From: a virus
DNA length: 41,381 bases
Strand: one strand, 5' to 3'
IMG/VR virus record: IMGVR_UViG_3300005563_000017
Location: 1-41,381 of that record
The position numbers and the translations under genes are program-made. The notes beneath the pieces are model-generated. The model was given only the letters and a program-made list of their open reading frames with translations. It made no database searches and had not been told where the DNA came from. This document shows, piece after piece, positions 1 through 41,381 of the stretch (position 1 is the first letter of the stretch; each line of letters begins with the position of its first letter).

Positions 1-120
1 CCGCCGCGGCGGTAGAGGAGACACCCGTGCCCGAGACAGTCAAGAAGTCGATGTATTCGATTTGCGATCTGGCATGTGCCATCGCATCGCTCCGCTGGAT
101 TCAGGACGATCTGGCTTACG
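1..120. repeat. Terminal direct repeat, left copy (circular contig overlap)
   Basis: Bases 1-120 are identical to bases 41262-41381. One open reading frame crosses the join without a break, so this is the overlap of a circularly assembled contig. The true ends (cos, pac or other) cannot be read from it. Unique length is 41,261 bp. Confidence 0.95.
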
Positions 121-713
121 AGGCCGATTACGAGGGCGACAATTCGCCCATCCCCGACAAGCTCAAGAGCTGGCTCACCGAGGGCTGCAACATCCTCGTG
201 GACCTGACGCGGGAAGAAACCAGCGAACTGGCCATGCAGATGAAGTCCATGCAGGCGTTCGGGACGAAAGTTCTCCAGAAGGCGCTCTCTGCGCCTCCGC
301 AAGATTCCGTTGCGAAGGCGGCGGATACGACGGCGGCTCAAGCGGCGCCGATCACCAAACAGGGCGACAGCCCGGAAATCGAGGATGAGATGGACGAAGC
401 AACCAAGGCCCAGATCGCCGCGGCTGAGCAGAACTCCGCCAAGGCGCTGGATCTCGCAACGAAGACGAACGAGGCGGTTACCGCCCTCGGCTCTGCAGTT
501 GAGAAGTTCATGACCGCGATGGGCGCTGAGCCTGTCGCCGCCAAGTCTGTTACTCCCGCTGCAGCCGCGGTGGTGGCAAAGTCGCAGGACGCCGGCGGCG
601 CTGCTGCAGCGACCGAAGCGGGCAGCACTCCCGAATCCGTCGCCAAGTCCATCCTGGCCAACCCGCGCGCGGTCACGGCGCAGGAAGCTTCCACCCTTCG
701 CATCGGGCGGTAA
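1..713 (+). CDS. Prohead protease/scaffold, C-terminal part (continues from 40745)
   Basis: This is the rest of the gene that begins at 40745; reading codons from base 3 continues that frame exactly, and the joined protein is 409 residues. The protease domain lies in the other part. Here the first third (SMYSICDLACAIASLRWIQ onward) is a folded alpha-helical segment, and the remainder is Ala/Glu/Lys-rich, with low complexity and coiled-coil character, as expected of a built-in scaffolding domain that would be removed during head maturation. The GTG at 27 looks like a start only because the gene is cut by the window edge. The major capsid gene follows after a terminator. The protease/scaffold fusion is inferred from composition and position. 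Confidence 0.85.
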   Translation, partial: AAAVEETPVPETVKKSMYSICDLACAIASLRWIQDDLAYEADYEGDNSPIPDKLKSWLTEGCNILVDLTREETSELAMQMKSMQAFGTKVLQKALSAPPQDSVAKAADTTAAQAAPITKQGDSPEIEDEMDEATKAQIAAAEQNSAKALDLATKTNEAVTALGSAVEKFMTAMGAEPVAAKSVTPAAAAVVAKSQDAGGAAAATEAGSTPESVAKSILANPRAVTAQEASTLRIGR

Positions 714-728
714 GCCGCTCTCTCTGCC

Positions 729-753
729 AAAGGGGCCGCTCCGGCGGCCCTTT
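729..753 (+). terminator. Rho-independent terminator after protease/scaffold
   Basis: AAAGGG and CCCTTT bracket an inner GC stem with a TCCG loop and one bulged G, ending in a short T run. It belongs to a family of similar hairpins between structural genes (6960, 9364, 17376). Confidence 0.7.
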
Positions 754-835
754 GCTATTGGACTCGGCGCGCAACCCCAACGAGACCCCATAACCCAGCC
801 TCAGCGCTCAGACGCTTCGAGGAGAGGAAACGCGC

Positions 836-2326
836 ATGTTTGGACAGGACATGACCCGCATCGAGGAGCTGATCGCCAAGGCAACGGGACAGCTCGCTTC
901 GAAAGCGACCATCAGCACTTCCACCGGCATTCTTGCCTACGACCTGGAACCGCTGCTCAAGCAGATTTACCCCGTGCTTGCGCCGTTCCGCAATGAAGCG
1001 CTGCCCCGCAAGGTCTCGCAGATCGGCGGCTCCGCGCTGAACGCCAAGCGCCTGCTTTCGATCACCCCAGCCACCGGCGGCATCGGCATCGCCGAAGGAA
1101 CCCGCGGCGGACGCATCGGCGTGGTGGAGCAGGATTTCTCTGCCTTCTACCGCACGATCGGCCAGGAAGCGGACCTCACCATCGAGGCTGAGGATGCCGC
1201 GCAGGGCTTCGACGATGCGCGCGCGGTGCGCACCACGTCGCTGCTGAACTCGAACCTGATGGAGGAAGAGCGCGTTGTGCTGTTCGGCAACGGCGGCAAC
1301 ATCTCCGTTGCGGGATCGAGCGCGCAGACGGCCCTCGGCACCCCGGGCGCTCCCGTGCTCACCAACAACGGCGGCGGCGCCGGCACGGTGGCCGCGGCGA
1401 CGTACTTCTGCTGGGTTGTGGCGCTGACCTATCAGGGTCTGCGCAACTCCACGGTGGCAGGCGGCGTCCCGACCCAGACCGCCCGCACCAACATGGACGG
1501 CACCAGCACCACGACGAACGGCGGCAGCTCGAACGTCTCCGCGGCCTCCGGATCGGTGACGCTTGCCGCTCCCGGCTCGCTCGCGGCTACGGTCGCAGCG
1601 GTCCCGGGCGCGTTCGGCTATGCCTGGTACATCGGCACCTCGAAGGCGGCTTCGGCCCTCGCCGCGGTGACCTCGGTGAACAAGGCAGTCTTCACCGTCC
1701 CGGCAGCCGGTACCCAGGCCGCGACCGCCATTACCGCCGACAACTCGATGGACGCTTACGTGTTCGATGGTCTGATCACGCAGGTCCAGCAGACGAGCTC
1801 GGGCAGCTACGTGAAGTCGCTGGACGGTGCGAACCTGTCGGCGAACGGCGGCGGCGGCATCACCGAGTTCGACGTCATGCTGGCGGCGATGTACGACAAC
1901 TACAAGCTCGATCCCGAGGAGATCTGGCAGGACTCGCTCACCGCGCGCGCTGCCAACCAGAAGGTGATCGCCAACGGCGGCGCCCCGCTGTTCCGCTTCG
2001 ACATCGACGGCAAGACCGGCGCTGTCAACGTGGTGGGCGGCGGCACCGTGGGGTCGTACATCAACCCCATCACCGGCAAGCTGGTGAAGCTGCGAGTGCA
2101 TCCGTGGTTCCCGCAAGGGACGGTGTTCGCGAACTCGCGGACGCTGCCCTACCAGACGCCGAACGTTCCTGTGCCTTACCGGCTGCAGGCGCGCGTGGCC
2201 GACTGGCGCGAATACGAGTGGCCGATGGTCACCCGCAGCCGCGCTCACGGGCAGTACCTCACCGCGGCGATGATCGCCTACGCGCCGTTCGCCTTCGGCC
2301 TGTTGCAGAACGTCGGCAACGGCTAA
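836..2326 (+). CDS. Major capsid protein with an inserted Ig/FnIII-like domain
   Basis: The 496-residue product is the probable HK97-fold coat protein. The N-terminal part (EELIAKATGQLASKATIST, then PVLAPFRNEALPRKVSQIGG) and the C-terminal part (KLRVHPWFPQGTVFANSRTLPY, shared in type with large capsid proteins of this sort) flank a Gly/Ala/Ser/Thr-rich beta segment at about residues 170-302. That segment looks like an inserted surface domain (YFCWVVALTYQGL, then FGYAWYIGTSKAA). The gene follows the protease/scaffold, has a GGAGAGG ribosome site 8-10 bases upstream, and is followed by head-tail joining genes, which is the standard head order. A 497-codon open frame on the opposite strand is a GC-driven shadow. 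The coat role is strongly supported by position; the fold of the insert is inferred. Confidence 0.88.
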   Translation: MFGQDMTRIEELIAKATGQLASKATISTSTGILAYDLEPLLKQIYPVLAPFRNEALPRKVSQIGGSALNAKRLLSITPATGGIGIAEGTRGGRIGVVEQDFSAFYRTIGQEADLTIEAEDAAQGFDDARAVRTTSLLNSNLMEEERVVLFGNGGNISVAGSSAQTALGTPGAPVLTNNGGGAGTVAAATYFCWVVALTYQGLRNSTVAGGVPTQTARTNMDGTSTTTNGGSSNVSAASGSVTLAAPGSLAATVAAVPGAFGYAWYIGTSKAASALAAVTSVNKAVFTVPAAGTQAATAITADNSMDAYVFDGLITQVQQTSSGSYVKSLDGANLSANGGGGITEFDVMLAAMYDNYKLDPEEIWQDSLTARAANQKVIANGGAPLFRFDIDGKTGAVNVVGGGTVGSYINPITGKLVKLRVHPWFPQGTVFANSRTLPYQTPNVPVPYRLQARVADWREYEWPMVTRSRAHGQYLTAAMIAYAPFAFGLLQNVGNG

Positions 2327-2367
2327 CAGTTCGGAGCCGCGCCTGCGCCGGGAGCGGCTTCGATAGG

Positions 2368-2406
2368 GTGGGCTGATTTCGGACCGCCTCCGCCAAATCA
2401 GCCCAC
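2368..2406 (+). terminator. 12-bp perfect hairpin after the capsid gene
   Basis: GTGGGCTGATTT (2368-2379) pairs perfectly with AAATCAGCCCAC (2395-2406) across a 15-base loop. The T run after it is only TT, so it may be a weak terminator or an mRNA 3'-end stabiliser for the abundant capsid message. Confidence 0.6.
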
Positions 2407-2502
2407 TTGACCCACTAACTACTTACAAACGAGGCACCTGCTGGTGGCCCAATTCCGGTCGGGGAAGCCGGGACTGGGCCACTGCAACATCGGGAGAACG
2501 CT

Positions 2503-3063
2503 ATGCCGGATTTGACGACGCTCGCGAATGTGAAGGCATATGCCCAGATCACGGACAATACCTCCGACGCCGTTCTCTCCCGGCTCATCAGCGCTTTCTC
2601 CGCATGGTTCCTGAATCAGATCAATCGCGGGGCGCTGATCGAATCGACGTACACGGAGCAGCGCAATGGGCAGGGCGGCGACTCGCTCACCACGATCTAT
2701 TACCCCATCCAGTCGATCACCTCGCTCACTGTCGATGGGCAGACCATTCCCGCCTCCGATGGCGTCACGCCTGGCTATTGGGCTGACAGCTTCAGCGTGT
2801 TTCTTTCGGGCTGCTACCGCTTCTGCAAGGGCCGCGGCAATGTGAAGCTGGTCTACTCCGCCGGCTACCCTTCCGTGCCGCTCGATGTCGAGCAGGCGGT
2901 CATTGACCAGGTGGTGCTCACTGCGCGCCGCCAGCCGAATCTCGGCACCGTCTCGCAGCAGATGAACGGGATCACGACCGTCGCATTCTCGCAAAAGGAT
3001 CTCGCGCCCGGCGTCTCCGCGGTCATCGAGAACTACAAGTCGAAGACGGTGGTGGGCTGGTGA
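2503..3063 (+). CDS. Head-tail connector protein (gp6-like)
   Basis: The 186-residue product matches the head-tail adaptor pattern. A helical N-terminus (TLANVKAYAQITDNTSDAVL, then LISAFSAWFLNQINR) is followed by a beta section (YYPIQSITSLTVDGQTI) and a second helical part (LDVEQAVIDQVVLTARRQPN), as in HK97 gp6/SPP1 gp15-type connectors. The ATG at 2503 has GGGAGAA upstream. The next gene starts inside this stop codon (GTGA overlap), which suggests translational coupling within the connector/tail-completion cluster. The family assignment rests on pattern and gene order. Confidence 0.75.
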   Translation: MPDLTTLANVKAYAQITDNTSDAVLSRLISAFSAWFLNQINRGALIESTYTEQRNGQGGDSLTTIYYPIQSITSLTVDGQTIPASDGVTPGYWADSFSVFLSGCYRFCKGRGNVKLVYSAGYPSVPLDVEQAVIDQVVLTARRQPNLGTVSQQMNGITTVAFSQKDLAPGVSAVIENYKSKTVVGW

Positions 3064-3566
3064 GGCTGGCGCTTGAAGTCGTCGGCGTCCCCGAGACCTG
3101 CGCCGGGATCGAGCAAGGCGTGATGCGGCTGCAGGCCGCAACGCTTCAGGCCATGGGCGCGGAGATGATCGGGCTGCGCAATTACGCCGTGACGACGCAC
3201 ATGCACGGCCCAACCGGGGCGAACACAGTCAATCAGCGCAGCGGCAATCTGGCGCGCTCTGTGACGAGCCAGGCGACCGATGAAGGTGCGGACATCCTCG
3301 GTCTGGTGGGTATCCCCGAGGCTTCGACGGCGCAGGCTTATGCGCGCATCCTCCACGAGGGCGGAACAACGCGGGCGCATGTGATTGAGGCGCAGGAAGC
3401 GAAGTCGCTGGCGTTCATGGTGAACGGCCAGATGATCTTCCGGCGCAAGGTGAATCATCCCGGATCCGTGTTCCCGGCGCGGCCGTACCTCACGTCGGCA
3501 TTGCAGGAACAAGCCGGGCAGATCAAGGCCAACCTGAAGGCGGCCATGCTGGAGGCAATCGCGTGA
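3060..3566 (+). CDS. Tail completion / HK97 gp10-like protein
   Basis: The 168-residue product begins at a GTG overlapping the previous stop. Its C-terminal part has the recognisable signature of HK97 gp10-type neck proteins: ARILHEGG near the middle and GSVFPARPYLTSAL near the end, followed by an amphipathic helix. Such proteins join the connector to the tail tube. It overlaps the next gene by four bases, so three or four neck proteins are probably made in fixed ratio from one message. Confidence 0.75.
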   Translation: MRLALEVVGVPETCAGIEQGVMRLQAATLQAMGAEMIGLRNYAVTTHMHGPTGANTVNQRSGNLARSVTSQATDEGADILGLVGIPEASTAQAYARILHEGGTTRAHVIEAQEAKSLAFMVNGQMIFRRKVNHPGSVFPARPYLTSALQEQAGQIKANLKAAMLEAIA

Positions 3567-4081
3567 CGCCAAACAACGGAGTCATCGACCTGGAGCCGAT
3601 CTACGCGGCCTTCTTTGCGCTGATCTCAGGCGCGAACGCGCCGCGCTGGACCGACCCTCAATCCAATCCCGCACAGTTCGCTGTCGTCTCGCGCGTGCCG
3701 CGCGACGTGGCGCAACTCAGCGCGGGGCAGCTTCCGGCGCTGTTTCAGGAGGAATTGGGCTTTGAGGTCACTCCCACGATTCCGACCGTTCAGACGCGCT
3801 CGAAGTTCAAGCTGCGCGTCGATGTGGCTCTCATCGTCCCGTGCAACGGCCTCAAGCAGCCGGTGGGCCAGGAAACGCAGATTCCCACGCAGGATCTCAA
3901 TCTCGCAATCCCGGCGGTTCTGAGGGCGGTGGTTCCCGTCAATCCGGGCATGAAGCAGACTCTCGGCGGACTGGTCGATTCAGTCGTCTGCGAGGGACAG
4001 GTCGTGCGCGTCAACGGAGTTCCCGGCGCGGGCTCGCAAGTCTCAATCGGGGTTATCCCCTTCACAATCCTCACGATTTAA
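3563..4081 (+). CDS. Tail terminator-like protein
   Basis: The 172-residue product starts at a GTG inside the gp10-like gene's stop. Mixed alpha/beta composition, a start of the form LEPIYAAFFALISG, a central antiparallel section (KLRVDVALIVPC) and position directly before the major tail protein match tail terminator proteins (lambda gpU/SPP1 gp17 type), which cap the tail tube and set its join to the head. No catalytic motif is expected or seen. The assignment is mainly positional. Confidence 0.6.
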   Translation: MTPNNGVIDLEPIYAAFFALISGANAPRWTDPQSNPAQFAVVSRVPRDVAQLSAGQLPALFQEELGFEVTPTIPTVQTRSKFKLRVDVALIVPCNGLKQPVGQETQIPTQDLNLAIPAVLRAVVPVNPGMKQTLGGLVDSVVCEGQVVRVNGVPGAGSQVSIGVIPFTILTI

Positions 4082-4092
4082 GGAGCTGATCC

Positions 4093-4854
4093 ATGAACCT
4101 GTTCGGAGCAGGATATCTGGTGGGACGCCCCGCCGCCACCGCCACCAACGCCAACCCCACGCCGCGCAAATTCGGTCTGCTGCAGGAAGTCAGCTTCGAC
4201 GTGACTTACACCCCGAAGACGCTGATGGGTCCAAAGCAGTTCGCGCTGCGCGAGTTCCGCGCCGAAGGCAAGGCCGAGATCAAGGCAAAGTTTGCCAGGA
4301 TCAACGGCCGCCAGCTCGCGGAGATCTTCTACGGCCTCGCGCCGGGGCAGGAAACCACGGGCAGCACTATTCCCGTGTTCGGGGAAACGGCAACGATCCC
4401 CGCCAGCACTCCATACACTCTGACCGCCGCGAACGCCGGCGTCGCAGGCGCGAACTTCGTCGAGGACTTCGGGCCGGAATATGCCGCGACGGGCAAGCCG
4501 TTCCAGCTTGTCGCGGCGTCGCCAACGCAGGGGCAGTATTCCGTCTCGGCCGGCACGTACACCTTCGCCGCGGCGGATGCTGGCGTCGCCATCGTGCTGA
4601 ACTACAGCTACTCGAATGCGCTGGCCGGCTTCACGTTCTCCGTGCCGAACCTGGAGCAGGGCGAGTCTCCGTACTTCGAGGCCATCCTGACCAACCCGAC
4701 CGATGGCGGCTTCGTGCGGCGCGTCTATCGCTGCTCCGCGTCGAAGCTCACCAAGAACTTCAAGATGGGCGACATTGTCATTCCGGAGCTGGACATCAAG
4801 GTGTACGACCCCGGAACCGGCGTGATGTGGCAAGACTCCTACGCCAGCGAGTAA
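4093..4854 (+). CDS. Major tail (tube) protein with an Ig-like repeat
   Basis: The 253-residue product follows the neck genes and precedes chaperone and tape measure, the usual place of the tube protein. The ends hold beta-rich tube-like sequence (FGLLQEVSFDVTYTPKTLMG; LTKNFKMGDIVIPELDIKVY). The middle, about residues 95-180, looks like an inserted Ig-like domain ending GTYTFAAADAGVAIVLNYSY. The same pattern (GTYTFSGSDAGKTVTITYAY) occurs in the tail-tip protein at 11485. The ATG at 4093 has AAGGAG upstream. Confidence 0.8.
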   Translation: MNLFGAGYLVGRPAATATNANPTPRKFGLLQEVSFDVTYTPKTLMGPKQFALREFRAEGKAEIKAKFARINGRQLAEIFYGLAPGQETTGSTIPVFGETATIPASTPYTLTAANAGVAGANFVEDFGPEYAATGKPFQLVAASPTQGQYSVSAGTYTFAAADAGVAIVLNYSYSNALAGFTFSVPNLEQGESPYFEAILTNPTDGGFVRRVYRCSASKLTKNFKMGDIVIPELDIKVYDPGTGVMWQDSYASE

Positions 4855-4894
4855 TCGCTCTTCTCCTACCGCAGGAATCGCACTGCGGAGGACG

Positions 4895-4952
4895 CTCCCG
4901 CGCAACGAGCGGGAGACACTGACCGGGCCCGTGACGGCCACCATGGGCCCGG
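4895..4952 (+). terminator. Two consecutive GC-rich hairpins after the tail tube gene
   Basis: Hairpin one: CTCCCGC (4895-4901) with GCGGGAG (4909-4915), 7-base loop. Hairpin two: CCGGGCCC (4923-4930) with GGGCCCGG (4945-4952), followed by CCGCTTTC. The second is terminator-like; the pair probably limits read-through from the abundant tube message. Confidence 0.55.
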
Positions 4953-4982
4953 CCGCTTTCACCATCTGGCCGGAGGCGAATC

Positions 4983-5300
4983 ATGGACGAAGACGCAAAG
5001 GAAATCCTTGCGACTATAGCTGAGTGTCAGACGGCGCGAGCGCAGGATGAATATCTCGAAAAGCGGATTGAGCGGGTGCTCGCCGCTTATCGCGGTGTGG
5101 CTGCCTGCCTGCGAAGCGCGCGCGAGTTCCGGCCAACGGTTGTGGACGGCAAGCTGCAGTTTCCGTACCAACGGGAGGCGTTCTCGGCTTCTGACCTGTT
5201 GGACGAAGCTGGCTTGACGGCGCTCATCGCTGAGTACGAAGCATCGGAGCAGAGGCTTGCCAAAGTGCTGCGGAAACGGCACCAGATGGGAATCGATTAG
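4983..5300 (+). CDS. Hypothetical protein between tail tube and chaperone
   Basis: The 105-residue product is charged and mostly helical (EYLEKRIERVLAAYRG; LTALIAEYEASEQRLAKVLRK), with no membrane segment or catalytic motif. GGAGGCGAATC precedes its ATG, identical to the leader of the next gene at 5359, so the two starts share a duplicated translation-initiation sequence. Its place suggests a tail-assembly accessory protein, but I do not recognise the family. Confidence 0.65.
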   Translation: MDEDAKEILATIAECQTARAQDEYLEKRIERVLAAYRGVAACLRSAREFRPTVVDGKLQFPYQREAFSASDLLDEAGLTALIAEYEASEQRLAKVLRKRHQMGID

Positions 5301-5358
5301 ATTTCCATTCGACACCAACGAGTGAAAAGCCACAGAACGTTCGCTCAGGAGGCGAATC

Positions 5359-5634
5359 ATGAAGGAAATCACACTTACGACCGGGATCACCGAACGAATT
5401 GGGATGCTAACAATTGCCCAGGTGGACAAAGTAGTAGCTCTCTGCGGCGTCGACATACCGCAAGCGACTCTTCTCGCCTGCCTGACCTCGATCAACAAGG
5501 CGCGCGGCCTAGAAGCGCCGATGACACTGGAAGAATTCAAAGAAAAGTACGCCGTTCCCGAAGCAGACGAACTGTTCTTTGAGATTTTCAAATATAGCGG
5601 GATGCGCATGGGGGAAGTGACGGCGAACCCCTAA
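5359..5634 (+). CDS. Tail assembly chaperone (gpG-like)
   Basis: The 91-residue product occupies the slot just ahead of the tape measure where phages carry G/GT chaperones (one cargo gene intervenes here). It is a small acidic helical protein (LTIAQVDKVVALCGV; MTLEEFKEKYAVPEADELFFE) with an AGGAGG ribosome site. An open -1 frame runs from 5598 past its stop to 5804 and encodes a conserved-looking tail, so it is probably the short form of a frameshifted pair. G/GT chaperones bind the tape measure and guide tube polymerisation. Confidence 0.65.
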   Translation: MKEITLTTGITERIGMLTIAQVDKVVALCGVDIPQATLLACLTSINKARGLEAPMTLEEFKEKYAVPEADELFFEIFKYSGMRMGEVTANP

Positions 5635-5804
5635 ACTGCCGCGCCCTGGTGGTTCGCCTGATTGTGGATGGAGGAATCTCCCCCTCTGAAGCGTGGGGAA
5701 TGACGCTGGTCGAGGTCTACGATCTAATGGACGCTTGGGCCCATCATCCGCCGCTGCGCGTCCTGGTTTCGAGTTATCTGGAAGTAAAGGAGCCCAGGTG
5801 GTAG
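5598..5804 (+). CDS. -1 frame extension of the chaperone (gpGT-like)
   Basis: The -1 frame is open from 5598 (after a TAG at 5595) to the TAG at 5802-5804. Downstream of the short gene's stop it reads LVVRLIVDGGISPSEAWGMT and then LVEVYDLMDAWAHHPP, like the C-terminal part of GT-type chaperones, where a SPxEAWxMT-like stretch is typical. No good ribosome site precedes its internal GTG or ATG codons. Candidate slip sites are GGGGGAA at 5610-5616 and CCCC before TAA at 5628-5634, where a proline tRNA could slip while the stop codon is in the A site. A separate small gene starting at GTG 5649 or 5664 is the alternative. Confidence 0.5.
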   Translation, partial: RDAHGGSDGEPLNCRALVVRLIVDGGISPSEAWGMTLVEVYDLMDAWAHHPPLRVLVSSYLEVKEPRW

Positions 5805-5828
5805 ACTGGCGTGCGCGAGGCGCATCCC

Positions 5829-6938
5829 ATGAAAATCAGGCTCCTGATCCTTCTGATGGCTATGTCCACCTTGGCTGGCGAATACCGGGCCCTTGCACAG
5901 ACCGAGTGCGTCGCCGACGTGAATGGCTACAAAATCCGCACCGTCTACGTCGCCGGAACCCACTACAATGCGGTCGTCTGGGCCTACAAGCATCTTTCCG
6001 ATGAAAGCTGCCTGACTCCAGTCCTCGACCCCGCGAAAGCGGACGCGATTCTCGATTTGTATGACCCGCTGGCGGACTCCGCGCCGGCCGCTCCGGGCAC
6101 TACGTCGCAGGATGATTACTTTTCAGTGTCGTGCAGTTCGGGTCGCGGATCATCGAGCTGTATCGACTCTAACGGTAATGAACTCGACGTCTATTGTGAC
6201 GGGTTCGGGAATTGCTCATCCTACTACGGGCCCTCCCCGACGCTAACTCTCTTGCACGGGCTTGGGGAGTGGGTGCGTAACGCCTCGTATCAAGGCCAGG
6301 CGCGGCTCTTTACGCCGGATCATAGACTTATCTGGAAAAGCGAAAACGAGAAAGGCCACGGACCCCACGAAGCCCTGTGGATGGATAAATTGAGACTCGG
6401 AACGCTCGCTCCTCCATGCAAGGCGCCGGGGACGTGGGGATGGTCTAAGTACAAGACATTCAGGCATTGGGCGAGCACGACCTGTGGAATAAACTTCGCG
6501 CCAGCGGTGCATATCGACATTAAGGCCAATGCAAGGCTAGCCGCTAAAGAATCGGCGCGAAACGAGAAGCTGGTAGAGGCAGAAGAAATGCGGCGGAACG
6601 CGACCGAAGCCGCAAACCAGCAAGGCTCGGCGAACGATCCGCAAGCTACGCTGCTCCGCATCAAAGCTCTCGCGGCCGCGGGAAACTACGAGGCGTACAA
6701 GGACGCGATCGACGGCCAATCGGAGAAGGATGCTGAGCTAAAGGCCAAGTGCCATGTCGATTATGTTTTTCCGACTATAGGCATGCTGGAGAGCGGCGTC
6801 TATTGCCTCGAAGGTGAACCGGAGCATGTCAACGATGATGCTCTCGGAAGCAAACAGATCGTCTATTATGGCGGTCACCTGCTGATCTACATTAGCCACG
6901 ATACTGGCCGTGTCGTTGACGTTCAGAGGCTTGATTGA
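5829..6938 (+). CDS. Exported cysteine-rich cargo protein of unknown function
   Basis: The ATG at 5829 is preferred over an in-frame GTG at 5811, because it gives a clean signal peptide (MKIRLLILLMAMSTLAG, with likely cleavage after ALAQ) and has GCGAGG upstream. The 369-residue product is predicted to be exported. The mature part has more than ten cysteines, a Ser/Gly-rich stretch around residues 95-125, and a charged coiled-coil section at about 225-275 (LAAKESARNEKLVEAEEMRR). It looks less GC-rich than its neighbours and ends at a strong terminator, so it looks like an independently acquired 'moron' placed inside the tail module. Possible roles are lysogenic conversion or superinfection exclusion; neither is shown by the sequence. 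Confidence 0.75.
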   Translation: MKIRLLILLMAMSTLAGEYRALAQTECVADVNGYKIRTVYVAGTHYNAVVWAYKHLSDESCLTPVLDPAKADAILDLYDPLADSAPAAPGTTSQDDYFSVSCSSGRGSSSCIDSNGNELDVYCDGFGNCSSYYGPSPTLTLLHGLGEWVRNASYQGQARLFTPDHRLIWKSENEKGHGPHEALWMDKLRLGTLAPPCKAPGTWGWSKYKTFRHWASTTCGINFAPAVHIDIKANARLAAKESARNEKLVEAEEMRRNATEAANQQGSANDPQATLLRIKALAAAGNYEAYKDAIDGQSEKDAELKAKCHVDYVFPTIGMLESGVYCLEGEPEHVNDDALGSKQIVYYGGHLLIYISHDTGRVVDVQRLD

Positions 6939-6959
6939 GCAAGTCCTTTCACGACTAAG

Positions 6960-6985
6960 AAAAGCCGCCTCCGGGCGGCTTTTTT
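6960..6985 (+). terminator. Strong rho-independent terminator before the tape measure
   Basis: AAAGCCGCC and GGCGGCTTT form a stem with a TCCG loop followed by six Ts. The T run leads within a few bases to the GGAG ribosome site of the tape measure gene at 6998. Confidence 0.85.
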
Positions 6986-6997
6986 ATTGGAGCTACC

Positions 6998-9208
6998 ATG
7001 CCAGACGGTTATCTGATTAGCGTTGGCGTCAAGGCCGACTTCTCCGAACTGAAAACGGAGCAGCGCGCCGCCCAGGACGCCGTGAAGCAGGCGACCGCCA
7101 ACATGGAGGCTGCCTATGCCGAGTTCGGCAAAGCTGCAGCGGACGGCAATACCCAGGCTATTGCCTATCTGAAGCAGTACGAGATGGAGCTGTCTCAGGC
7201 CCAGGCCAGGGCGACCGCCGCAACCGCCGCCATGGCTGCATCGCAGCAGGCCGTTGGCGCAGCCGTCTCGCACACCGTGCCGCAGTACGCCGCAGCATCG
7301 GGAGCCATCCGCGTACTCGAAGGAAACCTGAACAACAACGTGCGCGCGGCGGAGCGGTTCCTCGCCACCACGCTCGGGCTCGGGCCCGTCCTGCAGGCCG
7401 CGTTCCCGGTCGTCGGTGCAATCGCCATGGTCGGCGTACTCACCGAACTGGGTAAGCGCGTCGAGAAATTCGGGCGCGATGCGTTCGAGCTCAGTAATGA
7501 ACTCGGCATCGGCTGGCTCGATGCCGCAATTGGCCAAGTGGACGGCCTGGCTGAGGCGGTAAAGCAGGGGGACGACAACATAGATCACATGCGCCGCCAG
7601 GTAGACCAATTGAAAGAGAAGGGGGAGCAACTGGATATCGAGCATATCCGGCTCACCCAGGGCCCGAGGGCCGCTTTAGAAGCGCAGATTGCGGAGCAGG
7701 AACGCACGATCAGTTCGCTGCGGCAGGCAAGTGTTCTAGACCAAACAGATCGAGAGAAAACCGAGAAACTGGCGCAGCAGCGGACCGTTAGCTATGATCC
7801 GAAGTCTGGCGTACGGTCCGAAACAGTGCCGGAAAGTGCTGTGGCCGCTCAGGTTCACCTGAAAGAACTCGGCGAAGATGCAAAAAAGACGGCTCTGGAG
7901 ATCGAGGAAGCTCAAAAGAAGATCCGCAATTACAACGACGAGATTGCCAACATCAAGCCTCCGAAGGCTGCCGTCGATCACAGCGACCGCGATGCGATGA
8001 AAGAGCACGGCCGCGACGTCATGGCCATGGTGAAGGAGAATGAGGACGCGGCGAAGGAGCAGCAGCGGATTACGGACGAAGTCCAAGCTGCCGGCATTCG
8101 CGGGCTGAAGGAAGAGGAGGACGAGCGGCGCCGGGCCGATGAGGCTGAGCGCATCCGCCTTCGCCTCTCGAAGCAAAACTACGATCAGGAACTCGCCGCG
8201 GAAGAGAAGAGCGCGGAGGCAGCTTACGATTCCGCCAATGCGCAAATCGAAGCAGCCGCCAAGGTTGCCGAAGCTCGAATTGAATACCTGCTCGCTTCGG
8301 GCGCCATCACCGCAGAGGAGGCGGCGCACGCGCGGGCGACCATTGAGGCGCGTAAGTACACCGATCAGATCAAAGCCCTTGAGTATGAGCTGCGCGCCCT
8401 CCAGGCGATTCAGAACAAGGGCGGCGACACTGGCGAGAAACAGGATCAGGTTAGAAACAAGATCACCGCGTTCACCGGAGACCGCGATGCCGCGCTGGTA
8501 AAGGGTGCCGGAAAAGAAGCCCAGGAGTATACGAAGGTTTGGCAGAAAGCCCTGGCCGACGTGGGGCGGCAGTTCCAGCAGAACGAAGATGCGGTGCTTC
8601 GCGGCCAGATCAGCTTGTCCATGGGTATGCGGCGCATGGCAGCCGAAGTGGCACTCGACGGCATCCACTGGGCCCAGCGGTGGCTTCAGCAACACTTCAT
8701 GGCGAACGCGATGAAGTTGGCGTCTACGAACGCGACGAACGCCGCGACCGTCGCATCGGACGCCGCGGCGGCTGAGACCAGCACGACCATCACCCGTACC
8801 CACGCTCTGCAGCAGGCGTTCATTCACGCGAAGCTCGCCGCGGTGAAGGCATTCGATTGGGGAACGGGTTGGGGCGGTCCGATCGTCGGCGCGGTGATGG
8901 CTGCGGCTGCGTTTGCGGGATCGATGGCATGGGCTGCCTTCGAACAGGGAGGCGTCGCCCAGGTGACCGGCCCAGCGTACCTCCATGCCGGCGAGCGCGT
9001 CCTGACCGCACGGCAGACGGCGACCTTCGATCGGGTGATGAGCATGTCGAGCATCTCGCACCAGTCCAGGTCTGCGAACGCATCGATTCACCTGAATCAC
9101 ACCGTGAACGGCGCCGGCAATGACCGCGAAATCAAGAAGGTCATCCGGCAGAGCAGCCGCGACGTGGCCCTGGCCACCAAGCGCGCGCTGCGCAACGGTC
9201 ATCTGTAG
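6998..9208 (+). CDS. Tail tape measure protein
   Basis: The 736-residue product has the tape measure build. A conserved-type start (DGYLISVGVKADFSELKTEQ) is followed by long Ala/Glu/Gln/Lys-rich coiled coils, a hydrophobic region near residues 120-150 (GLGPVLQAAFPVVGAIAMVG), further coiled coil, and near the C-terminus a glycine/alanine membrane-like segment (GGPIVGAVMAAAAFAGSMAW) followed by GERVLTARQT, a motif often seen at tape measure ends. It sets tail length and is ejected ahead of the DNA. The predicted tail is short to moderate, in keeping with 736 residues. GGAG lies 7-8 bases before the ATG. Confidence 0.92.
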   Translation: MPDGYLISVGVKADFSELKTEQRAAQDAVKQATANMEAAYAEFGKAAADGNTQAIAYLKQYEMELSQAQARATAATAAMAASQQAVGAAVSHTVPQYAAASGAIRVLEGNLNNNVRAAERFLATTLGLGPVLQAAFPVVGAIAMVGVLTELGKRVEKFGRDAFELSNELGIGWLDAAIGQVDGLAEAVKQGDDNIDHMRRQVDQLKEKGEQLDIEHIRLTQGPRAALEAQIAEQERTISSLRQASVLDQTDREKTEKLAQQRTVSYDPKSGVRSETVPESAVAAQVHLKELGEDAKKTALEIEEAQKKIRNYNDEIANIKPPKAAVDHSDRDAMKEHGRDVMAMVKENEDAAKEQQRITDEVQAAGIRGLKEEEDERRRADEAERIRLRLSKQNYDQELAAEEKSAEAAYDSANAQIEAAAKVAEARIEYLLASGAITAEEAAHARATIEARKYTDQIKALEYELRALQAIQNKGGDTGEKQDQVRNKITAFTGDRDAALVKGAGKEAQEYTKVWQKALADVGRQFQQNEDAVLRGQISLSMGMRRMAAEVALDGIHWAQRWLQQHFMANAMKLASTNATNAATVASDAAAAETSTTITRTHALQQAFIHAKLAAVKAFDWGTGWGGPIVGAVMAAAAFAGSMAWAAFEQGGVAQVTGPAYLHAGERVLTARQTATFDRVMSMSSISHQSRSANASIHLNHTVNGAGNDREIKKVIRQSSRDVALATKRALRNGHL

Positions 9209-9231
9209 CGCGTTTCTCTTTGGGCGACCTG

Positions 9232-9339
9232 ATGAACGAATCCGAGCTGCGCGCATGCCTGATCGAACTGGAAGAGGCTCGCGAACACCTTCGCCGGACC
9301 GCTCAGCTCAAGGAAGACATGGGCATCACTCTCCGGTAG
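9232..9339 (+). CDS. Possible 35-residue helical protein
   Basis: A short frame starts MNESELRACLIELEEAREHL and ends DMGITLR. Its charge pattern is that of an amphipathic helix, but there is no clear ribosome site and no recognisable family. It fills most of the gap between the tape measure and the terminator at 9364, so it may be real or chance. Confidence 0.35.
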   Translation: MNESELRACLIELEEAREHLRRTAQLKEDMGITLR

Positions 9340-9363
9340 CTCCTTCATCCCTGATTCACCGCA

Positions 9364-9388
9364 GCCGCCTCCGGGCGGCTTTTCTTTT
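9364..9388 (+). terminator. Rho-independent terminator before the DUF2460 gene
   Basis: GCCGCC (9364-9369), TCCG loop, GGCGGC (9374-9379), then TTTTCTTTT. The stem-loop sequence is identical to that at 6964-6979. Confidence 0.8.
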
Positions 9389-9403
9389 GCAAGCGAGGCG
9401 TCC

Positions 9404-10096
9404 ATGGCCACCATCGTCACACTCCCCACCGTCCTGTCGACCGGCCTGAACACGTTCCCGGCAACGAAGTTCCAGGGGCTGAAGCTCAACTTCACGCGCA
9501 ACGTGGAGTTTGAGAACACGATCTCTCGCGCCGCATCGGGCCGGGAAGTCGGCGTCTCCTGGCGCGAGATGCCGATCATCACGCTTGAGCTTTCGTGGGA
9601 CTTCCTCGACGCCAACCCCGACACCACGCCGCCCTCGCAGGATGGCAGCGTGTCGTATACGGACCTCGATTGGCTGGACGGCTTCTTTCGCGCGCAGCAT
9701 GGCGACCTGATCCCGTTCTACCTCCGCGTCGCCGACCTTCCCGGCCAGTCTCCGACAGACTCTCAGGGGCGCGGCCAGCAGATCGGCACCGGCGACGGCA
9801 CGACGGTGAACTTCCAGCTCTGCCGGACTGTCGGCCCGTATCTCGAGCCGGTGCAGACGATTGATTCGGCTGTCGATCCGATCATCTATTTCGATGGCCT
9901 GCCGGCTACGGGATGGACCATGCTCCCGAAAGGCATCATCCAGTTCACCGTCGCGCCTGCCAACGGCACGGTGATCACTGCCGACTTCAACTGGCTTTAC
10001 CTCTGCCGCTTCAACGATCCGGCCGCGGAGTTCGAGCAGTTCGCCTATCTCGCTCACGAATGTAAGTCGCTGAAGCTTCGGACGGTGATCCAGTGA
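9404..10096 (+). CDS. DUF2460-family distal tail protein
   Basis: The 230-residue product resembles the DUF2460 (TIGR02217-type) family, whose gene transfer agent member forms the distal tail ring linking tube and baseplate. The N-terminal part (FQGLKLNFTRNVEFENTISR, then GREVGVSWREMPI) and the C-terminal FNDPAAEFEQFAYLAHECKS are typical. The gene order from here (DUF2460, DUF2163, NlpC/P60, large tip protein) is that of gene transfer agent tails. The next gene starts within its stop codon. Confidence 0.82.
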   Translation: MATIVTLPTVLSTGLNTFPATKFQGLKLNFTRNVEFENTISRAASGREVGVSWREMPIITLELSWDFLDANPDTTPPSQDGSVSYTDLDWLDGFFRAQHGDLIPFYLRVADLPGQSPTDSQGRGQQIGTGDGTTVNFQLCRTVGPYLEPVQTIDSAVDPIIYFDGLPATGWTMLPKGIIQFTVAPANGTVITADFNWLYLCRFNDPAAEFEQFAYLAHECKSLKLRTVIQ

Positions 10097-10995
10097 TCGA
10101 CCTGACCGCCTATAACGGCGGCGACCCCTCACTGCTGAACTTCTTCAACGGGCGCCCCATCTCGATGCTCATGGCGATGCTGACCAGCGTCACGCTTCGC
10201 CCTGGCCTCTACTCGCCAACCGGAGCCACGCTGCGGTGGACGAGCTCGCTCTACGCCATCAGCCTGGGCGGCCACATCTGGTCGCCGGGGCCGCCGAACT
10301 TCAAGCGGCCCAGCCTGCGCGGCGAACTCGGGCTGCAGTCCTCCGATGTCACGCTCGAGGTCGAGTGCGACGATTCGATCCTGCTGAACGGCGTCCCGCT
10401 GCTGGCGCGGATTGCGCGGCATGAATGGAACTTCGCCACGGTGCAGATCGAGTATGCGTACTCGGCCGGACCCGGGCAGCCATGGCTCGGCCGCGCGCCG
10501 CGCTTTCTCGGCATCGTGACGGACATTGGCGAGATCGGCCGCATCTCGGTCCCGCTCACCGTGAAGAATGTCACCTACCTGCTCGATACGCAGTGGCCCA
10601 AGGACACGATCATGTCCACCTGCGGGAAGACGCTTTACGGGACTGACTGCGGAGCGAATTCGGCAACCTTCCGGGTGGCTGGCACAGTCGGCGCAGGCCC
10701 GACCAAGAACGGCTTCCAAACCAACCTGACGCAGGCCGATGCCTACTTCAGCGGAGGCACGATCACCTTCACGTCAGGGACTCTGAATGGGTTGAGCTAC
10801 TGGATCCGCAGCTACGTGAACGCAAGCGGCGTGATTCGCCTGCAGACGCCCGCGATGGTGTCGCCGGCCGCTGGAGACACCTTCACCGTGCTGCCTGGAT
10901 GCGACAAGAGCATGACGATGTGCAACGCGCGATTCTCGAACCTCGCGAACCATGGCGGGTTCCCGTTCGTGCCGCAACCGACGACGGCATTCTAG
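10093..10995 (+). CDS. DUF2163-family baseplate hub protein with four cysteines
   Basis: The 300-residue product starts at a GTG overlapping the previous stop. The N-terminal beta-rich hub region is followed by a section with cysteines in STCGKTLYGTDCGA and PGCDKSMTMCNA. This cysteine arrangement is shared with DUF2163/lambda gpL-type hub proteins reported to bind an iron-sulfur cluster. It would seal the distal end of the tail tube and hold the tip. Cluster binding here is inferred from the spacing only. Confidence 0.82.
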   Translation: MIDLTAYNGGDPSLLNFFNGRPISMLMAMLTSVTLRPGLYSPTGATLRWTSSLYAISLGGHIWSPGPPNFKRPSLRGELGLQSSDVTLEVECDDSILLNGVPLLARIARHEWNFATVQIEYAYSAGPGQPWLGRAPRFLGIVTDIGEIGRISVPLTVKNVTYLLDTQWPKDTIMSTCGKTLYGTDCGANSATFRVAGTVGAGPTKNGFQTNLTQADAYFSGGTITFTSGTLNGLSYWIRSYVNASGVIRLQTPAMVSPAAGDTFTVLPGCDKSMTMCNARFSNLANHGGFPFVPQPTTAF

Positions 10996-11018
10996 GAATT
11001 CCAGAACTCCAGGAATTC
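10994..11018. repeat. Short direct repeat AGGAATTC between tail genes
   Basis: AGGAATTC occurs at 10994-11001 and 11011-11018, separated by 9 bases, just after the hub gene stop; each contains the palindrome GAATTC. The surrounding 70 bases are AT-richer than average and hold no gene. The purpose is unknown. Confidence 0.4.
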
Positions 11019-11065
11019 ACGGATTTACGCAAACTGACATTTTTGCTTGTCATACGAGGCGCGCC

Positions 11066-11488
11066 ATGAACGCCGAGACCCGCGCAAAGGTTGTAGCTGA
11101 GGCGCTGAACTGGAAGGGCACACCCTACGTCCACAACCAGGCGCTGAAGAGCGTGGCGGCCGATTGTGCGCTGTTCCCGCTGGCAGTCTATGAGGCTGTC
11201 GGAGTTCTGAAGCCAGGCCCGGTCCCCGAGTACTCGCCGCAGTGGTTCCTGCACCGCTCGGAAGAGAAGTACATGCAGGCCGTGCTTGAGCGCGGCGCCG
11301 TCGAAACGGACTCGCTCGAGCCCGGCAACTTCTGCCTGTGGCGCATCGGGCGCTGCTATTCGCACGGCGGCATCATCATCCGCTGGCCGCAGATCATCCA
11401 CGCGCTCAGGCCGCGCGAGGTCATGCTGTCGGACGCAACCAACGAGGCTTCGATCTGCCGGAAGCCCATGAAGGTGTTCACCCTATGA
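11066..11488 (+). CDS. Tail-associated NlpC/P60 peptidase
   Basis: The ATG at 11066 has GAGG upstream; an open frame further upstream is not needed. The 140-residue product has the NlpC/P60 catalytic set: Cys34 in ADCALF, His100 in SHGGIII, and His112. Family members cut peptide stems of peptidoglycan; in gene transfer agents and lambdoid phages the tail-tip copy helps local wall penetration during DNA entry. Its start lies between the hub and the large tip protein, as expected, and it overlaps the latter by four bases (ATGA). Confidence 0.85.
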   Translation: MNAETRAKVVAEALNWKGTPYVHNQALKSVAADCALFPLAVYEAVGVLKPGPVPEYSPQWFLHRSEEKYMQAVLERGAVETDSLEPGNFCLWRIGRCYSHGGIIIRWPQIIHALRPREVMLSDATNEASICRKPMKVFTL

Positions 11489-14379
11489 GCGGCATTCTGG
11501 GATTCGGCTCGCGCAATACGCAGCCCAACAAGCTCGGCTCTGTCCAGGTGCAGACCTCCGAGTACGGGGTATGTCTGCCAGTGCTCTTCGGCGCCAACCG
11601 CTTGGCCGCCAAGCTGATCGATTACCTCAACTTCACCGCCGTGAAGCAGACGCAGGGCGGCAAAGGCGGCGGCGGCGTAACCGGCTACGAGTACTTCGCG
11701 GCCGTGCTTCTGCTGCTCTGGAAGAACGGGCAGTACGCCTCCGATGGCATTGGCAACATCTACGATGCGGGCGGCGCGCAGCAACTGACCGAGACCACGG
11801 AGACCTTCACGATCCCGGGGGGCGGAGGATCGCACACCGTCGCCAACGCCGGCTCCGCCTTCTACTACGACGAGGGTGTGAGCTACCAGGCCTCGTATTC
11901 GATCACGGTCAACGATTACGGCTCGGACGGGCTGGCCACGCTTTCCGGACTCGACACCCGGCCCATGGAGAAGGTCGCGAGCGGACCCGGCGCGCTGCAG
12001 TATTCGGTCAACGCCACCGGCACCTACACCTTCTCGGGGTCCGACGCGGGCAAGACGGTCACCATCACCTATGCGTACACAGCCACTCCGACGCACGTTG
12101 CGGCCACTTCTGCGCCGGCTGAGTACCTGAACCTGTCGATCTTCCGCGGAACCCGCCCGCAGTCCGCCTGGGGCTATCTGACGAGCTACGGAAGTCACGC
12201 GCTCGACTATCCCGGCCTGGTGCTCGCGGGCGACCAAAGCATGGATCTCGGTAGCTCGGCGACTGTGCCCAGCTATAACTTCGAAGGGCTGAACGGCAAC
12301 GGGCTCGCTTTCGGCAGCGGCATCATGGACTGCGATCCGGCCGCCATCATCACCGCCATTCTGACCGATCCGTTCCTCGGCATGGCGTATCCCTACCTGG
12401 GAGACCTGACGCAGCTCTCTGACTACTGCGTTGCGAATGGAATCTTCCTGTCGCCGTACTATGACTCGGCGAAGGCGGCTTCCTCGGTCATCGAGGATCT
12501 GGCGGCGCTCGCCAACTCGGAGGTGTTTTCGAGCTGGGACGGGACGCTGAAGGCGGTCCCTTATGGCGACACCACCGTGGTGGGCTTCGGCAAGACCTTC
12601 ACGCCAAACACCCAACCGCTCTATGACTTCACCATCGACGACTTCGTTGAGGACGGAAACGAAGAGCCGCTGACCATTTCCATCCCGAACATTGCCGACT
12701 GCTCGAATTACATCAAGCTCGAGTTCAAGAACCGCGCGCAGAGCTACAACGTCGACACCGTCGACGATATCAACCAGGCGAGCGTCAACGTGATCGGGCT
12801 GAGGCCCGCGGAGACGATCACCGCCCATGCCATCACCACGGCGGACGTCGCGCAGCTCGTGCTGAACGCCACCCTGACGCGCAAGAGTTACCCGTACCGC
12901 AACTTCAAATGGAAGCTTCCGCCAGCCTTCCCGCACCTCGAGCAGATGGACATCGTCACCGTCACCCATCCCAACCCTGCATACGGCATCACGCGCTGGC
13001 CGGTGCGCATCACCGAAATTGAGGAGGATGAGCAGACGGCGGAACTCACGGTCACGGCGAAGGACTTCCCTTGGGGCTCGGGCCAGCCTGCAAAGTATCC
13101 GCGCAACCCGAGCGGCGGGGATCCGCTTCCAGGGCGCCAGTACCCGGGCTCGATCGCCGCCCCGATCATCTTCGAAGCGATGGACCGCATCTCGCGCTCC
13201 GGAGGGCCGGAGATCTGGATTGGAGTCGCGGGCCAGACCCAATACTGGGGCGGCTGTCACGTCTGGATGTCGAAAGACGGCGTCGACTACGATAATGCCC
13301 CCATCGGGACCATCCATGCTCAAGCGCGCATGGGGCAACTCGTGAACGCAGTGCTCGCCGTCGCTGATCCCGATACCACTTCGACCTTCGACGTCGAGAT
13401 GGCCGGATACAACCCGAGCGCGCTGAATTCTTCGTCGACAGCCGCGGCCGATGGCGCGCTCACGCTCTCGCTCGTAGACAATGAACTGATTTCCTACTCG
13501 ACGACCGCTGCGGCGACCGTGAGCGGCGTCCCGGTGCAGCAGTTGACCTCCTACATCCGGCGCGGCGTGTTCGGAACGCTCTCGGCCGCGCACGGGGCCG
13601 GATCGATCTTCCTGCGGCTTGATGGCGCGGTATTCAGCTACGAGTACGACCCAACGCTGGTGGGAACAACGCTCCATTTCAAGTTCACCAGCTTCAACCA
13701 GGTGGGGCTGATGGAGGAGAGCCTTTCCGACGTGATCGCCTATGACTTCCTCCTTGATGGGAAGTTCGGCAATTCGGGAAAGTCGATCCAGAACAACCTC
13801 GCCATCGATACCGTGCTCGACGGCTCAGCCGCCGACATTCGCATCTACCAGGCCGGGACAAGTCCCGGGACCGCTGGCACCTTCACCCGGGAAGACGGCA
13901 CCACGCTCACCGCGCCGGCCGCCACACTGACCGGCAATGCGTTCTCGACGACCTTCTACATCGGCTTCAACCCGGCTACTGGAACCTATTCGACGTTCAC
14001 CGATTACAACCGCTTCCAGCTCTTCCTCTCGTACGGATGGATTGGAGCGGGCACGGTGACGACGTGTGATTCAACCGGCTCCGGTGGCACCACGGGCGGC
14101 GGTGGTTCTGGCGGTCGCGGGATCTTCGTGACGGTGTCGCCGAGCTCTCAGACGACGTCTCCGAGCGGCACGCTCACCTATACGGCCACGGTGCAGGGGA
14201 CCTCGATCACCGGCGTCACCTGGGCTCTCGGCTCGGGCAGCACCGCGGGCTGCACCATATCGCCAAGCGGCAACACCTGCACCATGACAGCGGCATCGAC
14301 GACGCACGGCGGCGGCGCCGTAGTGGCGACGGCGGTAGCTGACACGTCCGTATCCGGCGCCGGCACATTTAGCTGGTAA
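11485..14379 (+). CDS. Large tail-tip protein (gene transfer agent 'megatron'/gpJ-like)
   Basis: The ATG at 11485 overlaps the peptidase stop; an upstream in-frame start at 11338 would lie inside the peptidase gene. The 964-residue product starts with a typical tip region (FGSRNTQPNKLGSVQVQTSE, then GVCLPVLFGANRL), has an Ig-like insert near residues 110-205, and then central receptor-binding-platform sequence (FTIDDFVEDGNEEPLTISIP; TLTRKSYPYRNFKWKLP). A Gly/Ser-rich hinge precedes a final Ig-like domain (IFVTVSPSSQTTSPSGTLTY) of a type common in Acidobacteriota surface proteins. It probably forms the tail-tip trimer and contacts the cell. Confidence 0.82.
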   Translation: MSGILGFGSRNTQPNKLGSVQVQTSEYGVCLPVLFGANRLAAKLIDYLNFTAVKQTQGGKGGGGVTGYEYFAAVLLLLWKNGQYASDGIGNIYDAGGAQQLTETTETFTIPGGGGSHTVANAGSAFYYDEGVSYQASYSITVNDYGSDGLATLSGLDTRPMEKVASGPGALQYSVNATGTYTFSGSDAGKTVTITYAYTATPTHVAATSAPAEYLNLSIFRGTRPQSAWGYLTSYGSHALDYPGLVLAGDQSMDLGSSATVPSYNFEGLNGNGLAFGSGIMDCDPAAIITAILTDPFLGMAYPYLGDLTQLSDYCVANGIFLSPYYDSAKAASSVIEDLAALANSEVFSSWDGTLKAVPYGDTTVVGFGKTFTPNTQPLYDFTIDDFVEDGNEEPLTISIPNIADCSNYIKLEFKNRAQSYNVDTVDDINQASVNVIGLRPAETITAHAITTADVAQLVLNATLTRKSYPYRNFKWKLPPAFPHLEQMDIVTVTHPNPAYGITRWPVRITEIEEDEQTAELTVTAKDFPWGSGQPAKYPRNPSGGDPLPGRQYPGSIAAPIIFEAMDRISRSGGPEIWIGVAGQTQYWGGCHVWMSKDGVDYDNAPIGTIHAQARMGQLVNAVLAVADPDTTSTFDVEMAGYNPSALNSSSTAAADGALTLSLVDNELISYSTTAAATVSGVPVQQLTSYIRRGVFGTLSAAHGAGSIFLRLDGAVFSYEYDPTLVGTTLHFKFTSFNQVGLMEESLSDVIAYDFLLDGKFGNSGKSIQNNLAIDTVLDGSAADIRIYQAGTSPGTAGTFTREDGTTLTAPAATLTGNAFSTTFYIGFNPATGTYSTFTDYNRFQLFLSYGWIGAGTVTTCDSTGSGGTTGGGGSGGRGIFVTVSPSSQTTSPSGTLTYTATVQGTSITGVTWALGSGSTAGCTISPSGNTCTMTAASTTHGGGAVVATAVADTSVSGAGTFSW

Positions 14380-14417
14380 ACACTTCATCTTTTCCGACCA
14401 CGTTTGAGGAGAATTCC

Positions 14418-17354
14418 ATGCGCAAACTGATGCTTTGCGTGCTGGCCCTTGCTGCGTCCCTCGCGGCCTCGGGTCAGACCGCCGTGAACTACCTGACCAT
14501 CACCACGAACACCGTCAACGAGATCGCGGACGCCAGCGGCGACGGCATCACTGGCAGGTTTTGCGCGTATGCCACCGACCAGAACGATTTCCCGATCGCG
14601 TTCTCGGTGGCCGGCACTTTCCAGAGCCCGAAATCCTCCGCGTGCGTGAACATCTCGGGCGGCCAGTTTGCGTCCACATACAAGCTCGCGAACCCAGCGG
14701 TGACGCAGCCTTCCGGAATCCGCTACCACGTCACGGTGACGAATACGAAGACCAACCAGGTGACGCAGTACCCGGGCGTGACGATTTCGGTAAGCGCCGG
14801 CGTGAGCACATGGGACTGGGCAAGCTGGAATCCGGCGATTGGGATTCCGTCCATCCCGACCAATGTCATCACGGGTCCGGCGGGTGCGGCGGGCGCGCCT
14901 GGACCAAACTGCGCGACGGGCTCGCCGGCAGGGCACTGCGATCTTGGATCGGCAGAACTTGACGCTGCGTCTGTAGCGGCGCCGACCTCGGTGCAGAGCG
15001 GCGCGGTGAATTCGGTGTTTTACCCGATGCAGTGCGGGACAAGCGCCGCGCCATCGTGGTGCAAGGGCATCTATTTTCGCAAGCAATCGCCGGGGAGTGG
15101 CTACGTATCGACCGATACTCCGACCTGTGCTGTTTCGGGTGGAACCGTGGCCACCGGAGGTACTGCCGCAACGTGCGCCGCTGTCGTGACGCGTGCGGGC
15201 GGGCTCTGGTTTTATGTGACCAATCCTGGGTCGTATTCCACGCTGCCGACCACGGTGACAGTGGGCGGCACGGTGAGCGGCACTGGCGCCTCCGCCTCTC
15301 TGAATACAGTTTTCGGGGCGGATGTGGGTTCATGGACCAACCTGGCAATCGGCAACTGTCCGGTAGATGTGAACGGTTTTTATCACTGCACGATCATCAA
15401 CACAGCAACGGCGGCGCGCCTGCCGATGAACTCGACGATGCACGTCCCGGCCGGCATCGACGTAGAGTGTAAGGGGTCGCCATTAGTTTGGGCTCCCACT
15501 GTGGGCGTGGCGGCGCAATTGGGAAGCCCGCACCCTGGGGTTTCGGCGGATGGACACGCATCCTTTGATTGCCCCCTTCTCGGCCCTGAAATAACCGCCG
15601 GTGCCTATCTTCCCGCAGATACATCGATCGGTATGACCATCGGCGGCGATCCTAGCGTCAGCTATGGCGGGGGTTGGCAGGCCGTCGAAGCCGGAACGCC
15701 TCTCGGCGTTGGGTCGGCTGTGGACGCGACAGCGCAGGGGAACGGGTTCACGATCAAGTCTCGCTACATCGCGGGGTTCCATTATGGCGTGCAGGGCGGG
15801 AACAACTTTTATGTCGATGATTTCTATGTCCAGAGCTGGTATCGCAACTATATAGCGCTCGCGGACACGGCCTGTTTTAACCCTGCAACGTTCTTCGCAG
15901 GGCAAGAGGCTCTGAATATCTACGGTGGCCAGATGTGGGGGAACCGCGCCAACGCGATACGGATGGACTGCGGCAACCACTGGTCTCTGTTTGGTACCCG
16001 CGTCGATTACTCCAACAACGCCGGGTTGGCCGCGCCGTTCGACTGGGCCGGTACGGCGGCAGAAGGTGTGCGCGCCGCCAACGCCGAAATTTACGGGAAG
16101 AATGTATATGTCCAGTGCCACGGGTGCCATCTTGAGCACGCATCCGGGCCGATGATCTACACCTATCAAACTGCTGGGAAATCTGTGCTTCGGCTATTCG
16201 GTGGCACCCTGGTCCCGGCGGCGCCAATCGGCGATGACACGACACTCTCCGCTTGCTCGGGGAACGGCACCACCGTCGCGTTTACCGGCGCGTTCGACGC
16301 CTTGATGACGGGGCTCCAGGGCGGCGGCGGGGCGACGGTGGCGATCAGTGGATTTAGCGGGCCGTGCGCTGCATTCAACGGCCTCACGTTCAACGATATC
16401 TCGATCTCCGGCACGACGTTCACCGCAAACTCATCGGTCGTTGCATCGGGGACCGGCACCGGCCATGCAATTGTGCCCGCGGAGGCTGGCTATATCGCCC
16501 TGAATAAAATTGCAGGATCGCCTGAGGATGTAGTAGTGGACGGTACCTACTCGACCAACGCCAGCGGATCAGGGCAGGCCCTGAATGCCGTGACGCAGTG
16601 GGTGGATAACACAGGCGACGCCGGGGCGGCTGTGTCCGTCATCGGCGGCGAGGGGCAAGGTGGAGCTTATGGGCCACCAAAGACCATATTCTACGGGCTA
16701 AATCCTCAGTACCCGCCCACCATACTCGACAACAACGTACTCATCGACAATCACTTCGAAGGCTCTGCGGGGTCTACGCCGGACCTGATCCTGGTGCCCT
16801 CTACGACTGGGGCTTACGACAGCATCATGACCGGCGGCCGGCTGATCACAGACACTACGTTCCGCATGCAGTCAACGTTGAAGTGCAATGGGATTGCCGG
16901 GCAGCCTGGGTACGCCTTTGGTCCGGGCGGAAGCACTGCGGTGGACACTCGGCTTTGCAGGGTCGCGGCCGGTGTGCTCGATACTCCGGGCACCCTCCAA
17001 GCGGCGTCTTTCGCGGGCAATCAGACTGTATCGATCGCGCCCGGAACGGCCGCCGGCACGGGCGCGACCGCCGTCTGCGACACCGCCGACGGATACGCCT
17101 GCACGAACACTGGAGGAGTGGTCACGCTGGTGTCGGGCACGAGCCCCGGATCAGGTGACGTGCTGTCGATCGTGTGGGGCACAGCGTACTCGTCCAAGCC
17201 GGTGTGCGGCTGGGGCAGCGCGATTGGAACTCCGATCATTGGAGGGACGCAAGGCTACTCCAATCCAGCGACCACGACGACCACCAAGGCGGTGCTCGCG
17301 GTCAGCAGCGCTATCTCCGGCACGTACAAGATCGTCTATCGCTGCGGGCTGTAA
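14418..17354 (+). CDS. Tail fibre/spike with N-terminal signal-like sequence
   Basis: The 978-residue product opens with a textbook signal-like segment (MRKLMLCVLALAASLAASGQ), then an Ig-like domain, a short collagen-like run (GPAGAAGAPGPN, near residue 155), a long Gly/Ala/Thr/Ser-rich section consistent with a right-handed beta-helix (GGGWQAVEAGTPLGVGSAVD; VQGGNNFYVDDFYVQSWYRN), and a C-terminal beta domain with paired cysteines ending KIVYRCGL. Position after the tip protein and before lysis genes indicates a receptor-binding fibre or polysaccharide-degrading spike. A cleavable export signal on a virion protein assembled in the cytoplasm would be odd. GAGGAGAATTCC precedes the ATG. Confidence 0.75.
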   Translation: MRKLMLCVLALAASLAASGQTAVNYLTITTNTVNEIADASGDGITGRFCAYATDQNDFPIAFSVAGTFQSPKSSACVNISGGQFASTYKLANPAVTQPSGIRYHVTVTNTKTNQVTQYPGVTISVSAGVSTWDWASWNPAIGIPSIPTNVITGPAGAAGAPGPNCATGSPAGHCDLGSAELDAASVAAPTSVQSGAVNSVFYPMQCGTSAAPSWCKGIYFRKQSPGSGYVSTDTPTCAVSGGTVATGGTAATCAAVVTRAGGLWFYVTNPGSYSTLPTTVTVGGTVSGTGASASLNTVFGADVGSWTNLAIGNCPVDVNGFYHCTIINTATAARLPMNSTMHVPAGIDVECKGSPLVWAPTVGVAAQLGSPHPGVSADGHASFDCPLLGPEITAGAYLPADTSIGMTIGGDPSVSYGGGWQAVEAGTPLGVGSAVDATAQGNGFTIKSRYIAGFHYGVQGGNNFYVDDFYVQSWYRNYIALADTACFNPATFFAGQEALNIYGGQMWGNRANAIRMDCGNHWSLFGTRVDYSNNAGLAAPFDWAGTAAEGVRAANAEIYGKNVYVQCHGCHLEHASGPMIYTYQTAGKSVLRLFGGTLVPAAPIGDDTTLSACSGNGTTVAFTGAFDALMTGLQGGGGATVAISGFSGPCAAFNGLTFNDISISGTTFTANSSVVASGTGTGHAIVPAEAGYIALNKIAGSPEDVVVDGTYSTNASGSGQALNAVTQWVDNTGDAGAAVSVIGGEGQGGAYGPPKTIFYGLNPQYPPTILDNNVLIDNHFEGSAGSTPDLILVPSTTGAYDSIMTGGRLITDTTFRMQSTLKCNGIAGQPGYAFGPGGSTAVDTRLCRVAAGVLDTPGTLQAASFAGNQTVSIAPGTAAGTGATAVCDTADGYACTNTGGVVTLVSGTSPGSGDVLSIVWGTAYSSKPVCGWGSAIGTPIIGGTQGYSNPATTTTTKAVLAVSSAISGTYKIVYRCGL

Positions 17355-17375
17355 GACGGACCGCAGTAGCACGCC

Positions 17376-17403
17376 AAAGGGCTCGGCTTCGGCCGGGCCC
17401 TTT
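17376..17403 (+). terminator. Terminator with UUCG tetraloop before lysis genes
   Basis: AAAGGGCTCGGC, loop TTCG, GCCGGGCCCTTT form a 12-bp stem with one G-T pair, closed by the very stable C(UUCG)G tetraloop. The T run continues as CCATTGGAGAC, the ribosome site of the muramidase gene. Confidence 0.85.
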
Positions 17404-17417
17404 CCATTGGAGACATC

Positions 17418-17963
17418 ATGGCTGACATCACTCAGGCGGTGGAGTTCGTTCTCCACCAGGAAGACGCGCGCCTTTCGGGCGCCATCACCACGCTGCCGGG
17501 CGACCGCGGCGGCCCTACGCGCTTCGGGCTCGCTTCACGCTTCCACCCGGATCTGGTGAAACAGGGCTACTTCTCGCTCAACGAGGATGGCTCGCCAGAG
17601 ATTCCGCACGACGATGCCCTCGCTATCGCGGAGGCGGTTTACGCGGAGCAGTACGGGACATGCCTGCAGATCGATCAGATCGCCTCGCAGGACATTGCCG
17701 ACCGGCTACTGAGCTTCGCCATCAACGAAGGGCCCCACGAGGCTGTGACGCTCGCGCAGCGCGCCTGTGCGGACTGCGGTCACCCGACAACCGTCGACGG
17801 CCTCATGGGACCGAACACCGTGGCCGCGCTCAATGCCTGCGACCCCGATCAGTGGCGTCAGGCGAACGCCGCGCGTCAGGCGCAGTTTTATCGCAACCTG
17901 GTGGCCGCGCGCCCCGCGATGCTACCCGAACTCGCCGGACTACTCAACCGCGCGAACGCCTGA
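17418..17963 (+). CDS. Endolysin, GH108-type muramidase
   Basis: The 181-residue product matches the glycoside hydrolase 108 layout. A catalytic-type Glu15 (LHQEDARLSG) precedes LPGDRGGPTRFGLA, and the C-terminal half (ADRLLSFAINEGPHEAV; DGLMGPNTVAALNA) resembles the peptidoglycan-binding part that normally accompanies the domain. It cuts the glycan backbone of peptidoglycan at lysis. It has no signal peptide, so export should depend on the downstream holin-like gene. It is the first gene of a compact lysis cassette. Confidence 0.88.
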   Translation: MADITQAVEFVLHQEDARLSGAITTLPGDRGGPTRFGLASRFHPDLVKQGYFSLNEDGSPEIPHDDALAIAEAVYAEQYGTCLQIDQIASQDIADRLLSFAINEGPHEAVTLAQRACADCGHPTTVDGLMGPNTVAALNACDPDQWRQANAARQAQFYRNLVAARPAMLPELAGLLNRANA

Positions 17964-17984
17964 GAAAGAAGGAGGCGGGGAACG

Positions 17985-18716
17985 ATGATTTCGATACTCA
18001 CCGGATTGCTCGCAAGCAAGTGGGGGAAGTACGCGCTCGAGGCCGTCCTCGTCATCGGCCTGGTATTCGGCGCGTACAAGGCCGCGGAGCATATCGGCCG
18101 CGATGCGCAAAAGGCCGCCGACGAGCGGCAGGAGCAGATTGCGAACGAGGCCGCGCGCAAAGACGCGGCCGCGCTCAAGGACGAGCTGGTGCAGCAGGCC
18201 GACGCCAAGGCCTCTGAGGCCGAGCAGCGGGCGCAGGAGGCGCAACAGCAATACACCGAACTGGCCGCCCTGGTAGCGAGTCTCACGCAGAAGTCCGACG
18301 CTGGCCGCCAACAGGTGAGTGCACTCGCCGATTCCGATCTCCACGCCGACATCGTGGCAAAGCTCGGGATTCGCAAGCCAGCCGACAGGACGCCGGGATA
18401 CCTGCCCGCGGAAGAGCGCTCCATCGATAACACCGTCACGCAATACCCGATCGAGCTTGAGAAGAATGACGCGCTCACGAAGGAAGTGGACGCGAAGGCC
18501 GATCAAGTGCAGGCCGTGACCGATCTGGCCGACGCCCGGCAGGCGGCATTCGAGGCCGACGAAAGCTACATTGCCGTGCTCGGCAAATACTACGCGCAGC
18601 TCTTCAACCAGCATGCGCCCCACCGTCGCGCCGCCAAGTGCCTTTACCTCTGGGGATGCGGACGCGTGACCGTCAATCTCGACCCGCCGGGCAGGCTCAC
18701 CGGCAGAAAGGAATAG
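17985..18716 (+). CDS. Spanin-like membrane-anchored coiled-coil protein
   Basis: The 243-residue product has one N-terminal membrane segment (YALEAVLVIGLVFGAYKAA) followed by about 130 residues of charged Ala/Glu/Gln/Lys coiled coil, matching an inner-membrane spanin (Rz type) that bridges to the outer membrane. The C-terminal quarter adds a section with two cysteines (AAKCLYLWGCGRVTVNL). No separate outer-membrane lipoprotein (Rz1) was found embedded or downstream. A spanin implies a Gram-negative (diderm) host. The stop is followed at once by the holin-like gene. Confidence 0.65.
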   Translation: MISILTGLLASKWGKYALEAVLVIGLVFGAYKAAEHIGRDAQKAADERQEQIANEAARKDAAALKDELVQQADAKASEAEQRAQEAQQQYTELAALVASLTQKSDAGRQQVSALADSDLHADIVAKLGIRKPADRTPGYLPAEERSIDNTVTQYPIELEKNDALTKEVDAKADQVQAVTDLADARQAAFEADESYIAVLGKYYAQLFNQHAPHRRAAKCLYLWGCGRVTVNLDPPGRLTGRKE

Positions 18717-18719
18717 GTG

Positions 18720-18941
18720 ATGAAGTTCTTCTCTTTCGTGGCTGGGGTCTTCACCGACGACAACGGCCGGCCATCGTTTTCCCGCGTCGGCGCCGGGATG
18801 GCGCTGGCGTTCGTGTGCGGGTGGGTGTCGTGCGTGGTTCGCGTGACCCATGCGCTCCCCGACTTCGGCGGAGCAGCCTTGTTTATCGGGACGCTCTACG
18901 GCATCAATACCGCCAAGAACGTCTTCAACAAGCCGCAGTGA
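18720..18941 (+). CDS. Small two-span membrane protein, probable holin
   Basis: The 73-residue product has two hydrophobic segments (VGAGMALAFVCGWVSCVV and GGAALFIGTLYGINTA) separated by a short loop, and a basic C-terminus (KNVFNKPQ). Size, topology and position after muramidase and spanin suggest a class II-type holin. The ATG at 18720 is preferred to the adjacent GTG at 18717; AAAGGAA lies just upstream. It ends at a terminator that closes the late transcript. Confidence 0.65.
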   Translation: MKFFSFVAGVFTDDNGRPSFSRVGAGMALAFVCGWVSCVVRVTHALPDFGGAALFIGTLYGINTAKNVFNKPQ

Positions 18942-18946
18942 CAGAC

Positions 18947-18977
18947 CCCCCGGGCCTTACGAGGCCTGGGGGATTTT
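18947..18977 (+). terminator. Terminator closing the late operon
   Basis: CCCCCGGGCC (18947-18956) pairs with GGCCTGGGGG (18963-18972), including one G-T pair, followed by ATTTTC. The loop contains the stop codon of the minus-strand gene, so the 3' ends of two convergent genes share this element. Confidence 0.8.
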
Positions 18978-19175
18978 CTGCTTTCCGAAGCGGGCAAGGG
19001 CTGCCTTTCGCGCTCGCTCGGAACGCTGCTCAGGTGTCATCCGCGCCGCTGCGCCATGGCCGCCAAGACGGGCGCGCTGGATCTTCTGCTCCTCTGTCAT
19101 GGATGCTGCCGCGGCTTTTCCGCCCATGCTCGCGAAAGAGCGGTTCGACTGAAGCGCAGTGTCCGAAAGTAACAT
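18957..19175 (-). CDS. Lone minus-strand small basic repeat protein
   Basis: The only convincing minus-strand gene encodes 72 residues, with GGAGGCGAACA before its ATG. Two tandem units, SMTEEQKIQRARLGGHGAAA and RMTPEQRSERARKAALARFG, share an M-T-x-E-Q...R-A-R...A-A pattern, and the N-terminal part (SFASMGGKAAAA) may be a partial third. Similar Arg/Lys/Ala-rich small proteins are common near mobile elements, but their function is unknown to me. It diverges from the integrase across a 95-bp spacer with an operator-like dyad, so a regulatory or DNA-binding job is possible. It ends inside the late terminator. Confidence 0.75.
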   Translation of the reverse strand: MLLSDTALQSNRSFASMGGKAAAASMTEEQKIQRARLGGHGAAARMTPEQRSERARKAALARFGKQKIPQAS

Positions 19176-19221
19176 TGTTCGCCTCCAGTATGATTACTTT
19201 TCCGTTGCTTAGGGAAAGTAA
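19165..19221. promoter_or_regulatory. Operator-like repeats between divergent genes
   Basis: GAAAGTAA occurs at 19165-19172 and 19214-19221, and its inverse (TTACTTTTC) at 19194-19202. The last two form a dyad: TTACTTTTCC, 8-base centre, GGGAAAGTAA (19194-19221). On either strand it contains TTACTT with a 17-base gap to a weak -10 (AGTAAG or AGTAAT). The third half-site covers the start of the minus-strand gene. It may control integrase and the 72-aa gene together. Confidence 0.5.
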
Positions 19222-19270
19222 GCATGGTACGTTTGCCGAACGGTACCTAGTTCAGCAAAGGATTGCATTT

Positions 19271-20431
19271 ATGCCCGGTCCTCGATCAGCGACAGGAGAG
19301 ACGCGCGCGGATACAGTTGCCCAACACACACTGGGGCACTTGGATTGCCCTGTGTGCGAAAGGGCCCGTATCTTGACACTCTCGAAAATCTCTTGCTCAT
19401 TGCCATTTCGAACCGCCTCAAGCCTCTGGTTAGATTCTCGCTCATTTCAAGGAATTCCGGGAGGCATAACTGCTCGCTACTTGCGACCGACAACCGAAAA
19501 GTCCTACCGCCAGTACATCACGTCGCTCAGTCTTTTCTTCGGTGATCTTCGCCTCGAACAGGTCCACCTCGGACATGTGCGCCAATATCAGGAGGCGCGC
19601 GTGGCAGGGACGGAGCCGTTCATCCGCAAGCGCCGCCCTAACAAGAACGTCCAGGCGGATCGCTGTCCGGCAGGTCCGAAGAAGGTCAATCAGGAGCTGT
19701 CGATCCTCAAGATGATCCTGCGGCGCGCCGGCTGCTGGACTGAGGAAATGGAAGAATTCTATGAGCCGTTCCGGGAGGATGCGACCGATGTCCCGCGCGC
19801 CCTCTTGCCGGAAGAGCAGAAGCGATGGCTTGAAATTGCCCTGATGCGCGAGCGCTGGTGGATCGTCTACTGGTACTCCCAGCTCGCCTTCGGCACAAGC
19901 ATGGGAACGAACGAGATTCGGTCTCTGCGCGTGGGCGATGTGAACCTGATGCACCGCATCGTCAATGTTCCTTCGGCAGGCGCGAAGAACGCTTACCGGG
20001 CGCGGACGATACCCATCACCAGCGCTGACACGCTCTGGGCCGCGGAGCAGCTTGTGGCGCGGGCCAGGGATCTCGGGGCTTGTTCGCCGATGCATTTCCT
20101 TTTTCCGTTTCGCCGGCCTCCAGCCGACTTCGATCCCACTCGCCCGATGACGGTAAGCGGCATCAAGAAGCCCTGGGAAGAGGTTCGCGCGGCCTCCGGG
20201 CTGAGATGGTTCAGGCCGTACGATACGCGCCACACGGCGCTTACCAGGTGGGCCGAATCGGGAATGGACGCGGCTACGCTGATGTCGCTCGCCGGCCATG
20301 TGACCCCGCGCATGATGCGCCACTACGTGCACATCTCCGAAGGCGTGAAGCGTGCGCAGTTGGGGAGCGTGCCGCGGATCGGGCCAGCTTCGGTCACGGT
20401 GCCGTTCTATATGGCAAAGAGCCGCGCCTGA
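19271..20431 (+). CDS. int: Tyrosine-family integrase
   Basis: The ATG at 19271 has AAAGGA eight bases upstream and gives 386 residues; a longer open frame runs back into the holin gene but lacks a better start. The N-terminal part includes a CPVC pair. The middle (YRQYITSLSLFFGDLRLEQV) is the SAM-like core-binding domain. The catalytic domain shows NEIRSLRVGD (first Arg), a Lys in the AGAKNAYRARTIPI beta turn, YDTRHTALT (Arg320; the usual first His is Tyr317), LAGH (His343) and the nucleophile Tyr352 in RHYVHIS. It would recombine the attP about 140 bases downstream with a host tRNA gene. Confidence 0.92.
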   Translation: MPGPRSATGETRADTVAQHTLGHLDCPVCERARILTLSKISCSLPFRTASSLWLDSRSFQGIPGGITARYLRPTTEKSYRQYITSLSLFFGDLRLEQVHLGHVRQYQEARVAGTEPFIRKRRPNKNVQADRCPAGPKKVNQELSILKMILRRAGCWTEEMEEFYEPFREDATDVPRALLPEEQKRWLEIALMRERWWIVYWYSQLAFGTSMGTNEIRSLRVGDVNLMHRIVNVPSAGAKNAYRARTIPITSADTLWAAEQLVARARDLGACSPMHFLFPFRRPPADFDPTRPMTVSGIKKPWEEVRAASGLRWFRPYDTRHTALTRWAESGMDAATLMSLAGHVTPRMMRHYVHISEGVKRAQLGSVPRIGPASVTVPFYMAKSRA

Positions 20432-20498
20432 ACGTCAACGAGCGAGCCCTGCACCGAGCGCTGGCCGTGGGGCTTGCTTATTGTGGAAAAAATAGTGC

Positions 20499-20527
20499 TT
20501 GCTTTCGCGGGCAAGTATGCATAATAA
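20499..20527 (+). promoter_or_regulatory. Strong sigma-70-type promoter of the early operon
   Basis: TTGCTT (20499-20504), 17-base spacer, TAATAA (20522-20527). CTTGC and GCAAG form a small dyad across the -35 and spacer, a possible repressor site. Transcription would begin near 20534 and run through attP into the early genes. Confidence 0.7.
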
Positions 20528-20570
20528 TCCTTTCCAGCAAAGAACCTCCTGCTGAGTGCGCTAAATGCGA

Positions 20571-20645
20571 CCTACGGGTAGAGGCGCTTGAACCTACGGA
20601 TTCATAACCCGTAGGTCGACAGTTCGATCCTGTCCTCCGCCACCA
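20571..20645 (+). other. attP: attP: 3' part of a tRNA(CAU) gene
   Basis: The segment contains an anticodon arm (CCTACGG ... CCGTAGG, anticodon CAT at 20603-20605), a perfect T arm (GACAG-TTCGATC-CTGTC, 20618-20634), the 3' acceptor strand CTCCGCC, discriminator A and encoded CCA (20643-20645). The matching 5' acceptor strand GGCGGAG and a normal D arm are absent upstream, so it is not a complete tRNA. A 3' tRNA fragment right after an integrase is the classic attP that restores the host tRNA upon integration. The target is tRNA-Met or tRNA-Ile2, both having CAU. The exact core boundary is unknown. Confidence 0.85.
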
Positions 20646-20837
20646 GATTCACGGCACGAGCAAGCTCCTTCCTCCAGTAAATCGCAGAAAATCAGCAACC
20701 TCAGCACAACCGGCGATATCGGCTGACCTCCTCCGTCTGCCTTCGACCAATGGGATTTCGTCCCTCGGTCGGTCGCCTCTGCAGCCTTAGCGCGGCTGCC
20801 ACCCTGCGCGGGACCACCGCGCGTGTGCGAGGTGCAC
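20646..20837 (+). promoter_or_regulatory. Early leader with two adjacent GC hairpins
   Basis: No gene is seen between attP and 20838. GCAGCC/GGCTGC (20781-20799, 7-base loop) and GCGCGG/CCGCGC (20806-20822, 5-base loop) lie just before the first early gene. Without T runs they are more likely attenuator-like or RNA-stabilising than simple terminators. Confidence 0.4.
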
Positions 20838-21323
20838 ATGACTCTTTCGATCTCCTCCGGCGCCGCGACGCCAGACCCACTCGACCCGATGCTGCAGAAC
20901 TCGATCATGATGGCGGACTGCATCCTCCGCGCCCTGACCGGGCTACCCCGACACAACCCCGTTCCCCAGGCCGACGGCTACGCGGACGCATGCCCCGGCT
21001 GCACCGGCGCCTCCGACGATCACATCGCTGCTTGCGCGTTATCGCCCGACGCTGTCGCGAAGGCTCTTGACAAGAAAGAGCCTGCTGGCCTGAAACCATT
21101 CGACCTCGACGCAGCGATGCGCGGCGCGGCGTTCATTCACCGCTTCGACATCGGACGCCCGCGGTGGGAACAACGCATATTGCGCAAGGTTCGCTTCTTC
21201 GACGACCCCGACCATCCGGCCTACCTGGTTTGGTCCGAAGAGTGGCTGGTTTATCCGGCCGACGATGAAGGGATCGAGGAAATGTCTCGCGACTTCCGCA
21301 TGGTGGAGGTCGTCAATGGCTAA
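20838..21323 (+). CDS. Hypothetical first early protein
   Basis: The ATG at 20838 with GAGG upstream is favoured over a GTG at 20823. The 161-residue product has an N-terminal region with a CPGC pair and further cysteines, and a C-terminal domain rich in aromatic and acidic residues (LRKVRFFDDPDHPAYLVWSE, then EWLVYPADDEG). I do not recognise a family. It is the first gene after the early promoter and overlaps the recombinase gene by 8 bases, which suggests coupling to recombination functions. Confidence 0.7.
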   Translation: MTLSISSGAATPDPLDPMLQNSIMMADCILRALTGLPRHNPVPQADGYADACPGCTGASDDHIAACALSPDAVAKALDKKEPAGLKPFDLDAAMRGAAFIHRFDIGRPRWEQRILRKVRFFDDPDHPAYLVWSEEWLVYPADDEGIEEMSRDFRMVEVVNG

Positions 21324-22461
21324 CCTCTCCTTCAAGAAAGCCGTGAAGTATGAAGCCAAGGGCCGCGTTGGCCTGATTGGCCCGGCGGGCAGCGGCAAGA
21401 GCTACACGATGCTCGAACTGGCTCAACTGCTGGCTGCGGGCGGCAAGGTCGCCGCGGTCGATACAGAGCATGGCAGCCTCTCGAAGTACGCCGACCGGTT
21501 CGACTTCGACGTACTCGAACTGAGCAGCTACACCCCTGACAACTTCCTTGATGCTCTGCGCGCGGCGGAGCAGGCCGGGTACGCCGTCTTCTGCTGCGAT
21601 TCCCTTTCGCACTTCTGGATGGGGAAGGATGGCGCGCTCGAATATGTAGATACCGCGAAAAAGCGCTCGAGCTCGCGCGACGACATGAGCGGCTGGAAGG
21701 AATTCCGGCCCCATGAGCGCGCGATGGTGGACGCGATGATCGCCTCACCCTGCCACATCATCTGCACGATGCGCACCAAGACGGCCTACGAAGAGCAGGT
21801 CAACGAGCGCACCGGCAAGAAGCAGCGCGTGAAGATCGGCCTTGCGCCGGTGCAGCGGGAAGGGCTCGAGTACGAGTTCGACCTGGTCGGCCTGATGGAT
21901 GAGGACAACACATTCATCGTCGATAAGACGCGCTGCCCCGATCTGTCCGGCAAGGCCATCACCAAGCCATCACAGAAGGACTTCGCGCCGTTCAGCGACT
22001 GGCTCAGGGGCGCGACGTCACCAGCTCCCGCGTCTGCGCCAGCGTCGGCGTCTGCTCCGGCGGCAAGGCCGGCAGCCTCGGCCCCAAGCGCTATCGCCGC
22101 GAAGCTCGAAGGCAATCAGCTCACCGCCCGCGTGAAGGATGTGCTCGCGAAGACGACCCAGCGCGGCAGCGAGTACCGCAACCTCATCTTCGATGCAGCG
22201 CCGGTTCCGGGTAAGGGCGTTGTGTGCTGGCATGCCAGCCTGTTCGGCGCGCTCGATACGGCGCCCGGCGAGCTCTGCTCCTTCCGGGTGGAAATCACTG
22301 AGAAGTACGCGACGATCCAGGACGTTCTCAAGATCGGCGACCTGCAGTTCCGTGAAGGCAAGCCCTTCTACGAAAACGACGATGCAGAACCCGAGCTCGC
22401 CTTCAGTGGCGCGCGCCAACAGGTGAATCCGGAGATTACCGATGACGACATCCCCTTCTAG
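21316..22461 (+). CDS. Sak4-like RecA-fold annealase fused to an SSB-like domain
   Basis: The ATG at 21316 overlaps the previous stop. The 381-residue product begins with a RecA-fold ATPase: Walker A GPAGSGKS at residues 22-29, a Walker B-type YAVFCCDSLSHFW near 95, and EEQVNERTGKKQRVKIGLAP, matching AAA_24/Sak4 phage proteins. An Ala/Pro/Ser linker at about 236-258 leads to a C-terminal domain with OB-fold-like sequence (LTARVKDVLAKTTQRGSEYR) and the exact ending DDDIPF, the protein-docking tip of bacterial SSBs. Sak4 proteins anneal single strands with help from a separate SSB; here both appear in one chain. The OB-fold is inferred. Confidence 0.8.
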   Translation: MANLSFKKAVKYEAKGRVGLIGPAGSGKSYTMLELAQLLAAGGKVAAVDTEHGSLSKYADRFDFDVLELSSYTPDNFLDALRAAEQAGYAVFCCDSLSHFWMGKDGALEYVDTAKKRSSSRDDMSGWKEFRPHERAMVDAMIASPCHIICTMRTKTAYEEQVNERTGKKQRVKIGLAPVQREGLEYEFDLVGLMDEDNTFIVDKTRCPDLSGKAITKPSQKDFAPFSDWLRGATSPAPASAPASASAPAARPAASAPSAIAAKLEGNQLTARVKDVLAKTTQRGSEYRNLIFDAAPVPGKGVVCWHASLFGALDTAPGELCSFRVEITEKYATIQDVLKIGDLQFREGKPFYENDDAEPELAFSGARQQVNPEITDDDIPF

Positions 22462-22597
22462 CCAGGAGCCGAAGGTGACGCCGCTAGTGATCTATCCGGC
22501 CGGCGTCGCACAGGTCGAGGCGCAACGTAAGCGCCTCGGCATCACCGAAGAGCAGCTCGAAAGGAGTCGCAATGCCAGCCTCGAACGCAAATTCTAA
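22442..22597 (+). CDS. Small 51-residue protein nested between Sak4 and Gp157
   Basis: It starts (MTTSPSSQEPKVTPLVIYP) inside the codons for the recombinase's SSB-like tip, overlapping that gene by 20 bases, and ends 26 bases into the Gp157 gene. The C-terminal half is a charged helix (VEAQRKRLGITEEQLERSR). The tight overlaps on both sides and lack of a competing gene in the gap favour a real gene. Function unknown. Confidence 0.55.
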   Translation: MTTSPSSQEPKVTPLVIYPAGVAQVEAQRKRLGITEEQLERSRNASLERKF

Positions 22598-23120
22598 GCT
22601 CACTCTCTACGACATCTCGCTCGAAGGGATGCTGATTGCCGACATCCTCACCGAGAACGAAGGCGAACTCACTCCGGAACTCGAAGCCCGCCTAGATGCG
22701 CTGATGCGCGAAGCCCCGGAGCGCATCGAGGCCGCAGCCATGGTGGTACGCAATATCGAAGCCGACGCCGCCGTGTGCTGCGCGGAGGCCGCGCGGCTGA
22801 TGGAGCGCGCCAAGGGATTCGAGAACCAGGCGAAGCGCCTCAAGGACCGCATGGCGCTGGCCGTGGACGCTGCGTTCAACGGGAAGGTAAAGACGGCCCG
22901 CTTCTCGATCTGGACTCAGAAGGCCGCGGACACCGTGGCTTTCGATCTGCGCGAAGAATTCACGATCAACATGATCGAGCAGGATCTACCGGAAGCGGTG
23001 CGCACGAAGAAGGAACTCAACAAACAGGCGCTCCGCGAGATGTACGACGCCGGTGTTCCGCTTCCCGAGGCGATCTTCGTCGAAGAGAACCAAGGCAAGC
23101 GGTATCTCCGCATCAAGTAA
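22572..23120 (+). CDS. Siphovirus Gp157-family protein
   Basis: The 182-residue product matches the Gp157 family. The N-terminus (LTLYDISLEGMLIADILTEN) is followed by a long helical region with AERL-type heptads, a conserved-looking KTARFSIWTQKAADTV segment and LPEAVRTKKELNKQALRE near the end. Gp157 genes often sit beside annealase/SSB genes in phage recombination modules, as here, but their biochemical role is not established. GAAAGGAG precedes the ATG. Confidence 0.85.
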   Translation: MPASNANSKLTLYDISLEGMLIADILTENEGELTPELEARLDALMREAPERIEAAAMVVRNIEADAAVCCAEAARLMERAKGFENQAKRLKDRMALAVDAAFNGKVKTARFSIWTQKAADTVAFDLREEFTINMIEQDLPEAVRTKKELNKQALREMYDAGVPLPEAIFVEENQGKRYLRIK

Positions 23121-23142
23121 CGACACCGAACCGAGGAAAGCA

Positions 23143-23391
23143 ATGACCGAATCGCTCAAATCGAAACTGATTGGCCGCGTGCAGCGCGTCATCCAGCCCG
23201 ACCGCAGTCGGAAGGGTTACGGGTTCATCCTCACCGACGACCGGAAGAAGCTGTTCTTCCACCAGAACGAAGTGGTTGACCAGACGCTTCCGCCTCCGGG
23301 CTCGATCGTGCGCTTTTCGATCCTCGAGCAGACGGCTCCGGGCAAGCATGACCGGGCGGTGAACGTGGAGCCCATCACGGTGCCGGGATGA
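23143..23391 (+). CDS. Cold-shock-domain nucleic acid-binding protein
   Basis: The ATG at 23143 with GAGGAAAG upstream gives 82 residues. Both RNA-binding motifs of a cold-shock fold are present: KGYGFIL (RNP1) near residue 25 and LFFHQNEV (RNP2) near 36, followed by PPGSIVRFSILE. It probably binds single-stranded DNA or RNA, and may act as an SSB or transcription antiterminator. The next small gene overlaps its stop (ATGA). Confidence 0.8.
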   Translation: MTESLKSKLIGRVQRVIQPDRSRKGYGFILTDDRKKLFFHQNEVVDQTLPPPGSIVRFSILEQTAPGKHDRAVNVEPITVPG

Positions 23392-23483
23392 TCTTTCTCT
23401 TCGACCTTCTCTTGCTCATCAACCTGGGCGTCGCCTACCAGATCGGACGCGGCGCCCGGACCATCGCCAGACCACTGAAGTAA
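23388..23483 (+). CDS. Tiny membrane protein (31 residues)
   Basis: MIFLFDLLLLINLGVAYQIG forms one hydrophobic helix, followed by a basic tail (RGARTIARPLK). It starts on the ATGA of the previous stop, so it is probably expressed by coupling. It is one of three such proteins in the early operon (also 25437, 28929). Function unknown. Confidence 0.6.
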   Translation: MIFLFDLLLLINLGVAYQIGRGARTIARPLK

Positions 23484-23493
23484 GGGGAACGAA

Positions 23494-24258
23494 GTGGCAT
23501 TAAGAGCAGTCATAGGCCATCCGAAATTTGCGCACCTGAAGGGCATACTCAAGCTCCCCAAGGCCGTGTTGCTCGGATATCTCGAAGCAACCTGGCACTT
23601 CACGGCGGCTTACGCGCCTCAGGGAAACATCGGCCGGTTTACCGACCAGCAGATCGAAGCGTGGATGGAATGGGATGGCGAGCCGGGAGTTTTGGTGGCG
23701 GCGCTGACCGAAGCCAAGTGGCTGGACGCCGACCAGGAGCACCGGCTTCTGGTGCACGACTGGCACGAACACGCGGACAAAGCTGTAAAGCAGTCGCTCA
23801 AAAACAAGAAATTGGGATTTTTCGTTCCAAGTGTCCGCCCAGTGGGCGGACAGAATGCCGGTTTTGACGAAAAAACGGGGAATTTGTTCCAAGTATGCGC
23901 CCCTCCTGAAGCAGGGGCAGGGGCAGAGCCTGAAGCAGGGGCAGGGGCGGGGCCGGGGGCAACGGCGCCCCTTCCCCCAATCCCACCCACGGCAGGGAAC
24001 GGCGGGGAGTTCATGGCGGCCACCTGGCTCGGGGAAGAGCTTCGCCTGGCACTCTCGCCGGGGGACGTGCGGATTCTCGCCGAAGTCATCCGCCTCGAAA
24101 GCCGGGATCGCAGCGGCGACGTGGTGCAGACGGCGGAGTGGATTCGGGACATGGCGCTGGAGGCGCGCAGCCGCGGCGAACCCGTCACGGTGTGGTGGAT
24201 CAAGGACCGGAAGTTCACTCGCTACGCGGAGAAATTCAGCCTGGAGCTTGAGGAATGA
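23494..24258 (+). CDS. Replication initiator-like protein
   Basis: The GTG at 23494 follows AAGGGGAAC. The 254-residue product has an N-terminal domain of the type found in phage replication proteins (HPKFAHLKGILKLPKAVLLG, then WMEWDGEPGVLVAALTEAKW, and LLVHDWHEHADKAVKQSL), resembling a winged-helix pair. A Gly/Ala/Glu/Pro linker is encoded by two copies of a 24-bp repeat (23905-23952). The C-terminal domain (LALSPGDVRILAEVIRLESR) is helical. The next gene has loader-like features, so an O/P-type initiator-loader pair is likely. No origin repeats were recognised inside it apart from the linker repeat. Confidence 0.65.
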   Translation: MALRAVIGHPKFAHLKGILKLPKAVLLGYLEATWHFTAAYAPQGNIGRFTDQQIEAWMEWDGEPGVLVAALTEAKWLDADQEHRLLVHDWHEHADKAVKQSLKNKKLGFFVPSVRPVGGQNAGFDEKTGNLFQVCAPPEAGAGAEPEAGAGAGPGATAPLPPIPPTAGNGGEFMAATWLGEELRLALSPGDVRILAEVIRLESRDRSGDVVQTAEWIRDMALEARSRGEPVTVWWIKDRKFTRYAEKFSLELEE

Positions 24259-24659
24259 AGCCAAAGGAAACCGAAGAGATTTACGCGGGCGCGTGCAGGG
24301 CGAAGCGAATTGTTCCCCAGCAGGACGAGGGGCGGATGTGGCACAAGACGCTCTCGGCGTTCGAGGCGCAGGACGTGAAGGCGGCGCTCGATGCCTGGTG
24401 GAGTTCGACCGAAACCGACTCGAAGGGCGAGCTCAAGAGCAAGTGGCTGCCGGCGCCGGGCGAGCTGATCCCGCTGGTGGAGCGGGCCCAGCGCAAGCGC
24501 ATCCACGAGCTCACCACGCCGAAGATTTACGCCGCGTGGTATTGCACGCCGTGTTCTCTACGCTTCGGCGGGTTCATCGAGCCCCCTGACATCAGGCCGC
24601 GCAAGTGTCCAAGCTGCGGATCTGTGATGGCGGAGATTCACCGCGAAAAGGCTGCGTGA
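24255..24659 (+). CDS. Helicase loader-like protein with C-terminal zinc ribbon
   Basis: The 134-residue product overlaps the initiator stop by four bases. The N-terminal half (MWHKTLSAFEAQDVKAALDA, then WLPAPGELIPLVERAQRKR) has the pattern of the G39P-type loader family, in which a W...L...dV..Al helix pair precedes FPPxxxDLI. A zinc ribbon follows (CTPCSLRFGG, then CPSCGS). This combination suggests binding to a host or phage replicative helicase, but no helicase gene is in the genome, so the host DnaB would be the partner (inference). Confidence 0.55.
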   Translation: MKPKETEEIYAGACRAKRIVPQQDEGRMWHKTLSAFEAQDVKAALDAWWSSTETDSKGELKSKWLPAPGELIPLVERAQRKRIHELTTPKIYAAWYCTPCSLRFGGFIEPPDIRPRKCPSCGSVMAEIHREKAA

Positions 24660-24684
24660 GCAGCAAAACGAAAGAGGCGAGATC

Positions 24685-25386
24685 GTGAAGATCGTCAAGT
24701 GCAGGACTCAGGAAGAACTCGATGCAGCTCTGAAGAATCCAGACACCTGGCCGGAGCTGATAGGCGGCGGCGAATTTGAAATCTACGGCTCCGCGCAGGT
24801 CAGGGCCTACGACTCCGCGCAGGTCAGGGCCTACGGCTCCGCGCAGGTCACGGCCTACGACTCCGCGCAGGTCAGGGCCTACGGCTCCGCGCAGGTCAGG
24901 GCCTACGGCTCCGCGCAGGTCAGGGCCTACGACTCCGCGCAGGTCACGGCCGGGAAATGTGTGGCCGTCACTATTTCGAGCGATTACGTGAAGGCCGATG
25001 GCGGCGTCCAGATCCGCTATCAACCTCCGTGCGACGTGGCTGCGTGGCTGGACGAATACGGGGTCGAGGTCAACGAAGGGGTAGCCATTCTCTTCAAGGC
25101 CGTTGACAGCGAATTCAACTCCCAGCGCGGGACAAGCTACGCGCCGGGCCTCACCCCGGAGTCTGACGGCTGGGACGAGCACGAATGCTCACATGGGTTG
25201 CACTTCTGCGGAACTCCTCACCACGCGCTGAATTTCTTCGACGATGCAAAGCGGTTCGTCGGATGTCCGGTGCGCGTTGAGGAGATTCTGTTCATCCCGG
25301 ACGGTACGTATCCGACGAAGGTCAAAGCCCGCCGCGTCGAAAAGCCCGGCTGCTTCGAGGTCGACATTCACGGCAACAAGATCTAA
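24685..25386 (+). CDS. DUF7666-like protein with seven 8-residue repeats
   Basis: The 233-residue product has an N-terminal helix (TQEELDAALKNPDTWPELIG), then seven consecutive units of the form Y-[GD]-S-A-Q-V-[RT]-A at residues 34-89, a pattern that would form short turns of a beta-solenoid. The C-terminal domain contains CSHGLHFCGTPHHALNFF, the heart of a phage domain I associate with DUF7666. The repeats may hold the domain away from a surface or bind a partner. AAAGAGGCGAG lies upstream. No enzymatic role can be read. Confidence 0.65.
   Translation: MKIVKCRTQEELDAALKNPDTWPELIGGGEFEIYGSAQVRAYDSAQVRAYGSAQVTAYDSAQVRAYGSAQVRAYGSAQVRAYDSAQVTAGKCVAVTISSDYVKADGGVQIRYQPPCDVAAWLDEYGVEVNEGVAILFKAVDSEFNSQRGTSYAPGLTPESDGWDEHECSHGLHFCGTPHHALNFFDDAKRFVGCPVRVEEILFIPDGTYPTKVKARRVEKPGCFEVDIHGNKI
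24784..24951 (+). repeat. Seven tandem 24-bp in-frame repeats
   Basis: Units start at 24784, 24808, 24832, 24856, 24880, 24904 and 24928. They differ at only two bases: GGC or GAC in codon 2, and AGG or ACG in codon 7. The near-absence of silent changes indicates recent expansion or continual homogenisation. Confidence 0.95.
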
Positions 25387-25436
25387 CCGACCCCGGGGCG
25401 GCCACGCCGGAAATCAGCAAGGCAAGGAGATTCCCG

Positions 25437-25571
25437 ATGGTTTATCAAATGCCGAACAATCGCGAGCGCGGTGTGCCAGGGAGAGCAATCTTCCGGGTCC
25501 TCATCGTCTGCTCCGCGTTCTGGGTGAGCGTAATCGTGGGATGGTTCGCCCACCTGCCGGTGGCGAAATGA
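25437..25571 (+). CDS. Small membrane protein (44 residues)
   Basis: A basic N-terminus (MVYQMPNNRERGVPGRAIFR) precedes one hydrophobic helix (VLIVCSAFWVSVIVGWFAHL). AAGGAGA lies 7-8 bases upstream, and the stop overlaps the next ATG. It is predicted to be an inner-membrane protein with the N-terminus inside. Function unknown. Confidence 0.65.
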   Translation: MVYQMPNNRERGVPGRAIFRVLIVCSAFWVSVIVGWFAHLPVAK

Positions 25572-26005
25572 CACAGCGCGACCTGTTCCCCCTCATCCCC
25601 GAAGAGATCCGCGCCCGCGCCTCGCGAGCCATGGCGGACCCGGCAATCACGCCGTGCGCGTTCCAGGTCTTGACGCGGCTGATTCGCTTTCCCGAAGCCG
25701 CCGGACGCGAGCGCGCCATCTCCATCGCCGATCTGCAGGCCTGGGCGAGGCTCAACGGTTTCCACGTCTACTCCGACCGCGAGATTAAAGCGGCTGTCAA
25801 ACAGTTAATCGAGGAGCACGATGTGCCCATCGGCAGCGTGCGCTATGAGCCGGCGGGCTACTTCGTCCTCTGCAGCGCCGAGGACATCGAGATTGCGGAG
25901 CGTCCGATCCTTGGCGAGATTCGCTCGCTGGCGCGGAGGCTGCGCTGCACCAACCCGAAGTCGGAAATCAGCCGCACGCTGTGCGGGCAAATGGGGATCG
26001 AATGA
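25568..26005 (+). CDS. Hypothetical winged-helix-like protein
   Basis: The ATG at 25568 overlaps the preceding stop; a longer frame upstream is not used. The 145-residue product contains a likely winged helix: CAFQVLTRLIRFPEAAGRE, AISIADLQAWARLNGF, DREIKAAVKQLIEEHDVPIG, then a wing-like YEPAGYFVLCSAED. The build resembles phage replication or host-takeover regulators that bind DNA. It overlaps the methyltransferase remnant by four bases. No named family is claimed. Confidence 0.65.
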   Translation: MTQRDLFPLIPEEIRARASRAMADPAITPCAFQVLTRLIRFPEAAGRERAISIADLQAWARLNGFHVYSDREIKAAVKQLIEEHDVPIGSVRYEPAGYFVLCSAEDIEIAERPILGEIRSLARRLRCTNPKSEISRTLCGQMGIE

Positions 26006-26496
26006 CAAGGGCCAGAAAGACAATTCAGGCCGCGGACTTGTTCTGCGGCGCGGGCGGAACCTCTGAAGGCCTGCTGATGGCGGCGAACGAGATGGACGCT
26101 GACCTCGCGCTGGTGGCGGTGAACCACGGCGAAGGCGACACAACGCGCCCTGCCATGTCGGTGGACTCTCCACTTGGCACCGCAACCTCCAAGATCGGAA
26201 CCGGCATCTGCGAGCCCTTCCTGATTGCCTACTACGGAACTGAACAATCGAGCGGTGCCGAGAGTCCGCTGCCCACTGTTACGACGAAGGACCGCTTCGG
26301 TCTTGTCGAGGCCACGGTGACGCAATACCGCCTCGACATCCGCTTCCGCATGTTGCAGCCGCTCGAGCTCGCACGGGCGCAGGGCTTCCGCGACTCATAC
26401 AAGTTCACCGGCAACCGCGAGGCCGTGGTCAAGCAGATCGGAAACGCGGTCCCGCCGAACACCGCCAAGGCTCTCATCCTCGAGGTGCTGCAGTGA
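26002..26496 (+). CDS. Cytosine-5 methyltransferase lacking its catalytic core
   Basis: The 164-residue product has a clear C5-methyltransferase start (motif I ADLFCGAGGTSEGLL, residues 11-25) and end (motif IX/X region RAQGFRDSYKF ... QIGNAVPP, residues 145-152). Between them it passes from LALVAVNHGEGDTTRP straight into repeats normally found near the C-terminus (SGAESPLPTVTTKDRFGLVE). Motif IV (PC, nucleophile), motif VI (ENV) and motif VIII (QxRxR) are all missing; full-length relatives are over twice as long. It cannot methylate by the known mechanism. It stays open and is packed in an operon with ATGA overlaps, so it may have kept a binding role. Confidence 0.8.
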   Translation: MTRARKTIQAADLFCGAGGTSEGLLMAANEMDADLALVAVNHGEGDTTRPAMSVDSPLGTATSKIGTGICEPFLIAYYGTEQSSGAESPLPTVTTKDRFGLVEATVTQYRLDIRFRMLQPLELARAQGFRDSYKFTGNREAVVKQIGNAVPPNTAKALILEVLQ

Positions 26497-26669
26497 CCCT
26501 CCCCGACCTGATCACGCACGTCCAGTCCGCGACGAGCTGGCCCGCGGTGGACATCGACACGCTGGTGCAGCGGAACTGGCCGGACCGCGAAGCATTCAGC
26601 CCGACACAGGCCGCGCTGGTGGTGAGCCTGATCCGGCGCAGGGAAGCCAAAGGCGAGGTGAGGGCATGA
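26493..26669 (+). CDS. Small 58-residue hypothetical protein
   Basis: It begins at a GTG overlapping the previous stop and ends on the ATG of the helicase gene. The sequence (TLPDLITHVQSATSWPAVDI, then REAFSPTQAALVVSLIRRRE) is helical with a basic end and has no cysteine or membrane segment. Family unknown; the double overlap supports it. Confidence 0.6.
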   Translation: MTLPDLITHVQSATSWPAVDIDTLVQRNWPDREAFSPTQAALVVSLIRRREAKGEVRA

Positions 26670-28039
26670 GGAGCTACGAAGACTTCCTGCAGCACAAGAA
26701 GCCGATAGTGCCCAGCGTCGGAATTTGTGTTGACGAAGCCGCCCTCCCGGAAGAGCTATTCGACTTCCAACGGCACTGCGCGGGGTTTGCGCTTGAAAAG
26801 GGCCGCTCGGGAATATATCTCGATACCGGACTGGGCAAGAGTTCAATCGAGCTGTCCTTCGCGGAGCAGGCCGCGACGGAAACCGGAAAACCTTCCCTGG
26901 TACTGACTCCGCTTGCGGTTGCTGCGCAAATGCACCGCGAAGCAGGGAAGTTCGGTATCGAGGCGGGCGTGATCCGAGAGCAGTCGGACGTGAATGCCCC
27001 GGTCGCCATCTGTAACTATGATCGGCTCGAAAAACTCAATCCGGACGAATTCGGCGCGGTGTGCCTTGATGAATCATCGATCCTCAAAAGCTTCACCGGA
27101 GCCACAACTCGCAAGCTGATGGCGGCATTTTCAGGTTACCGATTCAAGCTTTGCGCATCGGCAACGCCAGCTCCCAACGACCCCATGGAACTAGGACAGC
27201 AATCGCAGTTTCTCGATGTCATGGACTCAAACGAAATGCTGATGCGCTGGTTCACAGCGGACCAAACAGAGATGGGCCGCTATCGCATCAAGGGGCATGG
27301 AGAGCGCGATTTCTACGACTGGATGGCGACCTGGTCCCGGATGGCTGAGAGCCCGGATGACATGGGTTTTGATGGCTCCCGCTTCAAACTTCCAGAACTG
27401 CACATCCGTCATCACCAGTGCTCCGATTCAAATGTAATACCGCCAGACGGGGAGCTATTCGCCGCCGCCGCCTCCGCTACCACGATCCATGATGTTAAGC
27501 GCCAGACAGCGAGAGCGAGAGCGGAGCTCGCCGTCTCGCTTATCGATCCATCCGGTCCAAATCTGATCTGGGTGGATACGGATTATGAGGCCAACGCGGT
27601 CCGGGCAGCATACCCCGAAATCTGCGAAGTGCGGGGCAGTATGTCCATCGATCAGAAGGAAGAGGGGCTGAATGCTTTCTCGACCGGACAGGCGCGCGAT
27701 CTTTTGAGCAAGCCATCGATTTGCGGCTTCGGATCGAACTTCCAGCACTGTGCGTCCATGATCTTCGTCGGTCGCACGTTCAGCTACGAGACCTTCTATC
27801 AGGCTGTGCGGCGCTGCTGGCGTTTCGGACAGACGAGGCCCGTCACCGCTCACATCATCATTGCCGAAGGCGAGCTGCAGACAAGCTACGTGATCGAGCG
27901 AAAGGGAGCCGAGCATATCCGCATGAAACGCGCCATGCGGGAGGCGATGTTGCGGGCTCTCGGAAAGCAAGGAAATGAGCTGCGTGGTTATAAACCCACT
28001 CACGAAGGGAAGCTTCCATCATGGTTATCCGCTGCCTAG
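26666..28039 (+). CDS. SNF2-type DEAD/DEAH-box helicase
   Basis: The 457-residue product has the ordered motifs of a phage SNF2-like helicase: Q-region LFDFQRHCAGFAL, Walker A DTGLGKSS (53-60), LVLTPLAV (Ia), LDES as a DEAD-box variant near 138, ASATPAPND (III), and C-terminal GFGSNFQHCASMIFVGRTFS and QAVRRCWRFGQ (VI). It would move on double-stranded DNA with ATP. It overlaps the next gene, a DNA methyltransferase, by 19 bases. The pairing is common in phage early operons and may relate to replication, recombination or protection against host restriction. Confidence 0.88.
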   Translation: MRSYEDFLQHKKPIVPSVGICVDEAALPEELFDFQRHCAGFALEKGRSGIYLDTGLGKSSIELSFAEQAATETGKPSLVLTPLAVAAQMHREAGKFGIEAGVIREQSDVNAPVAICNYDRLEKLNPDEFGAVCLDESSILKSFTGATTRKLMAAFSGYRFKLCASATPAPNDPMELGQQSQFLDVMDSNEMLMRWFTADQTEMGRYRIKGHGERDFYDWMATWSRMAESPDDMGFDGSRFKLPELHIRHHQCSDSNVIPPDGELFAAAASATTIHDVKRQTARARAELAVSLIDPSGPNLIWVDTDYEANAVRAAYPEICEVRGSMSIDQKEEGLNAFSTGQARDLLSKPSICGFGSNFQHCASMIFVGRTFSYETFYQAVRRCWRFGQTRPVTAHIIIAEGELQTSYVIERKGAEHIRMKRAMREAMLRALGKQGNELRGYKPTHEGKLPSWLSAA

Positions 28040-28932
28040 ACGAGCGCCACGGCCAATCGTTCGCGGCCTATCACGGCGACTGTGTTGACATCCTCCGCCA
28101 GATCCCCTCTGGCTGCCTGGATTTTTCGGTGTTCAGTCCTCCGTTCTCCGGACTATATATCTACAACGACTCGATAGCCGACATGGGCAATTCGAGCAAT
28201 GACGAGGAGTTTCTCCAGCATTACAGCTATTTCGTTCGGGAGCTTTATCGCACGATGCGCCCCGGACGGCTCGTGGCAGTCCATTGCAAGGATCTGGTGT
28301 TCTACCGCACACAGCGCGGCACGGCCGGCCTGCGGGACTTCCCTGGTATGTTGGTGCGCGAGCATGAGGCGGCCGGATTCAACTTCCATTCGCGCGTAAC
28401 AATCTGGCGCTGCCCGGTTCGCGAGATGACGAAGACGAAAGCGCACGGGCTTCTCTACAAGCAGCTCCGCGCCGACTCGTCATATTCCCGGCAGGGCCTT
28501 GCAGAATACCTTCTCGTGTTCCGGAAGTGGGGGACCGAGGAAGAAAACCAGATTCCCGTTACCCACACCACAGAGGAATTCCCGCTGGATCAGTGGCAGC
28601 AATGGGCCTCTCCGGTCTGGATGGACACCCGGGAAACCGATGTGCTCAACGCGGAGCGCGCCCCAAACGACGAAAAGCACATCTGCCCAATGCCTTTGGA
28701 CCTAACGAAGCGCGCCATCGCACTGTGGAGCAACCCAGAAGACACGGTTCTCTCGCCGTTCATGGGGATCGGATCGGAGGGAGTGGCCGCTCTCGAATTG
28801 CGGCGCAAGTTCGTCGGCGTGGAACTGAAGAAGGAGTATTTCGAGCAAGCCTGCGCTCACCTCGAGGCGCGAGACCGGCAGGGAGATCTGTTCGGTTTCG
28901 GAGCGGGAGAGTTTAAGGAAGCGATCGCATGA
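28021..28932 (+). CDS. DNA N4-cytosine/N6-adenine methyltransferase
   Basis: The 303-residue product has catalytic motif IV as SPPF (residues 39-42) near the N-terminus and the S-adenosylmethionine motif I (SPFMGIGSEGVAALELRRKF) near the C-terminus, followed by FVGVELKKEYFEQA. This is the beta-class order. Between them is an ELYRTMRPGRLVAVHCKDL motif typical of the family. SPPF rather than DPPY fits several N4-cytosine and some N6-adenine enzymes, so the base cannot be fixed. All key motifs are intact, unlike the C5-methyltransferase remnant upstream. It probably protects phage DNA from host restriction. Confidence 0.88.
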   Translation: MVIRCLDERHGQSFAAYHGDCVDILRQIPSGCLDFSVFSPPFSGLYIYNDSIADMGNSSNDEEFLQHYSYFVRELYRTMRPGRLVAVHCKDLVFYRTQRGTAGLRDFPGMLVREHEAAGFNFHSRVTIWRCPVREMTKTKAHGLLYKQLRADSSYSRQGLAEYLLVFRKWGTEEENQIPVTHTTEEFPLDQWQQWASPVWMDTRETDVLNAERAPNDEKHICPMPLDLTKRAIALWSNPEDTVLSPFMGIGSEGVAALELRRKFVGVELKKEYFEQACAHLEARDRQGDLFGFGAGEFKEAIA

Positions 28933-29015
28933 CCTACGCGCAAGCCTTCCAGATCGCACTTCTCGGCATCTTCGCCGGTCTCTACCTCGCCGTAATCCTT
29001 GGGAGCAGACGATGA
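28929..29015 (+). CDS. Tiny membrane protein (28 residues)
   Basis: MTYAQAFQIALLGIFAGLYL continues as AVILGSRR, a single membrane helix with a basic end. The ATG overlaps the methyltransferase stop and its own stop overlaps the RusA start. Function unknown. Confidence 0.55.
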   Translation: MTYAQAFQIALLGIFAGLYLAVILGSRR

Positions 29016-29413
29016 ACGAACTCCGCCTGGTTGTGCCCATGGTCCCGCCCTCGGGGAACCATTACAAGACTTACCAGATCATCACGCCTCGGGGTGGAGG
29101 GAAGCCTTTCGTCCAGTGGTACCTGACCCCAGCAGCAAAGGCCTGGTACCAGATGGTCGCGGCGGTCAATGCCGGCCGGAAGCTGCGCGGGCCATCGCTT
29201 GAGGTGCACTTCATCGTGTACCTGCCCACCCGGCGCAAGACGGATGCGGACAACTTCTCAAAGTGCATCTTCGATTCGCTGACCGATTCGGGAGCGATCG
29301 AGGACGACAAGCTGGTGGACGATTTTCATGGCCACCGGCGCTACGACCCCACCAACCCTCGCACGGTCATCATCGTGAAGACCGCGCAGGATCAGATGTT
29401 CGTGAAGGAGTAA
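29012..29413 (+). CDS. rusA: RusA-type Holliday junction resolvase
   Basis: The 133-residue product carries the RusA signature. VVPMVPPSGNHYKTY lies near the start and RRKTDADNFSKCIFDSL near residues 74-90, with aspartates 78 and 80, followed by AIEDDKLVDDF, which supplies the further catalytic aspartate. RusA cuts four-way junctions formed during recombination. It complements the Sak4/SSB, Gp157 and helicase set of this operon. Size is typical for the family. Confidence 0.92.
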   Translation: MNELRLVVPMVPPSGNHYKTYQIITPRGGGKPFVQWYLTPAAKAWYQMVAAVNAGRKLRGPSLEVHFIVYLPTRRKTDADNFSKCIFDSLTDSGAIEDDKLVDDFHGHRRYDPTNPRTVIIVKTAQDQMFVKE

Positions 29414-29420
29414 GGCGCAG

Positions 29421-30359
29421 ATGAGCACGAAGACGGGCATTGAGTGGACGGATGCGACGTGGAACCCGATTCGCGGGTGTACGCGGGTGAGCGAGGGCTG
29501 CCGCAACTGTTACGCGGAAAAGGTGGCGTACCGGTTCAAACGCGAGGGCGACCCGTTTGAAGGCCTGGTCGAGATGAAGAACGGGCACGCGAGCTGGACG
29601 GGGAAGATTCAGTTTGTCGAGGAGCATCTGCTCGACCCGCTGAAGTGGAAGCGGCCGCGGCGCATCTTCGTGAACTCGATGAGCGACCTGTTTCACGAGA
29701 ATGTGACCGACGAGATCTTGTGCGCGGTCTTTAAGGTGATGTGCGAGGCTAAGCGGCACACCTTTCAGGTGCTCACCAAACGGCCCGCGCGGATGCTGGA
29801 TTTCATTTCCCGGTTGAACTCAAAGACGCGGGACTTCGGCCCTTTGTGGCCGAACACCTGGCCGCAGCGTCATATCTGGCTGGGCGTGAGCGTGGAGAAT
29901 CAGGCGGCGGCGGATGAGCGGATTCCTCTGCTGCTGCAGACGCCGGCGGCGGTGCGGTTCATCTCGGCTGAGCCGCTGCTCGGTCCGGTGAGCCTTCGCT
30001 GGAAGGACTCGGTGGGATTCGGGAACGCGCACCCGCGACATCTGCACCCGGTGGCCGATGCGAATGGGCGCGTGGTGACGGATGAGTATGACGGCCTGCG
30101 AGAGCTCGACTGGGTGATCTGCGGCGGTGAATCGGGGACGGGAGCGCGGCCGATGCATCCGGACTGGGCGCGGGCGCTGCGCGATCAGTGCTCGGCGGCG
30201 GGCGTGCCGTTCTTCTTCAAGCAGTGGGGCGAATGGCTGCCCGACGCAGGATGGGAAGCTGGCCGGACGAATTACGCGCAGTTCGCGCGCGTCGGCAAGA
30301 AAGCCGCGGGCGCGCTGCTCGATGGCGTGGAGTGGAAGCAGTTTCCGGAGGTGCGGTGA
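29421..30359 (+). CDS. Phage Gp37/Gp68 (DUF5131) family protein
   Basis: The 312-residue product opens with EWTDATWNPIRGCTRVSEGC and has cysteines 20, 27 and 30 (CX6CX2C), a radical-SAM-like cluster arrangement characteristic of Gp37/Gp68 proteins. Other hallmarks are RRIFVNSMSDLFHENV, FQVLTKRPARM, HIWLGVSVENQ, FISAEPLLGPV and DWVICGGESGTGARPM. The family is widespread in phages, but its reaction is unknown to me; an iron-sulfur enzyme is likely. It is followed with one-base overlap by an ASCH-domain gene. Confidence 0.88.
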   Translation: MSTKTGIEWTDATWNPIRGCTRVSEGCRNCYAEKVAYRFKREGDPFEGLVEMKNGHASWTGKIQFVEEHLLDPLKWKRPRRIFVNSMSDLFHENVTDEILCAVFKVMCEAKRHTFQVLTKRPARMLDFISRLNSKTRDFGPLWPNTWPQRHIWLGVSVENQAAADERIPLLLQTPAAVRFISAEPLLGPVSLRWKDSVGFGNAHPRHLHPVADANGRVVTDEYDGLRELDWVICGGESGTGARPMHPDWARALRDQCSAAGVPFFFKQWGEWLPDAGWEAGRTNYAQFARVGKKAAGALLDGVEWKQFPEVR

Positions 30360-30781
30360 TGCCCCTCCTCAACTTCAAGCGCCAATTCGTTGAACCGATA
30401 CGCGAAGGGCGTAAGTGCCACACAATTCGCGCCGACCGGAAAAACCCGGTAAAGCCGGGTGACCGGCTCTATCTCTACTGCGGAGCCCGCACGAAGAATT
30501 GTTTCCGCGTCCTGCCTGAACCCGTGACGTGCACGAAGGTGCTCCCCGTTGTTTTCGACCGCAGTAATGGCGGGTGGGTTCTGTACCACGCCAAAGCTGA
30601 GGCACATGTGCTCTGCCCGGCCGCCAAGATCGACGGCCAAATTCTATCGCGCGACGAATGCGAACAGCTGGCGCGCTGCGATGGGTTCGATTCCTACGCA
30701 GAGATGATGGGGTTCTGGGACGGGCGACTTCCTTTTCACGGACAGATTATCCACTGGAAAGCGGAGGCCGCCCGTGTCTAG
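30359..30781 (+). CDS. ASCH-domain-like protein
   Basis: The ATG at 30359 shares one base with the previous stop; a longer upstream frame lies inside the Gp37/Gp68 gene. The 140-residue product has an ASCH/PUA-like core: LNFKRQFVEPIREGRKCHTI, then RADRKNPVKPGDRLYLYCGA. The family binds RNA or modified bases. Association with a Gp37/Gp68 gene is frequently seen in phages, so they may act in one nucleic acid pathway (inference). Confidence 0.72.
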   Translation: MPLLNFKRQFVEPIREGRKCHTIRADRKNPVKPGDRLYLYCGARTKNCFRVLPEPVTCTKVLPVVFDRSNGGWVLYHAKAEAHVLCPAAKIDGQILSRDECEQLARCDGFDSYAEMMGFWDGRLPFHGQIIHWKAEAARV

Positions 30782-30974
30782 CCCATCCAACGTCCCGCTC
30801 CACATCCCGCTGGCGTCCGCATATCTCTGCCAGGACTGCTCCTGCGTGAGCAACTGCTCCCGGCGCTGCCCGGCCTGCGCCTCTGAAGTGCTGATGGGGC
30901 TCGCCGGCATCCTCAACCGGGAAGTCGTCGAAGAGACGCGCTTTGTCTCCTACATCACGGCGGTGAACTCATGA
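30774..30974 (+). CDS. Small zinc-binding protein
   Basis: The GTG at 30774 gives 66 residues with a cysteine cluster (YLCQDCSCVSNCSRRCPACA) able to bind one or two zinc ions, then an acidic helix (LNREVVEETRF). It overlaps both neighbours by 4-8 bases. Function unknown. Confidence 0.65.
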   Translation: MSSPSNVPLHIPLASAYLCQDCSCVSNCSRRCPACASEVLMGLAGILNREVVEETRFVSYITAVNS

Positions 30975-31426
30975 GGCCGCGCAAAGTGATTCTCCTCGTC
31001 GACAGCGATCAGAACTCGCAATCCGTTCTGGCGTACACGCTCAACATCCGCGGCTTCCGCGTGGTGACGGCCAGCAACGCAGCCGAAGCAATCAGGGTGT
31101 TCTGCGGCGACCATTGCGACCTGGTGCTGGCGCAGGCGTGGATCCCGCGCGGCGTGACCGGCTTCGAGATGACCAGGCAGATGAAGGCCATCGCGGCCCA
31201 TGTTCCGGTAGTCCTGCTGGGGGCGAAGGAGAACGTCAACGAGCTTCACTGTGCCGATGCGTTCCTGACGCGGAGCGTGAAGCCCGACGAGCTGATCGAG
31301 CGGATCAAGGTGATGAGCGCGCGCAAGCGGGGACCGCGCAAGGGATTCCACTGGGACTCGGTCAATGGCGAGCGGAGAAGCGTCAGGAACGAATCGGTAG
31401 ACGCGAGAAAGGCGGTCATGGCGTGA
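30971..31426 (+). CDS. Degenerate response-regulator receiver protein
   Basis: The 151-residue product has a CheY-like fold signature: VILLVDSDQNSQSVLAYTLN at the start with the acidic pair Asp11/Asp13, FRVVTASNAAEAIRVF, DLVLAQAWIPRGVTGFEM, VPVVLLGAKEN and the conserved Lys in TRSVKPDELI. Counting back from Pro59, the phospho-accepting Asp is Gln55, and the switch Thr/Ser is Gly, so it should be unable to receive phosphate in the usual way. A basic tail follows (ARKRGPRKGF). It overlaps the Cro/XRE-type regulator by four bases. It may bind a host kinase or partner as a decoy, or regulate with the neighbour. Confidence 0.8.
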   Translation: MRPRKVILLVDSDQNSQSVLAYTLNIRGFRVVTASNAAEAIRVFCGDHCDLVLAQAWIPRGVTGFEMTRQMKAIAAHVPVVLLGAKENVNELHCADAFLTRSVKPDELIERIKVMSARKRGPRKGFHWDSVNGERRSVRNESVDARKAVMA

Positions 31427-31683
31427 GACAACACGGCGGAGAGGTAGAGCGGCGGTTCTGGGCTGAATTCGGAAAGCGGATCCGCGTGGTGCGAAGGATC
31501 AGGAACATCCGGCAGTTTCGCCTTGCGGCGGAGCTTGGCGTCCACCGCAACACGCTGATGCGCTGCGAGAAGGGTGAGGCTATCTCGCTCTGGCTGGCAG
31601 CGCGGATCTGCGAGCAGCTTGGCATCCAGCTAGACGTGATGATTCGCGACCTGATAGCCGGTGGCCTGCGGGGAGCGGCATGA
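31423..31683 (+). CDS. Cro/XRE-family DNA-binding regulator
   Basis: The GTG at 31423 overlaps the receiver stop and gives 86 residues. A helix-turn-helix is clear: FGKRIRVVRRIRNIRQFRLA, then AELGVHRNTLMRCEKGEAIS, with Glu-Lys-Gly as in XRE proteins, and WLAARICEQLGIQLDVM. It is the only conventional repressor-like gene in the genome, yet it sits mid-operon and not next to a divergent promoter. It could be the lysogeny or early-to-late regulator, acting perhaps at the early promoter dyad near 20497-20515. The target is unproven. Confidence 0.75.
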   Translation: MRQHGGEVERRFWAEFGKRIRVVRRIRNIRQFRLAAELGVHRNTLMRCEKGEAISLWLAARICEQLGIQLDVMIRDLIAGGLRGAA

Positions 31684-31883
31684 GCCAGAAAGTCTGCCCC
31701 GCGTGCGGGCAAACCTTGCCCCAGGTGCGCGGCAAGCGCATTTGTTACGACTGCAGCACGCCGATTCGTCGGCACGACAAGTGGCACATCGGGTCTGACG
31801 GCAAGTTGCACCACAACGATTGCGGCAACCCGCAAGGGACGCCGGAACCCGCAAGAACGATGGAACTGATACCGGAGGGATGA
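31680..31883 (+). CDS. Small zinc-finger protein
   Basis: The 67-residue product overlaps the regulator stop (ATGA). CPACGQTL and ICYDCSTP form a four-cysteine zinc site, followed by HDKWHIGSDGKLHHNDCG, which could supply a second metal site. The next gene's ATG overlaps its stop. Function unknown. Confidence 0.65.
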   Translation: MSQKVCPACGQTLPQVRGKRICYDCSTPIRRHDKWHIGSDGKLHHNDCGNPQGTPEPARTMELIPEG

Positions 31884-32287
31884 AAGTGGAAACGCAAAAC
31901 GCAAAGTTCGAAGGATGGGCGCTCATTGAATTGTTCGGCCACGGGCACGAGGCCGGATTCGTCACAACGCAGTACTTCGGTGACCGGGCCATGTTCCAGG
32001 TGGACGTGCCGGAAATACCTGCTCGGCAGGAGACGCTGGACCGTCCGCGCTGGATCGACGACCGGCTGTGTCCTGTTGGCAGCACGGTTGAAGCAGAGGC
32101 CATACCAGGCAGGACGCGGCTCATCAATCCCGGCGCAGTGTATGCCATGAACCCGGCGACGGAAGAAGCCGTGCGCGCAGCCATCCAGCGCAGTGAGCGG
32201 CGCGAGATCAAGGTTATTTCCATGCCAGCCGTAGCGGAACGCACTTTGCTCCCTGGCGATGGCGAGTTCGACGATGAGGAAGAATAG
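31880..32287 (+). CDS. Conserved phage hypothetical protein (WALIELFGH type)
   Basis: The 135-residue product has the pattern KFEGWALIELFGHGHEAGFV ... MFQVDVPEIP ... INPGAVYAMNPATEEAVRAA, which I recognise from many phage and prophage proteins often labelled only as hypothetical. The end is acidic (DGEFDDEEE). GGAGGG lies immediately before the ATG at 31880 inside the previous gene. No enzyme motif is seen. Confidence 0.65.
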   Translation: MKVETQNAKFEGWALIELFGHGHEAGFVTTQYFGDRAMFQVDVPEIPARQETLDRPRWIDDRLCPVGSTVEAEAIPGRTRLINPGAVYAMNPATEEAVRAAIQRSERREIKVISMPAVAERTLLPGDGEFDDEEE

Positions 32288-32362
32288 GGCCGCCTTCTGG
32301 TCCCTTAATCAATCCGGGCAATGCAGGAAACACCCACCCACTCGCCTTAAAGGAGGTAATCG

Positions 32363-33133
32363 ATGGATTCTGAAAGCACTTTCTTTCCCGGCGCCAATCG
32401 CCGGGTGATCCTTGGCAGCCCAACCCTGCAGACCACGAGCCGCCGCGTGTGCCTGCCCATCCGCATGCCTCTGACCGGGGAATCGGTTGTTGGCATGCCC
32501 GACTGGCTTGGCGAAGCCTACACCGCCGTCTCGAAGTTCGCGCGCGAGATGAGCCCGGAGATCGAGCAGGTTGCTGACCTGACGCTCGCCTTCGTCAACG
32601 AAAAGAGCAGCAAGACCACCGGCGAACTCTTCGAGCACCCCTCAGCCAAAGCCCCATCCTGCGAACTGAAGGCATTCAAAGTGGAGCGCGTCGGCGATCC
32701 GAACGAAGATCCCGAGGTCGAACTTCACTTCAAGGCGTACATCCCATTCAGCCGCGACATCTGGCGGTGGGTGGGCGAGATGGGCGGCAAGGAAGTCTTC
32801 ATGGCGTTCCCGTCCACGCTCGGAAAAGCCGTCGCCGTCTCGAAGCCCGACGACCAGCCGAAGCTGATCGAAACCGCCCCCGACGCCGAAGAGGCCGCCA
32901 TCCTCTCGAAGGACACCAAGCCCGAAGCCGATCCCACCACGCCCGAGTTCGAGCGCCAGGTGGCCGCGTCCTTCGGAGCCAAGGCTCGAGGGCCGCGCAT
33001 GGTCGGCGATACGCCGCCCGGAAGCCGGAAGAAAGACGAGCACCGCCCGCGCAAGACGGGCAAGGAACTCGCCGAATACCACGCGGAGCAGACGGCAAAA
33101 GAAGCCCGGCGCACACCGGCAGCGGTGCAGTAG
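32363..33133 (+). CDS. Hypothetical protein with an ideal ribosome site
   Basis: AAAGGAGGTAAT (32349-32360) is almost fully complementary to the 16S rRNA 3' end and lies six bases before the ATG, so this 256-residue protein is probably made in quantity. It has an N-terminal domain (LPIRMPLTGESVVGMPDWLG, then EQVADLTLAFVNE, and VELHFKAYIPFSRDIWRWVG) and a disordered basic C-terminus (RKKDEHRPRKTGKELAEYHA). I do not recognise the family; a DNA-binding or structural role for the tail is conceivable. Confidence 0.7.
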   Translation: MDSESTFFPGANRRVILGSPTLQTTSRRVCLPIRMPLTGESVVGMPDWLGEAYTAVSKFAREMSPEIEQVADLTLAFVNEKSSKTTGELFEHPSAKAPSCELKAFKVERVGDPNEDPEVELHFKAYIPFSRDIWRWVGEMGGKEVFMAFPSTLGKAVAVSKPDDQPKLIETAPDAEEAAILSKDTKPEADPTTPEFERQVAASFGAKARGPRMVGDTPPGSRKKDEHRPRKTGKELAEYHAEQTAKEARRTPAAVQ

Positions 33134-33199
33134 CTCAACCCCGGCCGGGCGGGTAATCCCGGTCGTACTTCAGCGAACCACTCACCCCTGGAGGTTTAT

Positions 33200-33856
33200 A
33201 TGATGTCGGACCTAAAGTTTTCCGCCCTCGAACTCGAACCGTGGATTCCGGTCACCGGTTCATCCATCAGCGCCATCGCCTCAACCGGCTTCGCCGCCGT
33301 GAACGAAAGCGACGGCGTTCGCTTCTACGAATTCGGCCCGGCCTGGGCTGGCGTCCTGTTCAAGAAATCAATCCCGCTCCTTCCGCTGACCGGCAAGGGC
33401 ACCGCAACCTTCGCCTTCACCCTGACGACGGACGACGCCGGCGCGATCGACTCGCAGGCGCAGGAGTTCGACGTCATGCTGGTGGGGCCGAAGGGCGAAG
33501 TCTACAACGGCTCCGAGCAACTGAACAATGCTGAGGGCGGCCACTGGCAGTGCGTCAACTCCGGCTATCACTGGACCGATATCGGCTTCAACCCCGGAAC
33601 GTTCCCGGCGAACACGGCCGTCCCGGTCTCCTACACCATGGCGTTCGATACGGACGCGCAGACCAGCTCGATCATCAGCGTCACGGTCAACGGCAAGACG
33701 TTCACCCCGCCCACGCCGCTGGTGATCCCGGCGCAAAAGCTCAACTGGACCCCGAACCTCGCCGTCCTGCAAGTGCAGTTGGACGAAAACGGAAAGCCCG
33801 GCGCCTACAGCGAGAAAGGCACCGCCATCAGCTTCGAGGTTGTATTCGGGCTGTGA
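33200..33856 (+). CDS. Beta-rich hypothetical protein (possible carbohydrate-binding)
   Basis: The 218-residue product follows GGAGG (33190-33194), with two ATGs at 33200 and 33203. It is composed of alternating beta segments with many Asn, Thr, Gly and aromatic residues (FYEFGPAWAGVLFKKSIP; YHWTDIGFNPGTFPANTAVP; ISVTVNGKTFTPPTPLVIP), as in jelly-roll or concanavalin-type sandwiches. There is no signal peptide. It is odd among early genes and could be a minor virion protein or a host-surface-directed lectin. Not recognised further. Confidence 0.65.
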   Translation: MMSDLKFSALELEPWIPVTGSSISAIASTGFAAVNESDGVRFYEFGPAWAGVLFKKSIPLLPLTGKGTATFAFTLTTDDAGAIDSQAQEFDVMLVGPKGEVYNGSEQLNNAEGGHWQCVNSGYHWTDIGFNPGTFPANTAVPVSYTMAFDTDAQTSSIISVTVNGKTFTPPTPLVIPAQKLNWTPNLAVLQVQLDENGKPGAYSEKGTAISFEVVFGL

Positions 33857-33861
33857 CAGCA

Positions 33862-33884
33862 GAGGCCGTCTCAAAGGCGGCCTC
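33862..33884 (+). terminator. Hairpin after the beta-rich protein gene
   Basis: GAGGCCG (33862-33868) pairs with CGGCCTC (33878-33884) around a 9-base loop. No T run follows, so termination is uncertain. Confidence 0.4.
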
Positions 33885-33938
33885 GCTCAATCATTCCCGC
33901 CGTACACTGAAACCAAACCCAAAACCCACGGAGAAGCC

Positions 33939-34526
33939 ATGACGCAATCCATCTTTGCCCGCGAACTGCAGCCATGCATTCTGGCCCGGCTCGCATGCCC
34001 CAACTGCGGCCCGGTGCGCATGGCGCTCCCGCAAACCCACGAACCCGTCATCACGCTCATTTGTCCATACTGCGATTCAGATGCGCCAGCCGAAGCGCTC
34101 GGCACGGTCCAGACCGTCCGCGAACTTCCGTTCTTCCATTACGAAGGCGAACCCATCGCAGCGCGCCAGCTTCCGCAAGTCGGATCCTTTGCGCGCCTGC
34201 AGCCTGGGCAAATCCTCGTCTACTGCGAAGAGCAGGACATCCTCCACCTGGCAGCGCTCGCCGGCATCTACACCAGCCGCGCGCACCTCGGGCCGAACGG
34301 CGTTCCGTCCATCAGCTTCATCCGCAGTGGTGAGGAAACCGGACCGGTCCCGCACGTCTCCGCATGTGGCGGCGTCCCGCCCTACTGGTGCCTACCATCC
34401 GAAGCCCGGGAAGCCATGAATCCACCCGAAAAGGTTCCATGTGGAACGAATGCCCCGAAGCAACGCGGCGAAACCAAGACGAAAACCAACCAAAAACGGC
34501 AACGCGCCATCAAAAGCCGCGAATAA
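33939..34526 (+). CDS. Zinc-ribbon hypothetical protein
   Basis: The ATG at 33939 has GGAGA upstream. The 195-residue product has an N-terminal zinc ribbon (LACPNCGPVRMA, ICPYCDSDAP), a middle domain (GSFARLQPGQILVYCEEQDI), and a Lys/Arg/Gln-rich C-terminus (ETKTKTNQKRQRAIKSRE) that looks disordered and nucleic acid-binding. It is the last gene before the structured gap and packaging region, so it might act in late regulation; that is position-based inference only. Confidence 0.65.
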   Translation: MTQSIFARELQPCILARLACPNCGPVRMALPQTHEPVITLICPYCDSDAPAEALGTVQTVRELPFFHYEGEPIAARQLPQVGSFARLQPGQILVYCEEQDILHLAALAGIYTSRAHLGPNGVPSISFIRSGEETGPVPHVSACGGVPPYWCLPSEAREAMNPPEKVPCGTNAPKQRGETKTKTNQKRQRAIKSRE

Positions 34527-34545
34527 TTCTTGCATTCGCGCGGGC

Positions 34546-34666
34546 GGTGCGGTAACTTCTTTCCGCACCCCCTTTGAATCAGCCTCGGTGCTGGCGGTCC
34601 CGTACATCTGACGGGGCGCGTAAAACGGGCGCAAATCCCCGTTTCTGCCAGCGCGTGAACCACGCG
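34546..34666 (+). ncRNA. Candidate structured RNA or leader between early and late genes
   Basis: A terminator-like stem GGTGCGG/CCGCACC (34546-34569) is followed by a branched fold: outer stem GCTGGC (34590-34595) with GCCAGC (34647-34652), enclosing CCCGT-ACATCTG-ACGGG (34599-34615) and AAACGGG-8 bases-CCCGTTT (34623-34644), then CGCGTG-AAC-CACGCG (34652-34666). No tRNA model fits: the T-loop and anticodon residues are wrong. It could be a processed leader, attenuator or small RNA ahead of the packaging operon. Confidence 0.45.
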
Positions 34667-34685
34667 AAAGCGACCCGGCTCACGC

Positions 34686-35009
34686 ATGACACCCGACGTG
34701 TCTTCCGCCGGAGCGATGCCAGCCATGCAGACAGCCAGCCCTTCCCAACCTCAACGCGAGGTCGTCGTCGGCGTGTATCGCCACGACCAGCGCCGTGGAA
34801 CCGAGCCCACCTGGTTCGTTCCTACCGAATATGCGCAGTACCTTGTCGGGTGCCGTTTCGCCTTTTGGTCCGGCAAAGGCCGGCTGACTCTCAAGAAAGC
34901 CCTCCCCCTCCTGCTCCGCGGCCCATCCGCGAAGATCGGCCCGGCCACCATGCTCGCAGCCTGCACCGGCAGCCGGTACCACCGGACGCTGAGCGAGGCC
35001 TGGGCTTAG
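34686..35009 (+). CDS. Hypothetical protein at the start of the packaging operon
   Basis: The 107-residue product begins after the structured region; internal ATGs at residues 11 and 14 could also be starts. The C-terminal part (YRHDQRRGTEPTWFVPTEYA, then LLRGPSAKIGPATMLAACTG) is basic and partly helical. It ends two bases before the next gene. I do not recognise the family. Confidence 0.55.
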   Translation: MTPDVSSAGAMPAMQTASPSQPQREVVVGVYRHDQRRGTEPTWFVPTEYAQYLVGCRFAFWSGKGRLTLKKALPLLLRGPSAKIGPATMLAACTGSRYHRTLSEAWA

Positions 35010-35011
35010 CC

Positions 35012-35278
35012 ATGGCGAACACTCTCTACCACGAAACCACCAACTCGCTCGAATGCCTGCACTGCATGGACACTGTGGAGCTGAGCGCCAAGACAGGCGC
35101 GAACCCGGAACTGCTGATGCAGGTGCGCGAAGAATACGAGATGGAACATGGCAAGTGTCACCAGTTCAAAGACATCCGCAAAGCGAACCAAGCGCGCGAG
35201 TTCCGCACGGAAGGCCAGCGGCGCAAAATGCACGAAGCCCGCGCCAACGCCCTCCGCGTCCTCGGCTGCGCCCGCTGA
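35012..35278 (+). CDS. Small CxxC hypothetical protein
   Basis: The 88-residue product has CLHCMDTVELSAKTG near the start and a charged helix (LLMQVREEYEMEHGKCHQFK) and basic end. Its 3' half overlaps the terminase small subunit gene by 131 bases in another frame, so one DNA stretch encodes two proteins if both starts are right. Confidence 0.55.
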   Translation: MANTLYHETTNSLECLHCMDTVELSAKTGANPELLMQVREEYEMEHGKCHQFKDIRKANQAREFRTEGQRRKMHEARANALRVLGCAR

Positions 35279-35639
35279 GCCCAAACCTGCTAACAGGGAC
35301 GAAGCAGGACGCTTCATTCCCGGCGTGTCTGGCAACCCGAACGGGCGGCCGAAGAAGCTTCCGCTCACGGACGTGATCCGGCAAAAGCTCGAAGCATCGC
35401 GCAAGGGCCAGAAGGTCTCAAACGCCGAGGCTATCGCGGACAAGCTGATTGAGATGGCGCTCGGCGGCAACCTCGAAGCCATGAAGGAGCTGGCGGACCG
35501 GGCGGAAGGCAAGCCGAAGCAGCGCACGGAGTTTTCCGGTCCAGACGGCGGATCGATCCCCCTCGATATGCCCGTCAGTCGCAACGAAATCGAACGGCGC
35601 ATCGCTGAATTGACTACCAAAGCCAAAGGGGACCAGTGA
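35148..35639 (+). CDS. terS: DUF5681 protein, probable small terminase
   Basis: The 163-residue product carries the DUF5681 signature RFIPGVSGNPNGRPKKLPLT near residue 53, followed by helices (NAEAIADKLIEMALGGNLEA, MKELADRAEGKPKQRT). Such proteins regularly precede the large terminase and are taken as its DNA-recognition subunit. The N-terminal 45 residues are Ser/Lys/Ala-rich and overlap the preceding gene; no other start codon lies between 35148 and the GTG inside the GVSG motif, so the long overlap appears required. It ends on the next ATG. Confidence 0.7.
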   Translation: MASVTSSKTSAKRTKRASSARKASGAKCTKPAPTPSASSAAPAEPKPANRDEAGRFIPGVSGNPNGRPKKLPLTDVIRQKLEASRKGQKVSNAEAIADKLIEMALGGNLEAMKELADRAEGKPKQRTEFSGPDGGSIPLDMPVSRNEIERRIAELTTKAKGDQ

Positions 35640-35923
35640 TGGCCGAGAACTCCACGAGCAGGCGCGGGGAAGCGCTGCAGCATCCAGCCACGATTGCCGG
35701 AGTCATCCTGGCACTCGCGATTCAGTTTGGGTCGGTGATATGGTTTGCCGCTTCGTTAAGCAGCCGCGTGGACAAGGTCGAAGCATCGGAAACGACCTTC
35801 CAGCAACGGTATGAGCGGGAAGTGATCCCGCGCGCCGACCTTACGGAGCGTCTGGACCGGATCGAGCAGCTTCTGGACCGCATCACCGACCGGCTAATTC
35901 GGGAGCCCAACACGGCGAAGTGA
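35639..35923 (+). CDS. Membrane-anchored coiled-coil protein beside terminase
   Basis: The ATG at 35639 overlaps the small terminase stop by one base. The 94-residue product has one membrane segment (TIAGVILALAIQFGSVIWFA) followed by a coiled coil (LTERLDRIEQLLDRITDRLI). The topology is spanin- or holin-accessory-like, but the gene sits between the two terminase genes, far from the lysis cassette. Function unknown. Confidence 0.65.
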   Translation: MAENSTSRRGEALQHPATIAGVILALAIQFGSVIWFAASLSSRVDKVEASETTFQQRYEREVIPRADLTERLDRIEQLLDRITDRLIREPNTAK

Positions 35924-35930
35924 GGGCAGC

Positions 35931-37658
35931 ATGGACCTGTCCGCACTCACGGATGTGGAAGCCTACGAGCTGGCGCTGCTGCTGGAGAAGCGGGCGGAAC
36001 TGGAAGCCCTGAGCGCCGAGGAGCAGGAACGCGCCGAGTACAAAGCGCGCCTCGAAGCCTCGCCGGCCTTCTTCTTCCGCGAAGCGTGGAAGATACTTGA
36101 GCCTGGCCGCGACCTGTGCTGGAGCTGGCACTACGACCTGATTGGCGAGTGGCTGCAGAAGGTGTGGCGCCGGGAAGTGACCCGCCTGATCATCAACGTG
36201 CCGCCACGCACCGCGAAGTCAACCGAGGGCACGATCTGCTTTCCCGCGTGGGGATGGGCGAGGAATCCGGCATCACGGTTCCTGACTGCTTCGTTCTCGA
36301 AAGAGCTTTCGACAGAGCACAGCTTGAAGCGCCGGCTGCTGATCGAATCCGCCTGGTACCAGTCGCTGTGGCCTGTCGAGATGGCGCGCGACACCAACCG
36401 GATGGATCAGTACCGGAACACGGTGCAGGGCGAGATGATTGCCACCTCGGTAGGCGCGACGGCCACGGGACGCGGCGGCGACATCCTGATCCTCGATGAT
36501 GGGCTGAGCGCGCAGGATGCAGAGTCAGAAGCAGCGCGGAAGCAGGCGCACGAGTGGTTCAAGTCCACGTTTCGCACCCGCCTGAACGATCCGGCCGCGG
36601 GCGCCATCGTGGTGATCGAGCAGCGCACCAGCTATGACGATGTGACCGGCTGGCTGCTCCGCAATGAGCCGGGGCAGTGGACGCAGGTTGCCATCCCGCT
36701 TGAGCAGGACGCGAAAGAGCCGGTGCAGGTGTACTTCCCGGTGACCGGCAAAGCGTGGGAGCGGCCGATTGGAGACGTGCTGCAGCCTGACCGGCACACG
36801 CCGGCAGTGCTCGCAGGGCGGAAGGTGCACCGCAGGACGTTTGAGACGCAGGATCAGCAGAGGCCATCGCCCGAGGGCGGCGACATCTGCAAGCGGGAGT
36901 GGTGGAAGTTCTACCGCGCATTGCCCGCCGAATTCGACCAGGTCATCGACTCCTGGGATCTGACGTTCAAGGACAAGAAGGACGCGGACCGGGTCGCCGG
37001 CTTCAAAGTTGGCTGCAAAGGCGCGAGCCGCTACTTCATCGCCTGCAAGCACGGGCGCATGGGATTCACGGCATCGAAGGCCGCGGTGAAGATGCTGCGG
37101 GCGCAGGATCCGATGCCGAGCCGGGTGCTGATTGAGGACAAGGCCAACGGGCCAGCCGTGATCGATGCGCTGCGCGGCGAGGTAAGCGGCCTGGTGCCGG
37201 TTGAGCCGACAGGATCGAAGTTCGCGCGCGCTGTGGCGGCGACGGGGGATATCGAGGCCGGGAATGTGTACCTGCCCGATCCCGAAGTCTTCCCGCAGCA
37301 CAAGGCCTGGGTAGACGAGCTGATTGAGGAGTGGGCCGGATTCCCCGGCTATCCATTCGACGACATGGTGGACGGATCAGGCCAGGCCATCAACTACACG
37401 AGGTCAGCGATGGGCAACATCGCCGAATACTACGCCGCCAAGAAAGCTGAGGCGGAAGAGGCGAGGAAGCCTGCCGCGCCGCCGGCGCAACTGAAGCCGC
37501 GCGAGTGGTCCGAAGCGGTGCGCAATGTGCGCATGGGCATCCGCCCGGTGGGAGAACTCCCGGTCGATGAGATTCGGGAGTGGATTGAGTTCTGCGGAGA
37601 GCAGGGCCAGCATGAGCAGGCGCAGGTTGCACGCAACGTGCTGGAAATGAAGCCGTAG
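35931..37658 (+). CDS. terL: Terminase large subunit
   Basis: The 575-residue product is the DNA-packaging motor. Walker A is PPRTAKST at residues 91-98, Walker B ILILDDG with Asp189/Asp190, and a coupling-type SYDD follows near 232. The C-terminal RNase H-like nuclease has Asp343 in DSWDLTFK, a central VLIEDKANGPAVIDAL and FDDMVDG near 480 as the metal-binding set. Length and motif order are typical. It is placed after the small subunit and before the portal, the usual packaging order. Which packaging mode (cos, headful) is used cannot be read. Confidence 0.93.
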   Translation: MDLSALTDVEAYELALLLEKRAELEALSAEEQERAEYKARLEASPAFFFREAWKILEPGRDLCWSWHYDLIGEWLQKVWRREVTRLIINVPPRTAKSTEGTICFPAWGWARNPASRFLTASFSKELSTEHSLKRRLLIESAWYQSLWPVEMARDTNRMDQYRNTVQGEMIATSVGATATGRGGDILILDDGLSAQDAESEAARKQAHEWFKSTFRTRLNDPAAGAIVVIEQRTSYDDVTGWLLRNEPGQWTQVAIPLEQDAKEPVQVYFPVTGKAWERPIGDVLQPDRHTPAVLAGRKVHRRTFETQDQQRPSPEGGDICKREWWKFYRALPAEFDQVIDSWDLTFKDKKDADRVAGFKVGCKGASRYFIACKHGRMGFTASKAAVKMLRAQDPMPSRVLIEDKANGPAVIDALRGEVSGLVPVEPTGSKFARAVAATGDIEAGNVYLPDPEVFPQHKAWVDELIEEWAGFPGYPFDDMVDGSGQAINYTRSAMGNIAEYYAAKKAEAEEARKPAAPPAQLKPREWSEAVRNVRMGIRPVGELPVDEIREWIEFCGEQGQHEQAQVARNVLEMKP

Positions 37659-37667
37659 GAGGCTGAG

Positions 37668-37844
37668 ATGATCGAAGCGATTTTGAAGGAACTGACAGAA
37701 TCCGGCGAGATTTGCGGCGCCATCAAGAAGATTCAGAAGGCGCTGGACACCGACGAAGCGGCAGGCGTCCGGCTTAAGTTCCGGAACGCCTACTACCGCG
37801 ACAAGCACGGCTCACTCCGCCGGGTGTTTCCGAAAGCTGCCTAA
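37668..37844 (+). CDS. Small hypothetical protein between terminase and portal
   Basis: The 58-residue product has an excellent TAGGAGG ribosome site. It is helical then basic (ILKELTESGEICGAIKKIQK; FRNAYYRDKHGSLRRVFPKA). It abuts the next small gene with no gap. The family is unknown; the strong ribosome site and tight packing argue it is real. Confidence 0.65.
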   Translation: MIEAILKELTESGEICGAIKKIQKALDTDEAAGVRLKFRNAYYRDKHGSLRRVFPKAA

Positions 37845-38015
37845 ATGCTCGTCATGGACCTGGCTGCGCTTGAAAAGGCCGTGCACGAGGCGCTTGCACC
37901 GACGGAGCAATCCGCACCAGCCTTCAGCGCGCACACCGCCCTGATGCTGCTGGCGGAGATGCAGGAACTGCGCAGGACCATGGAGCGCGTCGCGCGCGCC
38001 CTTGAGGAGCGGTAA
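37845..38015 (+). CDS. Small helical protein before the portal
   Basis: The 56-residue product (MLVMDLAALEKAVHEALAPT, then ALMLLAEMQELRRTMERVAR) is one long amphipathic helix able to form a coiled coil. It begins directly after the previous stop and its stop shares a base with the portal ATG. Possible portal-assembly accessory; no family recognised. Confidence 0.6.
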   Translation: MLVMDLAALEKAVHEALAPTEQSAPAFSAHTALMLLAEMQELRRTMERVARALEER

Positions 38016-39457
38016 TGGCGAAAGACTTCCAGATCGACGACGGCGCGCGCGCACTGCTCCCGGCCTCTACCTTCGATGGGTGGTTCAATCCATCGCGGCC
38101 CATGCCTGCCGTCGCTCCTGAAGGCACTCCGCCGCGCCAGTTCGACTATCCACTGGTATTTAACCAGCAGTGGATGCCGCGCGCCGGCGAAAAGGTCGGC
38201 TTCCACCATATGCGCATGATGGCGGATGGCTGCTACCTCATCCGCGTCATCATCGAGAAGATGAAGGACCGGATCTGCGCGAAGGACTGGCACTTTCGCC
38301 TGAAGCCGCAACCGGGCGAGTACCAGGCAGAGACCCGGGAGCGCTCGAACAAGGATCCCCGCATCGCGCAACTGACGCGCTTCTTCGAATATCCCGACAC
38401 GCAGCACTCGTGGGCCGACTGGCTGCGGATGCTGCTTGAGGACCGGATGGTGATCGACGCGGCCTGTGTCGAGGTGCAGCGCAGCCGGATGGGCGGGATC
38501 GTGAACCTGCCGCCGATCGATGGCGCCACCATCAACGTCATCATCGATGCGACCGGGCGCACGCCGCGCGCGCCGCTTCCCGCGTACCGCCAGATCGTCA
38601 AAGGGCTGCCCGAAGTCGACTTTGTCGATGGCATCCCGGCTGATCCGAAGCATGGTCAGATCGTCTACATGCCGGGCAACGTGCGCACCAACAAGGTTTA
38701 CGGCTACTCGCCGGTTGAGCAGACGCTGGCCATCATCCTGACGCTGATCTACAAGACGGCGTTCTTCCAGGGCTGGTACGACGAGTCGAACATCCCTCTG
38801 GCGTACATGACGATGCCCGAGAACATGTCGACAGGCGAGATGCTTCGCCTGGTGCGCGAGATCGAGGCGGGCAACGCCGACGCGCTTAGCCGGCTGAAGC
38901 TACTCCCGGTGCCGTCCGGCGGGAAGATCGAAGTCCTCAAGAAAGAGGAGTACAACGCCAAGTTCGAAGAATGGTGCGCGCGCATCTTCGCCTTCATCAT
39001 CGGCGAGACCGCGACGCCGTTCGTGCAGCAGAATAACCGGGCCACGGCAAACCAGTCCGACGATACCCGCGAAGAGTCTGGCGAGCAGCCGCTCATGCGC
39101 TGGGTCAAGTCGAAGATCGATCGCATCATTCAGCGCCCCGACCTGTTCAACGCAGCCGACATCGAGCTTGTCTGGGACGAGGAAGCGGCGACGGACCCGC
39201 TCAAGCAGGCGCAGGTTGACCAGATCAACTGCACCATCGGCACCCGCACGGCGGACGAGCTGCGCCAGCGCGACGGCCTATCGCCCATCTGGGAGGACTC
39301 GAACGGCAACCCTCCAATCCCGGCTCCGGCAGTCTCTATGCAGACCGAGGAAGACGAACCAGGCGGCAATGACGACGGCTCCAACCCGCCAAAGAAGAAG
39401 GGCGACAAGACGGCTAAAGCTGCAGGCGCTCAAAAAAAAAATCCATCGCGCTACTGA
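38015..39457 (+). CDS. Portal protein
   Basis: The 480-residue product is the dodecameric DNA channel by position and sequence: FHHMRMMADGCYLIRVIIEK, LTRFFEYPDTQHSWADWLRM, GQIVYMPGNVRTNKVYGYSP, VEQTLAIILTLIYKTAFFQG and FAFIIGETATPFVQQ are portal-type elements. The C-terminal tail is acidic then Lys/Ala-rich (GDKTAKAAGAQKK). The gene ends eight codons after entering a run of ten As (39432-39441). The -1 frame across that run is open into the MuF gene, so a portal-MuF fusion of about 748 residues may also be made. Confidence 0.88.
   Translation: MAKDFQIDDGARALLPASTFDGWFNPSRPMPAVAPEGTPPRQFDYPLVFNQQWMPRAGEKVGFHHMRMMADGCYLIRVIIEKMKDRICAKDWHFRLKPQPGEYQAETRERSNKDPRIAQLTRFFEYPDTQHSWADWLRMLLEDRMVIDAACVEVQRSRMGGIVNLPPIDGATINVIIDATGRTPRAPLPAYRQIVKGLPEVDFVDGIPADPKHGQIVYMPGNVRTNKVYGYSPVEQTLAIILTLIYKTAFFQGWYDESNIPLAYMTMPENMSTGEMLRLVREIEAGNADALSRLKLLPVPSGGKIEVLKKEEYNAKFEEWCARIFAFIIGETATPFVQQNNRATANQSDDTREESGEQPLMRWVKSKIDRIIQRPDLFNAADIELVWDEEAATDPLKQAQVDQINCTIGTRTADELRQRDGLSPIWEDSNGNPPIPAPAVSMQTEEDEPGGNDDGSNPPKKKGDKTAKAAGAQKKNPSRY
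39432..39441 (+). promoter_or_regulatory. Ten-A slippery run, candidate frameshift site
   Basis: In the portal frame the run is read CAA AAA AAA AAT, giving the slippery heptamer A-AAA-AAT at 39436-39442. A -1 shift joins the portal to the MuF frame. Confidence 0.55.
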
Positions 39458-40260
39458 TTGACCCGGACCATTACGGCCCGAAGCGGCGGGCGGCAACCGA
39501 TTCGATGGACGCCACGCTGAAGGCGTTCTTCCTTGCGCAGCGTGTGGCCGTGAGCCGCGTGATTGAAGCGCAACTTCCGCAGGCGCAGAAAGCCGCGGGC
39601 GACACTCCACAGCCGGACATCGACGCCATCATCGCGGCCATCGATTTTGGCGTGTGGGATGCTTTGGCGACGGATTTCCAGCCCGATCTAGAGGAGACGG
39701 CGCGGGAGGTTGTGGCCACGGTGTTCGCCACGCTCGGGCTGAGCACGGACAACTCGGACATCTTCGCGCTGAGCGATACCCAGGCGCTTGAGTACGCGCA
39801 GACCAGGGCGGCCGAGCTGGTGGGCAAGAAGTGGGTCAACGGCGCGCTGGTGGACAATCCAAACGCCGAGTGGGCCATCACGGACACGACGCGGACCGAA
39901 CTTCGCGAGTTGGTTGCGCGGGCGTTCGCGGAGCAATGGACGCCGGCAGAGCTGGCGAAGCAGATCGATTCAGCCTTCGTGTTCTCCGAAGGCCGCGCCG
40001 AGATGATCGCGCAGACCGAAACGGCCATGGCGCAGACGGCGGCCACGGTGCAGACGGGCAAGAACTTCGGCGCCACGACGAAGACGGTGCAGATGTCGAA
40101 CCTGCACGACATCGACGACGAGTGCGACGACGCGAACGAGGCTGGCGAAGTGCCGATCGATCAGCCGTACCCGGGCGGCGCGCTGCACGTTCCGCTGCAC
40201 CCGAATTGCCGGTGCGTGGAGATGGTGCATGTGCCGACGAAGCAACCGGAGGCGAACTGA
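39439..40260 (+). CDS. MuF-like head morphogenesis protein (ATG at 39505 or frameshift product)
   Basis: From ATG 39505 the product is 251 residues. The C-terminal SDNL-like block DECDDANEAGEVPIDQP followed by HVPLHPNCRC is the hallmark of the Mu gpF/SPP1 gp7 family, minor capsid proteins bound to the portal and often ejected. The ATG has no good ribosome site. The same frame is open upstream to the poly-A run at 39432-39441 and reads KSIALLIDPDHYGPKRRAAT, a plausible natural N-terminus, so the given start reflects the -1 frame from the slippery A run. The 39505 start remains the alternative. Confidence 0.8.
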   Translation, partial: KSIALLIDPDHYGPKRRAATDSMDATLKAFFLAQRVAVSRVIEAQLPQAQKAAGDTPQPDIDAIIAAIDFGVWDALATDFQPDLEETAREVVATVFATLGLSTDNSDIFALSDTQALEYAQTRAAELVGKKWVNGALVDNPNAEWAITDTTRTELRELVARAFAEQWTPAELAKQIDSAFVFSEGRAEMIAQTETAMAQTAATVQTGKNFGATTKTVQMSNLHDIDDECDDANEAGEVPIDQPYPGGALHVPLHPNCRCVEMVHVPTKQPEAN

Positions 40261-40535
40261 TGTGCTGTGAGCGTCACTGTAAAGAATGCGATCGGGAGAA
40301 GCACTGGCGTCGGGCGTACGACGAACAGAAACGGCTTCAGGCGCTCCCCGTCGAGTACCGCGAGGTGCGGCGGTTCGCTTGGCGTCCGATTCGCGACCCT
40401 GAGACAGGACGTACGCTCTGGCTGCAGACGGTGACGCTTCACTTCCGAACTGTCGTGCGCTACTGCCATTGGATGAACTGGCCGGGGCTCGACTGGGAAC
40501 TGGAGTCGGTAACTGCGAGCACCCAAAAGGAGTAG
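40260..40535 (+). CDS. Cysteine-rich hypothetical protein in the head cluster
   Basis: The ATG at 40260 shares one base with the MuF stop. The 91-residue product begins MCCERHCKECDREKHW, a probable zinc site, and continues with a basic and aromatic beta part (EYREVRRFAWRPIRDP; LWLQTVTLHFRTVVRYCHWM). Not recognised. Confidence 0.6.
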   Translation: MCCERHCKECDREKHWRRAYDEQKRLQALPVEYREVRRFAWRPIRDPETGRTLWLQTVTLHFRTVVRYCHWMNWPGLDWELESVTASTQKE

Positions 40536-40538
40536 CCC

Positions 40539-40748
40539 ATGGCAACTGGCTTCTGGAAGGGGCTGTTTCGGCCGCGCAAGCAATGTGGTGCCGAGATGAA
40601 GCTTGGGGTGCAGGTGTTCCGCGGGCTGAAGTGCCAGTTGCCCGAGGGCCATGAAGGCCGCCACCAGATGAACGCGATGACCTCGTGGCCACGCAAACGG
40701 GAAGAACCAAAAGGGCTGCAGCAGCCAGGAGGGCCAGAGGATCTATGA
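40539..40748 (+). CDS. Small hypothetical protein before the protease
   Basis: The 69-residue product has AAAAGGAG upstream. It is basic with two cysteines and a histidine-rich turn (CQLPEGHEGRHQMNAM), which resembles small phage metal-binding folds of the C..PxGHxGxH type. Its stop overlaps the protease ATG (ATGA). Confidence 0.6.
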   Translation: MATGFWKGLFRPRKQCGAEMKLGVQVFRGLKCQLPEGHEGRHQMNAMTSWPRKREEPKGLQQPGGPEDL

Positions 40749-41381
40749 CCCAGCAAGCCATGAAGAGCCTGTTCTGCCGCATCTCGAAGGTGGACGAAGA
40801 GAAGCGCACCGTCACTGGTATCGGCGCATCGGAATCTGTCGATGCCGAGGGCGAGGTGTTCGATTACGCTACTTCGAAGCCATACGTGGAAGCGTGGTCC
40901 GCTGCTGCCGTCGCCCGCTCGCAGGGCAAGAGCTACGGCAACATTCGCGAGATGCACCAGCTCTCCGCGGCCGGTCTGCTCAACGAGCCCATTGTCTTCG
41001 ACGACACGCAGAAGTTCGTCATCCTGACCTGCTACGTGTCCGACGACGCGGCCTGGGCGAAGTGCCTGGACGGAACGTACACCGGCTTCTCGATCTGCGG
41101 CCCGGTGATCGGCGAGAAGTGGTCCGACCCGACGCAGCCCGGCGTGAAGCGCTTTACCTGCTCCCCCATCGAGTTCTCGCTGGTGGACTTGCCCTGCAAT
41201 CCGGACGCGGTGTTTACCGCTGTCAAGGCGGGCGGGGTCACCGAAGAACGTAAATTCAAGGCCGCCGCGGCGGTAGAGGAGACACCCGTGCCCGAGACAG
41301 TCAAGAAGTCGATGTATTCGATTTGCGATCTGGCATGTGCCATCGCATCGCTCCGCTGGATTCAGGACGATCTGGCTTACG
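40745..41381 (+). CDS. Prohead protease/scaffold, N-terminal part (continues at base 1)
   Basis: It starts at ATG 40745 on the previous stop and runs past the window end into base 3 onward, giving 409 residues in all. The first 170 residues resemble XkdF-type prohead serine proteases: His71 in REMHQLS and Ser145 in EFSLVDLPCNPDA are the likely catalytic pair. A first beta part (VTGIGASESVDAEGEVFDY) opens the domain. It would cut the scaffold and capsid N-termini during head maturation. Residues 171-409, encoded at the left edge of the window, look like the attached scaffold. Confidence 0.88.
   Translation, partial: MTQQAMKSLFCRISKVDEEKRTVTGIGASESVDAEGEVFDYATSKPYVEAWSAAAVARSQGKSYGNIREMHQLSAAGLLNEPIVFDDTQKFVILTCYVSDDAAWAKCLDGTYTGFSICGPVIGEKWSDPTQPGVKRFTCSPIEFSLVDLPCNPDAVFTAVKAGGVTEERKFKAAAAVEETPVPETVKKSMYSICDLACAIASLRWIQDDLAY
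41262..41381. repeat. Terminal direct repeat, right copy
   Basis: Identical to bases 1-120; see that entry. It is within the protease gene and should be counted once. Confidence 0.95.

Follow-up and report, generated by a model that had tools for sequence, protein, structure and literature searches.

The attachment site (attP) of the temperate phage recorded as IMGVR_UViG_3300005563_000017 is likely to be a physical break point within the early transcription unit, with an RNA lock likely added in many members of the family. The stretch of DNA analysed (the window, 41,381 nucleotides) comprises an entire virus record and carries a direct terminal repeat of 120 bp, giving a circular temperate phage genome of 41,261 bp. 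Practically all of its genes lie on the + strand, in the order integrase, promoter-like site, 3' core of a tRNA-Met(CAU) gene (20596-20645) and early operon (Table 1). Because the record is circular, this integrase-core-early operon arrangement represents attP and not attL or attR.

Table 1. Positions of features in the window
Feature	Position	Strand	Remarks
Tyrosine integrase (int)	19271..20431	+	PF00589 E 9.7e-19; PHROG integrase 4.5e-32; start codon uncertain
Sigma-70-like promoter facing attP	20499..20528	+	TTGCTT-18-AATAAT (or -17-TAATAA)
P-arm RNA segment TCCTGCTGAGTGCG	20547..20560	+	TGCTGAGTGC (20550-20559) is the predicted partner of the anti-Shine-Dalgarno strand
attP core, 3' 50 nt of tRNA-Met(CAU) gene	20596..20645	+	exact match to AB60 tRNA-Met
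P' leader, highly structured RNA	20646..20837	+	fold z = -2.35
Anti-Shine-Dalgarno strand GCAACCTCAGCACA	20695..20708	+	pairs with 20824-20833 in MFE
Conserved hairpin CGACCAATGGGATTTCGTCCCTCGGTC	20744..20770	+	no U-tract
Shine-Dalgarno region TGTGCGAGGT of first early gene	20824..20833	+	predicted sequestered
First early ORF, 161 aa	20838..21323	+	no family
Early operon continuation, phrog_1366 / Sak4-like ATPase	21316..22461	+	
Large terminase	35931		
Portal	38015		

Anatomy of attP and junctions of integrated relatives

Head and tail genes extend up to about position 17354 and are followed by the lysis region and then the integrase. Conjugation genes, a criterion for a Tn916-type element, are absent from the window, in which terminase, portal and tail proteins were identified instead. 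The PF00589 integrase adjoins attP, and the criterion of a tyrosine integrase phage targeting a tRNA 3' end is met. Early and replication genes from 20838 encode Sak4-like ATPase, Gp157/Gam-like, replication initiation, helicase, methyltransferase and RusA proteins. Of the window proteins searched, none was recognised as CI/Cro-like, in agreement with the original remark that no usual cI/cro pair is visible, and a repressor concealed in the unannotated ORFs of the window was looked for and not found. At 18957-19271 a basic 72-aa ORF on the minus strand diverges from int across an A/T-rich stretch, in which the inverted repeat TTACTTTTCC...GGGAAAGTAA marks a possible control region for int.

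A 37-nt core pattern gave a single match among 84,980 species genomes, in Acidobacteria bacterium AB60, where it falls inside an intact tRNA-Met(CAT) gene; identity covers 20596-20645 and stops exactly at the CCA. The original prediction, made from sequence alone, had placed integrase, a TTGCTT site, a tRNA-like part ending in CCA and an early ORF at 20838 in that order on one strand, which held; its tRNA piece of 20571-20645 held only in part, 20571-20595 not being host tRNA sequence. Instead, GACCTACGG within 20571-20595 and the anticodon-stem side of the core together form an inverted repeat, of which GACCTACGG is the left half; by inference, this fits expectation for integrase core sites. 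ARAGORN found 0 tRNA genes in the window and there is no complete phage tRNA, while the Rfam tRNA model scored the core region at 25 bits, under the gathering score of 29. Readings of the core as tmRNA or as a tRNA whose variable arm is long were dropped after the match to AB60 tRNA-Met. The core sits in a non-coding tRNA piece and not in a repressor ORF, and this anatomy is established. Although the core is identical to the tRNA 3' end, restoration of the tRNA on integration was observed in relatives only, an integrated copy of the window phage itself not having been found. In AB60 an apparent integrase C-terminal remnant lies right behind the matching tRNA-Met (L054:3840-4050) and may be what is left of an element that occupied this site earlier.

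Structural relatives of the window are mostly without this integrase. A search of viral contigs with the integrase as single query gave no match, integrase relatives being recovered there only after the switch to an alignment query (A1); relatives were also found in genomes of the AB60 class, and identity over an alignment was 36-49%. A tRNA 3' core follows int in 27 integrase-related elements, window included, the cores deriving from tRNA Met, Lys, Arg, Thr and others, and the closest sister at the site is L143 (IMGVR 3300048818_000095). One near-identical phage was present in both states, as attP in L211 and as attL (L210) plus attR (L129) on one contig. The P' side of L211 is 96-100% identical in most 50-bp windows to L210, which lies behind an intact tRNA-Lys, and its P side is 98-100% identical over the first 100 bp to L129, which lies before host DNA. 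L191 and L144 are the two ends of one tRNA-Met prophage. Another tRNA-Met prophage, G235, measures 40 kb and has repeats of 58 bp, and G427 is a tRNA-Thr prophage with both ends. In all of these (L211/L210/L129, G235, L191/L144 and G427) the integrated early operon lies directly behind the restored host tRNA and the int end is at the far junction, int being at the attR end in G235, L129 and L144. A ParB-like early gene to the right of attP in L119, L121, L122, L124 and L146 is homologous to the G235 gene behind the tRNA. These junctions are established, and the predicted attL and attR at a tRNA gene, with early genes behind the restored tRNA and int at the far end, held in relatives.

Small XRE/Cro-like genes were observed between int and the tRNA core in L114, L115, L120, L148, L150 and L151 and at L041:13309-13526 (read by eye), and would be expected to remain at the attR end after integration. 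At the attR of G229 (L107-L108) a P'-like segment and hairpin recur on the host side, which would fit a tandem arrangement with an older related element.

Promoter-like sites on either side of the core

The -35 hexamer of the window promoter, TTGCTT, lies at 20499-20504. The -10 originally proposed, TAATAA with a 17-nt spacer, is amended, since AATAAT (20523-20528) with a spacer of 18 nt is better. This is the best + strand site, yet taken alone it reached only p = 0.109 against shuffles, and a strict consensus promoter scan gave 0 hits for it. Sister L143 carries TTGAAA-17-TAGGTT at the same position, and it is through recurrence at the same place in relatives that the window promoter exceeds chance; its activity is inferred. 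When a fixed sigma-70 matrix was scored against dinucleotide shuffles in the 27 elements, promoters directed towards the core were found in the P arm with a Fisher p of 1e-10 (0.75 for the reverse strand), and the signal persisted at 3.8e-8 with five elements dropped. The distance from promoter to core is mostly 60-95 bp while that from int to core ranges from about 95 to 600 bp, and the P arms otherwise share little sequence. A convincing -35/-10 is missing in G235, L122 and L144.

The same test applied to the leader between core and first gene gave no promoter signal (family p = 0.995, window p = 0.99); an early promoter between 20646 and 20838, which would have counted against the original prediction, was thus not found by the matrix test. 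These promoter statistics are established, and the Tn916-type criterion of an outward promoter at one end and the operon at the other is met, with the promoter judged by sequence only. A telling contrast to this attP-split family is provided by the structural relative G002, in which a tyrosine integrase was searched for and none detected, and in which TTGACA-17-TACTAT stands directly before the equivalent early leader (L038:18980-19300). A divergent small HTH-like gene is also carried by G002.

Predicted pairing of P and P' RNA at the first early ribosome site

Comparison of the window with L143 revealed blocks kept in P (TCCTGCTGAGTGCG), in P' (CAACCTCAGC) and at the ribosome site (GTGCGAGGTGCAC, also common to G002), with divergence between them. 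TGCTGAG in P is predicted to pair with CTCAGCA in P', whose alternative partner is the ribosome site, and this pairing appears in a constrained fold of the window and in the MFE of L143. The predicted cost of opening the ribosome site was 3.3 kcal/mol with P and 7.0 kcal/mol without P in the window (rank 2 of 12, p = 0.15), and 0.7 with P and 7.2 without P in L143 (rank 1). The P' leaders of relatives are likewise predicted to form a hairpin concealing the first ribosome site, e.g. CTCCTTCGGTGTGACAACACTCTGAAGGAG in G235. A terminator between the tRNA CCA and the first early gene was found in several relatives, intrinsic terminators lying behind the tRNA or core in G427, G556, L122, L124 and L136, and none was found in the window leader.

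In several elements the P transcript begins with a stretch complementary to the strand hiding the ribosome site, as in G235 (GTCACATTGAAG with CTTCGGTGTGAC), L121 (GTCGCATTGA with TCGGTGCGAC), L124 (GTTACACCGAAG with CTTCGGCGTAAC) and L144/L191 (GTCTAACCGA... with ...TCGGTTTAGAC). Across six elements 95% of helix pairs were formed, with both sides changed in 5 of 10 pairs, and helix covariation was 0.553 against 0.264 +/- 0.05, a value reached by 0 of 500 shuffles, slid controls giving at most 0.133. One bulged base was trimmed by hand in each of two of the six rows. P contains a single copy of the partner motif; in P' it is almost always confined to the inverted orientation and to at most one copy, and differences between the copies are G-U compatible. 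This covariation is established, while the function of the pairing is inferred.

An element's own P lowered the predicted cost of freeing the ribosome site by 3-10 kcal/mol in 11 of 12 elements and was the best of the 12 P arms in nine (Fisher 2.4e-6 against shuffled P, 0.0012 against swapped P). These energies are model predictions in which transcript starts were assumed about 7 nt after the -10 and start codons were picked by eye, and several pairings had already been noticed before the formal test. Of the pairings that had not been spotted in advance, those of L129 and L146 rank first and that of L122 last; one of three elements fetched after the model had been formed came top (G556, first of 15), G427 and G220 being seventh, or average. 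In the remaining subgroups, of which several carry an XRE-type gene in the int-core interval, an RNA effect was mostly lacking. The RNA lock is predicted by the model to be confined to part of the family, with tRNA-Met and tRNA-Lys types among its members.

Comparing P with P' through long permissive duplexes or gapped alignments gave too much noise, and the opening energy of the ribosome site was used in their place. Terminator-like hairpins containing CCGTCGCTC or similar were seen in P' of the tRNA-Met elements L121, L124, L125/L197, L144/L191, L136 and G556; CCGTCGCTC is complementary both to GAGCGACGG of tRNA-Met and to a copy in the P arm, with no function explained. A terminator/antiterminator model, in which P2 GAGCGACGG is set against the 3' arm of the terminator, seemed attractive but is not put forward, since thermodynamic opening of the hairpin lacked support in six of seven elements, the hairpin remaining closed in their predicted attP transcript.

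Proposed switch, rival explanations and known systems

In the proposed mechanism, transcription from the P-arm promoter of the circular phage would run through the tRNA-Met core and on into the early operon. Once the phage had integrated at the host tRNA-Met, the early operon would lie immediately downstream of the restored tRNA, with promoter and integrase stranded at the other junction and directed towards host DNA. In many tRNA-Met and tRNA-Lys members a second lock would be present, the ribosome site of the first early gene being hidden in a hairpin until it is released by pairing of the hiding strand with the 5' end of the P-arm transcript. As this opening RNA would be made only with P and P' joined, the ribosome site would stay closed in any mRNA produced by read-through from the host tRNA, and in several members such read-through would encounter a terminator as well. 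The original prediction held that integration alone would cut off the early genes; since in many elements the core is followed by a hairpin resembling a terminator and by a concealed ribosome site, that account is probably incomplete. Its claims that the promoter drives the early genes in the circle, that the lysogen is silent and that separation suffices remain inferred, as does re-expression after excision, in the absence of expression, binding or structure-probing data. A bolder reading, that attP splits a cis RNA switch so that early genes are translated only from the excised circle without any protein repressor, is one we consider not quite as probable as its negation.

The chief rival is separation of the promoter only, as in Tn916, with P/P' complementarity having no RNA function, which we hold to fall a little short of an even chance. 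In its favour, the contrast between promoter and no promoter is the strongest signal, and L122 lacks the RNA signal, which is weak in most of the other subgroups and only average for G427 and G220; against it stand the compensatory changes and the swap control, in which own P was best in 9 of 12. It is also possible that the inverted P/P' repeats are DNA sites, either integrase arm-type or regulator sites, and not RNA partners. Lambda-type tyrosine integrases have arm sites in both arms; such sites could co-vary with the protein, and the terminator hairpins of tRNA-Met members echo GAGCGACGG of the attB half-site. However, there is a single P copy and almost always no more than one inverted P' copy, copy differences are compatible with G-U pairs, and the partner overlaps the strand hiding the ribosome site, so that own P eases opening in 11 of 12.

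An ordinary repressor controlling the promoter, with the position of attP incidental, cannot be excluded: XRE-like genes lie between int and core in L114, L115, L120, L150 and L151, and also G007, palindromes are close to some promoters, and in the window such a protein might be unidentified. Set against this, none was recognised among the window proteins searched, most tRNA-Met members show none in the interval from int to core, and integration parts promoter from operon in any case. Finally, the prophage early operon could be deliberately read from the host tRNA promoter, as is ICEKp1 int. The early genes do lie directly behind the tRNA with no promoter of their own detectable, but this reading is unlikely given the intrinsic terminators behind the tRNA in G427, G556, L122, L124 and L136 and a ribosome site predicted to be closed without P.

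On the preferred reading, of attP as a break point in the early transcription unit, the genome map itself may be the switch, where lysogeny is usually explained by a repressor. In a family of largely soil phages, whose integrase has relatives in genomes of Acidobacteriota, attP appears to be set within the early transcription unit for several host tRNAs, extending excision-coupled expression, a rule of conjugative elements, to the lytic programme of a tailed phage. The predicted RNA device is compact, its riboregulator halves being joined or parted by site-specific recombination.

Joining of promoter and operon only in the circle is a principle already known from Tn916 and ICE int genes. In Tn916, Porf7 and the operon lie at opposite ends and are joined only in the circle, a terminator insulator (T1) lies behind the junction, and the cis-acting canT RNA is made only from the joined form (PMC11658703). 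The phages share the placing of promoter and operon at opposite ends and, by prediction, an RNA from the joined form only. Tn916 is, however, a conjugative element in which canT, some 340-450 nt long, acts as a processive antiterminator, whereas here the predicted RNA partner hides a ribosome site and the genes controlled are a lytic early operon; terminators that might serve as a Tn916-like insulator were found in G427, G556, L122, L124 and L136 and none in the window. ICEKp1, ICEclc and ICEEc1 integrate at tRNA 3' ends, circularisation is required for an outward promoter at the far end to reach the gene next to the tRNA, and leader stem-loops attenuate tRNA read-through (PMC13023037); in those elements int is behind the tRNA, whereas here int is at the opposite end and the early operon is behind the tRNA. 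In mycobacteriophage BPs and relatives attP lies within the repressor gene and integration alters the repressor C-terminus (PMC4557955). Integration at attP itself changes the regulatory state in BPs and, by inference, here, but with no repressor recognised among the window proteins searched and attP between promoter and operon, this is not BPs-type immunity. Tyrosine integrases targeting tRNA genes are shared with tRNA-dependent lysogeny (PMC10865867), from which the window phage differs in that its 50-nt core would restore the host tRNA and there is no complete phage tRNA. Relative to the open-access literature searched, what is new is the application of the circle-only principle to the lytic early operon of a tailed phage at tRNA genes, together with the predicted split ribosome-site opener.
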